Assembly (NCBI RefSeq): GCF_005930495.1
Contig: NZ_SJEX01000028.1
Location: 1-51,496, forward strand
Reading direction: 5' to 3'
Length of the DNA stretch: 51,496 nucleotides
Origin: Modestobacter excelsi
Lineage (GTDB): Bacteria > Actinomycetota > Actinomycetes > Mycobacteriales > Geodermatophilaceae
The translations under genes were made by a program, and so were the position numbers. This document shows, piece by piece, positions 1 to 51,496 of the stretch; positions within the stretch are counted from its first letter, which is position 1, and each line of letters begins with the position of its first letter. Below the pieces are notes generated by a model. It saw nothing but the letters and a program-made list of their open reading frames with translations, ran no database searches and was not told the DNA's origin.

Positions 1-19
1 CTTAGCGTCGGCAGCTTCA

Positions 20-71
20 GATGAGGAACAGCTGGACAGCTCTTGAGCCGACGTCCAGACAGTTCCTCATC
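20..71. repeat. inverted repeat in the leader of the response-regulator gene
   Basis: Positions 20-29 (GATGAGGAAC) and 62-71 (GTTCCTCATC) are exact 10-base inverted copies. Inside them a second GGAC/GTCC pair (34-37 and 53-56) could extend the structure. It ends about 40 bp before the response-regulator start. It could be the terminator of a gene to the left or an operator for the two-component operon; the sequence does not decide. Confidence 0.45.
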
Positions 72-113
72 GGGGCACAGGGAACTCGCAGGATCAGGTC
101 GCACAGTCGACGC

Positions 114-854
114 ATGACGACGACCACTCCCCTCACCAGCTCTCGGGCCCAGCTCACCCGCCCCGACGGCAGTGCCCTGCGGGTGCTGGTGGTCGACGAC
201 GAGCCCTCGATCTGCGAGCTGCTGTCCATGGCCCTCCGCTACGAGGGCTGGGACGTCCGCACCGCCTCCGACGGCACCGACGCCGTGCGCGCCGGCCGCG
301 AGTTCCGCCCGGACGCCGTGGTCCTGGACGTCATGCTGCCGGACATGGACGGCCTGGAGGTGCTCCGCCGGCTCCGGGCGGACTCCCCGCTCGTGCCGGT
401 CGTCTTCCTCACCGCCAAGGACGCCCTCGAGGACCGCATCGCCGGGCTCACCGCCGGCGGCGACGACTACGTCACCAAGCCCTTCAGCCTCGAGGAGGTC
501 GCGGCCCGGCTGCGCGGCCTGCTGCGCCGGACCAGCCGCGTGGTGGCCGACGACGGCCTGCTGGTGGTCGGCGACCTGACGCTGGACGAGGAGAGCCACG
601 AGGTGACCCGCGGCGGCGAGGACATCCGGCTCACCGCGACCGAGTTCGAGCTGCTGCGCTACCTGATGCGCAACCCCAAGCGGGTGCTGTCGAAGGCGCA
701 GATCCTCGACCGGGTGTGGCAGTACGACTTCGGCGGCCAGGGCAACATCGTCGAGCTCTACATCTCCTACCTGCGCCGGAAGATCGACGCCGGGCGCACC
801 CCGATGATCCACACGCTGCGCGGCGCCGGGTACGTGATCAAGCCCGCCGCATGA
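114..854 (+). CDS. OmpR/PhoB-family response regulator, PhoP-like
   Basis: This is a two-component response regulator of 246 residues. The receiver domain (about 23-137) shows the acidic pair Asp28/Asp29, phospho-acceptor Asp72 in VVLDVMLPDMDG, the switch Thr100 and Lys122 in DDYVTKPFSLEE. The C-terminal winged helix (about 150-245) includes LTATEFELLRYL and the recognition-helix/wing stretch ISYLRRKID. The spacing and the DDYVTKPFSLEE and YDFGG motifs are close to actinobacterial PhoP/TcrA. I chose the ATG at 114 because a CANNNT box lies 6 nt upstream and the receiver domain begins soon after; an upstream in-frame ATG at 21 would add 31 residues without a domain. The histidine kinase follows after 16 bp, so the two form one operon. 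The signal sensed is unknown. Confidence 0.93.
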   Translation: MTTTTPLTSSRAQLTRPDGSALRVLVVDDEPSICELLSMALRYEGWDVRTASDGTDAVRAGREFRPDAVVLDVMLPDMDGLEVLRRLRADSPLVPVVFLTAKDALEDRIAGLTAGGDDYVTKPFSLEEVAARLRGLLRRTSRVVADDGLLVVGDLTLDEESHEVTRGGEDIRLTATEFELLRYLMRNPKRVLSKAQILDRVWQYDFGGQGNIVELYISYLRRKIDAGRTPMIHTLRGAGYVIKPAA

Positions 855-870
855 CGTCCACACCCTCGCC

Positions 871-2385
871 GTGAGCCGCCGTCCCGGCGGACGGCTCCCC
901 CGGTCGCGCCGGTCGCTGCGCACCCGGCTGCTGGTGGCCTTCGTCGTCCCGCTGGTCGTCGTCCTCGGCCTGGTCGGGATCGCGTCGGTCACCTCGCTGC
1001 GCGCCGAGCTGTTCGGCCAGGTCGACACCCGGCTGGACGCGGTCAGCGCCCGCTCCCGGGGCTACGCCGCGCAGCCGGAGGACGGCCTGCCGCCGCGGCC
1101 GCCGGACGACGGGGACGGCGACGCGGACGGGGAGCCCGGCGGGCTGGGCGCCCGCGGTCAGGGCGAGGGGACGCTGGTGGCCACCGTGGTCGACGGGGTC
1201 TGCACCAGCTCCGGCGTGATCGGGGCGAAGGGCCAGACGGTCGGCCTCACCGACGGGCAGCAGGAGCTGCTCGCCGGTCTCTCCCCGGACGGCGAGCCGG
1301 TCACCGAGGACCTGGGCGGCGACCTCGGCGAGTACCGGCTGGTCGCCGGCACGGCCCCCGACGGCGACGTCCTGGTCAACGGCCTGCCGCTGGGCGGCAC
1401 CGCGGACGCCGTCCGCCGGCTGGTCGCCGTGGAACTGGTCGTCGGGCTCCTCGCCCTCGCCGCCGCCGCGCTGGCCGCGGTGCTGGTCATCCGGCGCACC
1501 CTGCGCCCGCTGGACCGGGTCGCGGCCATCGCGACCCGGGTCTCCGAGCTGCCCCTGGCCAGCGGTGAGGTGCAGCTGGCCGAGCGGGTGCCCCCGGAGG
1601 ACACCGACCCCCGGACCGAGGTCGGTCAGGTCGGGACGGCGCTGAACCGGATGCTGGACCACGTCGAGGGCTCGCTGGCCGCCCGGCAGGAGTCCGAGAC
1701 GCAGGTCCGGCAGTTCGTCGCCGACGCCAGCCACGAGCTGCGCACCCCGCTGGCCTCCATCCGCGGGTACGCCGAACTGGTCCGCCGCCAGCGCGCCGAG
1801 GTGCCCCCCGACGTCGGGCACGCCGTGCGCCGGGTCGAGTCCGAGGCGCTGCGGATGTCGGAGCTGGTGGAGGAACTGCTGCTGCTCGCCCGGCTGGACG
1901 CCGGCCGCGAGCTCACCACCGAGGAGGTCGACCTGACCGCGCTGGTCGTCGACGCCGTCAGCGACGCCCACGTGGCCGGCCCGGCGCACCGCTGGCAGGT
2001 CGACCTGCCCGACTCCCCCGTCGTGGTGCCCGGCGACCCGGCGCGGCTGCAGCAGGTGCTGGTGAACCTGCTGGCGAACGTGCGCAGCCACACCCCCGAC
2101 GGCACGACGGCCACCACCCGGCTGCGCGCCGAGGCCGGTTGGGCGGTGCTGCAGGTGGTCGACGACGGGCCGGGCATCCCAGCCGGCCTGCGGCCGCACG
2201 TCTTCGAGCGCTTCGCCCGCGGCGACGCCTCCCGGTCGCGCACCGCCGGCAGCACCGGGCTCGGGCTGGCCATCGTGCACGCGGTCGTCACCGCGCACGG
2301 TGGCACGGTCGAGGTGACCAGCGAGCCGGGCCGGACGGCGTTCACCGTCCGGCTGCCGCACGCGTCCGAGGGCGCCGGCGTCTGA
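871..2385 (+). CDS. sensor histidine kinase (HAMP, HisKA, HATPase)
   Basis: This is a membrane histidine kinase of 504 residues that should phosphorylate the regulator encoded just upstream. The N-terminus is basic and leads into a first membrane helix (about 17-40). A periplasmic sensor segment rich in Asp, Gly and Pro follows, then a second helix (about 188-210) and a HAMP linker. The HisKA domain carries phospho-acceptor His288 in ASHELRTPLASIRGY. The ATPase domain shows the N box (VNLLANVRSH), DDGPGIP, and a G2 region GSTGLGLAIV. The start is the GTG 16 bp after the regulator's stop; a nearer ATG at 851 meets a stop after seven codons. The gene is convergent with the next one, with an 11-bp gap. 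The ligand cannot be inferred. Confidence 0.93.
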   Translation: MSRRPGGRLPRSRRSLRTRLLVAFVVPLVVVLGLVGIASVTSLRAELFGQVDTRLDAVSARSRGYAAQPEDGLPPRPPDDGDGDADGEPGGLGARGQGEGTLVATVVDGVCTSSGVIGAKGQTVGLTDGQQELLAGLSPDGEPVTEDLGGDLGEYRLVAGTAPDGDVLVNGLPLGGTADAVRRLVAVELVVGLLALAAAALAAVLVIRRTLRPLDRVAAIATRVSELPLASGEVQLAERVPPEDTDPRTEVGQVGTALNRMLDHVEGSLAARQESETQVRQFVADASHELRTPLASIRGYAELVRRQRAEVPPDVGHAVRRVESEALRMSELVEELLLLARLDAGRELTTEEVDLTALVVDAVSDAHVAGPAHRWQVDLPDSPVVVPGDPARLQQVLVNLLANVRSHTPDGTTATTRLRAEAGWAVLQVVDDGPGIPAGLRPHVFERFARGDASRSRTAGSTGLGLAIVHAVVTAHGGTVEVTSEPGRTAFTVRLPHASEGAGV

Positions 2386-2396
2386 CCGCCCCGCCG

Positions 2397-3449
2397 TCAG
2401 GTGCTGGCGTGGTCGGCGGCGACCTGTTCGTAGACCTGGGCGTGCACGCGGCGGACGGCGGCGAGCTGCTCCGCGCGCCAGCCGCGGTCGACCCTGGCCG
2501 GGGCCGGACGGGTCAGCGCCGCCACCACCGCGGAGGTGAGCGAGGCGGTGTCCAGCCCGGTCAGCGGGTCGTTGCCGTAGAGGACGACGTCGGCCCACTG
2601 CTCGGCCTGGTGCCCGCCCGCCGGCACGACCGCCCGGGTGCCGGCGTCCCGGCAGAGCTCGACCCACGACGAGTGGCTGCGTGCCCGCTGCGGCGCGACC
2701 GACACGTGCAGCTCCTGCAGGTGCCGCACCCACTCGTCCGGCCCGGCCGGCCGGCTGCGCACGAGCTCCAGCTCCCCGGCGTCCGCGAGCACGACCAGCT
2801 CCGGCAGTCGGGCGGCGAGGTCGACCTCGGGGTCGACGTCGACCCGCAGCCGGCCACCGCCGTCGACGGCACCGGACAGCGCACTGCGCAGCAGTGCGCC
2901 CGGCTCGGCGACCTCCGGGCCCAGCGCGCCCAGGTGCACCCCGACCAGGCGTGTCTCCCGCCCCACGCCTGGGGTCGGGTCGGCCAGCGACGGGTGGGCC
3001 ACCACGATGGCGGTCCGGCCGAAACGGTCGGCGATCTCGTCGGCGGCGCCCGGGGTGAGGGTGAGCACGACCTCCGCGGTCGCCAGCAGCGCCCGCAGGT
3101 GGGCCTGCGCCCGGGTCCGCGCCGCGCCCGGGTGCGTCCCGGAGTCCGCGCCGTCGACGGCGGCGAGGTCGTGGACGGTGACCACCAGCGGCACGTCGCA
3201 CCGCCGGACCGTCGCCGTCCAGGCGTCCATCTCGCCCACGGTGAGGTGCTCGAACCCGCCGTGCAGGTGCAGCACGTCGACCTCGCCGGTGTGCGCCGCG
3301 AGGTGCGCCGGGTCCAGCCAGGCGCTCGGGGTGCCGCCGGGACCGACGCGCAGCACGCCCTCGGGCAGCACCGCGTCGACGTAGGGCGAGCTGTCCGGGA
3401 CGGACACGACCCGCAGCGGTCGCCGGGGCTCCTCGGGGACTGCGGTCAC
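2397..3449 (-). CDS. glycosyltransferase-like protein (GT-B/GT4 type)
   Basis: A 350-residue cytosolic protein. It has an N-terminal Rossmann-like half (VDVLHLHGGFEHL, PLVVTVHDL) and a C-terminal half with the PEGGTP-like ordering of GT4 enzymes (VSVAPQRARSHSSWVELCRDAGTRAVVPAGGHQAEQW), where an acidic residue would normally contact the nucleotide sugar. Motifs are weak, so donor and acceptor cannot be named and an inactive member is possible. The start is the GTG at 3449; an AGGAGG lies about 11 nt upstream, which is rather far. It stands alone, tail to tail with the histidine kinase gene. Confidence 0.7.
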   Translation of the reverse strand: MTAVPEEPRRPLRVVSVPDSSPYVDAVLPEGVLRVGPGGTPSAWLDPAHLAAHTGEVDVLHLHGGFEHLTVGEMDAWTATVRRCDVPLVVTVHDLAAVDGADSGTHPGAARTRAQAHLRALLATAEVVLTLTPGAADEIADRFGRTAIVVAHPSLADPTPGVGRETRLVGVHLGALGPEVAEPGALLRSALSGAVDGGGRLRVDVDPEVDLAARLPELVVLADAGELELVRSRPAGPDEWVRHLQELHVSVAPQRARSHSSWVELCRDAGTRAVVPAGGHQAEQWADVVLYGNDPLTGLDTASLTSAVVAALTRPAPARVDRGWRAEQLAAVRRVHAQVYEQVAADHAST

Positions 3450-3886
3450 GCGGGCAGACGCCTCCTGCGGTCGAGCACTGCGACGCGGCAGGGGCGGCGC
3501 TCCGGATCGGACGGGTACGGGCCGGAACGGTCCGCCGATCCGCCCTACCCCGCGTGTCCGGACACCAACCGTGCGGCATGGGTCCTGATCACAGGACGGG
3601 GTAGACGTGACCGAGCACGACCTGTCGTCCTACCGCTGCTGTCGGTGAGGTGGGCTGGGACCTACCAGCGGCGGAGCGTCACGGCTCCCCGGACCAGCCG
3701 CTCCCCTCGACCCGAGCGCTGGACACCACCGCACCGCCGCCCGAGGCTGGTGCCCGGGCCGCACGAGACGGGCCCCTGAGCCTGCTGCCGGCCCCCCCCG
3801 ACCGGCAGCACCCGGTCCTGGCTCGGGCCGCCGCTGTTCCCCCAGCGACGGCCCGGGCCGGGCGCTCTCAGCCCTCGGCGGGCAGC
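3450..3886. other. 437-bp gene-free region with palindromes
   Basis: I find no convincing gene here. It holds a perfect 12-bp palindrome GTGTCCGGACAC at 3554-3565 and an inverted repeat GTCCTG-ATCA-CAGGAC at 3582-3597. Both lie 105-150 bp upstream of the glycosyltransferase start and are candidate operators. A GTG-initiated 13-codon reading frame at 3607-3648 ends in Tyr-Arg-Cys-Cys-Arg and has a purine-rich stretch upstream, but nothing else supports it. The right end holds the terminator hairpin of the pca operon at 3783-3810 and a small direct repeat at 3868-3899. Confidence 0.6.
3783..3810 (-). terminator. hairpin terminator of the pca operon
   Basis: TGCTGCCGG at 3783-3791 pairs perfectly with CCGGCAGCA at 3802-3810 around a 10-nt loop. 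It lies about 75 bp beyond the pcaC stop on the transcribed strand. There is no U-tract, which is usual for actinobacteria. Confidence 0.6.
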
Positions 3887-3899
3887 TCAGCCCTCGGCG
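3868..3899. repeat. 13-bp direct repeat over the pcaC stop codon
   Basis: TCAGCCCTCGGCG occurs at 3868-3880 and again at 3887-3899 with a 19-bp period. The right copy contains the pcaC stop codon and its last codons (Ala-Glu-Gly-stop on the minus strand); the left copy is a downstream duplicate. Confidence 0.7.
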
Positions 3900-4303
3900 C
3901 GCAACTCGGCCAGGATCGGCTTCGCGACGGCCAGGGCGTGGTTGGCCGCCGGCACGCCGGCGTAGACGGCGGTGTGCAGGCAGACCTCGGCGATCTCGGC
4001 GTCGGTGAGCCCGTTGTGCACCGCGGCCTTCACGTGCAGGGCGAACTCGTCCCAGTGCCGCAGCGACGCGGTGATCGCCAGGGTGAGCATGCTGCGGGTG
4101 CGCCGGTCCAGCCCCGGCCGCTGCCACAGGTCACCCCAGGCGACCCGGGTGATGAAGTCCTGGAAGTCGGCGGTGAGCGGGGTGACCGCGGCGACGGCGC
4201 GGTCGACGTGCGCGTCGCCCAGCACCTCGCGGCGCACCCGCATCCCGGCGGCGCGCCGCTCGTCGTCGGTGGTCGGGCCCGATCCGTCGTCCGGTTCGCT
4301 CAT
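3887..4303 (-). CDS. pcaC: 4-carboxymuconolactone decarboxylase
   Basis: It converts 4-carboxymuconolactone to 3-oxoadipate enol-lactone, step three after ring opening of protocatechuate. The 138-residue length is normal for stand-alone PcaC. Family motifs are visible: GMRVRREVLGDAHVDRA near the N-terminus, a TRSMLTLAITASL stretch, LHVKAAVHNGLTDAEIAEV and HTAVYAGVPAANHAL with the conserved His. The start ATG overlaps the stop of pcaD (ATGA), so translation is probably coupled. In many actinobacteria PcaD and PcaC are one fused protein, PcaL; here they remain separate in the same order. It is the last gene of the operon. Confidence 0.95.
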   Translation of the reverse strand: MSEPDDGSGPTTDDERRAAGMRVRREVLGDAHVDRAVAAVTPLTADFQDFITRVAWGDLWQRPGLDRRTRSMLTLAITASLRHWDEFALHVKAAVHNGLTDAEIAEVCLHTAVYAGVPAANHALAVAKPILAELRAEG

Positions 4304-5079
4304 CGCTCGTCCCCTGCCGCGTCGAGGTGACCGAGCAGCGCGCCGCTGATCCGCAGCGGCTGCTCGAGGTTGGCCAGGTGCGCGCCCGGGCTGACGGTGA
4401 GCAGCTCGGCGCCGCGGACCCCGTCGGCGATCGCCTGCTGGTGCGCCGGCGGCAACGCCGGGTCCTCGGCGCCGGACACCACCAGCGTCGGGGCGGTGAT
4501 CCGGCCGAGGTCCGCCCGCAGGTCCACGCCGCCGACGACCTCGGCGCAGGCGGCGTAGCCCTCGTCGTCGCAGCCGGCGATCATGCCCTCCAGCCGCGAC
4601 ACCAGGTCGGGGTGCGCCGCGGCGTGGGCCGGGGTCAGCCACCGGCTCACCACGGCCGGCGCGAAGGAGGCGGTGCCGTCGGCCCGGGCGGCGGCCGCCC
4701 GGTCGAGGAACCCCTGCGGCTCGGTCTTCGCCGACGAGCACAGCACCGCCAGCCGGTGCACCCGCTGCGGCTCCCGGGCGGCCAGCCGCAGCGCGGTCAT
4801 CCCGCCCAGCGACAGCCCGACGACGTGCGCCCGCTGTGCGCCGACCCGGTCCAGCAACGACAGGACGTCGTCCACCAGGTCGTCGAGGGTGTACGGCCCG
4901 GCCGGTGCGGGGGACGCCCCGTGCCCGCGGGTGTCGTAGGTGACGACCCGGTACCGCTCGGCCAGCACCGGCACCTGCGGGTCCCACATGGCCCGCGTCG
5001 CGCCCAGGGAGTTGGACAGGACGACGACCGGAGCGTCCTCCGGCCCGTCCACCGTGTGGGAGACCTCGATGGCGGTCAC
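4300..5079 (-). CDS. pcaD: 3-oxoadipate enol-lactonase
   Basis: An alpha/beta hydrolase of 259 residues that opens 3-oxoadipate enol-lactone to 3-oxoadipate. The nucleophile is Ser90 in VVGLSLGGM. The catalytic acid and base are likely Asp206 (SGAEDPALPP) and His234 (SPGAHLANLEQP), and an oxyanion-hole region lies at VVLSNSLGATRAMW. The GTG start overlaps the pcaB stop (GTGA), and the stop overlaps the pcaC start. Length and position between pcaB and pcaC make the assignment firm. Confidence 0.95.
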   Translation of the reverse strand: MTAIEVSHTVDGPEDAPVVVLSNSLGATRAMWDPQVPVLAERYRVVTYDTRGHGASPAPAGPYTLDDLVDDVLSLLDRVGAQRAHVVGLSLGGMTALRLAAREPQRVHRLAVLCSSAKTEPQGFLDRAAAARADGTASFAPAVVSRWLTPAHAAAHPDLVSRLEGMIAGCDDEGYAACAEVVGGVDLRADLGRITAPTLVVSGAEDPALPPAHQQAIADGVRGAELLTVSPGAHLANLEQPLRISGALLGHLDAAGDER

Positions 5080-6407
5080 GGGCGTCCTCCCTGGACAGCG
5101 ATGACGTGGGCCGCGAGTGCGGCGTCCACCTGGGCACCGGCCTCGCCGACGTCCGGCGTGGCGTCGGCGACCAGCGCGGCGCCGTCGACGTCGGCGTGCT
5201 CGAGCACGACGTCGAGCAGCGGCCGGCCCTCGCGCGCGGCGGTGCGGACGGCGGCGGACGCGGCGTCGTGCGCGGCGCCGGCACCCAGCGACGGGGTGAG
5301 CGCCTCGGCGAGGGCGCGGGCCAGCTGCGGGTCACCCGCCGCGGTCACCGCCGCCGCCATGCGGGTGGTGTCCAGCTGCAGGTCACCGAGGCACTCGGTC
5401 AGCCAGGAGGCCGCCGACCCGACGGTGCCGAGCAGCTCGGTCAGCGTCGGCCACTCCACGTGCCAGGTTCCCGCGCCGCGCTCGTGCTCCTGCTCCATGG
5501 CGGCGTAGAGCGTCGCCACCAGGCCGGGAGCGCGGCGGGCGCACGCCCGGGCGGAGACTGCCGCGACCGGGTTGTTCTTGTGCGGCATCGCCGACGAGCC
5601 GCCCCGGCGGGCGGAGACCTCGGTGGCCTCGGCGACCTCGCTCTGCGCCAGCAGGACGACGTCCACGGCGATCGTCGCCACCACCCCGGCGGCCGCGCCG
5701 AGGACCCCGGCGACGTCGGCGATGGGCAGCCGCACGGTGAACCAGGGGACGTCGGTGACCGCCAGCCCCAGCTCGGCGGCGAGCTCGCGGCGCAGGTCGA
5801 CCCCGGAGCCGGAGCTGGCGGCCAGCGTGCCCACGGCGCCGCCGTACTGCACCGGCAGCGAGCCGCTCACCGCGGTGAGCCGCGCCCGGACGCCGTCCAG
5901 GCCGGCCAGCCAGGTGGCGGCCTTGAGCCCGACGGTGATCGGCAGCGCCTGCTGCAGCAGCGTGCGGCCCATCAGCAGGTCGTCGCGGTGCTCGGCGGCC
6001 AGCCGGGCGCACGCCTCGGCCGCCGTGGCCAGGTCGGCCTCGATCAGCTGCAGGCCACGCCGGGCCAGCAGCACCGCCGCGGTGTCCACGACGTCCTGGC
6101 TGGTCGCGCCGACGTGCACGGCGCGGGCGGCGTGCGGGCCGACGGCGTCCTGCAGCGCCCGCACCAGCGGTGGCACCGGGTTGCCGGCGTCCGCGGCGCG
6201 GTCGTACACCGCGGTGAGGTCGAGGCCGGCGGGATCGGCGCAGACCCGGCTCACCTCGTCGGCCGCCGTCCCGGCCACCAGGCCCACCCGGCCGGCGGCC
6301 CGGGCGAGCGCGCCCTCCACCTCGAGTAGGGCCACCAGCCACGGATCCGCCGCCGGGCCGCCGGCCGACACGGGGCCGCGGGCGAAGGTCGCGTCGAGGA
6401 TGCTCAC
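5076..6407 (-). CDS. pcaB: 3-carboxy-cis,cis-muconate cycloisomerase
   Basis: A 443-residue member of the fumarase/aspartase superfamily that lactonises 3-carboxy-cis,cis-muconate. The superfamily signature is GGSSAMPHKNNPVAAVSARAC; the bacterial class II PcaB enzymes share it with adenylosuccinate lyase (purB in this same window is a distant relative). An early HVGATSQDVVDT motif supplies the conserved His and Ser/Thr region. The GTG start is 25 bp after the pcaG stop, and the end overlaps pcaD by 4 bp. The enzyme is cytosolic and tetrameric in known relatives. Confidence 0.95.
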   Translation of the reverse strand: MSILDATFARGPVSAGGPAADPWLVALLEVEGALARAAGRVGLVAGTAADEVSRVCADPAGLDLTAVYDRAADAGNPVPPLVRALQDAVGPHAARAVHVGATSQDVVDTAAVLLARRGLQLIEADLATAAEACARLAAEHRDDLLMGRTLLQQALPITVGLKAATWLAGLDGVRARLTAVSGSLPVQYGGAVGTLAASSGSGVDLRRELAAELGLAVTDVPWFTVRLPIADVAGVLGAAAGVVATIAVDVVLLAQSEVAEATEVSARRGGSSAMPHKNNPVAAVSARACARRAPGLVATLYAAMEQEHERGAGTWHVEWPTLTELLGTVGSAASWLTECLGDLQLDTTRMAAAVTAAGDPQLARALAEALTPSLGAGAAHDAASAAVRTAAREGRPLLDVVLEHADVDGAALVADATPDVGEAGAQVDAALAAHVIAVQGGRP

Positions 6408-6432
6408 GCACGCATCCTGTCGGGTCGCCCGG

Positions 6433-7110
6433 TCACACCGCGAAGAAGACGGTCTCGTCGTCCCCCTGCAGGTGGATGTCGAGCACGTACCCGTCGTCGC
6501 TGGGCCGGGCGATCAGGGTCCGGCGGGAGGCGTCGTCGGGCAGCGCGGCCAGGACGTCGTCCTCGGCGTTGGCGTCGGCCTCGTCGGCGAAGTAGATCCG
6601 GGTGACGACCCGGTCGAGCAGCCCGCGGGCGAACACCGAGACGTCGACGTGCGGCGCCTGCAGCCCGCCCTTGCCGTCGTCGACCCGGCCCGGCTTGAGC
6701 GTGAGGATGCCGTACTCACCCGCCGGCTCGACGGTGTGCGACCGGCCGAAGCCGCGGAAGCCGGGGTACCGCCGTTCGCCCTGCGGCGCGTCGGGGTGGT
6801 CGAAGCGACCGTCCGGGTCGGCCTGCCAGGTCTCGATCATGGCGTCGGGCACCAGGTCGCCGTTGCCGTCGAACACCCGACCGCGCAGCCAGATGGCGCC
6901 CTCGGTGCCCTCGGCCACGGCGTGCGGACCGTCCGCCCAGGTGAGGCCGATGGACAGGTACGGCCCGACCGTGGCACTCGGCGTGAGACCGAGCTGGAAC
7001 GGCTCGTCCAGGAAGCCCGAGCCCCGCCGCGGCGTGCCCGGGCGGCGGTCGTTGGTCTCGTTCGCGTTGCGGACCTGCGGGGAGAGGTGGTCGATCTGAT
7101 GTGCGGTCAC
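6433..7110 (-). CDS. pcaG: protocatechuate 3,4-dioxygenase alpha subunit
   Basis: The alpha subunit of the intradiol dioxygenase, 225 residues from the GTG at 7110. GGAGG sits 6 nt before this GTG. Motifs shared with the beta subunit are present (TVGPYLSIGL, ETWQADPDGRF, GILTLKPG, QAPHVDVSVFARGLLDRVVTRIYF). The four iron ligands of the beta subunit are not all kept, as expected for alpha. An in-frame ATG at 7200 would add 30 residues encoded by the inserted element between pcaH and pcaG; this longer frame may reflect translational coupling and is not likely to be native protein. Confidence 0.93.
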   Translation of the reverse strand: MTAHQIDHLSPQVRNANETNDRRPGTPRRGSGFLDEPFQLGLTPSATVGPYLSIGLTWADGPHAVAEGTEGAIWLRGRVFDGNGDLVPDAMIETWQADPDGRFDHPDAPQGERRYPGFRGFGRSHTVEPAGEYGILTLKPGRVDDGKGGLQAPHVDVSVFARGLLDRVVTRIYFADEADANAEDDVLAALPDDASRRTLIARPSDDGYVLDIHLQGDDETVFFAV

Positions 7111-7205
7111 GCGACACCTCCGGCGCGATTCCGCGCCTCGTTCCGCTCCTCGGTCGCTGGCGCTCCCTGCGATGCTCGCTCCGCTGTCATCACGCGACAT
7201 CTCCG
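7107..7205. mobile_element. MIRU-like element splitting the pcaH/pcaG junction
   Basis: A 16-bp sequence, read on the minus strand as CGGAGRTGTCGCGTGA, occurs at 7205-7190 (end of pcaH, containing its TGA) and at 7122-7107 (ribosome site and GTG of pcaG), differing at one base. The 67 bp between the copies are rich in GAGCG/CGAGC words and include the inverted repeat GGCGCG-ATTC-CGCGCC at 7122-7137. Removing one copy plus the insert would restore a GTGA stop/start overlap, like most junctions in this window. No stop occurs in the pcaG frame through the insert. Only one copy is present here. Confidence 0.6.
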
Positions 7206-7957
7206 TCGTCGTCGGTCTCGAACGGGGTCTGGTCGGTGCCCCGCAGGACGATGTCCCAGTGGAAGGCCAGCGCCCAGTTGTCCTGGGTGCGGTCCAGGTC
7301 GAACGTGGCGATCGCGCGGTGCCGGGCCGACGGCGGGATGGCGTTGAAGATCGGGTCCTGCCAGAACAGCGGGTCGCCCGGGAAGTACATCTGGGTGACC
7401 AGCCGCTGGGTGAACGCCCGCCCGAAGAGGCTGAAGTGGATGTGCGCCGGTCGCCAGGCGTTGTGGTGGTTGCCCCACGGGTAGGCGCCGGGCTGGATGG
7501 TGGTGAACTCGTACCGGCCCAGGCTGTCGGTCATCACCCGGCCCAGGCCGTCGAAGTGCGGGTCCAGCGGCGCCGGCCAGTTGTCCCCCACGTGCCGGTA
7601 CCGGCCGGCCGCGTTGGCCTGCCACACCTCCACCAGGGTGTCGGGCACCGGGCGGCCGTCGCTGTCGAGCACCCGGCCGAAGACGTTGATCCGCTGCCCC
7701 TGCGCCTCCCCGCCCATCCGCAGGGTGAGGTCCGCGTCGGCCGCAGTGACCCGGTCCTCGCCGAGCACCGGCCCGGTGACCTCGGTGAGCCGCTGCGGCA
7801 GGTCGACGGGGGTGCGCAGCGGGGCGCGCAGGGCGGTGCTGCGGTAGCCGGCGTACGCGACGGGGGTCCGCCGGTCGTCGGACTCCCGGAGGTAGCGCGG
7901 CAGTTCGAGTGCGCTGTCCGCCGCCGGCCGCGGCGCGCGAGATGTGGTCCCGGTCAT
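7190..7957 (-). CDS. pcaH: protocatechuate 3,4-dioxygenase beta subunit
   Basis: The iron-bearing subunit of the enzyme that cleaves protocatechuate to 3-carboxy-cis,cis-muconate. At 255 residues it is a little longer than the family norm at the C-terminus. All four Fe(III) ligands are visible: Tyr120 (AAGRYRHVGDNW), Tyr159 (QPGAYPWGNH), His172 and His174 (RPAHIHFSLFG). The N-terminal RTPVAYAGYRSTALRAP is typical of PcaH. The ATG at 7957 has a TACGGT box 6 nt upstream, so the mRNA is probably leaderless. This is the first gene of pcaHGBDC, divergent from the IclR regulator, which is the likely regulator. Confidence 0.96.
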   Translation of the reverse strand: MTGTTSRAPRPAADSALELPRYLRESDDRRTPVAYAGYRSTALRAPLRTPVDLPQRLTEVTGPVLGEDRVTAADADLTLRMGGEAQGQRINVFGRVLDSDGRPVPDTLVEVWQANAAGRYRHVGDNWPAPLDPHFDGLGRVMTDSLGRYEFTTIQPGAYPWGNHHNAWRPAHIHFSLFGRAFTQRLVTQMYFPGDPLFWQDPIFNAIPPSARHRAIATFDLDRTQDNWALAFHWDIVLRGTDQTPFETDDDGDVA

Positions 7958-7963
7958 GCCCGG

Positions 7964-7969
7964 ACCGTA
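7964..7969 (-). promoter_or_regulatory. -10 box of the pca operon (leaderless)
   Basis: On the minus strand TACGGT lies 6 nt before the pcaH ATG, so transcription should start at or next to the start codon. Confidence 0.6.
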
Positions 7970-7978
7970 CGGCGGTCA

Positions 7979-8018
7979 CTAGGCTGCCCCTAGCGATGGC
8001 TTCCGCTGGCCAGAAAGC
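7979..8018. promoter_or_regulatory. candidate IclR operator between pcaH and its regulator
   Basis: The 70-bp divergent gap holds the inverted repeat CTAGG-ctgcc-CCTAG (7979-7993), just upstream of the pcaH -10, and an imperfect palindrome from GCTTCC to AAAGC (7999-8018) centred near CTGGCCAG. IclR proteins bind such short dyads. Which one is the operator is a guess. Confidence 0.4.
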
Positions 8019-8027
8019 AGGACGACG

Positions 8028-8804
8028 GTGGCAGGTGGACAGACGACGGCCGGACGGTCGGTGACCTCGCGTGCGCTCGGCGTGCTGGACGCCTTCGACG
8101 CCCGGCACCCCCGGCTGACGCTCTCCGAGGTCGCCGAGCGCTCGGGCACGCCGTTGACCACCACCCACCGGCTGCTCGCCGAGCTGGCCGCCTGGGGGGC
8201 GCTCGTCCGCCGGCCCGACGGCCGGTACGAGATCGGGCGCAGGCTCTGGGACCTCGGCCTGCTGGCGCCGGTGCAGCTGGAGCTGCGCCAGGTGGCCTCC
8301 GCCTTCCTCCTCGACGTGCACACCGCGACCCGCGACACCGTGCACCTCGCCGTCCGGGAGGGGCTGCGGGCGCTGTACGTCGAGCGCATCTCCGGCCGCG
8401 ACTCGGTGCCGGTGGTCAGCCAGGTGGGCAGCCGGCTGCCGCTGCACGCGACGGGCGTGGGCAAGGTGCTGCTGGCCTCGGCGCCCGACGAGGTCGTCGA
8501 CCAGGTCCTGCACCAGCTCACCCGGGAGACCCGGCACACCGTCGCCGACCCGCGGGTGATGGTCCGGGAGCTCGCCGAGGTGCGCCGCCGCGGTTGGGCG
8601 CGCACCGCGGAGGAGATGTCGCTGGGTGCCGCCTCGGTCGCCGTCCCGGTCACCGTGGAGCGGGCCTCCGGGCCGGTCGTGGTGGCGGCGCTGGGCATCG
8701 TCGTCCCGGTGCACCGCCGGGACGTCGGCCGGCTCGCACCCGTGCTGCAGGTCGCCGCCCGGGGCATCGGCCGCGAGCTCGCCCGGTCCGAGCAGTTCCA
8801 CTGA
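8028..8804 (+). CDS. IclR-family transcriptional regulator of the pca/pob genes
   Basis: A 258-residue IclR regulator. The N-terminal winged helix (about 12-72) reads TSRALGVLDAFDARHPRLTLSEVAE followed by TTTHRLLAELAAWGALVR. The C-terminal effector domain has YVERISGRDSVPVVSQVGSRLPLHATGVGKVLLA and RRRGWARTAEEMSLGAASVAVPV. IclR members such as PcaR/PcaU/PobR control protocatechuate and 4-hydroxybenzoate genes with an aromatic-acid inducer, so this gene probably controls the divergent pcaH operon and perhaps pobA 48 bp downstream. The GTG start has AGGA about 6 nt upstream. Confidence 0.9.
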   Translation: MAGGQTTAGRSVTSRALGVLDAFDARHPRLTLSEVAERSGTPLTTTHRLLAELAAWGALVRRPDGRYEIGRRLWDLGLLAPVQLELRQVASAFLLDVHTATRDTVHLAVREGLRALYVERISGRDSVPVVSQVGSRLPLHATGVGKVLLASAPDEVVDQVLHQLTRETRHTVADPRVMVRELAEVRRRGWARTAEEMSLGAASVAVPVTVERASGPVVVAALGIVVPVHRRDVGRLAPVLQVAARGIGRELARSEQFH

Positions 8805-8840
8805 CCGGAAGCAGAGGCTGATCGGGCAGAGTCTGCGCGT

Positions 8841-8846
8841 CACACT
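8841..8846 (+). promoter_or_regulatory. possible -10 box of pobA
   Basis: CACACT lies 6 nt before the GTG of pobA. It keeps the A2 and T6 of a -10 element but lacks T1, so pobA may instead be read through from the regulator gene 48 bp upstream. Confidence 0.35.
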
Positions 8847-8852
8847 CGGGCC

Positions 8853-10022
8853 GTGCGCACCCAGGTCGGGATCATCGGCGCCGGCCCTGCCGGCCTCCTC
8901 CTCTCACGCCTCCTGCAGCTCCAGGGCATCGACACCGTCGTGCTGGAGAACCGGTCGCGGGACTACGTCGAAGCCCGGATCCGCGCCGGCATCCTGGAGC
9001 AGCACACGGTGTCGACGCTGATCGACGCCGGGGTGGGCGACCGGCTGCAGCGCGAGGGGCTGCCGCACGACGGCATCCACCTGCAGTACCCCGGCACCCG
9101 CCACCACCTGGACTTCCCCGAGCTGTGCGGGCGCAAGGTGTGGGTCTACGGCCAGACCGAGGTCACCAAGGACCTGATCAAGGCCCAGCTGGACGGCGGC
9201 CCGCCGCTGCTGTTCGACGTCTCCGACGTCACCCCGGAGGACGTCGACGGCGACTCACCGCGGATCCGGTTCACCGACGCCGAGGGCCACCCGCAGGTGC
9301 TCGAGTGCGACGTCATCGCCGGCACCGACGGCTTCCACGGCGTCTCCCGCCCGGTGGTCACCGCCGCCGGCGGGAGGACCTGGGAGCGCACCTACCCCTT
9401 CGCCTGGCTCGGCATCCTGGCCGATGTCGCCCCGTCGGAGGACGAGCTCGTCTACGCCTGGCACCCCGACGGGTTCGCGCTGCTGTCGATGCGCTCGCCG
9501 TCGGTCTCCCGGCTCTACCTGCAGGTGGACCCCACCGAGAAGATCGAGGACTGGTCCGACGACCGGATCTGGGACGGGTTGTCCACCCGGTTCGCCCTCG
9601 ACGGCTGGGAGCTGCAGACCGGCCCGGTCACCGAGAAGTCGATCCTGCCGATGCGCTCGTTCGTGTCCGCGCCGATGCGCCGCGGCCGGCTGTTCCTCGC
9701 CGGGGACGCCGCGCACATCGTCCCGCCGACCGGGGCCAAGGGACTCAACCTCGCCGCCGCCGACGTCACCCTGCTCGCCCAGGCGCTGGTCCGGCTGCTC
9801 GCCGAGAAGCAGACCGACCTGGTCGACAGCTACTCCGACCGGGCCCTGGCCCGGGTCTGGCGGTGCACCCACTTCTCCTGGTGGATGACCTCGATGTTCC
9901 ACCGCTCCGGCGACGACTTCGACGCCGAGCTGCAGCTCTCCCAGCTCCGCCGGGTCTGCGGCAGCGAGACCGCCGCCCGCGAGCTCGCCGAGAACTACAC
10001 CGGCCTCCCGCTGGACCGCTGA
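8853..10022 (+). CDS. pobA: 4-hydroxybenzoate 3-monooxygenase
   Basis: A flavin-dependent aromatic hydroxylase of 389 residues that converts 4-hydroxybenzoate and NAD(P)H to protocatechuate, feeding the adjacent pca genes. The FAD dinucleotide motif GIIGAGPAGLLLSRLL lies at 6-21. RIRAGILEQHTV is a segment typical of PobA. The second FAD motif is LAGDAAHIVPPTGAKGLNLAAADV near 280-303. Length matches Pseudomonas PobA (394). The GTG start follows the regulator by 48 bp. Confidence 0.95.
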   Translation: MRTQVGIIGAGPAGLLLSRLLQLQGIDTVVLENRSRDYVEARIRAGILEQHTVSTLIDAGVGDRLQREGLPHDGIHLQYPGTRHHLDFPELCGRKVWVYGQTEVTKDLIKAQLDGGPPLLFDVSDVTPEDVDGDSPRIRFTDAEGHPQVLECDVIAGTDGFHGVSRPVVTAAGGRTWERTYPFAWLGILADVAPSEDELVYAWHPDGFALLSMRSPSVSRLYLQVDPTEKIEDWSDDRIWDGLSTRFALDGWELQTGPVTEKSILPMRSFVSAPMRRGRLFLAGDAAHIVPPTGAKGLNLAAADVTLLAQALVRLLAEKQTDLVDSYSDRALARVWRCTHFSWWMTSMFHRSGDDFDAELQLSQLRRVCGSETAARELAENYTGLPLDR

Positions 10023-10223
10023 CCTGGTCGCCCGGGTGCTGGCCGACCTGGTGGCCCCGGAGCGCCCCCGACCTGTCGGCGGCCGTTCGGGCGCACACCC
10101 TGCACCGGCCGGTGCGCGGAGTCGCCATGTCGACCTCGTCAACTGTCAGACTCCCCCGATCTGGCCGGGAGCTTCGGTGACATCTGCCCGCCGCCGGCCC
10201 GGACCCGGACCGGTCCGCACCGC

Positions 10224-10229
10224 TAACGT
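10224..10229 (+). promoter_or_regulatory. -10 box of the membrane microprotein gene
   Basis: TAACGT lies 6 nt before the ATG at 10236, which favours that start over the GTG at 10233. Confidence 0.5.
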
Positions 10230-10235
10230 GTAGTG

Positions 10236-10445
10236 ATGCTCTCAACGCTCTTGGTCATCGCTGGCGTGCTCCTGGGGCTGCTCGTCCTGCTCACCGTGAT
10301 CGTGCACCTCAGTGCCCGCCCGGCGACCCGGGGGAGGACGACGGCCACGCGCACCCCCTCCTGGGTCGTCGACGCCGGGCAGCCGCACCCCGACGCCTGG
10401 TCGCCGCTGTCCCAGACCAGCACCCAGATCCGCGCCCTCCGCTGA
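10236..10445 (+). CDS. single-pass membrane microprotein
   Basis: A 69-residue protein. Residues about 2-26 form one hydrophobic helix (LSTLLVIAGVLLGLLVLLTVIV). A basic Arg/Thr segment follows, then a polar tail with Trp, Pro and Gln. I do not recognise a family. The leaderless-type -10 and the small gap to the next gene (53 bp, with its own -10) make it a real gene candidate. The tail probably faces the cytosol by the positive-inside rule. Confidence 0.6.
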   Translation: MLSTLLVIAGVLLGLLVLLTVIVHLSARPATRGRTTATRTPSWVVDAGQPHPDAWSPLSQTSTQIRALR

Positions 10446-10485
10446 GCGGCGGGCCGAGCTGAGCGGGCCGCGGCGCCACCCCGGC

Positions 10486-10491
10486 TAGGCT
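10486..10491 (+). promoter_or_regulatory. -10 box of the tandem paralogue operon
   Basis: TAGGCT lies 7 nt before the ATG at 10499, indicating a leaderless transcript. Confidence 0.6.
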
Positions 10492-10498
10492 GCCCGCG

Positions 10499-11119
10499 AT
10501 GAGCAGCGACTCGCCCCCGTTGCAGGTCTACCCGATCGGGCAGCTGATCCGGGTCCGGGCCGCCGAGGACGAGTTCCACGTCCGGGTCGGCGCCGAGCTG
10601 CGGCGGCTCCCCTCGACCGACTTCAGCGTGTGGGCGATGGCGCACGGCCCGGCCGACCACGTCCCCCGCCCCTGGACCGCCGACGAGCTCGCCGACCAGG
10701 CGCGCGCGGTCGGGCTCCCCGACGCCCCCGACCGGCTGGTCCACCTGCTGGAGACCGGCCTGGTCGCGCTGGCGGCACCCGGCACCGAGAGCGGCCGCGC
10801 GCTGGCCCGACGGGTGCGGATGGTGCCGCTCGTCCTGGGGCTGGGGAACTCCGCGGAGAACCCGGACGCCTACTCCGTCGGGCTGCCCGGCCGGCCGCTC
10901 GCGGTGCTCTCCGCCGCCGCCTACGACCTGTTCGAGTGGGCGACGATGGAGACCAGCCTGTGGCGGGCCTGCGAGGGCGCCGCGGCCACCGCCGCCCGGG
11001 TCGGCATCGAGGACCCGCTGGCCAGCGACCCGGACGCCGTGCTGACCTCGCTGCTCAGCGACCTGCACCGGCTGCTCACCCCGAACGCCGTGTGCCTGGA
11101 CACCTGGGCGGTGAGCTGA
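10499..11119 (+). CDS. uncharacterised protein, paralogue 1 of a tandem pair
   Basis: A 206-residue soluble protein of unknown function, clearly related to the next gene. Shared landmarks in order are a VWAMAHG motif, a WTADELADQA helix, an LVHLLETGLVA helix-turn segment, LVLGLGNSAENPDAYSVGLPGRPL, a YDLFEWATMETSLW block, and a C-terminal LTSLLSDLHRLLTPNAVCLD. The first 90 residues look like a small winged-helix or PqqD-like fold (inference from pattern only). Its stop overlaps the next start (TGATG). No catalytic motif is evident. Confidence 0.75.
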   Translation: MSSDSPPLQVYPIGQLIRVRAAEDEFHVRVGAELRRLPSTDFSVWAMAHGPADHVPRPWTADELADQARAVGLPDAPDRLVHLLETGLVALAAPGTESGRALARRVRMVPLVLGLGNSAENPDAYSVGLPGRPLAVLSAAAYDLFEWATMETSLWRACEGAAATAARVGIEDPLASDPDAVLTSLLSDLHRLLTPNAVCLDTWAVS

Positions 11120-11784
11120 TGCCCGCCGAGGCGCTGGTGCTGCCGCTGGGCCACGCGATGGGCCCGTTCCACCAGCGCCGCGGTGCACCCCCGGCGTACT
11201 GGGTGGTCCGGCTGGGCTGGGACAGCCCGCTGCTGACCGGCCAGGACGCCGCCGACGTCTGGGCGCTGGCGCACGGGCTCCCCGCGGAGGCGGACCGGAC
11301 GCCGTGGACGCGGCAGCAGCTCTGCCGCGCGGCGGGCGAGGCGGGGGTCGAGGACCCGGAGACGGTGCTCGACGCGCTCGTCGGCCGGGGCCTGGTCGCC
11401 GAGGTCACGCCGGGCACCGCGGAGGCCGCGGACTTCGCCGCCACGCACCGGGTGCAGTCGCTGCTGCTCGGCCTGGGGGAGCTGCCCGACCGGCGCGGCC
11501 TCGACGGGATCGGGCTGCTGGGCATGCCCCCGCTGGCCCGGGTGCCGCTGGGCACCTACGAGTTCTGGCAGTGGGGCCACCTGTGGCCCACACTCACCGA
11601 GGCGGCTGCCGGGCTGGCCGAGATGGCCGCCCAGTCGCCCGAGCACGCGCCGGAGGAGGCCGACCCGGCGCAGGTGCTGGACCGGGTGCTCCGCGAGCTG
11701 CACCAGCTGCTGTCCGTGCGGGCGGTCTACCTGGACCGCTCGCTGGCCATCGCCGATGCCGAGCGGACCGCACCGGCCGGCTGA
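11119..11784 (+). CDS. uncharacterised protein, paralogue 2 of a tandem pair
   Basis: A 221-residue homologue of the previous protein: VWALAHG, WTRQQLCRAAGEAG, LDALVGRGLVAEVTPGT, LLLGLGELPDRRGLDGIGLLGMPPL, YEFWQWGHLWPTL and LDRVLRELHQLLSVRAVYLD align block by block with paralogue 1. The ATG overlaps the upstream TGA by one base, so the two are probably made in a fixed ratio and may form a heteromer. The N-terminus contains an additional GHAMGPFHQRRG stretch. The function is unknown. Confidence 0.75.
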   Translation: MPAEALVLPLGHAMGPFHQRRGAPPAYWVVRLGWDSPLLTGQDAADVWALAHGLPAEADRTPWTRQQLCRAAGEAGVEDPETVLDALVGRGLVAEVTPGTAEAADFAATHRVQSLLLGLGELPDRRGLDGIGLLGMPPLARVPLGTYEFWQWGHLWPTLTEAAAGLAEMAAQSPEHAPEEADPAQVLDRVLRELHQLLSVRAVYLDRSLAIADAERTAPAG

Positions 11785-11794
11785 CCCCGGCCCG

Positions 11795-13405
11795 TCACCA
11801 CAGCTCCGCCGCGCGCTCGCCGATCATCACGGCCGTCGCGGCGGGGCCGCGCGAGGTCACCTGGGGCATGACCGAGGTGTCCACCACCCGGAGCCCCTCG
11901 ACCCCCCGCACCCGCAGGTGCTGGTCGACCACGGCGCCGGGGTCGCCGTCCGGCCCCATCCGCGCGGTGCCGGCCAGGTGGATGGCGGTGGCCAGGTGCC
12001 GCCGGGTCCACCGGTCCAGCTCGCGGTCGTCGCGCAGCACCTCGTCGGGCAGCCCGGTGCGCTCCGCGACGAGCGGCGCGAACGCCGCCGTCCGCAGCAG
12101 CTCGGCGGCCAGCCGCACGCCCTCCCGCAGCCGCCGCCGGTCGGACTCCTCGGTCAGGTACCGGTGCTCGATCCGCGGCTGGACGAGGGCATCGGGACTG
12201 GTCAGGGTCAGCCGGCCGCGGCTCTCCTCCTGCTGCAGCGCCACCGCCAGGTAGAGGTCGTCGCGGCGGCGGGCCTGGTCGAGCAGCCGGTGCAGCGACG
12301 CCCCGCGCAGCGCCCGCAGGGTGCCGGCCGACCGGCGCACCGCCTCCCCCAACCCGGCCAGGGCCGACCCCTGCGACCGGTCCAGCAGCACCTTGCGGAA
12401 CGGCTTGAGCCAGGGCATCACCTCGAGGTCGGCGACCGCCGACCCCTCGGCCGCGGTGTTCAGCGCCGTGGCCAGGGGCAGCAGGTCCCGCGGCATCGGC
12501 GTCCGCCGGCTCGGCTGCCAGGTGACATAGAGGTCGGGGTGGTCGCTGAACTCCGCGCCGACACCCGGGGCGTCCACCAGCACCGGCACGCCGGCGGCCC
12601 GCAGCTGGTCGGCCGGCCCGATGCCGGACAGCATCAGCAGGTGCGGCGAGGCGACCGCCCCCGCGGCCAGCACCACCTCGTCGGCGCGGAGGACGCCGAC
12701 GGAGGTCTGCACGCCGACGGCGCGGCCGCCCTCGACCACCACCCGGGTGACCCGGGTGCCGCCCCGCACGGTGAGCAGGTCCGACGCGCGCCGCGGGGCG
12801 AGATAGGCCATCGCGGTGTTGACCCGCACGCCGTCGACCACGTTGAGCGGGACGGGACCGTGCCCGGCGGCTCCGCCGGCGTTCTTGTCCGGCTCGGCCG
12901 GGAAGCCCAGCTCGTCGCAGGCCGCGGCGAACGCGTCGGTGACCGGGTGGGCCAGGTGCTGGCGGCGCACCGGCATCGGCCCGTCGGCGCCGTGGCCGGG
13001 CCGGTCGCCGAAGTCGGCGTCGGCCTCCGAACGGCAGAACGCCGGCAGCACCGCGGCCGCGGACCAGAGGTCGTTGCCCGCGGCCGCCCAGCCGTCGAGG
13101 TCCGCCGGGGTGCCGCGGACGAAGTAGGTGCCGTTGAGCGCGCTCGACCCGCCGAGCACCCGGCCCCGCACGACCGGGTAGCTGACGTCCTCGGCGAGCT
13201 GCGCGGTGTACGTCCAGTTGGCCGGGTGGCCCGGCGTGGCGGCGCCCAGGGTGGCGGCGTCGCGGAGGGACGCCGGGAAGTCCGCCGCCGTCGGGTGGTC
13301 CGCGCCGGCCTCCAGCAGCAGCACCCGGCGCCCGGCGTCGACCAGCCGCGCGGCGAGGGCGCACCCGGCGGAGCCGGCGCCGACGACGACGACGTCCCAG
13401 CTCAC
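11795..13405 (-). CDS. GMC-family FAD oxidoreductase (choline/alcohol dehydrogenase-like)
   Basis: A 536-residue FAD enzyme. The ADP-binding motif VVVGAGSAGCALAARL is at 5-20, the GMC signature 1 region is GRVLGGSSALNGTYFVRG, and the second signature lies around VVLAAGAVASPHLLMLSGIGP. The C-terminal active-site region has HLAGTARMGPDGDPGAVVD and VVDTSVMPQVTSRGPAATAVMIGERAA. The usual His-His/Asn pair is only partly visible: His in IHLAGTARMG is present, and the second position reads TSRGPAA, where many members have NPNxT. The substrate is an alcohol of unknown kind. The GTG start overlaps the upstream MBL-gene stop (GTGA). Confidence 0.88.
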   Translation of the reverse strand: MSWDVVVVGAGSAGCALAARLVDAGRRVLLLEAGADHPTAADFPASLRDAATLGAATPGHPANWTYTAQLAEDVSYPVVRGRVLGGSSALNGTYFVRGTPADLDGWAAAGNDLWSAAAVLPAFCRSEADADFGDRPGHGADGPMPVRRQHLAHPVTDAFAAACDELGFPAEPDKNAGGAAGHGPVPLNVVDGVRVNTAMAYLAPRRASDLLTVRGGTRVTRVVVEGGRAVGVQTSVGVLRADEVVLAAGAVASPHLLMLSGIGPADQLRAAGVPVLVDAPGVGAEFSDHPDLYVTWQPSRRTPMPRDLLPLATALNTAAEGSAVADLEVMPWLKPFRKVLLDRSQGSALAGLGEAVRRSAGTLRALRGASLHRLLDQARRRDDLYLAVALQQEESRGRLTLTSPDALVQPRIEHRYLTEESDRRRLREGVRLAAELLRTAAFAPLVAERTGLPDEVLRDDRELDRWTRRHLATAIHLAGTARMGPDGDPGAVVDQHLRVRGVEGLRVVDTSVMPQVTSRGPAATAVMIGERAAELW

Positions 13406-14280
13406 GGCCCGGCGACCAGGGCGACCGCGTCGTCGGCCCGCGGCTGCACGCGGCCCTCGGCGACCAGCTTGGCGAGGGTGGCCCGGGTCGACTGTGCCGC
13501 CGCCGGCCAGAGCGCCTGCGGCACGGCGGCGTAGACCTGCGCCACGAGCTGGTCCACGGTCCGCGGCCCCGCGGCGAGGGCGGTGAGCAGCTGCTCCTCC
13601 CGGTAGGCCCGGTGCGCCCGGTAGAAGTCCAGGACGGCGGCCGGGTCGACGGTGAGCTCCGGGCCGTGGCCGCAGTACAGCGCCGAGGGGCCGAGGTCGT
13701 GCACCCGGCGCAGCGACTCCAGGTAGGCCACGACGTCGCCCTCGGGGTGGGTCACCACCGAGGTGCCACGGCCCAGCACGTGGTCGCCGACCAGCACGGC
13801 CCCGGACTCCAGCCGGAACGCCAGGTGGTCCGCGGTGTGCCCCGGCGTCCCGACGACGCCGATCGTCGTCCCGGCCAGCCGCAGCCGGTCGCCGGCGGTG
13901 AGCAGCCGGCCGCCCGGGCCGGTGACCGCCGCCGTGGCGGCCCCGACCGGCGCACCGAACCGCGCTCCCCACGGCTGGGCCGCCTCCGCGTGGTCGCCGT
14001 GGTGGTGGGTGACCAGCACGGCGACCACCCGGGCGTCCCGGGCGGCCAGCACCGCCTCCACCGCGGCCAGGTGGTCCTCGTCGGGTGGCCCCGGGTCGAC
14101 CACCACGGCCTGGCCGCTGCCGGGCCCGCCGACGACGTAGGTGTTCGTGCCGTCCAGGGTCATGCTCGATGCGTTGGGCGCCAGCACCCGGGACACCAGC
14201 GGTTCCAGGTCGGCCGTGCGGGGCAGCGCGCCGGGGGCGGGCAGCCCCCAGCCGGTTCGGGGGTCCACGGGCGCACTCAC
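13402..14280 (-). CDS. MBL-fold metallohydrolase (LACTB2-like)
   Basis: A 292-residue hydrolase. The metal-binding motif is VTHHHGDHAEA, further ligands are GTPGHTADHL, the Asp in VLVGDHVLG and the His in YCGHGPEL. A C-terminal winged-helix-like tail (EEQLLTALAAGPRTVDQLVAQVY) is typical of the LACTB2/RNase-Z-like subgroup. The start is the GTG at 14280, because a TAGCGT box ends 7 nt upstream; an in-frame GTG at 14289 lies inside that box. It is first in a two-gene operon with the GMC oxidoreductase. The substrate is unknown. Confidence 0.85.
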   Translation of the reverse strand: MSAPVDPRTGWGLPAPGALPRTADLEPLVSRVLAPNASSMTLDGTNTYVVGGPGSGQAVVVDPGPPDEDHLAAVEAVLAARDARVVAVLVTHHHGDHAEAAQPWGARFGAPVGAATAAVTGPGGRLLTAGDRLRLAGTTIGVVGTPGHTADHLAFRLESGAVLVGDHVLGRGTSVVTHPEGDVVAYLESLRRVHDLGPSALYCGHGPELTVDPAAVLDFYRAHRAYREEQLLTALAAGPRTVDQLVAQVYAAVPQALWPAAAQSTRATLAKLVAEGRVQPRADDAVALVAGP

Positions 14281-14287
14281 GCACCGC

Positions 14288-14293
14288 ACGCTA
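14288..14293 (-). promoter_or_regulatory. -10 box of the MBL/GMC operon
   Basis: TAGCGT on the minus strand lies 7 nt before the GTG at 14280. Confidence 0.6.
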
Positions 14294-14323
14294 GCCGTCG
14301 CCGTCGCCGTCGCCGTCGCCGTC
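14294..14323. repeat. hexanucleotide microsatellite (GCCGTC)5
   Basis: Five perfect tandem GCCGTC units fill most of the 50 bp between two divergent -10 boxes (14288-14293 and 14344-14349), where both -35 elements should lie. Confidence 0.9.
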
Positions 14324-14343
14324 CAGGCCCGAGCCGCGGCGGC

Positions 14344-14349
14344 TAGCGT
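14344..14349 (+). promoter_or_regulatory. -10 box of the lipoprotein gene
   Basis: TAGCGT lies 6 nt before the ATG at 14356. Confidence 0.55.
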
Positions 14350-14355
14350 CGGGGC

Positions 14356-14889
14356 ATGCGCGCACCCGCTCCCCTGCTCACCGCCGGCCTGTCCGCCGCC
14401 CTGCTGCTCACCGGCTGCGGGGGCTCCGACGAGGGGGCCTCGGCGGCGTCGTCGTCCGGGAGCACCAGCAGCAGCTCGGGTCCCGCGCCGACCTCCTCGG
14501 CCGGCTCCTCGGCACCGTCCAGCTCCCCCAGCGCGGAGGCGGCCGCCTTCTGCGAGCAGGCGGTGTCGCTGGAGCAGTCGGTGAACGCGACCGTCGGGAC
14601 GGCGAGCAACGACCCCACCCAGCTCGCCCCCGCCCTGCAGCGGCTGGCCGACCAGTACGCCGACGTCCAGGCGCCGGCCGAGATCGCCGGGGACTGGACC
14701 GCCCTGGTCGACGGCGTCCAGCAGCTGGCCACCGCGGCCCAGGGCATCGACTTCACCGACCCGACGGCCGCGCAGCAGCTGCAGTCCGCCGCCGGGGGGC
14801 TGCAGGAGCAGCTCACCACGGCCACCACGAACGTCTCGACCTACGCGGCGGCCAACTGCGCCGAGACGACGCCGGCGCCGAGCAGCTGA
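14356..14889 (+). CDS. small secreted lipoprotein of unknown function
   Basis: A 177-residue exported lipoprotein. The signal peptide ends in the lipobox LLTG-Cys21, followed by a long Ser/Gly linker (about 22-58). A helical domain then begins around AAAFCEQAVSLEQSVN, with repeated short helices (QLAPALQRLADQYADVQ, IAGDWTALVDGVQQLATAAQGI). Two further cysteines (in FCEQ and NCAET) could form a disulfide. It resembles the many anonymous helical lipoproteins of actinobacteria; no ligand can be named. Tail to tail with the M23 peptidase gene. Confidence 0.82.
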   Translation: MRAPAPLLTAGLSAALLLTGCGGSDEGASAASSSGSTSSSSGPAPTSSAGSSAPSSSPSAEAAAFCEQAVSLEQSVNATVGTASNDPTQLAPALQRLADQYADVQAPAEIAGDWTALVDGVQQLATAAQGIDFTDPTAAQQLQSAAGGLQEQLTTATTNVSTYAAANCAETTPAPSS

Positions 14890-14904
14890 CCGCCCGGGCC
14901 GGGG

Positions 14905-14936
14905 AGGACGGCCATGGTGGCCAACATGGCCGTCCT
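14905..14936. terminator. bidirectional hairpin terminator
   Basis: AGGACGGCCATG (14905-14916) pairs perfectly with CATGGCCGTCCT (14925-14936) around an 8-nt loop. It lies between the convergent lipoprotein and peptidase genes and can serve both strands. Confidence 0.75.
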
Positions 14937-14955
14937 GCGCACCGGGTGGGTCCGG

Positions 14956-16263
14956 TCAGCAGCCGCGGATGGTGATGCCGCGGGCCGCGAGCCACGGCAC
15001 CGGGTCGACCTGACCGCCGTACATGGCCCCGCTGGGGTGCACCTCGAAGTGGAGGTGCGGGCCGGTCGACTGCCCCCGGTTGCCCACCTCGGCGATCCGC
15101 TCACCGGCCGACACGCGCTCCCCGGCGGCGACGAAGTACCGGTTGACGTGCCCGTAGACGGTGACCGCGCCGTCGTCGCCGCGGATGTAGACGGCCTGGC
15201 CGAAGCCGGTCGCCGCGCCGGCGCGCTGCACCACCCCGGTGGTCGCGGCGTAGATGGGCGTGCCGATCGGGGCGGCGATGTCGACGCCGTAGTGGGTGAC
15301 CCCCCAGCGGGCGCCGAAGCAGCTGCTGGTCCGGCCGGTGGCCGGCCGCACGTACCCGGAGCCGCCGGTGTCGGCGGCCTCGTCGGCGGCCGCCTGGGCG
15401 CGGGCCCGCTCCTCGGCCTCCCGGGCGGCGGCCTCCTCGGCCGCCTTCTGCGCGACCCACGCCTGGTAGGCGTCGCGGGCGCCCTGCAGCTCGAGCAGGT
15501 GCACCTGGGCCGCCTGCAGCTGCTGCTCCAGGGCGGTCTTCTGCGCGGCGGCGTCGGCAACCGCCTTCTCCTGGGCGGCCAGCTGGGCCTCGGCCTCGGC
15601 CTTGGCCGCCTGCGCGGCCGCCTCGGCCGCCGCCTTCTGGTCCCGCGCCGCCCGGGCGGCGGCGTCCGCGGCGGCCTGCTGCACGCGCGCCGCCTCCAGG
15701 CCGCCGAGCACGTCGACCTGGTGGTCGGCGACGTAGTCCAGCGTCGCCGCCTTGCGGACCAGCTCGGCCGGCCCGTCGACGTCCAGCAGCGCCATCTCGC
15801 TGGTGAGCGTGGTGCCGTTCATGTACGTGTTGCGGGAGAAGTCGGTCAGTCGCGCCTGTGCCGCGGCCACCGCGTCGGCGGCCGCCTGCAGGTCCAGCGC
15901 GGTCTGCTCGGCGGTGGCCTCGGCTGCCTGCCGGGCCTCCTCGGCCAGCAGGTACGCCGTGCCCGCCGCCTCGGCCTGCACCTGCACCTGCTCCAGCTGC
16001 GCCTCGGCCGCGGCCACCAGGCCGGCGATCCGGCCGACCTCGGCAGCCGCCGCGTCCTGCGCGACCCGGGCGTCCTCGAGCTGCTCGTCGGAGGGGTTCT
16101 CCGGCGCGGCCGACGCCACGCCGCCGCCGGTCAGGACCACCGCGCCGGCCAGGAGAGCCGCCAGCACGCCGGCGCGCAGCCGGGAGGCGCGCCGCAGCCC
16201 GGCTCCCCGGCCGGGCCCGCGGCGGACGGGCGCCGGGGCAGCGCGCAGCGGTCGCTGCGACAT
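14956..16263 (-). CDS. secreted M23 peptidoglycan endopeptidase with coiled coil
   Basis: A 435-residue exported cell-wall hydrolase. A twin-Arg-rich N-region and hydrophobic segment (about 30-50, ending near GVASAAPENP) form a signal peptide. A long Ala/Glu/Gln coiled coil spans about 55-290 (AEVGRIAGLVAAAEAQLEQ, AQEKAVADAAAQKTALEQQ). The C-terminal M23 domain has the zinc motif HYGVD and the HLHFE motif, so it looks catalytically complete. The coiled coil resembles EnvC/RipC-like regulatory arms. The ATG at 16263 was chosen because the signal peptide begins there and CAGGAG precedes it. Confidence 0.9.
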   Translation of the reverse strand: MSQRPLRAAPAPVRRGPGRGAGLRRASRLRAGVLAALLAGAVVLTGGGVASAAPENPSDEQLEDARVAQDAAAAEVGRIAGLVAAAEAQLEQVQVQAEAAGTAYLLAEEARQAAEATAEQTALDLQAAADAVAAAQARLTDFSRNTYMNGTTLTSEMALLDVDGPAELVRKAATLDYVADHQVDVLGGLEAARVQQAAADAAARAARDQKAAAEAAAQAAKAEAEAQLAAQEKAVADAAAQKTALEQQLQAAQVHLLELQGARDAYQAWVAQKAAEEAAAREAEERARAQAAADEAADTGGSGYVRPATGRTSSCFGARWGVTHYGVDIAAPIGTPIYAATTGVVQRAGAATGFGQAVYIRGDDGAVTVYGHVNRYFVAAGERVSAGERIAEVGNRGQSTGPHLHFEVHPSGAMYGGQVDPVPWLAARGITIRGC

Positions 16264-16357
16264 GGGGGCTCCTGGGGACGAGGAATCGGACCCGGAGAGG
16301 GTCGCATCTCCCCCACGAGTCACAAAGGCAACACGCGCCACGAGGTCCACGACACCG

Positions 16358-17167
16358 TCAGCGACCGGAGGGGCGTTCCAGCTCCTCGGCCAGCTCCGTG
16401 AGCTCGTCACCGCCGGCCATCATCCCGGTCAGCTGCTCGCGGCTCAACTCCCCCTTGGCGAAGTCGCCCATGCTGCGGCCCCGGTTGAGCAGCAGGAACC
16501 GGTCGCCCACCGGGTGGGCGTGGTGGGGGTTGTGGGTGATGAAGACGACGCCGAGCCCGCGGTCGCGCGCCTGGGCGATGTAGCGCAGCACGACCCCCGC
16601 CTGCTTGACCCCGAGCGCGGACGTCGGCTCGTCCAGGATGAGCACCCGGGCGCCGAAGTGCACCGCCCGCGCGATCGCCACCGACTGGCGCTCACCGCCG
16701 GACAGCGTGCCCACCGGCTGGTCGGGGTCGCGGATGTCGATGCCCATGGCGCCGAGCTCCCGGCGGGTCACCTCCTTGGCCGTCGCGCTGTCGAACCGCC
16801 GGAACGGGCCCCAGCCGGTCGTCGGCTCCGAACCGAGGAAGAAGTTCCGCCAGATCGCCATCAGCGGGATCATCGCCAGGTCCTGGTAGACGGTGGCGAT
16901 CCCGGCGTCCAGCGCCTCGCGCGGCGCCCCGAACGTCACCGGCTGCCCGTCCAGCAGCAGCTCGCCGCGGGTGGGCCGGTGCACGCCGGACAGCACCTTG
17001 ATGAGCGTGGACTTGCCCGCGCCGTTGTCGCCGAGCACGCAGGTGACCTGACCGGCCCGCACCGTGGTGGAGATGTCGTCCAGCGCGATCACCGAACCGA
17101 AGTCCTTGCCGATCCCGCGCAGCTCGAGCAGCGGCGCGCCGGACCGGTCGCCGGCCGCGGTGCTCAT
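16358..17167 (-). CDS. sugar ABC transporter ATP-binding protein (CUT2, single domain)
   Basis: A 269-residue ATPase with Walker [10 protein letters not shown] (46-54), Q-loop VYQDLAM, signature LSGGE (155-159), Walker B VLILDE and H-loop FITHN. It has one nucleotide-binding domain, unlike double-domain RbsA/XylG, so it probably works as a homodimer with the permease encoded upstream. It resembles FrcA-type ATPases. The ATG overlaps the permease stop by 4 bp. The second copy at 42448 is its paralogue. Confidence 0.93.
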
Positions 17168-18225
17168 CGCCGGGCCGCCTCGGCGTAGCGCCGCACCAGG
17201 CGGTTGGACAGCACCGCGAGCAGCAGCATCGCCCCCAGGAAGAAGTAGAACCAGTCGGCGTCCCAGTTGAGGTAGACGATGCCCTGCTGGGTCATGCCGA
17301 ACACCAGCGCCCCGAGCGCCGCCCCGATCGCCGAGCCGAACCCGCCGGTGAGCAGGCAGCCGCCGATGACCGCCGCGACGATGTAGATCAGCTCCTGCCC
17401 GGTGCCGGTGTTGGCCTGCACCGAGGTCAGCCGGACGGCGGTGATCGAGCCGACCAGCCAGGCGGCGGCCGCGGTGGTCATGAACAGCGTGATCGTCGTC
17501 CGGGCGGCGGGGACGCCGACGTTGCGGCTGGCCACCTCGTCACCGCCGGTGGCGAACACCCAGTTGCCGAACCGGGTGCGCAGCAGCACCCAGCTGGCGA
17601 CCGCGGTGGCCAGCAGCCACCACACGATGGCCACCCGGAACGGCTGCCCGAAGACGCTGATGGTGGAGGCCAGCAGCAGCTCCGCCGAGTGGTAACCGGG
17701 CGCGTCGGCGATCCCCCGCACGATGACCGTGCCGGTGAACAGCTTGGTCAGCCCCAGGTTGAGGCCCTGCAGCATGAGGAACGTGCCGAGCGTGATGATG
17801 AAGCTGGGCAGCCCGGTCCGGGTGACCAGCCAGCCGTTCAGGAAGCCGATCGCCAGGGCCAGCACCAGCGAGGCGGCGATGGCGACCCAGATGTTCTGGC
17901 CCAGCTGGGTCGCCACGATCCCGACCGTGAGCGCCGTCGTCCCGGTCATGACGCCGGCGGACAGGTCGAAGTGCCCACCGATCATCAGCAGCGCGACGGC
18001 CACCGCCATGATCCCCAGCGTCGAGGCGACGTCCAGCCAGTTCGCCACCCCGCCCAGGGAGCGGAAGACGCTGGACTGGACGGAGAAGAACGCCAGGATG
18101 ACGACGGCGCCGATCAACGAGCCCAGCTCGGGCTTGACCAGCAACCGGCGCCACAGCCCGACGGCCGCGACGCGCTCGTCGGCGCGCGCCGGCCGGCTCA
18201 CCGGCGCCTGCTGGGTGGCACTCAC
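17164..18225 (-). CDS. sugar ABC transporter permease (CUT2)
   Basis: A 353-residue membrane protein with about nine to ten helices. The family hallmark [17 protein letters not shown] and the EAA-like loop [19 protein letters not shown] are present, as is [28 protein letters not shown]. The start is the GTG at 18225, 16 bp after the binding-protein stop. It is the middle gene of a binding protein-permease-ATPase operon. The sugar is not identifiable. Confidence 0.93.
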
Positions 18226-18241
18226 GTCCGCTCCGACCGGC

Positions 18242-19237
18242 TCAGCGGGTGCCGGAGGAGGCGAGGTCGGCGATCTGGTCGACGTTGGCCGAGTCCACGA
18301 TGCCCGGACCGGTGAGGACCGGCTGCCCACCGCCCACGGTGTTGAGGTTCTGCGCGTAGAGCTTCAGCATCACGATCGGCAGGTAGCCCTGCTCGTACTG
18401 CTGCTGGTCGACGGCGAAGGCGACCGAGCCGTCCTGGATGGCGGCGATCACGTCACCGTTGAGGTCGAACGTGGCGATCTCGGCCTTCGAGCCGGCGTCG
18501 GAGGCGGCCGCGGCGGCGACCGAGGCCACCGCCGAGTTCAGCGTCAGGACGCCGTCGACGGACGGGTCGCTCTGCAGCTGCGAGGTGATCGTCGACTGCG
18601 CCGCCTGCAGGTCGTTGATGTCGACCTGCAGCAGCTTCACGTTGCTGCCCAGCCCCTGCGAGGCGCCGGCGCAGCGCTGCTCCAGGCCGATGTTGCCGGC
18701 CTCGTGCACCACGCAGAGCACGTTCTTGGCACCGTCCTGGGCCAGCCGCTGACCCGCGCCCTGACCGGCGATCGTCTCGTCCTGGCCGACGTGGCCGATG
18801 GCCCCGAACTCCGCCGACCGCTCGGCGCCGGAGTTGATCGTGACCACCGGGATGCCCGCGGACACCGCGGCCTCGACCGAGTCCTGCAGCGCGTCGGGGT
18901 TGGCCATGGAGACCACGATCCCGTCGACGTCCTGGTTCACCGCGGCCTGGATGAGCTGCGACTGCCGCTGCGGGTCGCCGTCGCTCTGGTAGTCCACGCC
19001 GACACCGAGGTCGTCCCCGGCGGCCTCCGCGCCCTTCTGCACGACGTCCCAGAAGGCGTCCCCGGCCGAGCCGTGGGTGATGACGGCGAAGCTGAGGTCA
19101 CCGTCCGCGGCGGCGTCGCTGTTCGCGCTGCCGGAGGTGGAGCCGCTGCTGGAGCTGCCGGAGTCGTCGGTGGAGCAGGCGCTCATCAGCAGCGGGGCTG
19201 CCAGGGCGAGCGCGAGCAACCGCGTGCGTCGGGCCAT
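18242..19237 (-). CDS. sugar ABC transporter substrate-binding lipoprotein (periplasmic-binding family 4-like)
   Basis: A 331-residue lipoprotein: signal peptide with lipobox LLMSA-Cys21, a Ser/Gly linker, then a two-lobed sugar-binding fold. Visible landmarks are [55 protein letters not shown] and [18 protein letters not shown]. These are characteristic of ribose/xylose/fructose-type CUT2 binding proteins. A GAAGGA stretch precedes the ATG. The operon leader (19238-19519, 282 bp) contains short dyads such as CCGGAG-gg-CTCCGG, but no clear regulator site. Confidence 0.92.
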
Positions 19238-19506
19238 CGTGTGCCAGTCCTTCAAAGTGGTCGCTCCTGTGTCGCGGCGCAGCGCTGCCCCGCCGGTCCC
19301 CCCAGCGAGCGGTCCTGGTCGCACCGCCCTGGGGAGTGTGCGGCACCGGAGGGCTCCGGCGCCTGTCCTCAGCCCCTGATCATGCCTGGCCGGACGCGGG
19401 GGACCCGCATCCGGCTCCCCGGTCGAGACCAGCTCGTTGCCGGACGGACGACCACTGCCCAGGTCGGGGCCCCTTGCGCCGCCGCCCCCGGCCGGATCCG
19501 GCCGCC

Positions 19507-19512
19507 TAGGCT
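19507..19512 (+). promoter_or_regulatory. -10 box of the amino-acid dehydrogenase gene
   Basis: TAGGCT lies 7 nt before the GTG at 19520, identical to the box at 10486. Confidence 0.6.
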
Positions 19513-19519
19513 GCCGGGC

Positions 19520-20584
19520 GTGGACGTGATGGCCTCCGGGCACGAACAGGTCGTCTTCTGCTCCGACCCCGAGTCGGGGCTTCGGGCGGTGATCGCCGTC
19601 TACTCGACGGCACTGGGCCCCGCCCTCGGCGGCACCCGCTTCTTCCCCTACGCCTCGGAGGACGCCGCGGTCGCCGACGCGCTCGCGCTCTCCCGGGCGA
19701 TGGCCTACAAGAACAGCCTGGCCGGGCTCGACCTCGGCGGCGGCAAGGCGGTCATCATCGGTGACCCGCGCACCGACAAGACCGAGGCGCTGCTGCGCGC
19801 CTACGGCCGGTTCGTCGAGGCCCTCGGCGGCCGGTACCTGACCGCCTGCGACGTCGGCACCTACAACGCCGACCTGGACGTGGTCGCCCGGGAGACGCGC
19901 TTCGCGCACGGCCGGTCCGAGGTGTACGGCGGGTGCGGCGACTCCTCCGTGCTCACCGCCTTCGGCGTCTACCAGGGGATGCGCGCCGCCGCCGAGCACC
20001 GCTGGGGCAAGCCCACGCTCGCCGGGCGCACGGTCGCGGTCGCCGGTGTGGGCAAGGTCGGCTCGCACCTGGTCGACCGGCTGGTCGCCGACGGTGCGGA
20101 CGTCGTCGTCACCGACGTGGACACCGCCGCCGTCGACCGGACGCTGGCCCGGCACCCCTCGGCGCGCGCGGTCGCCGACACCGCCACGCTGGTGCGCACC
20201 CCGCACGACGTCTACGCCCCGTGCGCCCTCGGCGGCGCGCTCGACGACGAGACCGTCGCCGTCCTGCCCGGCGAGATCGTCTGCGGCGGCGCGAACAACC
20301 AGCTGGCCCACGAGGGCACCGCCCAGCTGCTCGAGGACCGCGGCATCCTGTACGCCCCCGACTACCTGGTCAACGCCGGCGGGGTCATTCAGGTCGAGGA
20401 CGAGCGGCACGGCTTCTCCTTCCCGAGGGCCGAGGCGAAGGCCACCACGATCTTCGACGTCGCGCTGCGGGTGTTCGCCGCAGCGGAGAGCGAGGGCGTC
20501 TCCCCCGCCGTCGCCGCGGACCGGCTGGCCGAGGAGCGGATGCGCTCGGTGGGCCGGCTGGCGGCCATCCGGCTGCCCCGCTGA
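19520..20584 (+). CDS. leucine/valine-type amino acid dehydrogenase
   Basis: A 354-residue NAD-dependent oxidative deaminase of the Glu/Leu/Phe/Val dehydrogenase family. Substrate-side lysines are Lys64 ([18 protein letters not shown]) and Lys76, and the glycine-rich loop GGGK is intact. The NAD fold starts at [24 protein letters not shown] and YLVNAGGVI are typical. Length and sequence suit leucine or valine dehydrogenase; the two cannot be separated here. The GTG start rests on the leaderless -10 and on homology beginning soon after. Monocistronic. Confidence 0.9.
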
Positions 20585-20588
20585 GGCT

Positions 20589-20607
20589 CCCGGAGCCCGC
20601 CTCCGGG
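20589..20607 (+). terminator. hairpin terminator after the dehydrogenase gene
   Basis: CCCGGAG (20589-20595) pairs with CTCCGGG (20601-20607) around a 5-nt loop, 5 bp after the stop. Confidence 0.6.
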
Positions 20608-20683
20608 TGAGACGCCGGTCACCCGGCACCTCCCGACGAGGGGGCTCGGGGACGCGATGCGTGCCCGCGTCCCATCCGTGTCG

Positions 20684-20689
20684 TAAGCT
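20684..20689 (+). promoter_or_regulatory. -10 box of the DUF3073 gene
   Basis: TAAGCT, with GTGCCC 17 bp upstream as a weak -35. The start codon is 94 bp further on, so the mRNA has a long leader. Confidence 0.45.
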
Positions 20690-20728
20690 CGCTCAAGGAC
20701 ACAGTCACTCAGTCGGGGTCGCCACACG

Positions 20729-20755
20729 GGCCGTCCAGCCCAGTGCTGGACGACC
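20729..20755 (+). promoter_or_regulatory. hairpin in the DUF3073 leader
   Basis: CGTCCAGC (20732-20739) pairs with GCTGGACG (20745-20752) around a 5-nt loop, with two further G-C pairs outside a mismatch. It ends about 28 nt before the start codon. Confidence 0.45.
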
Positions 20756-20782
20756 CGCACTCCGTCACGAGGGGGTCGAGCC

Positions 20783-20998
20783 ATGGGGCGCGGCCGAGCG
20801 AAGGCCAAGCAGACACGCGTGGCCCGTGAGCTCAAGTACAGCTCACCCAACACCGACCTCACGGCCCTTCAGCGTGAGCTCGCAGGTCAACCGTCGTCCT
20901 TCCCCAGCCGGGGACCCAAGGACGACGACGACGACGAACCGTTGGCCGGGAGTTGGTCACCGGACGACGAGGACGACGACTGGGCTGCCAGCCGTTGA
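20783..20998 (+). CDS. DUF3073 family protein
   Basis: A 71-residue protein. The basic N-terminus MGRGRAKAKQTRVARELKY and the acidic C-terminus with runs of Asp match the actinobacterial DUF3073 family. A GAGGGGG stretch precedes the ATG. It commonly lies next to purF/purM in actinobacteria, as here (convergent). The family has no known function; the charge split suggests nucleic-acid or ribosome contact (inference). A strong terminator follows. Confidence 0.88.
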   Translation: MGRGRAKAKQTRVARELKYSSPNTDLTALQRELAGQPSSFPSRGPKDDDDDEPLAGSWSPDDEDDDWAASR

Positions 20999-21032
20999 CC
21001 TGTTGAGCCCTCCGGCTCAGCACTCGTTCCGC

Positions 21033-21070
21033 GATGACACCGCTGCCCCTCACCGGGCAGCGGTGTCATC
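21033..21070. terminator. strong bidirectional terminator
   Basis: A 16-bp perfect stem, 21033-21048 with 21055-21070, and a 6-nt loop, located between the convergent DUF3073 and purM genes. Confidence 0.85.
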
Positions 21071-21111
21071 GTGCTGCCAGGCGCCGTCCAGAGGCTCGCC
21101 CTGAGCCTGGC

Positions 21112-21187
21112 GACGTGCTGGAACGGCCCCCTTGCAGGGACCCACCGCGAGCTTGCGAGTGGTGGGGGGCAAGGGGGTCCTTTGTCA
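21112..21187 (-). repeat. stop-codon hairpin repeat, copy A
   Basis: Read on the minus strand it begins TGACAAAGGACC, where TGA is the purM stop. The outer arms CCCCCTTGC/GCAAGGGGG enclose an inner dyad around CTCGCAAGCTCGCG. A 17-nt tail fragment of a second unit (GGCGAGCCTCTGGACGG, identical to copy B) follows near 21084-21100. Confidence 0.8.
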
Positions 21188-22255
21188 GCGGTAGGAGCTG
21201 ACCAGCCGGGCCGAGGCCTCGCCGTCGACCGGGGCGATCGTCCCGGCCACCCAGGACGGCACGCCACGTGCGGCGAGCAGCGCGACCGCGCGGTGGGCCT
21301 GCTCGGCGGCGACCGCCGCGACCATGCCGACGCCGCAGTTGAAGGCGCGCTCGGACTCGCTCCGCGGCACCCCGTGCTCCTCGAGCAGCCGGACGGCCGC
21401 CGGCAGCGCCCAGGTGCCGCGGTCCAGCACCGCCTCGAGCCCCGCCGGGACGACGCGCGCCGTGTTGCCGGCCAGCCCGCCGCCGGTGATGTGCGCGAAG
21501 GCGTGCACCGCCCCGACGCCCAGCTCCTCGACCAGCGCCAGGCAGTCCCGGGCGTAGATCCGGGTCGGCTCGAGCAGCTCGTCGCCCAGCGGGCGGTCCA
21601 GGCCGGCCGGGGTGGCGGTGAGGTCCAGCCCGGCGCGGTCGACGACCCGGCGCACCAGCGAGTAACCGTTGGAGTGGAAGCCCGAGGACGCCATGGCGAT
21701 CACCACGTCGCCCTCCCGGACCCGCTCGGGGCCCAGGACGGCGTCGGCCTCCACGACCCCCACCGCGGTGGCGGCCAGGTCGTAGTCGTCGGCGCCCATC
21801 AGGTCACCGTGCTCGGCGGTCTCGCCGCCGACCAGGGCGGCGCCCGCCTGGGTGCACCCGGTGGCGATCCCGGTGACGATGGCCGCGATCCGCTCCGGCA
21901 CCACCCGCCCGCAGGCGACGTAGTCCTGCAGGAACAGCGGCTCCGCGCCGCAGGCCACCAGGTCGTCGACGACCATGGCCACCAGGTCGATGCCGACGGT
22001 GTCGTGCCGGTCCAGCGCCCGGGCCAGCGCGATCTTCGTGCCGACGCCGTCGGTCGAGGACGCCAGCAACGGCGCCCGGTACCGGGCGACGTCCAGCCGG
22101 AAGAGGCCGGCGAAGCCGCCCAGCCCGCCCACGACCTCCGGGCGGTTGGTCTTCTCCACCGCGGCGCGCATCAGCGTGACGGCGCGCTCGCCGGCGTCGA
22201 TGTCGACGCCGGAGGCGGCGTAGGTGAGGTCGGAGTCGCTGCGGGGCTCGCTCAC
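21185..22255 (-). CDS. purM: phosphoribosylformylglycinamidine cyclo-ligase (AIR synthetase)
   Basis: Purine step 5: ATP-dependent closure of FGAM to AIR. 356 residues, normal length. Visible motifs are YAASGVDIDAGERAV at the N-terminus, LLASSTDGVGTK, GIDLVAMVVDDL, LVGGETAEH, and GFHSNGYSLVR; FAHITGGGLAGN lies in the C-terminal half. The GTG start overlaps the purF stop (GTGA). The stop codon lies within repeat copy A. Confidence 0.96.
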   Translation of the reverse strand: MSEPRSDSDLTYAASGVDIDAGERAVTLMRAAVEKTNRPEVVGGLGGFAGLFRLDVARYRAPLLASSTDGVGTKIALARALDRHDTVGIDLVAMVVDDLVACGAEPLFLQDYVACGRVVPERIAAIVTGIATGCTQAGAALVGGETAEHGDLMGADDYDLAATAVGVVEADAVLGPERVREGDVVIAMASSGFHSNGYSLVRRVVDRAGLDLTATPAGLDRPLGDELLEPTRIYARDCLALVEELGVGAVHAFAHITGGGLAGNTARVVPAGLEAVLDRGTWALPAAVRLLEEHGVPRSESERAFNCGVGMVAAVAAEQAHRAVALLAARGVPSWVAGTIAPVDGEASARLVSSYR

Positions 22256-23811
22256 GGACGCGCCAGCGCGTCCGCCGCGCCCCCTGGCACCGTGGCGCTG
22301 CCGGCCTGCCGACCGGTCCAGCCGGTGACGGCGACCTGCGGGTCCCCGATCGCCCGGCGACCGATGCCCTCGAGCACGTGCTTGCCCAGCACCTCGGGCT
22401 CGCCCAGCGGGATCGGGTACTGCCCGGAGAAGCACGCGGTGCACAGCCGGTTGGCGGGCTGCTCGGTGGCGGCGATCATGCCCTGCTCGGAGACGTAACC
22501 CAGCGAGTCGGCGTTGATCGAGGCGCGAACGCCGTCGAGGTCCAGGCCGTTGGCGATCAGCTCCGCGCGGCTGGCGAAGTCGATGCCGTAGAAGCACGGC
22601 CACTTCACCGGCGGGGAGGCGATCCGGACGTGCACCTCGAGGGCGCCGGACTCGCGGAGCATCCGGATCAGCGCCCGCTGGGTGTTGCCGCGCACGATCG
22701 AGTCGTCGACGACCACCAGCCGCTTGCCGCGGATGACGTCGCGCAGCGGGTTCAGCTTCAGCCGGATGCCCAGCTGCCGGATGGTCTGGCTGGGCTGGAT
22801 GAACGTGCGCCCCACGTAGGAGTTCTTCACCAGGCCCAGGCCGTAGGGGATCCCGGAGGCCTCGGCGTAGCCGACGGCGGCCGGCGTCCCGGACTCGGGC
22901 ACCGGGATGACCAGGTCGGCCTCGACCGGGTGCTCCTTGGCCAGCCGGCGGCCGATCTCCACCCGCGCCGCGTGCACGGTGCGCCCGGAGATCGTGGTGT
23001 CCGGCCGGGCCAGGTAGACGTACTCGAAGACGCAGCCCTTGGGCTGGCTGTGCGCGAAGTGCTGGCTGCGCAGCCCGTCCTCGTCGATGGCGATGAGCTC
23101 GCCCGGCTCGACCTCGCGGACGTAGGAGGCGCCGCAGATGTCCAGGGCGGCGGTCTCGCTGGCGATCACCCAGCCGCGCTCCAGCCGGCCGAGGACCAGC
23201 GGGCGGACGCCCTGCGGGTCCCGCGCGGCGTAGAGGGTGTGCTCGTCCATGAAGGTGAGGCTGAAGGCACCGCGCAGCCGCGGCAGCACCTCCATCGCGG
23301 CGGCCTCGACGGACATGTCGGGCTTGGCAGCGATCAGCGAGGTGACCAGGTCGGAGTCGGTGGTGGCGGCGAACGCACCCACCACGCCCTCGTCGGCGGC
23401 CGCGCTGGCCAGCTCCGCGGTGTTCACCAGGTTGCCGTTGTGGCACAGCGCGAGGCCGGTGCCGGCACCGGTGGTGCGGAACGTCGGCTGGGCGTTCTCC
23501 CAGGTGGAGGCGCCGGTCGTGGAGTACCGGGTGTGGCCGACCGCGATGTGGCCGCGCAGGCTGCCCAGCGTCGCCTCGTCGAAGACCTGGCTGACCAGGC
23601 CGAGGTCCTTGTAGACCACGACGGAGGAGCCGTCGGACACCGCGATGCCGGCCGCCTCCTGCCCGCGGTGCTGGAGGGCGTACAGGCCGAAGTAGGTCAG
23701 CTTCGAGACCTCTTCACCCGGTGCCCAGACCCCGAAGACGCCACAGGCGTCCTGGGGACCAGGGGACTGGGGATCGAGGTCGTGCGTCAGCCGTCCATCA
23801 CCGCGAGGCAC
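22252..23811 (-). CDS. purF: amidophosphoribosyltransferase
   Basis: The first committed purine step: PRPP plus glutamine to phosphoribosylamine. 519 residues. A short N-terminal propeptide precedes Cys23 (DACGVFG), the N-terminal nucleophile of the glutaminase half, as in Fe-S-containing Bacillus-type enzymes. GHTRYSTTG and LQHRGQEAAG follow. The PRPP-binding loop is LVVVDDSIVRGNT. Cysteines for a 4Fe-4S cluster are plausible (WPCFYG, RLCTACF). The GTG at 23811 is used: TACCCT lies 6 nt upstream. It is the first gene of purFM. Confidence 0.96.
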   Translation of the reverse strand: MPRGDGRLTHDLDPQSPGPQDACGVFGVWAPGEEVSKLTYFGLYALQHRGQEAAGIAVSDGSSVVVYKDLGLVSQVFDEATLGSLRGHIAVGHTRYSTTGASTWENAQPTFRTTGAGTGLALCHNGNLVNTAELASAAADEGVVGAFAATTDSDLVTSLIAAKPDMSVEAAAMEVLPRLRGAFSLTFMDEHTLYAARDPQGVRPLVLGRLERGWVIASETAALDICGASYVREVEPGELIAIDEDGLRSQHFAHSQPKGCVFEYVYLARPDTTISGRTVHAARVEIGRRLAKEHPVEADLVIPVPESGTPAAVGYAEASGIPYGLGLVKNSYVGRTFIQPSQTIRQLGIRLKLNPLRDVIRGKRLVVVDDSIVRGNTQRALIRMLRESGALEVHVRIASPPVKWPCFYGIDFASRAELIANGLDLDGVRASINADSLGYVSEQGMIAATEQPANRLCTACFSGQYPIPLGEPEVLGKHVLEGIGRRAIGDPQVAVTGWTGRQAGSATVPGGAADALARP

Positions 23812-23817
23812 GCCCTC

Positions 23818-23823
23818 AGGGTA
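23818..23823 (-). promoter_or_regulatory. -10 box of purFM
   Basis: TACCCT on the minus strand, 6 nt before the purF GTG; a leaderless transcript is expected. Confidence 0.6.
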
Positions 23824-23864
23824 CCGGCTGCGCCGTCCCCACCCGTGGTGCGTCCGGTCACCTC

Positions 23865-23925
23865 GGCCCCGTCCAGAGGCTCGCCGCGAGCTCGCGGGTG
23901 GTGAGGGGGACGGGGTCCTTCGTCA
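23865..23925 (-). repeat. stop-codon hairpin repeat, copy B
   Basis: On the minus strand it begins TGACGAAGGACC with the stop of the MBL gene and closes with GGACGGGGCC. The arms are CCCCGTCC/GGACGGGG; the inner dyad is CGCGAGCTCGCG. Confidence 0.8.
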
Positions 23926-24546
23926 GTGGACGTGCCCGACCTCGGCGTTGATGGTCGTGTCGTCGCCGTGCCCGGTCCGCACCACGGTGTCGCCGTGCAG
24001 GCTCATCAGCCGCGCGTTGATCGAGGTGATGATGGTGGGCTTGTCGCTGTAGGACCGCCCGGTCGCGCCGGGCCCGCCGGAGAACAGCGTGTCGCCGGTG
24101 AAGACGGTGCGCAGGTCCGCGGCGTGCAGGCAGGTGCTGCCCGGCGAGTGGCCCGGGGTGTGCAGCGCCTCGAGCGAGGTCCCGGCGACCCGGAACCGGG
24201 TGTGGTCGGCCAGCTCCCGGTCCGGGCTCGCGTCGGGGTGGACCCCGCCGCCGTAGACCTGGTCCCAGAGCATCCGGTCGGCGGGCTGGAACCAGATCGG
24301 GGCGTCGACCGCGTCCCGCAGGGCCACCGCGGCGGTGATGTGGTCGTTGTGCCCGTGGGTGAGCACGATCGCCCGCACCCTCCGGCCGGCCACCGCCTCG
24401 ACGATGGGTGCTGCGTCGTGCGGCGCGTCGATGACGAGCACCTCGTCGTCGTCCCCGACCAGCCAGACGTTGTTGTCGACGTCGAAGTCCTGACCGTCGA
24501 GGCTGAACACCCCGCTGATCACGACCTTCTCGATCCGCGGGGTCAC
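23923..24546 (-). CDS. MBL-fold hydrolase paired with mscR (glyoxalase II-like)
   Basis: A 207-residue metallo-beta-lactamase-fold hydrolase with the motif [12 protein letters not shown], ligand segments HTPGHSPGS and [10 protein letters not shown], and a final His in RTGHGDDT. Genes of this type directly follow mscR in mycobacteria and relatives, and the 4-bp GTGA overlap supports a joint job. A likely role is hydrolysis of the S-formylmycothiol produced by MscR (inference). The stop codon belongs to repeat copy B. Confidence 0.85.
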
Positions 24547-25631
24547 TCGAACACCACGACCGAGCGCAGGACCTCGCCGTCGTGCATCTTCTGGAAGGCC
24601 TGCTCGACGGCGTCCAGGGAGATCGTCTCGGAGACGAACGCGTCGAGGTCGAAGCGGCCCTGCAGGTACAGGTCGATGAGCATCGGGAAGTCGCGGCTTG
24701 GCAGGCAGTCGCCGTACCAGGAGGACTTCAGCGCACCGCCCCGGCCGAACACCTCGATCATCGGCAGGGTGATCTCCATGGTCGGGTTCGGGACGCCGAC
24801 CAGGACCACGGTGCCGGCGAGGTCCCGGGAGTAGAAGGCCTGCTCGTACACGGCGGGGTGGCCGACCGCGTCGATGGCGACGTCGACGCCGAACCCGCCG
24901 GTCAGCTCCTTGATCGCGGCGACGGCGTCGGTCTCCTTCGAGTTGACCGTGTGGGTGGCGCCCATGCCCGTGGCCCACTCGAGCTTCCGGTCGTCGATGT
25001 CGACGGCGATGATCGTCGTGGCGCCGGCCAGCTTCGACCCGGCGATCGCCGCATCCCCGACACCGCCGCAGCCGAAGACGGCGACGGAGTTGCCGCGGGT
25101 GACCCCGCCGGTGTTGATCGCCGCGCCGACACCGGCCATCACGCCGCAGCCCAGCAGCCCGGCGGCGGTCGGCGGGGCGGCCGGGTCGACCTTGGTGCAC
25201 TGCCCGGAGTGGACCAGCGTCTTCTCCACGAACGCGCCGATGCCCAACGCCGCGGACAGCTCGGTGCCGTCGGCCAGCGTCATCTTCTGCGCGGCGTTGG
25301 AGGTGTTGAAGCAGTACCAGGGCTTGCCGGCGGCGCAGGCGCGGCACTCACCGCACACCGCCCGCCAGTTCAGGATCACGTAGTCGCCGACCGCCACGTT
25401 GGTGACGCCCTCACCGACCGCGGAGACCACGCCGGCCGCCTCGTGGCCGAGCAGGAACGGGAACTCGTCGTTGATCCCGCCCTCGCGGTAGTGCAGGTCG
25501 GTGTGGCAGACCCCGCAGGCCTGCACGTCCACGACCGCCTCCCCCGGACCCGGGTCGGGGACGAGGACCGTCTCGATCGTGACCGGAGCACCCTTGCTGA
25601 GGGCGACGACGCCCTTGACCTCGTACGGCAT
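24543..25631 (-). CDS. mscR: S-(hydroxymethyl)mycothiol dehydrogenase
   Basis: A zinc alcohol dehydrogenase of 362 residues that oxidises the formaldehyde-mycothiol adduct. The catalytic zinc site reads [13 protein letters not shown] and LLGHEAAG. The structural-zinc cysteines lie in [16 protein letters not shown]. The NAD-binding fold is [14 protein letters not shown]. The sequence is close to mycothiol-dependent formaldehyde dehydrogenase, and the MBL partner downstream agrees. The ATG at 25631 has TAGGGT 6 nt upstream. Confidence 0.93.
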
Positions 25632-25637
25632 GCCCCC

Positions 25638-25643
25638 ACCCTA
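25638..25643 (-). promoter_or_regulatory. -10 box of mscR
   Basis: TAGGGT on the minus strand, 6 nt before the mscR ATG. Confidence 0.6.
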
Positions 25644-25868
25644 GGGACGGGCACCGGCGGGCGCGCACCCTGGCAGCCGGCCGCTCGGAACCGGTGCCGT
25701 GCAACGAATCGGTCTCGGAACCCCCCGGATGAGGGGTTCTCGGACGGCGGCACGCCACGCGGCGACGTACGGTCCCTCCGGCCGCGCCTGGGACACAGCG
25801 GATCCCCAGGTGGTGGCCAGGTCGCGTCCGCCCGGTCGCACCGCCCACGTTCCTCGGAGGTCCGTTCC

Positions 25869-27281
25869 GTGGCAGTACCCAGCTTCCTGGCCCGGGAGCG
25901 CATCATCGCGCGCCCTGGCTTCAACCGGTGGCTCATCCCACCGGCGGCGCTCGCCGTCCACCTGTGCATCGGCCAGGCCTACGCGACCAGCGTCTACAAG
26001 ACCGCGCTGGTCGCCGACTTCGACTCCAGCCTCACCGCGATCGGCATCGTCTTCTCCATCGCGATCGTGATGCTCGGCCTCTCCGCCGCCCTCTTCGGCA
26101 CCTGGGTGGACCGCAACGGCCCGCGCGCAGCGATGTTCGTCTCGGCCTGCTTCTGGTCGGTCGGCTTCCTGGTGGGCGCCGCCGGCATCGCCACCGACCA
26201 GCTGTGGCTGCTCTACCTGGGCTACGGCGTCATCGGCGGCATCGGCCTGGGGATCGGCTACATCTCGCCGGTCTCCACGCTGATCAAGTGGTTCCCGGAC
26301 CGCCCGGGTCTGGCCACCGGCATGGCGATCATGGGCTTCGGCGGTGGCGCGCTGATCGCCACCCCGCTGTCCCGCCAGCTGATGGGCTGGTACGACCCGG
26401 CCTACGACGGCACCGCCGCCACGGTCGCCAGCGGTGACGCCGTCGCCAAGCTCTTCGTCACCCTCGGCCTGGTCTACCTGGCCTTCATGCTCTTCGGTGC
26501 CTTCATCGTCCGGGTCCCGGCCGAGGGCTGGCGGCCCGCCGGCTTCGACCCCTCGACGATCAAGGCGAAGGCCCTGGTCACCACCAAGAGCGTGTCGGCC
26601 GCCAACGCGATCAGGACGCCGCAGTTCTGGCTGCTGTGGGTCGTGCTGTTCTGCAACGTGACCGCCGGCATCGGCATCCTCGAGCAGGCCAGCCCGATGA
26701 TCCAGGACTTCTTCCGGGAGAGCGGCACCTCCACGGTCGCCGTCACCGCGGCCGCCGGCTTCGTCGGTCTGCTGTCGCTGTTCAACATGGGTGGCCGGTT
26801 CGCCTGGTCGACCACGTCGGACTTCATCGGCCGCAAGCCGATCTACATGGTCTACCTCGGCGTCGGCCTGGTGCTCTACGTGCTGCTGGCCACCGTCGGC
26901 AGCTCGGCCACGTGGCTGTTCGTCCTCCTCGCCGCGCTGATCATCAGCTTCTACGGCGGCGGGTTCGCCACGGCCCCGGCCTACCTGCGCGACCTGTTCG
27001 GCACCTACCAGGTCGGCGCCATCCACGGCCGGCTGCTGACCGCGTGGGCGGCCGCCGGTGTGGCCGGCCCGCTGATCGTCAACCGCGTCCTGGACGCCCG
27101 AGGCGAGCCTGGCAGCCTGGTCGCCGGTGACTACCGGCCGGCGCTGTTCATCATGGTCGGCCTGCTGGCCGTGGGCTTCGTGGCGAACCTGCTGATCAAG
27201 CCGGTCGCCGCCAGGTTCCACGAGCCCAAGGCCGACGCCATCTTCACCGACACGACCCCGGAGACGAGCGCAGCCCGATGA
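25869..27281 (+). CDS. OFA-family MFS transporter (oxalate/formate antiporter-like)
   Basis: A 470-residue, 12-helix major facilitator carrier. The N-terminal half has PPAALAVHLCIGQAYATSVY and GTWVDRNGPRAAMF (the loop 2-3 motif). The later GYISPVSTLIKWFPDRPGLATGMAIMGFGGGAL is a hallmark of the OFA family. The substrate may be a small carboxylate or monovalent anion; no assignment is possible. The GTG start has GGAGG 8 nt upstream. Its stop overlaps a 43-residue gene that is probably its partner. Confidence 0.9.
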   Translation: MAVPSFLARERIIARPGFNRWLIPPAALAVHLCIGQAYATSVYKTALVADFDSSLTAIGIVFSIAIVMLGLSAALFGTWVDRNGPRAAMFVSACFWSVGFLVGAAGIATDQLWLLYLGYGVIGGIGLGIGYISPVSTLIKWFPDRPGLATGMAIMGFGGGALIATPLSRQLMGWYDPAYDGTAATVASGDAVAKLFVTLGLVYLAFMLFGAFIVRVPAEGWRPAGFDPSTIKAKALVTTKSVSAANAIRTPQFWLLWVVLFCNVTAGIGILEQASPMIQDFFRESGTSTVAVTAAAGFVGLLSLFNMGGRFAWSTTSDFIGRKPIYMVYLGVGLVLYVLLATVGSSATWLFVLLAALIISFYGGGFATAPAYLRDLFGTYQVGAIHGRLLTAWAAAGVAGPLIVNRVLDARGEPGSLVAGDYRPALFIMVGLLAVGFVANLLIKPVAARFHEPKADAIFTDTTPETSAAR

Positions 27282-27409
27282 CCGAGCAGCAGCACACCTC
27301 GCACACGCCCGCCGGCCTGATCGCCTTCGCCTGGACCCTCGTCGGTCTGCCGCTGGCCTACGGCCTCTACCAGACGATCAGCACGGCCTCGAAGCTGTTC
27401 ACCGGCTGA
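27278..27409 (+). CDS. MFS transporter small subunit (43 residues)
   Basis: A one-helix membrane microprotein. After a His/Thr-rich start, residues about 13-34 are hydrophobic (LIAFAWTLVGLPLAYGLYQT), followed by a short amphipathic end. The ATG overlaps the carrier's TGA (ATGA). Similar miniature proteins are encoded next to OFA-type carriers in actinobacteria and are named MFS transporter small subunit; their role is untested. A strong terminator follows 14 bp after the stop. Confidence 0.75.
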   Translation: MTEQQHTSHTPAGLIAFAWTLVGLPLAYGLYQTISTASKLFTG

Positions 27410-27423
27410 TACGCAGCACGCCC

Positions 27424-27457
27424 GGCGCCCCCTCTGCTCACCGAGCAGGGGGGCGCC
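27424..27457. terminator. bidirectional hairpin terminator
   Basis: A long stem between GGCGCCCC...CTGCTC and GAGCAG...GGGGCGCC with one bulge and a short loop, between the convergent MFS small-subunit gene and the purSQL operon. Confidence 0.8.
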
Positions 27458-27464
27458 GTCGTGT

Positions 27465-27854
27465 TCAGGGTCGGCGCAGAGCCGCCAGCGGGAGCAGCGC
27501 GGAGAGGTCGGCACGGTTGCCGCTCGCGCTCACCTTGCCCTCGGCCACCGCGTGGACCCAGGTCAGCGTCCCGGTGGCCAGCCGCAGCCAGGTCGCCGCG
27601 TCGGTCTCCACCACGTTGGGCGGGGTGCCGCGGGTGTGCCGCGGCCCGGGCACGCACTGGACCGCGACGAACGGCGGGACCCGCAGCTCCACCGAGCGGC
27701 CGGGCACCTGCTGCGCCAACCACCGGGCCGAGGTCTTCACCGCCGCGCCCAGCGTGGCGCGCGGCGGCTGCTCGGCCTCCCCCGCCAGCCAGCCGGCCGT
27801 CGGGGCCAGTGCAGCCCGCAGCTCCTCGGCGGAGATCGGCTGCACCGCGGCCAC
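27465..27854 (-). CDS. sterol-carrier-family (SCP-like) protein
   Basis: A 129-residue protein resembling the bacterial SCP ortholog family that follows purL in many actinobacteria. Features are [21 protein letters not shown] helices at the start, [33 protein letters not shown], and [37 protein letters not shown], the SCP2 lipid-pocket core. The GTG start is 1 bp after the purL stop, so it belongs to the purSQL operon. The link to purine synthesis is not understood. Confidence 0.85.
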
Positions 27855-27855
27855 G

Positions 27856-30144
27856 TCAGCTGGTGGGGACGGCGCCCGCGGGGACGGTGCCGACCGCCAG
27901 CTCCGGGCTGCCGAACAGCGCCGGCAGGGTCGCCGTCCAGGCCTCCCGCAGCTCGGCCAGCGGCAGGTCCAGCAGCCCGTCGAGCACCAGGGCGTCGCCG
28001 CCCGTCGTCCCGAGCTCGGTGACCGGGACGCCGGCCGCCTGCGCCGCCGTCCGGACGGTGTCGGGCTGCGAGGTGGTGACGACGGCGCGCGCGCCGGACT
28101 CGGCGAACAGCGCCGCCGTGGGGTCGCCCTCGACCCGCAGCCGCGCCCCGACGCCGTACCGCAGGGCCGACTCGGTCAGTGCCTGGGCCAGACCGCCGTC
28201 TGCGAGGTCGTGCGCCGAGCTGACCCGGCCCTGGGCGGCCAGCCCGACCATCAGCCCGGCCAGCGCCTGCTCCGCGGCCAGGTCCAGCACCGGCGGCAGC
28301 CCACCGAGGTGGCCGTGCACCACGGCGGCCCATGCCGAGCCGCCGAACTCCGGGCGGGTCCCGCCGAGCAGCAGCACCGTCTCGCCCTCGGCCCGCCAGC
28401 CGGACGGCACCCGGCGGCTGACGTCGGCGTGCACACCCAGCACGCCGACGACCGGCGTCGGGTTGATCGCCGTCTCGCCGGTCTGGTTGTAGAGGCTCAC
28501 GTTGCCGCCGGTGACCGGCAGGCCGAGCGCCCGGCAGCCGTCGGCCAGGCCGCGGACGGCCTCGGCGAACTGCCACATGACCTCGGGCTCCTCCGGCGAG
28601 CCGAAGTTCAGGCAGTTGGTGACCGCCAGCGGCCGGGCACCGGAGACGGCGACGTTGCGGTAGGCCTCGGCCAGGTTCAGCTGGGTGCCCGTGTACGGGT
28701 CCAGCCGGGCGTAGCGGGCGTTGCCGTCCAGTGCCAGCGCGATGCCGCGGTTGCTCTGCTCGTCGATCCGCAGCACCCCGGCGTCCTCGGGCTGGGCGAG
28801 GACGGTGTTGCCCCGCACGTAGCGGTCGTACTGCTCGGTGACCCAGGTCTTGTCCGCGCCGTCCGGGCTGGAGACGACCGCGAGCCAGTCGGCCCGCAGG
28901 TCGGCCGAGGACGACGGCGGGGCGTCGGCCTGCAACGCGTCGAGGTCGGCCGGGCGGCTCATCGGCCGCTCGTAGACCGGGCCCTCCAGCGCCACGGTGC
29001 GCGGCGGGACGTCGACGATCCGCTCGCCGTGCCAGTCGATGGTGAGCCGGTCGCCGTCGGTGACCTCACCGATCACCGTGGCCAGCACGTCCCACCTGGC
29101 GCAGACGGCCAGGAACTCCTCGACCTTGCCCGGCTCGACGATCGCGCACATCCGCTCCTGCGACTCGCTCATCAGGATCTCGGCGGGGGTGAGCGTGGAG
29201 TCGCGCAGCGGGACGGCGTCCAGGTCGATCGCCATGCCCCCGGAGCCGGCCGCGGCCAGCTCGCTGGTGGCGCAGGAGATGCCCGCACCGCCGAGGTCCT
29301 GGATGCCGGTGACCAGGTCGGCGGCGAAGATCTCCAGGCAGGCCTCGATCAGCAGCTTCTCGGTGAACGGGTCGCCGACCTGCACCGCCGGGCGCTTGGC
29401 CGGGCCTCGCTGCCCGTCCGCGGAGTCGTCGAAGGTCTCGCTGGCGAGCACCGAGACCCCGCCGATGCCGTCACCGCCGGTGCGCGCCCCGAAGAGGACC
29501 ACCTTGTTGCCGGCGCCCTCGGCCTTGGCCAGCCGGACGTCGGCGTGCTTCATCACACCCACGCACAGCGCGTTGACCAGTGGGTTGCCCGCGTAGCAGT
29601 CGTCGAACAGCAGCTCGCCGCCGATGTTGGGCAGGCCCAGGCAGTTGCCGTAGCCGCCGACGCCGGCGACCACGCCGGGCAGCACCCGGGCGGTGTCGGG
29701 TGCGTCGGCCGCACCGAAGCGCAGCGAGTCCATGACGGCGACCGGCCGGGCGCCCATGGTGAGGATGTCCCGGACGATGCCGCCGACCCCGGTGGCCGCG
29801 CCCTGGTAGGGCTCGACGTAGCTGGGGTGGTTGTGCGACTCGACCTTGAACGTGACCGCCCAGCCGTCGCCGACGTCGACGACGCCGGCGTTCTCGCCCA
29901 TGCCGACCAGCAGTGCGTCGCTCTTCGGCAGGTCACCGAACCGGCGCAGGTGCACCTTGGAGGACTTGTAGGAGCAGTGCTCGCTCCACATCACCGAGTA
30001 CATCGCCAGCTCGGCGGTGGTGGGCCGGCGACCGAGGATCTCGCGGATCCGGGCGTACTCGTCGTCCTTGAGCCCGAGCTCGGCCCACGGCTGCTGGTCG
30101 TCGGGGGACTTCGCGGCGAGCTCGACCGTGTCCATGGCGCTCAC
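27856..30144 (-). CDS. purL: phosphoribosylformylglycinamidine synthase, large subunit
   Basis: The small-type PurL of 762 residues (Bacillus/actinobacterial form), which works with PurQ and PurS to convert FGAR to FGAM. Motifs: [70 protein letters not shown], and SESQERM. A second repeat-like half follows. The GTG start overlaps the purQ stop (GTGA); an ATG three codons later is the alternative. Confidence 0.97.
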
Positions 30145-30812
30145 GCCGCCACCGCCGACTGCAGGACGCTGACGAAGAAGCCCAGCCCGTCCGTCGAGGG
30201 CCCGGTCAGCTCCTCGACCGCGTGCTCCGGGTGGGGCATGAGCCCGACGACCCGGCCGTCGGCGCTGGTGACGCCGGCGATGTCGCGCGAGCTGCCGTTC
30301 GGGTTGCCGCCGACGTAGCGGACGACGACCCGCCCCTCGCCCTCGAGCCGGTCGAGGTCGGCGTCGGCGGCGACGTAGCGGCCCTCACCGTTCTTCACCG
30401 GGACGACGATGGTCTGGCCCTGGGCGTACGACGACGTCCACGCGGTGTCGGCACGCTCGACGAGCAGGCCCTGGTCGCGGTTGCGGAAGTGCAGGTGGCT
30501 GTTGCGGGTGAGCGCCCCCGGCAGCAGCCCGGCCTCGCAGAGCACCTGGAAGCCGTTGCAGATGCCGAGCACCGGCAGGCCGGTGCGGGCGGCGGCGACC
30601 ACGTCCTGCACGAGCGGCGACCGGGCGGCGATGGCGCCGGCCCGCAGGTAGTCGCCGTAGGAGAAGCCGCCGGGCAGGACGACGGCGTCGACGTCCTTCA
30701 GGTCGTGCTCGCCGTGCCAGAGGGGGACGGGCTCCGCGCCGGCGAGCCGGACCGCACGCGCGGCGTCGACGTCGTCCAGGGAGCCCGGGAAGGTGATGAC
30801 ACCGATGCGCAA
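30141..30812 (-). CDS. purQ: phosphoribosylformylglycinamidine synthase, glutaminase subunit
   Basis: A class I glutamine amidotransferase of 223 residues supplying ammonia to PurL. The triad is Cys85 (GICNGFQVL), His194 and Glu196 ([10 protein letters not shown]). The N-terminus [14 protein letters not shown] and [15 protein letters not shown] are characteristic. It starts 9 bp after purS. Confidence 0.97.
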
Positions 30813-30821
30813 GTCAGGTCC

Positions 30822-31061
30822 TCAGTCGGTGGGGAGGTGCAGCTCGACGTCTTCGATGACGGGGTTGGCCAGCAGGGTCTCGGCGATCTGGCGCAGCTCG
30901 GCCTCGTCGGGCTCGCCCTCGACGTCGAGGACGAAGTGCTTGCCCTGCCGGACACTGCGGACGCCGGAGTGCCCCAGCCGGCCCAGGGCGCCGAGCACCG
31001 CCTGCCCCTGGGGATCGGAGATCTCTTGCTTCAGGACGACGTCGACGACCACCACTGGCAC
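30822..31061 (-). CDS. purS: phosphoribosylformylglycinamidine synthase, PurS subunit
   Basis: A 79-residue bridging subunit between PurL and PurQ. VVVVDVVLKQEISDPQGQAVLGALGRLG and VRSVRQGKHFVLDVEG are the family core. The GTG at 31061 is preceded at 7 nt by TACCCT, which fixes the start and makes purS the leader of purS-Q-L-SCP. Confidence 0.95.
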   Translation of the reverse strand: MPVVVVDVVLKQEISDPQGQAVLGALGRLGHSGVRSVRQGKHFVLDVEGEPDEAELRQIAETLLANPVIEDVELHLPTD

Positions 31062-31068
31062 GAGGACG

Positions 31069-31074
31069 AGGGTA
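31069..31074 (-). promoter_or_regulatory. -10 box of the purSQL operon
   Basis: TACCCT on the minus strand, 7 nt before the purS GTG. Confidence 0.6.
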
Positions 31075-31140
31075 CCGGCACGGCGACCGCCTCCTCCCGC
31101 TCGACCGCCGGCGCCCGGCACACGCCCCGCCGCGCCCGGG

Positions 31141-31168
31141 TAAAGGCGGCGGTGCCGCATGCCGATGG
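31141..31168 (+). promoter_or_regulatory. FliA/SigD/WhiG-type promoter of the PilZ gene
   Basis: TAAA (31141-31144), a 16-nt spacer, then GCCGATGG (31161-31168). The known consensus for flagellar sigma factors and WhiG is TAAA, 15-16 nt, GCCGATAA, so 10 of 12 positions match. It lies 56 nt before the PilZ ATG. Confidence 0.6.
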
Positions 31169-31223
31169 AGAAGCGGCGGTGGAGTCGGCGCACCCGGCGC
31201 GGGCCCACCCGAGGAGGCAACGC

Positions 31224-31907
31224 ATGACCAGGACCGGAGTTGCCGGGACGGACTACCCGGAGGAACGCGCCATCATCGACGTGCTCGTCGCCGGTCGTGA
31301 CAGCGCCCTGCTCAGCTGGGTCGAGCGGCTCGAGGACCACGACATCGTGGTGACCGTCGGGCAGGACCGTGCCCAGCGGCGCGTTCGCGTGGACGACGGC
31401 GAGCGGGTCGAGCTCATCTGGCGGGCTCCCACAGAGCTCCGGTCGATGCCGGCTCAGCTCGTCGCCACGGAGGACGGGACCGAGAAGTGCTGGCGGGTGC
31501 GGCCGACCGGGCCGGCTGTCCGCGGGCAGCGACGCTCGGCCGTCCGCGCCCCGCTCTCCCTGGAGGTGCGCGCCTCCGCCGGGAGCACCCGGCTGACGGG
31601 CACGACCGTCGACATCAGCGAAGGCGGGTTCCGCGGGCTCCTGGGGGCCCCGGCGGGCGCCGCCGAGACCCCGACACCGGAGACGGCGGTGGCCGGGCCG
31701 CAGGTCGGCGAGCTCCTCGACGTGGTCGTCGACCTCGGCCCCGGGCAGGTGGACGCGAAGGCCGAGGTGATCCGCCGCCACGAGCGCGAGGACGACCTCC
31801 ACGAGCTGTCCGCCCGCTTCATCGGGCTGCCCGAGCGCACCCAGGACCAGATCCGGGCCCGCGTGTTCGCCGGTCTCCGCGATCTCCGCCAGCGGGGCCT
31901 GCTCTGA
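31224..31907 (+). CDS. PilZ-domain cyclic-di-GMP receptor (YcgR-like)
   Basis: A 227-residue cytosolic protein. An N-terminal YcgR-N-like beta domain covers about 15-95 (ALLSWVERLEDHDIVVTVGQD). The PilZ domain from about 100 has both binding motifs, Arg104-SAV-Arg108 (RxxxR) and Asp130-ISEGG (DxSxxG). Such proteins adjust flagellar motor speed in response to cyclic-di-GMP. GAGGAGG lies 7 nt before the ATG. A sigma-D-type promoter upstream fits a motility role. Confidence 0.88.
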   Translation: MTRTGVAGTDYPEERAIIDVLVAGRDSALLSWVERLEDHDIVVTVGQDRAQRRVRVDDGERVELIWRAPTELRSMPAQLVATEDGTEKCWRVRPTGPAVRGQRRSAVRAPLSLEVRASAGSTRLTGTTVDISEGGFRGLLGAPAGAAETPTPETAVAGPQVGELLDVVVDLGPGQVDAKAEVIRRHEREDDLHELSARFIGLPERTQDQIRARVFAGLRDLRQRGLL

Positions 31908-31940
31908 GCGGGCGCCGGTCCGGTCGGGGCCGGCGGCGGC

Positions 31941-32801
31941 TCAGCGGAACGTGGTGCCGGTGAGCTGCTCGTAGGCCTTCACGTAGCGGTCCCGGGTGGC
32001 GGCGACGACCTCATCGGGCAGCTCCGGCGGCGGGGACACCCGGTCCCAGCCGGAGATGGTCAGCCAGTCGCGGACGAACTGCTTGTCGTAGGACGGTTGC
32101 GCGGCACCCGGTGACCAGGTGGTCGCCGGCCAGAACCGCGAGGAGTCGGGGGTCAGCACCTCGTCGCCGAGCACCAGCCCACCACCGGCCCGGCCGAACT
32201 CGAACTTGGTGTCGGCCAGCACGATCCCGGCGGCCTCGGCGATCTCCGCACCGCGGCGGTACAGCGCCAGCGTCAGCGCGCGCAGCGCCTCGGCCTGCTC
32301 CGCGCCGACCGCCTCGACCACCCCGCTGAACGGGATCGCCTCGTCGTGCTCCCCGACCTCGGCCTTCGTGGACGGGGTGAACACCGGCTCGGGCAGCCGG
32401 GAGCCCTCCACCAGCCCGGCCGGGAGCGGCACGTCGACGATCGCCCCGGTGCGCTGGTACTGCTGAGTGGCGGAGCCGGACAGGTGACCGCGGGCGACGC
32501 ACTCGACCGGGAGCATCTCCAGCCGCCGCACGAGCATCGCCCGCCCCGCCACCTCGGCCGGGACGTCGTCCGCGCTGATCAGGTGGTGCGTCGCGCCGTG
32601 CTCGGCCAGCACCGGCGCCAGCTGCTCGAACCACCACACCGACAGCGCGGTGAGCACCCGGCCCTTGTCCGGGACGGGCGTGGGCAGCACGTGGTCGTAG
32701 GCGGAGATCCGGTCGCTGGCGACGAGCAGCAGCCGGTCGTTCCCGGCGTCGTAGACCTCGCGGACCTTGCCGCGGGCCACGAGGGGCAGGTCCAGCGTCA
32801 T
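31941..32801 (-). CDS. purC: phosphoribosylaminoimidazole-succinocarboxamide synthase
   Basis: SAICAR synthetase, 286 residues, the ATP-dependent ligation of aspartate to CAIR. Motifs: ARGKVREVYDAG at the N-terminus, ASDRISAYDHVLPTPVPDKG, LPVECVARGHLSGSA, LPEPVFTPSTKAEVGEHDE, and the signature IVLADTKFEFG. The ATG overlaps the purB stop (ATGA). Confidence 0.97.
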   Translation of the reverse strand: MTLDLPLVARGKVREVYDAGNDRLLLVASDRISAYDHVLPTPVPDKGRVLTALSVWWFEQLAPVLAEHGATHHLISADDVPAEVAGRAMLVRRLEMLPVECVARGHLSGSATQQYQRTGAIVDVPLPAGLVEGSRLPEPVFTPSTKAEVGEHDEAIPFSGVVEAVGAEQAEALRALTLALYRRGAEIAEAAGIVLADTKFEFGRAGGGLVLGDEVLTPDSSRFWPATTWSPGAAQPSYDKQFVRDWLTISGWDRVSPPPELPDEVVAATRDRYVKAYEQLTGTTFR

Positions 32802-34105
32802 GACAACGCGGCCAGCCGGTCGAACAGCGGGGCCAGGTTCTGGACGTAGCGCTCGGGCCGGCAGATCTCGTCCAGCCGGGCCTCGTCGAGGGTCACCCCG
32901 TCGGTGGCCGCCCGGGCCCGCAGCGTCTCGCGGAACGGCGTCCCGGTGTTCCAGGTCTCCATCGCCGCCGACTGGACCAGCGCGTAGGCCGCCTCGCGGC
33001 CCATGCCGCCCTCGACCAGCTCCAGCAGGACGGCGGAGGTGTAGATGAGCCCGCCGGTCGAGTCGAGGTTGTCGCGCATCCGCTGGACGTCGACGACCAG
33101 GTTCTCCACCAGGCCCGCGGTCAGGTCGAGCAGGTAGTCGGTGGTGGTCGCGGCGTCGGGCAGGAAGACGCGTTCGGTGGAGGAGTGCGAGATGTCCCGC
33201 TCGTGCCACAGCGGGATGCCCTCCATCACCGGCACGATCGCGGCGCGGACCACCCGGGCCAAGCCGGCGATCCGCTCGGAGCGGATCGGGTTCTTCTTGT
33301 GCGGCATCGCGCTCGAGCCCTTCTGACCCGAGCCGAAGGCCTCGGCGAGCTCCCGCACCTCGGTGCGCTGCCCGTGCCGCACCTCCAGGGCGATCGCCTC
33401 GCAGACGGTGGCGGTGATCGCCAGCGCGGAGACCCACTCGCTGATCCCGTCGCGCAGCACCACCTGGGTGGAGGCGTCGGCGGCGCGCAGCTGCAGCGCC
33501 TCGGCGACGGCGACCTCGACGGCGGGGTCGATGAGCGAGTACGTGCCCACGGCGCCGGAGATGGCGACCACCCCGACCGCCTCCCGTGCGCGGCGCAGCC
33601 GGTCGCGGGAGCGCGCCGCGGCGAACGCCAGGTCGGCCACCCGGTGGCCCCAGACGTCGGGCTCGGCGTGCACGCCGTGGGTGCGCCCCACCTTGATCGT
33701 GTCGCGGTGGGCCAGCCCGTGGTCCCGCAGCGCGGCGACCAGCCGGTCGGCCTTGGCCAGCAGGACGTCGGTGGCGTCGGTGAGCTGGACGGCGAGCGCG
33801 GTGTCCAGCAGGTCCGAGCTGGTCATCCCGTGGTGCACGTAGGCCGCGGCCGAGCGAGGCTCGGTGTTGTCGGCCCACGCGGTGAGGAAGGCGATGACGT
33901 CGTGCTGCGTCGTCTCCTCGATCTCCGCCACCCGTTCCGGGGTCGGCGGCGGGGCGTTGCGCACCGGCTCGACGACGTCGGCGGGCACCCGCCCGGCGGC
34001 CGCGTGCGCCTCCAGCACCAGCGTCTCGACGCGGCACCACAGGTCGTACTTGTGCTGGTCGCTCCAGACCCGGCCCATCTCGGGCAGGGTGTACCTGTCG
34101 ATCAT
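32798..34105 (-). CDS. purB: adenylosuccinate lyase
   Basis: A 435-residue lyase that releases fumarate from SAICAR and from adenylosuccinate. The signature is GSSAMPHKKNPIRSERI; the catalytic His region is GRTHGVHAEPDVWG and the early TTQHDVIAFL and HHGMTSSDLLDTA segments are standard. Its first residues MIDRYTLPEMGRVWSD are typical of actinobacterial PurB. It leads the purB-purC operon. Confidence 0.97.
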   Translation of the reverse strand: MIDRYTLPEMGRVWSDQHKYDLWCRVETLVLEAHAAAGRVPADVVEPVRNAPPPTPERVAEIEETTQHDVIAFLTAWADNTEPRSAAAYVHHGMTSSDLLDTALAVQLTDATDVLLAKADRLVAALRDHGLAHRDTIKVGRTHGVHAEPDVWGHRVADLAFAAARSRDRLRRAREAVGVVAISGAVGTYSLIDPAVEVAVAEALQLRAADASTQVVLRDGISEWVSALAITATVCEAIALEVRHGQRTEVRELAEAFGSGQKGSSAMPHKKNPIRSERIAGLARVVRAAIVPVMEGIPLWHERDISHSSTERVFLPDAATTTDYLLDLTAGLVENLVVDVQRMRDNLDSTGGLIYTSAVLLELVEGGMGREAAYALVQSAAMETWNTGTPFRETLRARAATDGVTLDEARLDEICRPERYVQNLAPLFDRLAALS

Positions 34106-34198
34106 GCGGGTACCGCTTCGGACCGGTCAGTTCGTCGCGCCACGGCTCCATCCTCTCGCACAGCCCCGTGCGGGCTCCCATCACCTCGGAGGACGACG

Positions 34199-35668
34199 AT
34201 GTCGCTGCGACCCGGGCACCTGGTCGCACGGGCACGGGAGCGCATCCGGGTGGCCCGCGAGCACGACCCGCACGCCTGGCCCGAGGGCACCGTGCTGGTG
34301 ATGGCCGACGGCACCCGCGCCGTCGTCGGGCACGTCGAGGAGCCGGACCCGTCGGCTGCCGCGCCGGACGCCGTCGGCACCGCACCCGGCGGCGACGGGG
34401 ACGGCGCGGGCGCTGCCGCCGTGCACCCCCCGGGCAGCCCGCACCCCGGCGCCCCGGACGTCGACGTCCCGGGCGGGGTCAGCGGTCCTCCCCCACCCGG
34501 CGGCCGGCCCCCGGCGCGGGGCCGCGACCGCAGCCGGGGCAGCCTGCTGGGACCGGAGGCCCCCCGACCCCCGGAGCAGGACGTGCCCACCGGTCTGCGG
34601 GTGGCCGCCGCCTGGTCCTGGCGGGCGATCGTGGTCATCGCCGCCCTCTACCTGGTGCTGCGGGCCGCGGGGTACCTCGCCGTGGTCATCGTGCCGGTGC
34701 TGGTGGCGCTCCTGCTGGCCGCGCTGCTGCAGCCCGGGGCGGCGTTCCTGCGGCACCACGGCTGGCCGCGGTCGCTGTCGGCGCTGGCGATGCTCGTCGT
34801 CGGGCTGGGCGTCGTCGCGGGCATCGTCACGCTGGTGGTCGAGGAGTTCGCCGCCGGCTACGACGACCTGGCCTCCCAGGTCGACGAGGGCATCTCCCAG
34901 GTCCAGTCCTACATCACCCGGACCTTCCCGATCAACGACGGCCAGATCAACGACGCGATCGACAGCGTCACGAAGTCCGTGCGGGACAACCAGGGCCTGC
35001 TCACCTCCGGCGCGCTCAGCACCGCGGCCACGGTCGGGGAGATGGCCACCGGCCTGCTGCTCACCCTGTTCACGCTGTTCTTCTTCCTGATGGACGGCCG
35101 GCACATCTGGCTGTGGCTCGTCGGCCTGGCCCCGGCCAACGCGCAGGCCTACGTCGACGAGGCGGCCCGGCGCTCCTGGCGCACCCTGATCTCCTACGTC
35201 CGGGCCACGGTCGCGGTGGCCGTCTTCGACGCGGTGTTCATCGGCGTCGGCCTGCTGTTCCTGGGCACCCCGCTGGTGGTGCCGCTGGCGGCGCTGGTCT
35301 TCCTCGGCGCCTTCGTCCCGATCATCGGGTCGTTCCTGGCCGGCACGGTGTCGGTGCTGGTCACCCTGGTCGCGGTGGGGCCGGTGCGGGCGCTGGTCGC
35401 GCTCGGGATCATCGTGCTGGTCATGCAGATCGAGGCGCACGTGCTGCAGCCGCTGCTGCTCGGCCGGGCGGTGTCGGTGCACCCGCTGGCGGTGGTCCTG
35501 GGCATCGCGGGCGGGCTGCTGATCGGCGGGATCTTCGGTGCCCTCATCGCCGTGCCGGTGATCGCCTGCGCCAACGTCGGCGGCACCTACCTGTCCCGCC
35601 GGCACGAGGGCCCGCGGCCGCCGCAACCGGACACCCGCAGCGCCCGCCGGATGGTCACGGCGAGGTGA
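34199..35668 (+). CDS. AI-2E/PerM family permease with a long N-terminal tail
   Basis: A 489-residue membrane protein. The first about 145 residues are cytosolic: a basic stretch, then a Pro/Gly/Asp-rich disordered region. Seven or eight helices follow, including the family block [31 protein letters not shown] and [26 protein letters not shown]. Family members range from AI-2 exporters to Na+/H+ antiporters, so the substrate is open. GGAGG precedes the ATG. The last 14 bp overlap the end of purD on the other strand. Confidence 0.9.
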
Positions 35669-36911
35669 TGCGCCCCTCGACGGCGGCCAGCGCGATGTCG
35701 GTCCGCCAGTGCGCACCGGCCAGCCGGATGCCGGCGACCCGCTCGTAGGCGGTCTGCCGGGCGTCGGCGAGGTCGGCCCCGACGGCGGTCACCGCCAGCA
35801 CGCGGCCCCCGGCGGAGTGCACGAGCCCGTCCGGCCCGACGACGGTGCCCGCGTGCAGCACGCCCTCGGCGTCGGCACCGGTCACCGGGTCACCGAGGCG
35901 CGGACGCTGCGGGTAGCCCGACGCGGCGACGACGACGGTCACCGCGGCGCCGTCCCGCCACCGCAGCGGCGGCTGGTCCGCGAGTGTGCCGGTGGCCGCG
36001 GCGTGCAGCAGCGCCGCCAGCGGGGTCTCCAGCAGCGGCAGCACCACCTCGGTCTCCGGGTCGCCGAAGCGGGCGTTGAACTCCACCACCCGCACCCCGG
36101 CCGAGGTCAGTGCCAGGCCGGCGTAGAGCAGCCCGCTGAACGGCTCGCCGCGGCGCGCCATCTCGTCCACGGTGGGCTGCAGGACGGTCTCCAGGACGGT
36201 GTCGACCAGGTCGTCCGGCGCCCACGGCAGCGGGGCGTAGGCGCCCATGCCACCGGTGTTCGGGCCCTCGTCGCCGTCGTCCCGGCGCTTGTGGTCCTGC
36301 GCGGGCAGCAGCGGCACGACCGTCGTCCCGTCCGACAGGGCGAACAGCGACACCTCGGGGCCGTCGAGGAACTCCTCGATCAGCACCGGGTGGCCCGCGT
36401 CCAGCACGGCGTGGCCGTGCGCGACCGCGGCCGCCCGGTCGGTGGTGACCAGCACGCCCTTGCCCGCGGCCAGGCCGTCGTCCTTCACCACGTAGGGCGG
36501 GCCCGCCTCGTCCAGCGCGGTCTCCAGCTCGGCCGGGCCACCGACCGCCCAGAACCCCGCGGTCGGCACACCGGCGGCGGTCATCACGTGCTTGGCGAAG
36601 GCCTTCGAGCCCTCCAGCTGGGCGGCCTGCTGGGACGGGCCGAAGCAGGCGACCCCGGCGTCCCGGACGGCATCCGCGGCGCCGGCGACCAGCGGCACCT
36701 CCGGACCGATGACGACCAGGTCGGCGAGCCACTCGGTGGCGAGCGCGGCCACCGCGACCGGGTCGCCGACGTCCAGGACGAACGGCTGGGCGATCACCGC
36801 GGTGCCGGCGTTGCCGGGGGCGCAGGCCAGCGCCGTCACCGCGGGGTCGGACTGCAGAGCGACGCACAGGGCGTGCTCCCGGGCACCGGAGCCGATCACG
36901 AGGACGCGCAC
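35655..36911 (-). CDS. purD: phosphoribosylamine-glycine ligase
   Basis: GAR synthetase of 418 residues, the second purine step. It opens with [15 protein letters not shown] (P-loop-like PurD start); the ATP-grasp domain contains [50 protein letters not shown] and [15 protein letters not shown]. The GTG at 36911 follows a TAGTTT box by 7 nt. Monocistronic; the rsgA stop lies inside its promoter. Confidence 0.97.
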
Positions 36912-36921
36912 GACAGGGAAA

Positions 36922-37953
<1,032 letters not shown>

Positions 37954-38033
37954 ACTCGTGATGGTGGACCGCAGGTGAGGGGCTCGTCCTCTCAATTGTC
38001 CACTGCGCGTCGGCGCGTGTTCTCCCCGAGGAC

Positions 38034-39104
38034 ATGGAGTTGGGCTTCCCTGGAGGCATGCACGAGACCGGCCTGAAGGCCGTCGACGCGCCACGCCGTG
38101 AGCGCACTCCGCTCGTCATCGGCCACCGGGGGGCACCGAGCTACCGACCCGAGCACACCCGCGCCAGCTACGAGCTGGCCATCGACCTGGGGGCCGACCT
38201 CATCGAGGCCGACGTGGTGGTGACCCGGGACGGCGTCCTCGTCGCCCGTCACGAGAGCGAGCTCTCCCGCTCCACCGACGTCGCGGCGCACCCGGAGTTC
38301 GCCGCCCGCCGGCGCACCCAGGAGGTGGACGGCGAGGAGCTCACCGGCTGGTTCTCCGAGGACTTCACCCTCGCCGAGCTGCGCACCCTGGGCGCGGTCG
38401 AGCGGATGCCCGGTGTGCGGCCGCTGAACACCGCCTACGACGGCCGGGACGGCGTGCTCACCCTCGCTGAGGTCGTCGCGCTGGTGCAGAGCCGGTCCAC
38501 CCCCGGGCGACCGGTCCGGCTGCAGGCCGAGCTGAAGTACCCGGCGTGGTTCGCCGCGCAGGGCCTGCCCATGACCGAGCTGCTGGCCGCAGAGCTGGCG
38601 CGGCTGGACGCCCGGCACGCGGACGGGCCGGTGGTGGTCATGGCGTGCGAGCCGCAGGCCCTGCGCGAGCTGCGCAGCGACGTCGGCTCGCGCGGCACCC
38701 GGCTGGTGCAGCTGATCGAGGAGGAGGGCGTCCAGGACGCGCTGACCACCCCCGCCGGACTGCGCGAGATCTCCACCTACGCCGACGGGATCGCCCCGCA
38801 CAAGGGCCGGATCCTGCTCCACGGCGCCGACGGCACGCTCGTCGGCGTCTCCGACCTGATCACCCAGGCGCACCGGGCCGGGCTGACCGTCGAGCCGTGG
38901 ACACTGCGTCCGGAGAACCTCTTCCTGCCCAGCCACCTGCGCCGCGGGAGCGACCCGAGCGGCCTCGGCGACGCCCAGACCGAGGCCCGGCTGCTGCTGG
39001 CCCTCGGCGTGGACGGCGTGATCACCGACGCCCCGGAGACCGCGCACCGCGCTCGCGCGGAGCTCACCGCCGAGGCGATGGCCCCCATCCGCCCCCGGGT
39101 CTGA
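38034..39104 (+). CDS. glycerophosphodiester phosphodiesterase
   Basis: A GDPD-family enzyme hydrolysing glycerophosphodiesters to glycerol-3-phosphate and an alcohol. The catalytic and metal region reads [14 protein letters not shown] with the conserved His-Arg and later His, then [18 protein letters not shown]. Later QAELKYP and [10 protein letters not shown] are typical of GlpQ-like proteins. There is no signal peptide, so it appears cytosolic. The ATG at 38034 (356 residues) or the ATG at 38058 may be the start; neither has clean spacing. Confidence 0.9.
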
Positions 39105-39143
39105 GGGCGGCACCTGGCTCCGGCGCGCTGCCAACGGCGCCCT

Positions 39144-39230
39144 GACACTGATCAGGTGACCTGATCAGTGTCCGTCCTCCCGCAGCAGCGTTGGTGCGGG
39201 AGGACGCCCTTTGATCAGGTCACCTGATCG
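39144..39230. terminator. three-hairpin palindrome array between convergent genes
   Basis: From left to right: a 29-nt near-perfect palindrome (39144-39172, core TGATCAGGTGACCTGATCA), a 12-bp stem with 10-nt loop (39173-39184 with 39195-39206), and a second palindrome (39212-39229) whose core is the reverse complement of the first. It lies between the GDPD gene and purA and can terminate both. Confidence 0.7.
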
Positions 39231-39247
39231 AAGTCCGCGGCGTGCCC

Positions 39248-41216
<1,969 letters not shown>

Positions 41217-41219
<3 letters not shown>

Positions 41220-41293
41220 AGAAGGACCCCCTTCCTCCCCAGCCCTCGCGAGCTCGGGCCGGGCCCCTGGAAGGGGGCCGCTCCAGCACGTCA
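41217..41293 (+). repeat. stop-codon hairpin repeat, copy C
   Basis: Plus strand, beginning TGAAGAAGGACC where TGA is a stop codon. The arms are CCCCCTTCC/GGAAGGGGG; the tail CTCCAGCACGTC matches copy A. Confidence 0.8.
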
Positions 41294-41377
41294 CCAGCGC
41301 GTGGACACTGGGGGCACCCCCGCGCCCGAGGAGGCCTCGCTGTCGTCGTCCCGTCGCCCGTCCGCCCGCTGCCGGGG

Positions 41378-42451
41378 ATGCCGCCGGTGAGCCCGGAGCG
41401 GCTGGCGCCCTTCGCGCCCGCGGCCCACGTCGTGCCCCGGTCGGCCGGACGCCGGCTGTTCGACCGCCTGCTGGCCCGGCCGAGCATCGGTGCCCTGCTC
41501 GGCGTCCTGTCCGTGGGCCTGTTCTTCGCCCTGCAGGCACCCGAGCTGCTCAGCGCGGGCGGCGTGGCCACGATCCTGGACATCGCCGCGCCGCTGGGCA
41601 TCGGCGGCGTGGCCGTGGCGCTGCTGCTGGTCGCCGGCCAGTTCGACCTGTCGATCGGGGTGGTCGCGGTGACCACCAGCCTGGCCACCGCGCTGCTGGT
41701 CACCGAGGCGGGGCTCGGCACCTGGCCGGCCCTGCTGCTGTCGCTCGTCGTGGCGCTGCTGGTCGGCGCCGTCAACGGCCTGCTGGTGGTGACCACCGGG
41801 CTGCCCAGCTTCCTGGTCACGCTGGCCACCTTCCTGGTGCTGCAGGGCGGCTCCCTGGCGCTCTCGGCGGCGATCGCCGGCTCCTCCCGGGTCTCCGGCC
41901 TGGCCGGTGCGCCCGGCTGGGAGTCCGCGGTCGCGGTGTTCGGGTCGACCACGCAGCTGGGCGACGGGCGGTTCCGCATCTCGCTGCTGTGGTGGCTGGT
42001 GGCCACGGCGCTGACCACCTGGCTGCTCTGGCGCACCCGGTTCGGCAACGCCGTCTTCGGCACCGGCGGCGCGCCGCGGGCGGCCCGCGAGCTCGGCGTC
42101 CCGGTCCGGCGCACCACCGTGCTGCTGTTCCTGGGCACCGCGGCCGCCGGCTGGCTGATCGGCACGCTGGGCCTGGTCCGGCTGGGTGGCGTGCAGGTCG
42201 ACCCGGCGCTCGGCGCGGAGATCGAGTTCATCGTCGTCGCGGTCATCGGCGGCTGCCTGCTGACCGGCGGGTACGGCTCGACGGTCGGCGCCTCGCTCGG
42301 CGCGCTGGTCTACGCGATCGCCCGGGAGGGGATCTCGCTGGTCGGCTGGGACCCGCGCTGGTTCCAGGCGTTCCTCGGCCTGATGCTGCTGGTCGCCCTG
42401 CTGGCCAACGGCGTCGTCCGGCGCCGGCTGCGGGCGGTGCCCCGGTCGTGA
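41378..42451 (+). CDS. CUT2-type ABC permease, second copy
   Basis: A 357-residue, roughly ten-helix permease paralogous to the one at 17164. Shared blocks are VAGQFDLSIGVVAVTTSL, TTGLPSFLVTLATFLVLQGGSLALS, LLWRTRFGNAVFGTGG and [20 protein letters not shown]. The ATG at 41378 or the GTG at 41387 is the start. The next gene, its ATPase, overlaps by 4 bp. No binding-protein gene lies on either side. Confidence 0.88.
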   Translation: MPPVSPERLAPFAPAAHVVPRSAGRRLFDRLLARPSIGALLGVLSVGLFFALQAPELLSAGGVATILDIAAPLGIGGVAVALLLVAGQFDLSIGVVAVTTSLATALLVTEAGLGTWPALLLSLVVALLVGAVNGLLVVTTGLPSFLVTLATFLVLQGGSLALSAAIAGSSRVSGLAGAPGWESAVAVFGSTTQLGDGRFRISLLWWLVATALTTWLLWRTRFGNAVFGTGGAPRAARELGVPVRRTTVLLFLGTAAAGWLIGTLGLVRLGGVQVDPALGAEIEFIVVAVIGGCLLTGGYGSTVGASLGALVYAIAREGISLVGWDPRWFQAFLGLMLLVALLANGVVRRRLRAVPRS

Positions 42452-43284
42452 GCACCGTGAGGGGCCTCGACGGGGCCGGTGGGACGGCGGAGGGCCGTAC
42501 CCCGCCGGTGCTGGAGCTGCGCGCGGTCACGGTCCGCTTCGGCAGCGTCCCCGCGCTGTCCCGGGTGTCCCTGGCCCTGCGCGCCGGTGAGGTCACCTGC
42601 GTGCTGGGTGAGAACGGCTCGGGCAAGTCCTCCCTGGTCGCCCTCGTCTCCGGGCTGCTGCGGCCCGCGGAGGGCGAGCTGTGCCTGGACGGGCAGCCGG
42701 TGCGCTTCCGGTCGCCCCAGCAGGCGCGCAGCCGCGGGATCGCCACCGTCTGGCAGGACCTCGCGATCGCCCCGCTGATGTCGGTCTGGCGCAACTTCTT
42801 CCTGGGCGCCGAGCCGACCCGGGGCACGTGGCCCTTCCGCCGGCTGGACGTCGGCCGGGCGGAGGAGGTCGCCGCGCGGGCGATGGCCCGGGTCGGCGTC
42901 ACCGGGCTGGACCCCGCCCAGCCGGCCAGCGCGCTGCAGGCCGGTGAGCGGCAGTGCCTGGCGATCGCGCGGGCCCTGCACTTCGGCGCGCGGGTGCTGG
43001 TCGTCGACGAGCCGACGGCGCCGATGACCGTCGCGCAGCGGGCGCTCGTGCTGCAGTCGGTGGTCGCCGCCCGCGACTCCGGGCTGGCCGTGCTGTTCGT
43101 GACGCACAGCCCGCAGCACGCCCACCTGGTGGGCGACCGGTTCCTGCTGCTGGGTGGCGGCCGGGTCGCCGGTGACCTCACCCGCGAGGACGTCGACGTC
43201 GACGACCTGACCCGGCTGGTCGCCGGCGGCGACGAGCTGACCCGGCTCGGCGAGCAGCTGCGGGCGGCCCACCCCGACCGCTGA
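42448..43284 (+). CDS. CUT2-type ABC ATPase with a degenerate signature
   Basis: A 278-residue ATPase. Walker A (GENGSGKSS, 54-62), Q-loop (VWQDLAI), Walker B (VLVVDE, 183-188) and the H-loop (FVTHS) are kept. The ABC signature LSGGE of the paralogue at 16358 is replaced by LQAGE (163-167), and the D-loop position reads APMT in place of SALG. ATP hydrolysis may be slow or altered. The GTG overlaps the permease stop. Confidence 0.88.
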   Translation: MSTVRGLDGAGGTAEGRTPPVLELRAVTVRFGSVPALSRVSLALRAGEVTCVLGENGSGKSSLVALVSGLLRPAEGELCLDGQPVRFRSPQQARSRGIATVWQDLAIAPLMSVWRNFFLGAEPTRGTWPFRRLDVGRAEEVAARAMARVGVTGLDPAQPASALQAGERQCLAIARALHFGARVLVVDEPTAPMTVAQRALVLQSVVAARDSGLAVLFVTHSPQHAHLVGDRFLLLGGGRVAGDLTREDVDVDDLTRLVAGGDELTRLGEQLRAAHPDR

Positions 43285-43307
43285 GCGCGTACGGGGTGGG
43301 CCGTCGT

Positions 43308-43454
43308 TCAGACGTTGAAGAAGCTCACCCCGCCGGGCCCGACCAACAGCCCGACGATGATCAGCACGATGCCCCACAGCAGCTGCCTGCGGAGGATCGC
43401 GAAGATGCCCGCGACCACCAGCACGACAGCCAGGATCCACAGCAGCGTGACCAT
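43308..43454 (-). CDS. GPGG-motif small membrane protein
   Basis: A 48-residue protein made of two hydrophobic segments (LLWILAVVLVVAGIFAIL and LLWGIVLIIVGLLVG) and ending in GPGGVSFFNV. This matches the actinobacterial small membrane proteins named for the GPGG motif. No function is known. A purine-rich stretch precedes the ATG at 43454. Confidence 0.8.
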   Translation of the reverse strand: MVTLLWILAVVLVVAGIFAILRRQLLWGIVLIIVGLLVGPGGVSFFNV

Positions 43455-43555
43455 GACCCCGCCTTCCCCGTGGTGACGCCGGGATGGCGTCGACCGGAGG
43501 GGGACGGTAGCGGCGGACGGCCCCCGGGAATGGGACACCCTCGTCCGTAACCCGG

Positions 43556-43957
43556 CTAGGCGGCGAGCGAGGGGTCGCAGTCGCGCAGCAGCTGGGTGCA
43601 CCGGTCGTGCTCGTCGACCTCGCCGATCCGCTCCGCGGCCTGCGCGAGCACGGTGACGCAGCGCAGGAAGCCGCGGTTGGGCTCGTGCGACCACGGCACC
43701 GGGCCGTGGCCCTTCCAGCCGTTGCGCCGCAGCGCGTCCAGCCCGCGGTGGTAGCCGGTGCGGGCGTAGGCGTAGGCCTCGATGGTGCGGTCGGCGCCGA
43801 GCGCGCCCTCGGCCAGCGCCGCCCAGGCGGCACTCGACGTCGGGTGCGCGGCGGCCACCTCGGCCGGGTCGGTGCCGGACGCCAGCGCGGCGGTGCCGGG
43901 GTCGACCGGGAGCAGGGTGGCCGGGGGCTCGCCGAGGAGGTTGTGCGGGTGCGTCAT
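43556..43957 (-). CDS. DUF3151 family protein
   Basis: A 133-residue protein: NLLGEPPATLLP at the N-terminus, HPTSSAAWAALAEGALG, TIEAYAYARTGYHRGLDALRRNGWKGHGPVPW and EPNRGFLRCVTVLAQAAERIGE are landmarks of DUF3151. It resembles tetratricopeptide-like helix pairs. It starts 1 bp after fba ends and is usually beside fba in actinobacteria. The role is unknown. Confidence 0.88.
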   Translation of the reverse strand: MTHPHNLLGEPPATLLPVDPGTAALASGTDPAEVAAAHPTSSAAWAALAEGALGADRTIEAYAYARTGYHRGLDALRRNGWKGHGPVPWSHEPNRGFLRCVTVLAQAAERIGEVDEHDRCTQLLRDCDPSLAA

Positions 43958-43958
43958 G

Positions 43959-44993
43959 TCAGCCCGCCTGCGACTGGCCGGCGGACAGCAGGTCCTCGCA
44001 GGCCCGGACGACCCGGTCGGCCATGCTCGCCTCGGCCTCCTTCATGTACGTGCGCGGGTCGTACTGCTTCTTGACGCCGACCTCGCCGTCGATCTTCAGC
44101 ACACCGTCGTAGTTGCTGAACATGTGGCCGGCGATGGACCGGGTCAGCGCGTACTGGGTGTCGGTGTCGACGTTCATCTTCACCACGCCGTAGGAGATGG
44201 CCTCGCGGATGTCGGAGAGCTCGGACCCCGACCCGCCGTGGAACACCAGGTTGAACGGCTTGGCGTCCGCGCCCAGGCTGAACTGCTCGGCGACGACGGA
44301 CTGCCCGCGCTGCAGCACGTCGGGGCGCAGCTTCACGTTGCCGGGCTTGTAGACGCCGTGCACGTTGCCGAAGGTCGCCGCCAGCAGGTAGACGCCCTTC
44401 TCACCGAGCCCGAGCGCCTCCGCGGTGCGCACGAAGTCGCCGTCCGCGGTGTAGAGCTTCTCGTTGATCTCGTGGGCGACGCCGTCCTCCTCGCCGCCGA
44501 CGACGCCGATCTCCAGCTCGAGCACGATCTTCGCCGCGGCGCACTTCCCGATGAGCTCCTGGGCGATCTCCAGGTTCTCGGTCAGCTCGATCGCCGAGCC
44601 GTCCCACATGTGCGACTGGAACAGCGGCTCCTGGCCGGCGTCCACGCGGTCCTGGGAGATGGCGATCAGCGGGCGCACGTAGCTGTCGAGCTTGTCCTTG
44701 GGGCAGTGGTCGGTGTGCAGCGCGACCTGGACGGGGTAGCGCTCGGCGACCACGTGGGCGAACTCGGCGAGCGCCACGGCGCCGGTGACCATGTCCTTGA
44801 CCCGGGTGCCGGAGCCGAACTCCGCGCCGCCGGTGGAGAACTGGATGATGCCGTCACTACCGGCGTCGGCGAAGCCGCGCAGGGCGGCGTTGATCGTCTC
44901 GGACGAGGTGCAGTTGATCGCCGGGTAGGCGAAGCCGCCCTCCTTCGCCCGGTTGATCATGTCGGCGTAGACCTCGGGAGTCGCGATCGGCAT
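43959..44993 (-). CDS. fba: fructose-bisphosphate aldolase, class II
   Basis: A zinc-dependent class IIa aldolase of 344 residues in glycolysis and gluconeogenesis. VALHTDHCPKD carries the metal ligand His and catalytic Asp; FHGGSGSELSDIREAI holds the phosphate loop and another zinc His; LELEIGVVGGEEDG is typical. The ATG at 44993 has TAGTGT 6 nt upstream, giving a leaderless mRNA. DUF3151 follows. Confidence 0.96.
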   Translation of the reverse strand: MPIATPEVYADMINRAKEGGFAYPAINCTSSETINAALRGFADAGSDGIIQFSTGGAEFGSGTRVKDMVTGAVALAEFAHVVAERYPVQVALHTDHCPKDKLDSYVRPLIAISQDRVDAGQEPLFQSHMWDGSAIELTENLEIAQELIGKCAAAKIVLELEIGVVGGEEDGVAHEINEKLYTADGDFVRTAEALGLGEKGVYLLAATFGNVHGVYKPGNVKLRPDVLQRGQSVVAEQFSLGADAKPFNLVFHGGSGSELSDIREAISYGVVKMNVDTDTQYALTRSIAGHMFSNYDGVLKIDGEVGVKKQYDPRTYMKEAEASMADRVVRACEDLLSAGQSQAG

Positions 44994-44999
44994 GCCGTG

Positions 45000-45005
45000 A
45001 CACTA
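45000..45005 (-). promoter_or_regulatory. -10 box of fba
   Basis: TAGTGT on the minus strand, 6 nt before the fba ATG. Confidence 0.6.
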
Positions 45006-45034
45006 GTGGAGTGCGTCCGCGGCGGTGACGCCCC

Positions 45035-46393
45035 TCAGCCCTGTTCGGTGCGGCTCACCACGCGGGCGGCGACGAGCACCGGGTCGTACGTCGGGGAGAA
45101 CGGCGGGGCGTAGGACAGGTCGCTGCCGGCCAGCTCCTCGGCGGTCAGCCCCGCCCAGATCGCCGTCGCCAGGACGTCGACCCGTTTGCCGCTGCCCGGC
45201 CCACCGACGACCTGCGCGCCGATCAGCAGCCCCGACCCCCGCTCGGACAGCACCTTCACGGTGATCGGGTCGGCCCCCGGGAAGTACCCGGCCCTCGTCG
45301 TCGCCTCGATGGTCTCGGCCCGGACGTCGTAGCCGGCCCGCGCCGCGTCGGCGCTGTTCAGCCCGGTCAACCCGATCTCCAGGTCACCGACCCTGGTCAC
45401 GGCGGTGCCCAGGACGCCGGCGAACCGGGCCGCCCGGCCGCCGATGACGGAGCCGGCCACCCGGCCCTGCTTGTTCGCGTGGGTGCCGAGGGCGATGTGC
45501 ACGGGCTCGCCGGTGAGCCGGGAGAACGTCTGGGAGCAGTCGCCCGCGGCGAGGACCTCCGGGTGGGAGCGGCTGCGCTGGGTCCGGTCGACGTCGATCG
45601 CGCCGGTGGTCCCCAGCTGCAGCCCCGCGGCGCGGGCCAGCTCCACCTCCGGGCCCATCCCGAGCCCCAGGACCACCAGGTCGGCGGGGTAGCTGCCGGC
45701 GTCGGTGCGGACGGCGCGGGCCACGCCGCCGGCGTCCACCTCGATCTCGCGCACCGGCTGGTCGTTCTGCACGTCGATGCCCAGGTCGCCCATCGCCTTG
45801 CACACCCGCTCGCCCATGTCCGGGTCGAGCTGGGCCATCGGCAGCGGGTCGGCGAGCACGACGGTCACCGACAGCCCGCGGTGCAGCAGCACCTCGGCCA
45901 TCTCCAGCCCGATGTAGCCCCCACCGAGGACGACGGCGCGGCGGGCACCGGCGGCCAGCGCGGCCCGGATGTCGGCACCGTCGGCCAGCCGGTGCACCCC
46001 GAACACGCCCTCGGCGTCCAGCCCGGGGACCGGCGGCCGCAGCGGGCGCCCGCCGGTGGCGACCACCAGGTGGTCGTAGCCGAGCCGCCCGCCGGCGTCG
46101 GTGCCGACCGTGCCGGCGTCGAGGTCGATGTCCGCGACCCGCGTGCCGGTGCGCACCTCGATGTCCTGGGTGGCGAACTGGGCCGGTGACCGGGCGATCA
46201 GCGCGTCGCGGTCGGGCACCAGGTCACCGATCCAGTAGGGGATGCCGCAGGCGGAGTAGGAGGCGTCCGGGCCCTGCTCCAGCACGACGACCTCGAGCTC
46301 GGCGGCCGGTCGCAGCCGCCGGGCCTGCGCCGCGGCCGACAACCCCGCGGCGTCCCCGCCGATGACCACCAGCCGCTCTCGCCGTCCGCTCAT
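45035..46393 (-). CDS. CoA-disulfide-reductase/NADH-oxidase-like flavoprotein
   Basis: A 452-residue pyridine nucleotide-disulfide oxidoreductase. The FAD motif is VVIGGDAAGLSAAAQARR. The single redox cysteine is Cys49 (ASYSACGIPYWIGD), as in CoA disulfide reductase and Nox enzymes, which use one Cys in place of a CxxxxC pair. The NAD motif is AVVLGGGYIGLEMAEVL, and the second FAD motif is VLAAGDCSQ. The C-terminal dimer domain is present. CoA, persulfide or mycothiol-related substrates are all possible. CAGGCT lies 7 nt before the ATG. Confidence 0.88.
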   Translation of the reverse strand: MSGRRERLVVIGGDAAGLSAAAQARRLRPAAELEVVVLEQGPDASYSACGIPYWIGDLVPDRDALIARSPAQFATQDIEVRTGTRVADIDLDAGTVGTDAGGRLGYDHLVVATGGRPLRPPVPGLDAEGVFGVHRLADGADIRAALAAGARRAVVLGGGYIGLEMAEVLLHRGLSVTVVLADPLPMAQLDPDMGERVCKAMGDLGIDVQNDQPVREIEVDAGGVARAVRTDAGSYPADLVVLGLGMGPEVELARAAGLQLGTTGAIDVDRTQRSRSHPEVLAAGDCSQTFSRLTGEPVHIALGTHANKQGRVAGSVIGGRAARFAGVLGTAVTRVGDLEIGLTGLNSADAARAGYDVRAETIEATTRAGYFPGADPITVKVLSERGSGLLIGAQVVGGPGSGKRVDVLATAIWAGLTAEELAGSDLSYAPPFSPTYDPVLVAARVVSRTEQG

Positions 46394-46422
46394 GCGGGGC
46401 AGCCTGTCACCTGCCGGCCCGG

Positions 46423-47859
46423 TCAGGCCCCGGTCAGCCGCCCGACCGCGGCGACGTCGGCGACGGAGACCGAGCGGAACATCTTGCCCGGGTTGAGGAT
46501 CCCCGCCGGGTCCAGCGCCTGCTTGACGGCCTGGTGCACCGACAGCGACACCGGGCCGATCTCGCGCTCCAGCCAGTCGGCCTTGAGCGCGCCGACCCCG
46601 TGCTCGCCGGTGATGGTGCCGCCGAGGGACAACCCCAGCTCGAGGATGGCGTCGAACGCGGCGTAGGCGCGGGTGGTCTGGTCGGGATCGCCTCCGTCGA
46701 AGACCACCGTGGGGTGCATGTTGCCGTCGCCGGCGTGCCCGACGACGCCGACCACCAGGCCGGCGGTGGCGGCGACGGCCTCGCAGCCGTCGATGAAGGT
46801 GGCCACCCGGGAACGGGGGACGGCGACGTCGTCGAGCAGCAGGCTGCTGCCCAGCCGCTCCAGCGCCGGCAGCGCCATCCGCCGGGCGGTCATCAGCAGG
46901 TCGCCCTCGGCGGGGTCGTCGGTGGAGTGCACGAAGTCCGCGCCGGCGGCCTCGCACAGCCGGGTCAGCGCGGCGATCTCCGCGGCGGCGACCGAGCCCC
47001 CGCTGTCGGACTGCGCGAGCAGCAGCGCGGCGGCGTCCCGGTCCAGGTCGGCCTTCATCAGGTCGTCGACGGCGCGGATGCACGTGCGGTCCATCACCTC
47101 GAGCATGCTGGGCACCAGCCCGCTGGTGACCACCTGCTCCACGACCTGGCCGGTCTGCGCGCTGGTGCCGAAGCTGGCGACCAGGGTCACCGGCGGCTGC
47201 GGCGCCGGCCGCAGCGCCAGGGTCGCCTCGGTGATCACGCCCAGGGTGCCCTCGGAGCCGACGAACAGCCGGGCCAGGTCGTAGCCCGCCACGCCCTTGA
47301 CCGTGCGCCGGCCCGTGCGCAGCACCCGGCCGTCGGCGAGCACGACCTCCAGGCCGAGCACGTAGTCGGTCGTGACGCCGTACTTGACGCAGCACAGCCC
47401 ACCGGAGTTCATGGCCAGGTTGCCGCCGAGGGTGCACCAGTCGTAGCTGGCCGGGTCCGGTGGGTAGAACAGCCCGTGCTCCCGGACGGCGTCGCGCAGC
47501 GTCTTGTTCACCACCCCGGGCTGGACGACGGCGAGCCGGTCGGCGGCGGAGACCTCCAGGACGGCGTCCATCCGGGTGAGCACCAGGGTGATCCCGCCGT
47601 CGATGGCGTTGGCCGCGCCGACCAGGCCGGAACCGGCGCCGCGGGGCACCACCGGCACCCCGTGCCGGGAGGCGAGCCGCAGCACCGCGGACACCTCCTC
47701 GGTGCTGCGCGGCAACGCGACCGCGGCGGGCAGCCCGGCCTCGACCAGCATCGCCTGGTCCCGCGCGTAGGCGACGGTGACGTCGGGATCGGTGAGCACA
47801 CTGTCCGGGCCCAGGGCGTCCTGGAGCTCGCGGACCCACGTCGTCGTGAGAGCGGTCAC
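46423..47859 (-). CDS. GlcD-like FAD-linked oxidase (2-hydroxy acid dehydrogenase)
   Basis: A 478-residue PCMH-type FAD enzyme acting on a 2-hydroxy acid such as D-lactate or glycolate. The FAD domain shows VPVVPRGAGSGLVGAANAIDGG and GNLAMNSGGLCCVKYG; the C-terminal cap contains GHAGDGNMHPTVVFD with the metal/substrate His residues and GTITGEHGVGALKADWL. The GTG at 47859 is chosen because TACCGT lies 7 nt before it; a GTG three codons earlier falls on that box. Divergent from dedA. Confidence 0.9.
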   Translation of the reverse strand: MTALTTTWVRELQDALGPDSVLTDPDVTVAYARDQAMLVEAGLPAAVALPRSTEEVSAVLRLASRHGVPVVPRGAGSGLVGAANAIDGGITLVLTRMDAVLEVSAADRLAVVQPGVVNKTLRDAVREHGLFYPPDPASYDWCTLGGNLAMNSGGLCCVKYGVTTDYVLGLEVVLADGRVLRTGRRTVKGVAGYDLARLFVGSEGTLGVITEATLALRPAPQPPVTLVASFGTSAQTGQVVEQVVTSGLVPSMLEVMDRTCIRAVDDLMKADLDRDAAALLLAQSDSGGSVAAAEIAALTRLCEAAGADFVHSTDDPAEGDLLMTARRMALPALERLGSSLLLDDVAVPRSRVATFIDGCEAVAATAGLVVGVVGHAGDGNMHPTVVFDGGDPDQTTRAYAAFDAILELGLSLGGTITGEHGVGALKADWLEREIGPVSLSVHQAVKQALDPAGILNPGKMFRSVSVADVAAVGRLTGA

Positions 47860-47866
47860 CCCCGTC

Positions 47867-47872
47867 ACGGTA
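47867..47872 (-). promoter_or_regulatory. -10 box of the GlcD-like gene
   Basis: TACCGT on the minus strand, 7 nt before the GTG at 47859. Confidence 0.6.
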
Positions 47873-47928
47873 CGTCCCGCGCGTCACTCGCACGCCACCG
47901 CGGACAGCGCGAGGGCAGCCGGGGCACG

Positions 47929-47934
47929 TACCGT
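47929..47934 (+). promoter_or_regulatory. -10 box of the DedA gene
   Basis: TACCGT, 8 nt before the ATG at 47943. Confidence 0.5.
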
Positions 47935-47942
47935 TCCCCCCG

Positions 47943-48590
47943 ATGGCGATCGAAGCGGCTCCGGCCTTCCTGGACACCCAGCACCTGCTGAACACCTTCG
48001 GGTTGATCGGCCTGCTGCTCATCATCTTCGCGGAGACCGGGCTGCTGGTCGGGTTCTTCCTGCCCGGTGACTCGCTGCTCTTCACCGCCGGGCTGGTCTC
48101 GGCGGGCGGGCTGGCCGGGGTGACCCTGGCGCCGCTGTGGGTGCTGCTGGTCCTGCTGCCGCTCGTCGCGATCGCCGGCAACCTGGTCGGCTACTGGATC
48201 GGCCACCGGGCGGGGCCGGCGGTCTTCAACCGGCCCAACTCGCGCCTGTTCAAGGCGGAGTACGTCGAACAGGCGCACGGCTTCTTCGAGAAGTACGGCG
48301 CCCGGACGATCCTGCTGGCCCGTTTCGTGCCGATCGTGCGGACCTTCGCCACGGTCATGGCCGGCGCCTCGCGGATGGACTTCCGGGTCTACGCGATCTA
48401 CTCGGTGATCGGCGGCATCGTCTGGGCCGGCGGCGTCACGGCGCTGGGCCACTGGCTCGGCCAGGTCGACGTCATCCGGCACAACATCGAGAAGTTCGCG
48501 ATCCTGATCGTGGTGATCTCGCTGATCCCGGTGGCGATCGAACTGCTCCGCGCCCGCCGCACCAACCGCAAGGGCACCACCGCCGCCTGA
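47943..48590 (+). CDS. DedA/VTT-family membrane protein
   Basis: A 215-residue membrane protein with about five helices. The conserved blocks are FAETGLLVGFFLPGDSLLFTAG and LLARFVPIVRTFATVMAGASRMDFRVY (the re-entrant FxPxxR/G motif), with VGYWIGHRAGPAVF between. DedA proteins are lipid scramblases that recycle undecaprenyl phosphate or phosphatidylethanolamine. The basic C-terminus is cytosolic. A weak member of the stop-codon repeat family may begin at its stop (48588). Confidence 0.93.
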   Translation: MAIEAAPAFLDTQHLLNTFGLIGLLLIIFAETGLLVGFFLPGDSLLFTAGLVSAGGLAGVTLAPLWVLLVLLPLVAIAGNLVGYWIGHRAGPAVFNRPNSRLFKAEYVEQAHGFFEKYGARTILLARFVPIVRTFATVMAGASRMDFRVYAIYSVIGGIVWAGGVTALGHWLGQVDVIRHNIEKFAILIVVISLIPVAIELLRARRTNRKGTTAA

Positions 48591-48615
48591 GGAAGGGCCC
48601 TGCTGCCCCGCGCCG
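48588..48615 (+). repeat. possible degenerate stop-codon repeat, copy E
   Basis: TGAGGAAGGGCCC at the dedA stop resembles the leading edge TGACRAAGGACCCC of copies A-C. The hairpin arms are not recognisable. Confidence 0.3.
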
Positions 48616-48629
48616 GGTCGGCGTTGCGG

Positions 48630-49232
48630 CTACGCGAGGTCGAGGTCCGCGAGGTCGAACGCCGCCCGGTACTCGAAGCCGGCGGCCTCGACCGCGGCCC
48701 GGCCGCCGCGGTCGACGATGACGGCGACCGCGACCACCTCCGCACCGGCCTCCTGCAGCGCCTCGGCCGCGGCCAGCGGGCTGCCGCCGGTGGTCGACAC
48801 GTCCTCCACGACGAGCACCGCCCGGCCGTCCACGTCCGGGCCCTCGATCCGGCGCTGCAGCCCGTGGGCCTTGCCCTCCTTGCGCACCACGCAGGCGTCC
48901 AGGAAGCCCGCCCCGTCGGACGCGGCGTGCAGCATCGCGGTGGCGACCGGGTCCGCGCCGAGGGTGAGACCACCGACGACGTCGTAGCGCAGGTCGCCGG
49001 TGAGCTGCCTCATCACCCGGCCCACCAGCGGAGCACCCTCGTGGTGCAGCGTCAGCCGGCGCATGTCGATGTACCAGTCGGCCTCCCGGCCCGACGACAG
49101 CGTCACCCTCCCGTGCACCACGGCGAGGGACACGATCAGCTCGCGCAGCCGGTCGCGGTCAGGGTGTGCGGCCCCGTTCCAGGGGCCCGCCTCGAGGGAC
49201 GAGGGGTGGGGGGGAACGGGGTCCTTGTCCAT
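48630..49232 (-). CDS. pyrE: orotate phosphoribosyltransferase with repeat-derived N-terminus
   Basis: A 200-residue pyrimidine enzyme transferring PRPP's phosphoribose to orotate. The PRPP loop is AVLVVEDVSTTGGSPL; AVVHGRVTLSSGREADWYIDMRRLTLH begins the conserved fold. Residues 1-22 (from MDKDPV to WNGAA) are encoded by repeat copy D and have no counterpart in the family. The ATG at 49232 is still the best start: TAGGGT is 7 nt upstream, and no ATG, GTG or TTG occurs in frame before the conserved region. Convergent with dedA. Confidence 0.93.
   Translation of the reverse strand: MDKDPVPPHPSSLEAGPWNGAAHPDRDRLRELIVSLAVVHGRVTLSSGREADWYIDMRRLTLHHEGAPLVGRVMRQLTGDLRYDVVGGLTLGADPVATAMLHAASDGAGFLDACVVRKEGKAHGLQRRIEGPDVDGRAVLVVEDVSTTGGSPLAAAEALQEAGAEVVAVAVIVDRGGRAAVEAAGFEYRAAFDLADLDLA
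49168..49232 (-). repeat. stop-codon hairpin repeat, copy D (within pyrE)
   Basis: Minus strand from the pyrE ATG: ATGGACAAGGACC aligns with TGACAAAGGACC of copy A. The arms CCCCGTTCC/GGAACGGGG covary with the other copies. This copy starts 46 bp after the fasciclin-gene stop. Confidence 0.8.
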
Positions 49233-49239
49233 GGGCAGG

Positions 49240-49245
49240 ACCCTA
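49240..49245 (-). promoter_or_regulatory. -10 box of pyrE
   Basis: TAGGGT on the minus strand, 7 nt before the pyrE ATG, supporting a leaderless mRNA. Confidence 0.55.
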
Positions 49246-49278
49246 CAGAGCAGGGCCTGCCGGGCACCGCCGGGCAGG

Positions 49279-49959
49279 TCAGCCGGCCGGGGCGAGCACC
49301 TGGTCGATGACGTAGAGGGTGGCGTTCGCCGTCGGCAGGTCGCCGCAGACGACGGCGGCGGGCACGGCGGCGGGGACCGTCTGGTCCGCGGTGATCGTCG
49401 GGCTGCCGGCCGGGCCGGCGACGGTGACCGAGTCCCCGTTCAGCGTGGTGTGCTCGCCGACGAGCTGGTCCGGCGTCAGCCGGCCGGGGACCACGTGGTG
49501 GGTGAGCAGCGTCGTCAGGCGCGGGACGTCGGTGAGCAGCCCGGGGACCGCGTCGGGGCCCAGTGCGGCGAAGGCGGCGTCGGAGGGCGCCAGCACCGTC
49601 ACGTCCTCGCGGGTGTTGACCACGTCGACGAGGTTGGCCGCGATGATCGCCTGGGTCAGCGTGCTCAGCTGCGGCACCGTGCTGACCGCGATCCCCACCG
49701 GCGCGGTGGCGATCGCGGCCGCGCTGCCGGGCCCCGCGGCGGGGAACACGTCGCAGCCGGCCCCGATCGGCCCCTGGGCGACCGGTGCCGCCGACGTGGG
49801 GTCCACGGCGGCTGAGGAGCTCGACGCGGTGCCGCTGCTCGCGCTGACGGTGTCGGCGCCCTCCCCGGAGCTGCAGGCGGTCAGCCCCGCCAGCAGGACG
49901 GGGACGGCCACGCCGACGGCGACGCGGGTGGTGGCGCGGGACAGCCGGGCGGCCTTCAC
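49279..49959 (-). CDS. fasciclin-domain lipoprotein
   Basis: A 226-residue exported lipoprotein: signal peptide with lipobox GLTA-Cys29, a Ser/Ala linker, then a FAS1 domain (about 95-226) with SDAAFAALG, LLTHHVVPGRLTPDQLVGEHTTLNGDSVTV and a C-terminal ATLYVIDQVLAP. FAS1 domains mediate surface adhesion or scaffolding. The GTG at 49959 has GGAGGAG upstream at about 7 nt. Related to mycobacterial MPT70/MPT83-type proteins (family-level statement). Confidence 0.9.
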   Translation of the reverse strand: MKAARLSRATTRVAVGVAVPVLLAGLTACSSGEGADTVSASSGTASSSSAAVDPTSAAPVAQGPIGAGCDVFPAAGPGSAAAIATAPVGIAVSTVPQLSTLTQAIIAANLVDVVNTREDVTVLAPSDAAFAALGPDAVPGLLTDVPRLTTLLTHHVVPGRLTPDQLVGEHTTLNGDSVTVAGPAGSPTITADQTVPAAVPAAVVCGDLPTANATLYVIDQVLAPAG

Positions 49960-50091
49960 GGGGGTCTCCTCCTGCTCCGGGGGCCGCTGGCGGCACCGTG
50001 CGCACCGGCGATCGGTGCCGTTGGCCGTGCAGCATCGCATCCCGCTGCCCCGCCGACCGTGAGGATCCGCGACGGGCGTCGCCCGGCGTGC

Positions 50092-50097
50092 CACCCT
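50092..50097 (+). promoter_or_regulatory. possible -10 box of the 162-residue membrane protein gene
   Basis: CACCCT lies 6 nt before the GTG at 50104. It keeps A2 and T6 only. Confidence 0.3.
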
Positions 50098-50103
50098 GGC
50101 CCG

Positions 50104-50592
50104 GTGAGCGCCCGCCTGTCGCCCCGGTCCCCGAGCGATCCCGCCCCTGCGGGTCCGGCGATGCCGGTGCCGGTGCGGGTGGCGGTCGGCGTGCTCGCCG
50201 GGCTGGCGGTCCTGCTCCTGCTCAGTGCGGTGGTCACCGCGTCGGCGTGGGACGCCGTGGTGGACGCCCTCGCCGACGGTCGGTCCGGCTCGTCGCGGTC
50301 CGACGCCGAGCAGGTGGTGCGGGCCAACCTCGCCCAGTCGGTGGTCTTCGGGCTGGCGATGGCCGTGGCAGCGGTCTTCCTGGCCCGCGGCCGGAGCTGG
50401 GCCCGGTGGACCGGCCTGGCCGCGAGCGCCGCCCTCGGGCTGGTCACGCTGGTCGGCATCGTGCTCGCCGGCGGCCTGGCGGTGACCTCCCAGCTGGTCC
50501 TGGTGCTGTGCATCGCGGCGGCTGCGAGCCTGCTCACCCGGCCGACGGCTGCGTGGACCCGCTCGGGCCCACGCAGCCGCACCGCGCGCTGA
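50104..50592 (+). CDS. small polytopic membrane protein
   Basis: A 162-residue protein of unknown function. A short basic Pro/Ser-rich start leads into four hydrophobic segments: AVGVLAGLAVLLLLSAVVTA, SVVFGLAMAVAAVFLA, ASAALGLVTLVGIVLAGG and TSQLVLVLCIAAAASLL. The first loop carries DAEQVVRANLAQ. It ends 6 bp before the convergent gene at 50599, which encodes a protein with a similar four-helix plan. Confidence 0.65.
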   Translation: MSARLSPRSPSDPAPAGPAMPVPVRVAVGVLAGLAVLLLLSAVVTASAWDAVVDALADGRSGSSRSDAEQVVRANLAQSVVFGLAMAVAAVFLARGRSWARWTGLAASAALGLVTLVGIVLAGGLAVTSQLVLVLCIAAAASLLTRPTAAWTRSGPRSRTAR

Positions 50593-50598
50593 CCGGGG

Positions 50599-51321
50599 TC
50601 AGAACCGCTTCCGGCGCTGCCCCTCGGCCCGGTACCACTCGTTGGACGGCTTGAGCGCCAGCAGCACGATCCCGGCGATGCAGAGCAGCAGCTGCAGGAC
50701 GCCGATCAGCACGAGGAACCCGTTGCCGTTGCCGAGCCCGACGAACCCGGACAGCACGCTGAGGCCACCGAGCACCCACAGCACGATCCGAGCCCAGTTG
50801 CGCCCCTGCCACGCGTACCAGAGCACCAGCAGGTAGGCCGCCAGGAAGACCAGGCCGATGATGGCGCCGACCATCACGCCGGCGCGGACGCTGTCCGGGC
50901 TGACCCCGGCCTGCCGCGCCGCGTCGTCGACCAGGGAGTTGAAGTCGGCGAAGGTGACGATCGAGCCCAGGAGCCCGAGCAGCGTGTTGGCCAGGAAGGC
51001 GAAGATGCCCAGCCGGACCGTGGACGGCCGTTCGGTCGGCGCGCTCGGCGGCCCGCCCCACTCCCCGCCCTGCGGGGCAGCCGGGTAGGCGTAGCCCGGC
51101 TGCTGGCCGTACTGGGGCTGGCCGTACTGGGGCTGCCCGTACTGCGGCTGGCCGTACTGGGGCTGGCCGGACTGCGGCGGCTGACCCGGCTGCGGCTGGC
51201 CGTACTGCGGCTGCCCGTACTGCGGCTGCCCGTAGGGAGGCTGCTGCCCGTAGGGAGGCTGCCCCGAGGGCGGTTCCTGCCCGTGGCCGCCCGGCTGCGG
51301 GTCCTGCGGTCCTGACGTCAT
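50599..51321 (-). CDS. four-helix membrane protein with a QPQYG-repeat N-terminus
   Basis: A 240-residue protein. Residues about 10-80 are a low-complexity Pro/Gln/Gly/Tyr segment with roughly ten YGQPQ-type units in tandem. The C-terminal half has four helices ([60 protein letters not shown] and [22 protein letters not shown]). Similar proline-rich membrane proteins are common in actinobacteria and lack known function; the tail may bind partners or condense. The ATG at 51321 follows a weak ribosome site. Confidence 0.8.
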
Positions 51322-51496
51322 GACGCTCCTCGGATCACCTCGGCACACGGTCGCCCATGATCATCGAGCATCCGTGCCGCCAGGGCACCCCCATCACCCG
51401 TCGTGGTCAGGACGTGTCGCCCGGCCGAGCCGAGACCGGCCGCGGAACCAGGGCTCGCGCACTGTCACGTGGTATAGCGGCGCGTAGCTGACGTAG

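Follow-up and report, generated by a model that had tools for sequence, protein, structure and literature searches.

The pcaH/pcaG junction of Modestobacter excelsi carries a copy of a dispersed, probably mobile repeat found at TGA stop/start overlaps in Geodermatophilaceae

An 83-bp insert between pcaH and pcaG

The pcaH and pcaG genes of Modestobacter excelsi are separated by a short insert with a direct repeat at its ends, and the locus raises the question of what this insert is and how it can be tolerated between two genes of an operon. The window, by which we mean the whole analysed stretch of 51,496 nucleotides (contig NZ_SJEX01000028.1), contains the following features at the junction, all on the minus strand:

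7190..7957, minus strand: pcaH, protocatechuate 3,4-dioxygenase subunit beta; stop TGA 7192-7190; NCBIfam TIGR02422, 335.8 bits (cut-off 296.4)
6433..7110, minus strand: pcaG, protocatechuate 3,4-dioxygenase subunit alpha; start GTG 7110-7108, in-frame alternative ATG 7200; NCBIfam TIGR02423, 206.3 bits (cut-off 126.25)
7107..7189, minus strand: inserted unit of 83 bp, the element together with a single copy of the target end; in relatives without the insert (e.g., L059, L061, L062) pcaH and pcaG overlap at GTGA or ATGA
7137..7177, minus strand: conserved element core GAGCATCGCAGGGAGCGCCAGCGACCGAGGAGCGGAACGAG
7190..7208, minus strand: target duplication, 5' copy, the pcaH end CGACGGAGATGTCGCGTGA; the empty junctions of L059 and L061 have the same sequence here
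7107..7125, minus strand: target duplication, 3' copy, 17 of 19 positions identical; contains GGAGG and the pcaG start
7107..7193, minus strand: mini-ORF VMTAERASQGAPATEERNEARNRAGGVA, from GTG 7193 or ATG 7190 to the stop TGA 7109-7107
7117..7121, minus strand: GGAGG, likely Shine-Dalgarno site, 6 nt upstream of the pcaG GTG

Both junction genes scored above the NCBIfam equivalog cut-offs for the beta and alpha subunits of protocatechuate 3,4-dioxygenase. A single direct-repeat pair was found between positions 6900 and 7400 (7107-7125 and 7190-7208, 17 of 19 positions identical, start-to-start spacing of 83). It extends the near-perfect 16-bp repeat reported in the preliminary description of this DNA, which is present at 7107-7122 and 7190-7205 with one mismatch. 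On the minus strand, the pcaH end GACGACGGAGATGTCGCGTGA is followed by TGACAGCGGAGCGAGCATCGCAGGGAGCGCCAGCGACCGAGGAGCGGAACGAGGCGCGGAATCGC and then by GCCGGAGGTGTCGCGTGACCGCACATC with the pcaG GTG (7110-7108), which overlaps the TGA at 7109-7107. As described earlier, one repeat carries the pcaH stop TGA and the other the pcaG ribosome site and GTG. The pcaG frame is also open upstream to an ATG at 7200 within the pcaH end, as had been noted (ORF 6433-7200, 255 amino acids), and a second open route from pcaH to pcaG is provided by the mini-ORF of 27 or 28 codons, which overlaps the pcaH stop and shares a 4-nt overlap with the pcaG start. Between 6900 and 7400, the repeat search detected no inverted repeat of at least 12 bases, and every Rfam family stayed below its gathering score. 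The fold energy of the pcaH/pcaG copy was not better than that of shuffled sequences (z = −0.34), and nothing unusual was seen for six typed units (z from −0.70 to 1.11 against shuffles). Insert-free 4-nt stop/start overlaps occur elsewhere in the window; the preliminary description had counted five, and rough gene calls gave ten among 30 co-directional pairs (4302, 5078, 13404, 17166, 22254, 24545, 27279, 30143, 32800 and 42449).

Dispersal of the element and its empty and occupied sites

The search of the insert against the source and related genomes, proposed at the outset, revealed a dispersed repeat. At E ≤ 0.001 the 99-bp stretch was matched 24 times in its own genome (counting itself), and a second subfamily used as the query gave 29 matches at E ≤ 0.01, of which six lay at new positions, making 30 matches at about 25 places (tandem and composite runs counted once, by hand). 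The same genome holds a divergent subfamily with three copies in tandem at a period of 79 bp (L054, G000:C99:32514-32704). The element was matched in 38 of 59 genomes, its own included, with up to 15 candidates scored per genome. The core pattern GAGCATCGCAGNGAGCGCCAGCGANCGAGGAGCGGAACGA occurred in 90 stretches of named genomes, and the 80 of these among the matches listed all belong to Geodermatophilaceae; the named matches listed came from Blastococcus, Modestobacter, Geodermatophilus and unplaced strains of the family. Nine of the 21 own loci compared had long matches among named loci, the best being with Modestobacter altitudinis (96% over 2753 bases and 94% over 3964) and the unplaced Geodermatophilaceae strain URHA0031 (94%). 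In the order-wide search, in which two candidates were scored per genome, 116 of 397 genomes contained a match: 63 of 75 within Geodermatophilaceae and 53 of 322 outside the family, several of the latter matching weakly (family counts by hand). No match was found in plasmids and phages at E ≤ 1e-5 or in viral contigs with the one 85-base consensus and the one pattern tried. None of the eight genomes of genus g4 in the same family was matched (G025, G099, G106, G139, G152, G189, G255 and G284), which offers a contrast for finding a mobilising enzyme.

Comparison of the pcaH/pcaG junction among relatives, also suggested beforehand, showed near relatives to be empty. PcaG was found in 41 of the 59 genomes and 30 junctions were read, four of which were occupied: that of the source genome and those of one genome of the same genus (L064 in G004) and of two other genera (L081 in G028 and L085 in G032). 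Inspection by eye of the remaining 26 revealed GTGA or ATGA at the pcaH stop in 22, TGATG in three and TGAGATG in one. The junction of the nearest relative (L059, PcaH 97% identical), GACGACGGAGATGTCGCGTGAGCATCGACC, is unsplit, which bears out the earlier statement that deletion of 83 bp restores a GTGA overlap. The spacer of L063 is longer and includes element-like letters, possibly an element remnant. The repeat before pcaG matches the letters of its own host (GTCGCGTGA in the source genome and L081, GTGGCGTGA in L085), as expected of a target duplication. About ten or more bases ending in TGA are duplicated in these three copies; the two repeat copies of L064 differ more. The GTGA of this junction may be an insertion hot spot, since three more genomes are occupied while closer relatives are empty.

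Similar patterns were observed at two pyrimidine gene junctions. The pyrB/pyrC junction was occupied in four of 16 loci of the same genus (the source genome and three close relatives) and empty in 12, with no element seen at this junction in 13 loci of other families. At pyrC/carA, again with four of 16 loci occupied and 12 empty, the source genome carries one subfamily and L210, L215 and L220 another. The distribution of occupied loci suggests that the element entered the same stop/start overlaps on separate branches, and the scattered occupied sites, together with the target duplications, point to a mobile element. The insert at pcaH/pcaG is more than a chance feature, because 23 further matches occur in its own genome (E ≤ 0.001) and near relatives have empty sites; an insert unique to this junction, facing unrelated spacers in relatives, against which the preliminary description had set its reading, is not what was found.

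The duplication was also evident across the collection. Ninety-nine copies bordered by TGA on both sides were examined for identity between the bases surrounding the two TGAs, with pairs shuffled among copies as the control. In subfamily A (n = 59), identity at positions +1 to +6 after TGA was 0.69, 0.58, 0.51, 0.42, 0.56 and 0.47, compared to 0.43, 0.50, 0.34, 0.33, 0.44 and 0.37 after shuffling. In subfamily B (n = 16), excess identity lay directly before D (0.88 versus 0.26 shuffled), and the 24 other copies gave a mixed signal. In L203, L134, L172, L128 and L004, one element is apparently nested in another, giving composite units of 158-172 bp.

Gene context, unit length and translational layout

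Copies were gathered by similarity to a few seeds. A hidden Markov model of the core gave 213 hits on 206 loci, 151 of which remained after the removal of duplicates and hits with short flanks; in 144 copies the flanks were of sufficient length for a codon model to call genes, the calls being rough. Both neighbours were co-directional with the element in 135 of the 144 (24 of 28 at the loci of the source genome), compared with 392 of 495 neighbouring pairs in 80 element loci (p = 2e-5), a background that is drawn from element-bearing loci and includes the element-carrying junctions. The exceptions had an opposing downstream gene (5/144) or upstream gene (4/144). The junctions formed 61 clusters, with operon-like examples at fliP/fliQ, hisS, pheS/pheT and nuo, ruv, nad and cob genes (names assigned by eye). 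The upstream stop was TGA in 131 and TAG in four of the 135 co-directional copies. A stop before the core and a start were both found in 114 copies; seven were read-through copies and 14 lacked a start, mostly as inner tandem members. DTGA stood at the 5' border in 106 of the 114, compared to 146 of 314 stops at element-free co-directional junctions (p = 2e-20); an in-frame 4-nt overlap was present at 106 of the latter. At the 3' border DTGA was found in 102 of the 114, the choice of start having favoured one that overlaps TGA; a nearest-start rule gave the same phase counts. There was no start overlap at fusA or at stops preceded by C. Read-through by the upstream gene yields element-coded C-termini in L163, L137, L170, L162, L150, L092 and L020.

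Single-core units were mostly 74-92 bp long, with 83 bp the commonest length and 83, 80 and 74 bp dominating. A unit that runs from DTGA to DTGA forms a mini-ORF with 4-nt overlaps at both ends when its length is 2 mod 3, and in no other phase. This phase was taken by 70 of 90 single-core copies (12 at 0 and 8 at 1). It was also taken by 54 of the 70 junction-by-length events in 51 junction clusters (9 at 0 and 7 at 1), which are not fully independent, since phase is inherited with the element. There were eight distinct lengths in phase 2, five in phase 0 and seven in phase 1. With several lengths in every phase, the bias is one of how frequently each length occurs, and the count of distinct lengths was dropped as proof of phase selection. 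Among phase-2 copies, the mini-ORF stop was in an exact 4-nt overlap (−4) with the next start in 70 of 76, and 15 of 19 phase-0 copies run into the downstream gene as an N-terminal extension. Tandem units with periods of 83 or 74 string several mini-ORFs together. An unbroken chain of overlapping ORFs was present in 109 of 135 copies versus 1802 of 2700 core-shuffled versions, and the chain remained open in 41 of 135 copies after a shift by +2 or −1, in 91 after +1 or −2 and in 102 after a shift by 3. As shuffled cores often pass too, the ORF path is a weak test alone; it was discarded as proof of coupling and is given for its descriptive value. In 85 of 114 copies the restored start was preceded, at a distance of 4-11 nt, by an SD-like tetramer (spacing of 7 in 55), compared with 49 of 106 background overlaps (p = 2e-5) and 43 of 114 upstream DTGAs.

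In our opinion, with a probability of roughly 0.8, the pcaH/pcaG insert is a copy of a non-autonomous dispersed mobile repeat that enters at a TGA stop, mostly within a DTGA overlap, and is tolerated in operons. The occurrence of several distinct lengths in every phase, together with a period outside 2 mod 3 in one presumed MIRU run, lowers this estimate slightly, as it does that of the broader scheme considered below. Such an element would enter at the TGA stop, mostly where the stop and start of co-directional genes overlap, in the direction of the genes, and would duplicate roughly 3-19 bases around the TGA, so that the new copy would have a stop/start overlap at each end. With its usual length of 2 mod 3, a mini-ORF of about 23-29 codons would join the upstream stop to the downstream start through 4-nt overlaps, and the element would tend to place a GGAG-type ribosome site some 7 nt upstream of the restored start. 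Ribosomes that terminate could then pass on to the downstream start, which would allow the insertion to be tolerated in operons; an element that rebuilds both stop and start signals probably does little harm. The layout suggests that coupling is physically preserved, and tolerance of this kind may explain the distribution of the copies. The mobilising enzyme would presumably be supplied from elsewhere.

Several other explanations were weighed. It is possible but rather unlikely that the preference for stop/start overlaps and the phase are by-products of the target site and the copied length, with coupling playing no selective role. The dominant lengths of 83, 80 and 74 bp are copied with the element, each phase includes several distinct lengths and a one-base insertion into the core leaves 91 of 135 paths open as fusions, all of which would suit such a by-product; the rarity of the incompatible phase 1 among junction-by-length events and the enrichment of SD-like sites at the restored start argue against it. 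A useful small peptide encoded by the mini-ORF is very unlikely: many subfamily A copies share an open and similar frame (ERASQGAPATEERNE-like), but subfamily B uses another reading frame of the core, and phase-0 fusions and read-through copies alter the product again. This use of different frames disfavours a conserved peptide. The position between two operon genes would also be compatible with a structured regulatory RNA or attenuator, a reading that we rejected as highly improbable given fold energies close to those of shuffles and the absence of an Rfam family or an inverted repeat of at least 12 bases in 6900-7400; in addition, the element lies at 51 clusters of different junctions. Finally, the 16-19 bp direct repeat at the insert ends might have been produced by a local tandem duplication, or might border an unrelated spacer, confined to pcaH/pcaG. 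The sequence between the repeats recurs in the same genome and in relatives, which leaves this explanation practically no probability.

Relation to known repeats and possible origin of subfamily A

MIRUs, in whose description the term DTGA is used, run in the direction of the flanking genes and are without dyad symmetry. MITEs are short, dispersed, non-autonomous elements with target duplication and terminal inverted repeats, and REP/ERIC/BOX-type repeats are short, intergenic and present in many copies. The element shares with MITEs its short length, dispersal, non-autonomous nature and target duplication; a search for inverted repeats of 12 bases or longer found none at the pcaH/pcaG copy. 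Like REP/ERIC/BOX repeats it is short, numerous and located between genes; unlike them, it has no unusual fold, its orientation is fixed and its position is fixed at TGA.

The resemblance to MIRUs is closer. MIRUs have been described as entering at start codons, their internal ORF being coupled at −4 to the following gene (review PMC12548453), as 40-100 bp in size with 41 locations in M. tuberculosis H37Rv (PMC2734929) and as having unit sizes of 77 and 53 bp (PMC2453075). They are limited to M. leprae and the M. tuberculosis complex in one paper (PMC4213456) and to mycobacteria in the recent review (PMC12548453). The units studied here are likewise short, dispersed, and single or in tandem at some loci (periods of 83 and 74). 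Most fall within the 40-100 bp range, and their copy number is similar, in the tens per genome (30 matches at about 25 places, against the 41 locations reported for H37Rv). As in MIRUs, the copies are co-directional with the flanking genes (135/144) and no dyad symmetry was seen, in that the pcaH/pcaG copy has no inverted repeat of at least 12 bases and seven units showed no unusual fold. At the restored start the agreement is one of layout (3' border DTGA in 102/114, mini-ORF stop at −4 in 70 copies). The reported 77- and 53-bp MIRU units are 2 mod 3, as are most Geodermatophilaceae units. In contrast to MIRUs, the element has no sequence similarity to them above shuffled controls, its named hosts listed are Geodermatophilaceae rather than mycobacteria, it falls into several subfamilies, shows target duplication, has empty sites as well as fusion copies, and also occurs behind fusA, where there is no overlapping start. 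No publication found in the open-access PMC literature describes an element of this kind in Geodermatophilaceae or reports MIRU-like elements from outside the mycobacteria.

Common ancestry of the element and mycobacterial MIRUs, which would make it a true MIRU, was considered unlikely. A MIRU core gave 11 matches in five of the 397 genomes of the order, all in one genus, presumed to be Mycobacterium from a copy that lies upstream of a RegX3-like gene. These presumed MIRUs share the layout, going from DTGA through GACGATGCAGAGCGTAGCGATGAGGAGGAG to a further start, with a tandem period of 53 in one genome and, in another, of 52, a value outside 2 mod 3; element-like sequences in other families of the order would also suit a shared ancestral repeat. 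The homology, convincing by eye, failed against shuffled sequences, as the MIRU consensus scored 23.5 with consensus A and 20.0 with consensus B, values equalled by 599 and 1054 of 2000 dinucleotide shuffles, respectively, and nhmmer with the element core returned no hit up to E = 10 on the MIRUs of six loci. The earlier proposal of a MIRU-like insertion splitting an overlap is supported, in that copies of a dispersed repeat sit at DTGA between co-directional genes. The anticipated comparable element outside mycobacteria is present in Geodermatophilaceae, with weaker relatives in other families of the order, and we class it as a new MIRU-like family rather than a MIRU proper, since sequence homology with MIRUs is unsupported. 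A second family with the same insertion rule and no detectable similarity to MIRUs suggests that the stop/start overlap may be a general safe harbour for mobile DNA that was reached more than once. The pairs of empty and occupied sites, which come from harmless bacteria of the soil, make both the transposition model and the idea that coupling decides survival directly testable, and the element may account for N-terminal extensions and for operon gaps of 70-90 bp in Geodermatophilaceae.

The origin of subfamily A was considered in the light of copies behind fusA (EF-G). An element unit lay directly behind fusA in five of 48 loci found by tblastn (G050 of family f2, G044 of f11, G004 of f1, G040 of f7 and G037 of f4). 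Of the remaining loci, L314, L317 and L321 showed possible traces and 40 showed none. Three further cases came from other searches (G404 of f8, G147 and G073 of f4), for a total of eight genomes in six families (L267/L276, L281, L282, L310, L316, L256, L265 and L266). Seven of the eight have a second copy of the fusA tail behind the unit; none was seen in L266. Between the 5' arm of subfamily A, GCGAAGACGACGGGCGAG, and the fusA tail of the element-free L302 (family f3), 17 of 18 positions agree, and eight other fusA tails match the arm at 14-16 of 18; in 2.6 million other windows, no 17/18 match was found outside element copies. Because the arm is not at a constant position in all copies, and because the similarity had been noticed before arm and tails were picked, capture of the fusA end is treated as a hypothesis; on this comparison fusA is a possible birthplace of subfamily A. 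A broader scheme appears speculative and rather unlikely as a whole: an order-wide superfamily of coupling-preserving repeats, with MIRUs as one branch, would have captured new 5' arms from duplicated ends of host genes, and subfamily A would have been born behind fusA, retained its last codons and then spread into overlapping operon junctions. At the three fusA loci checked for the next gene (L256, L276 and L281), it is tuf.
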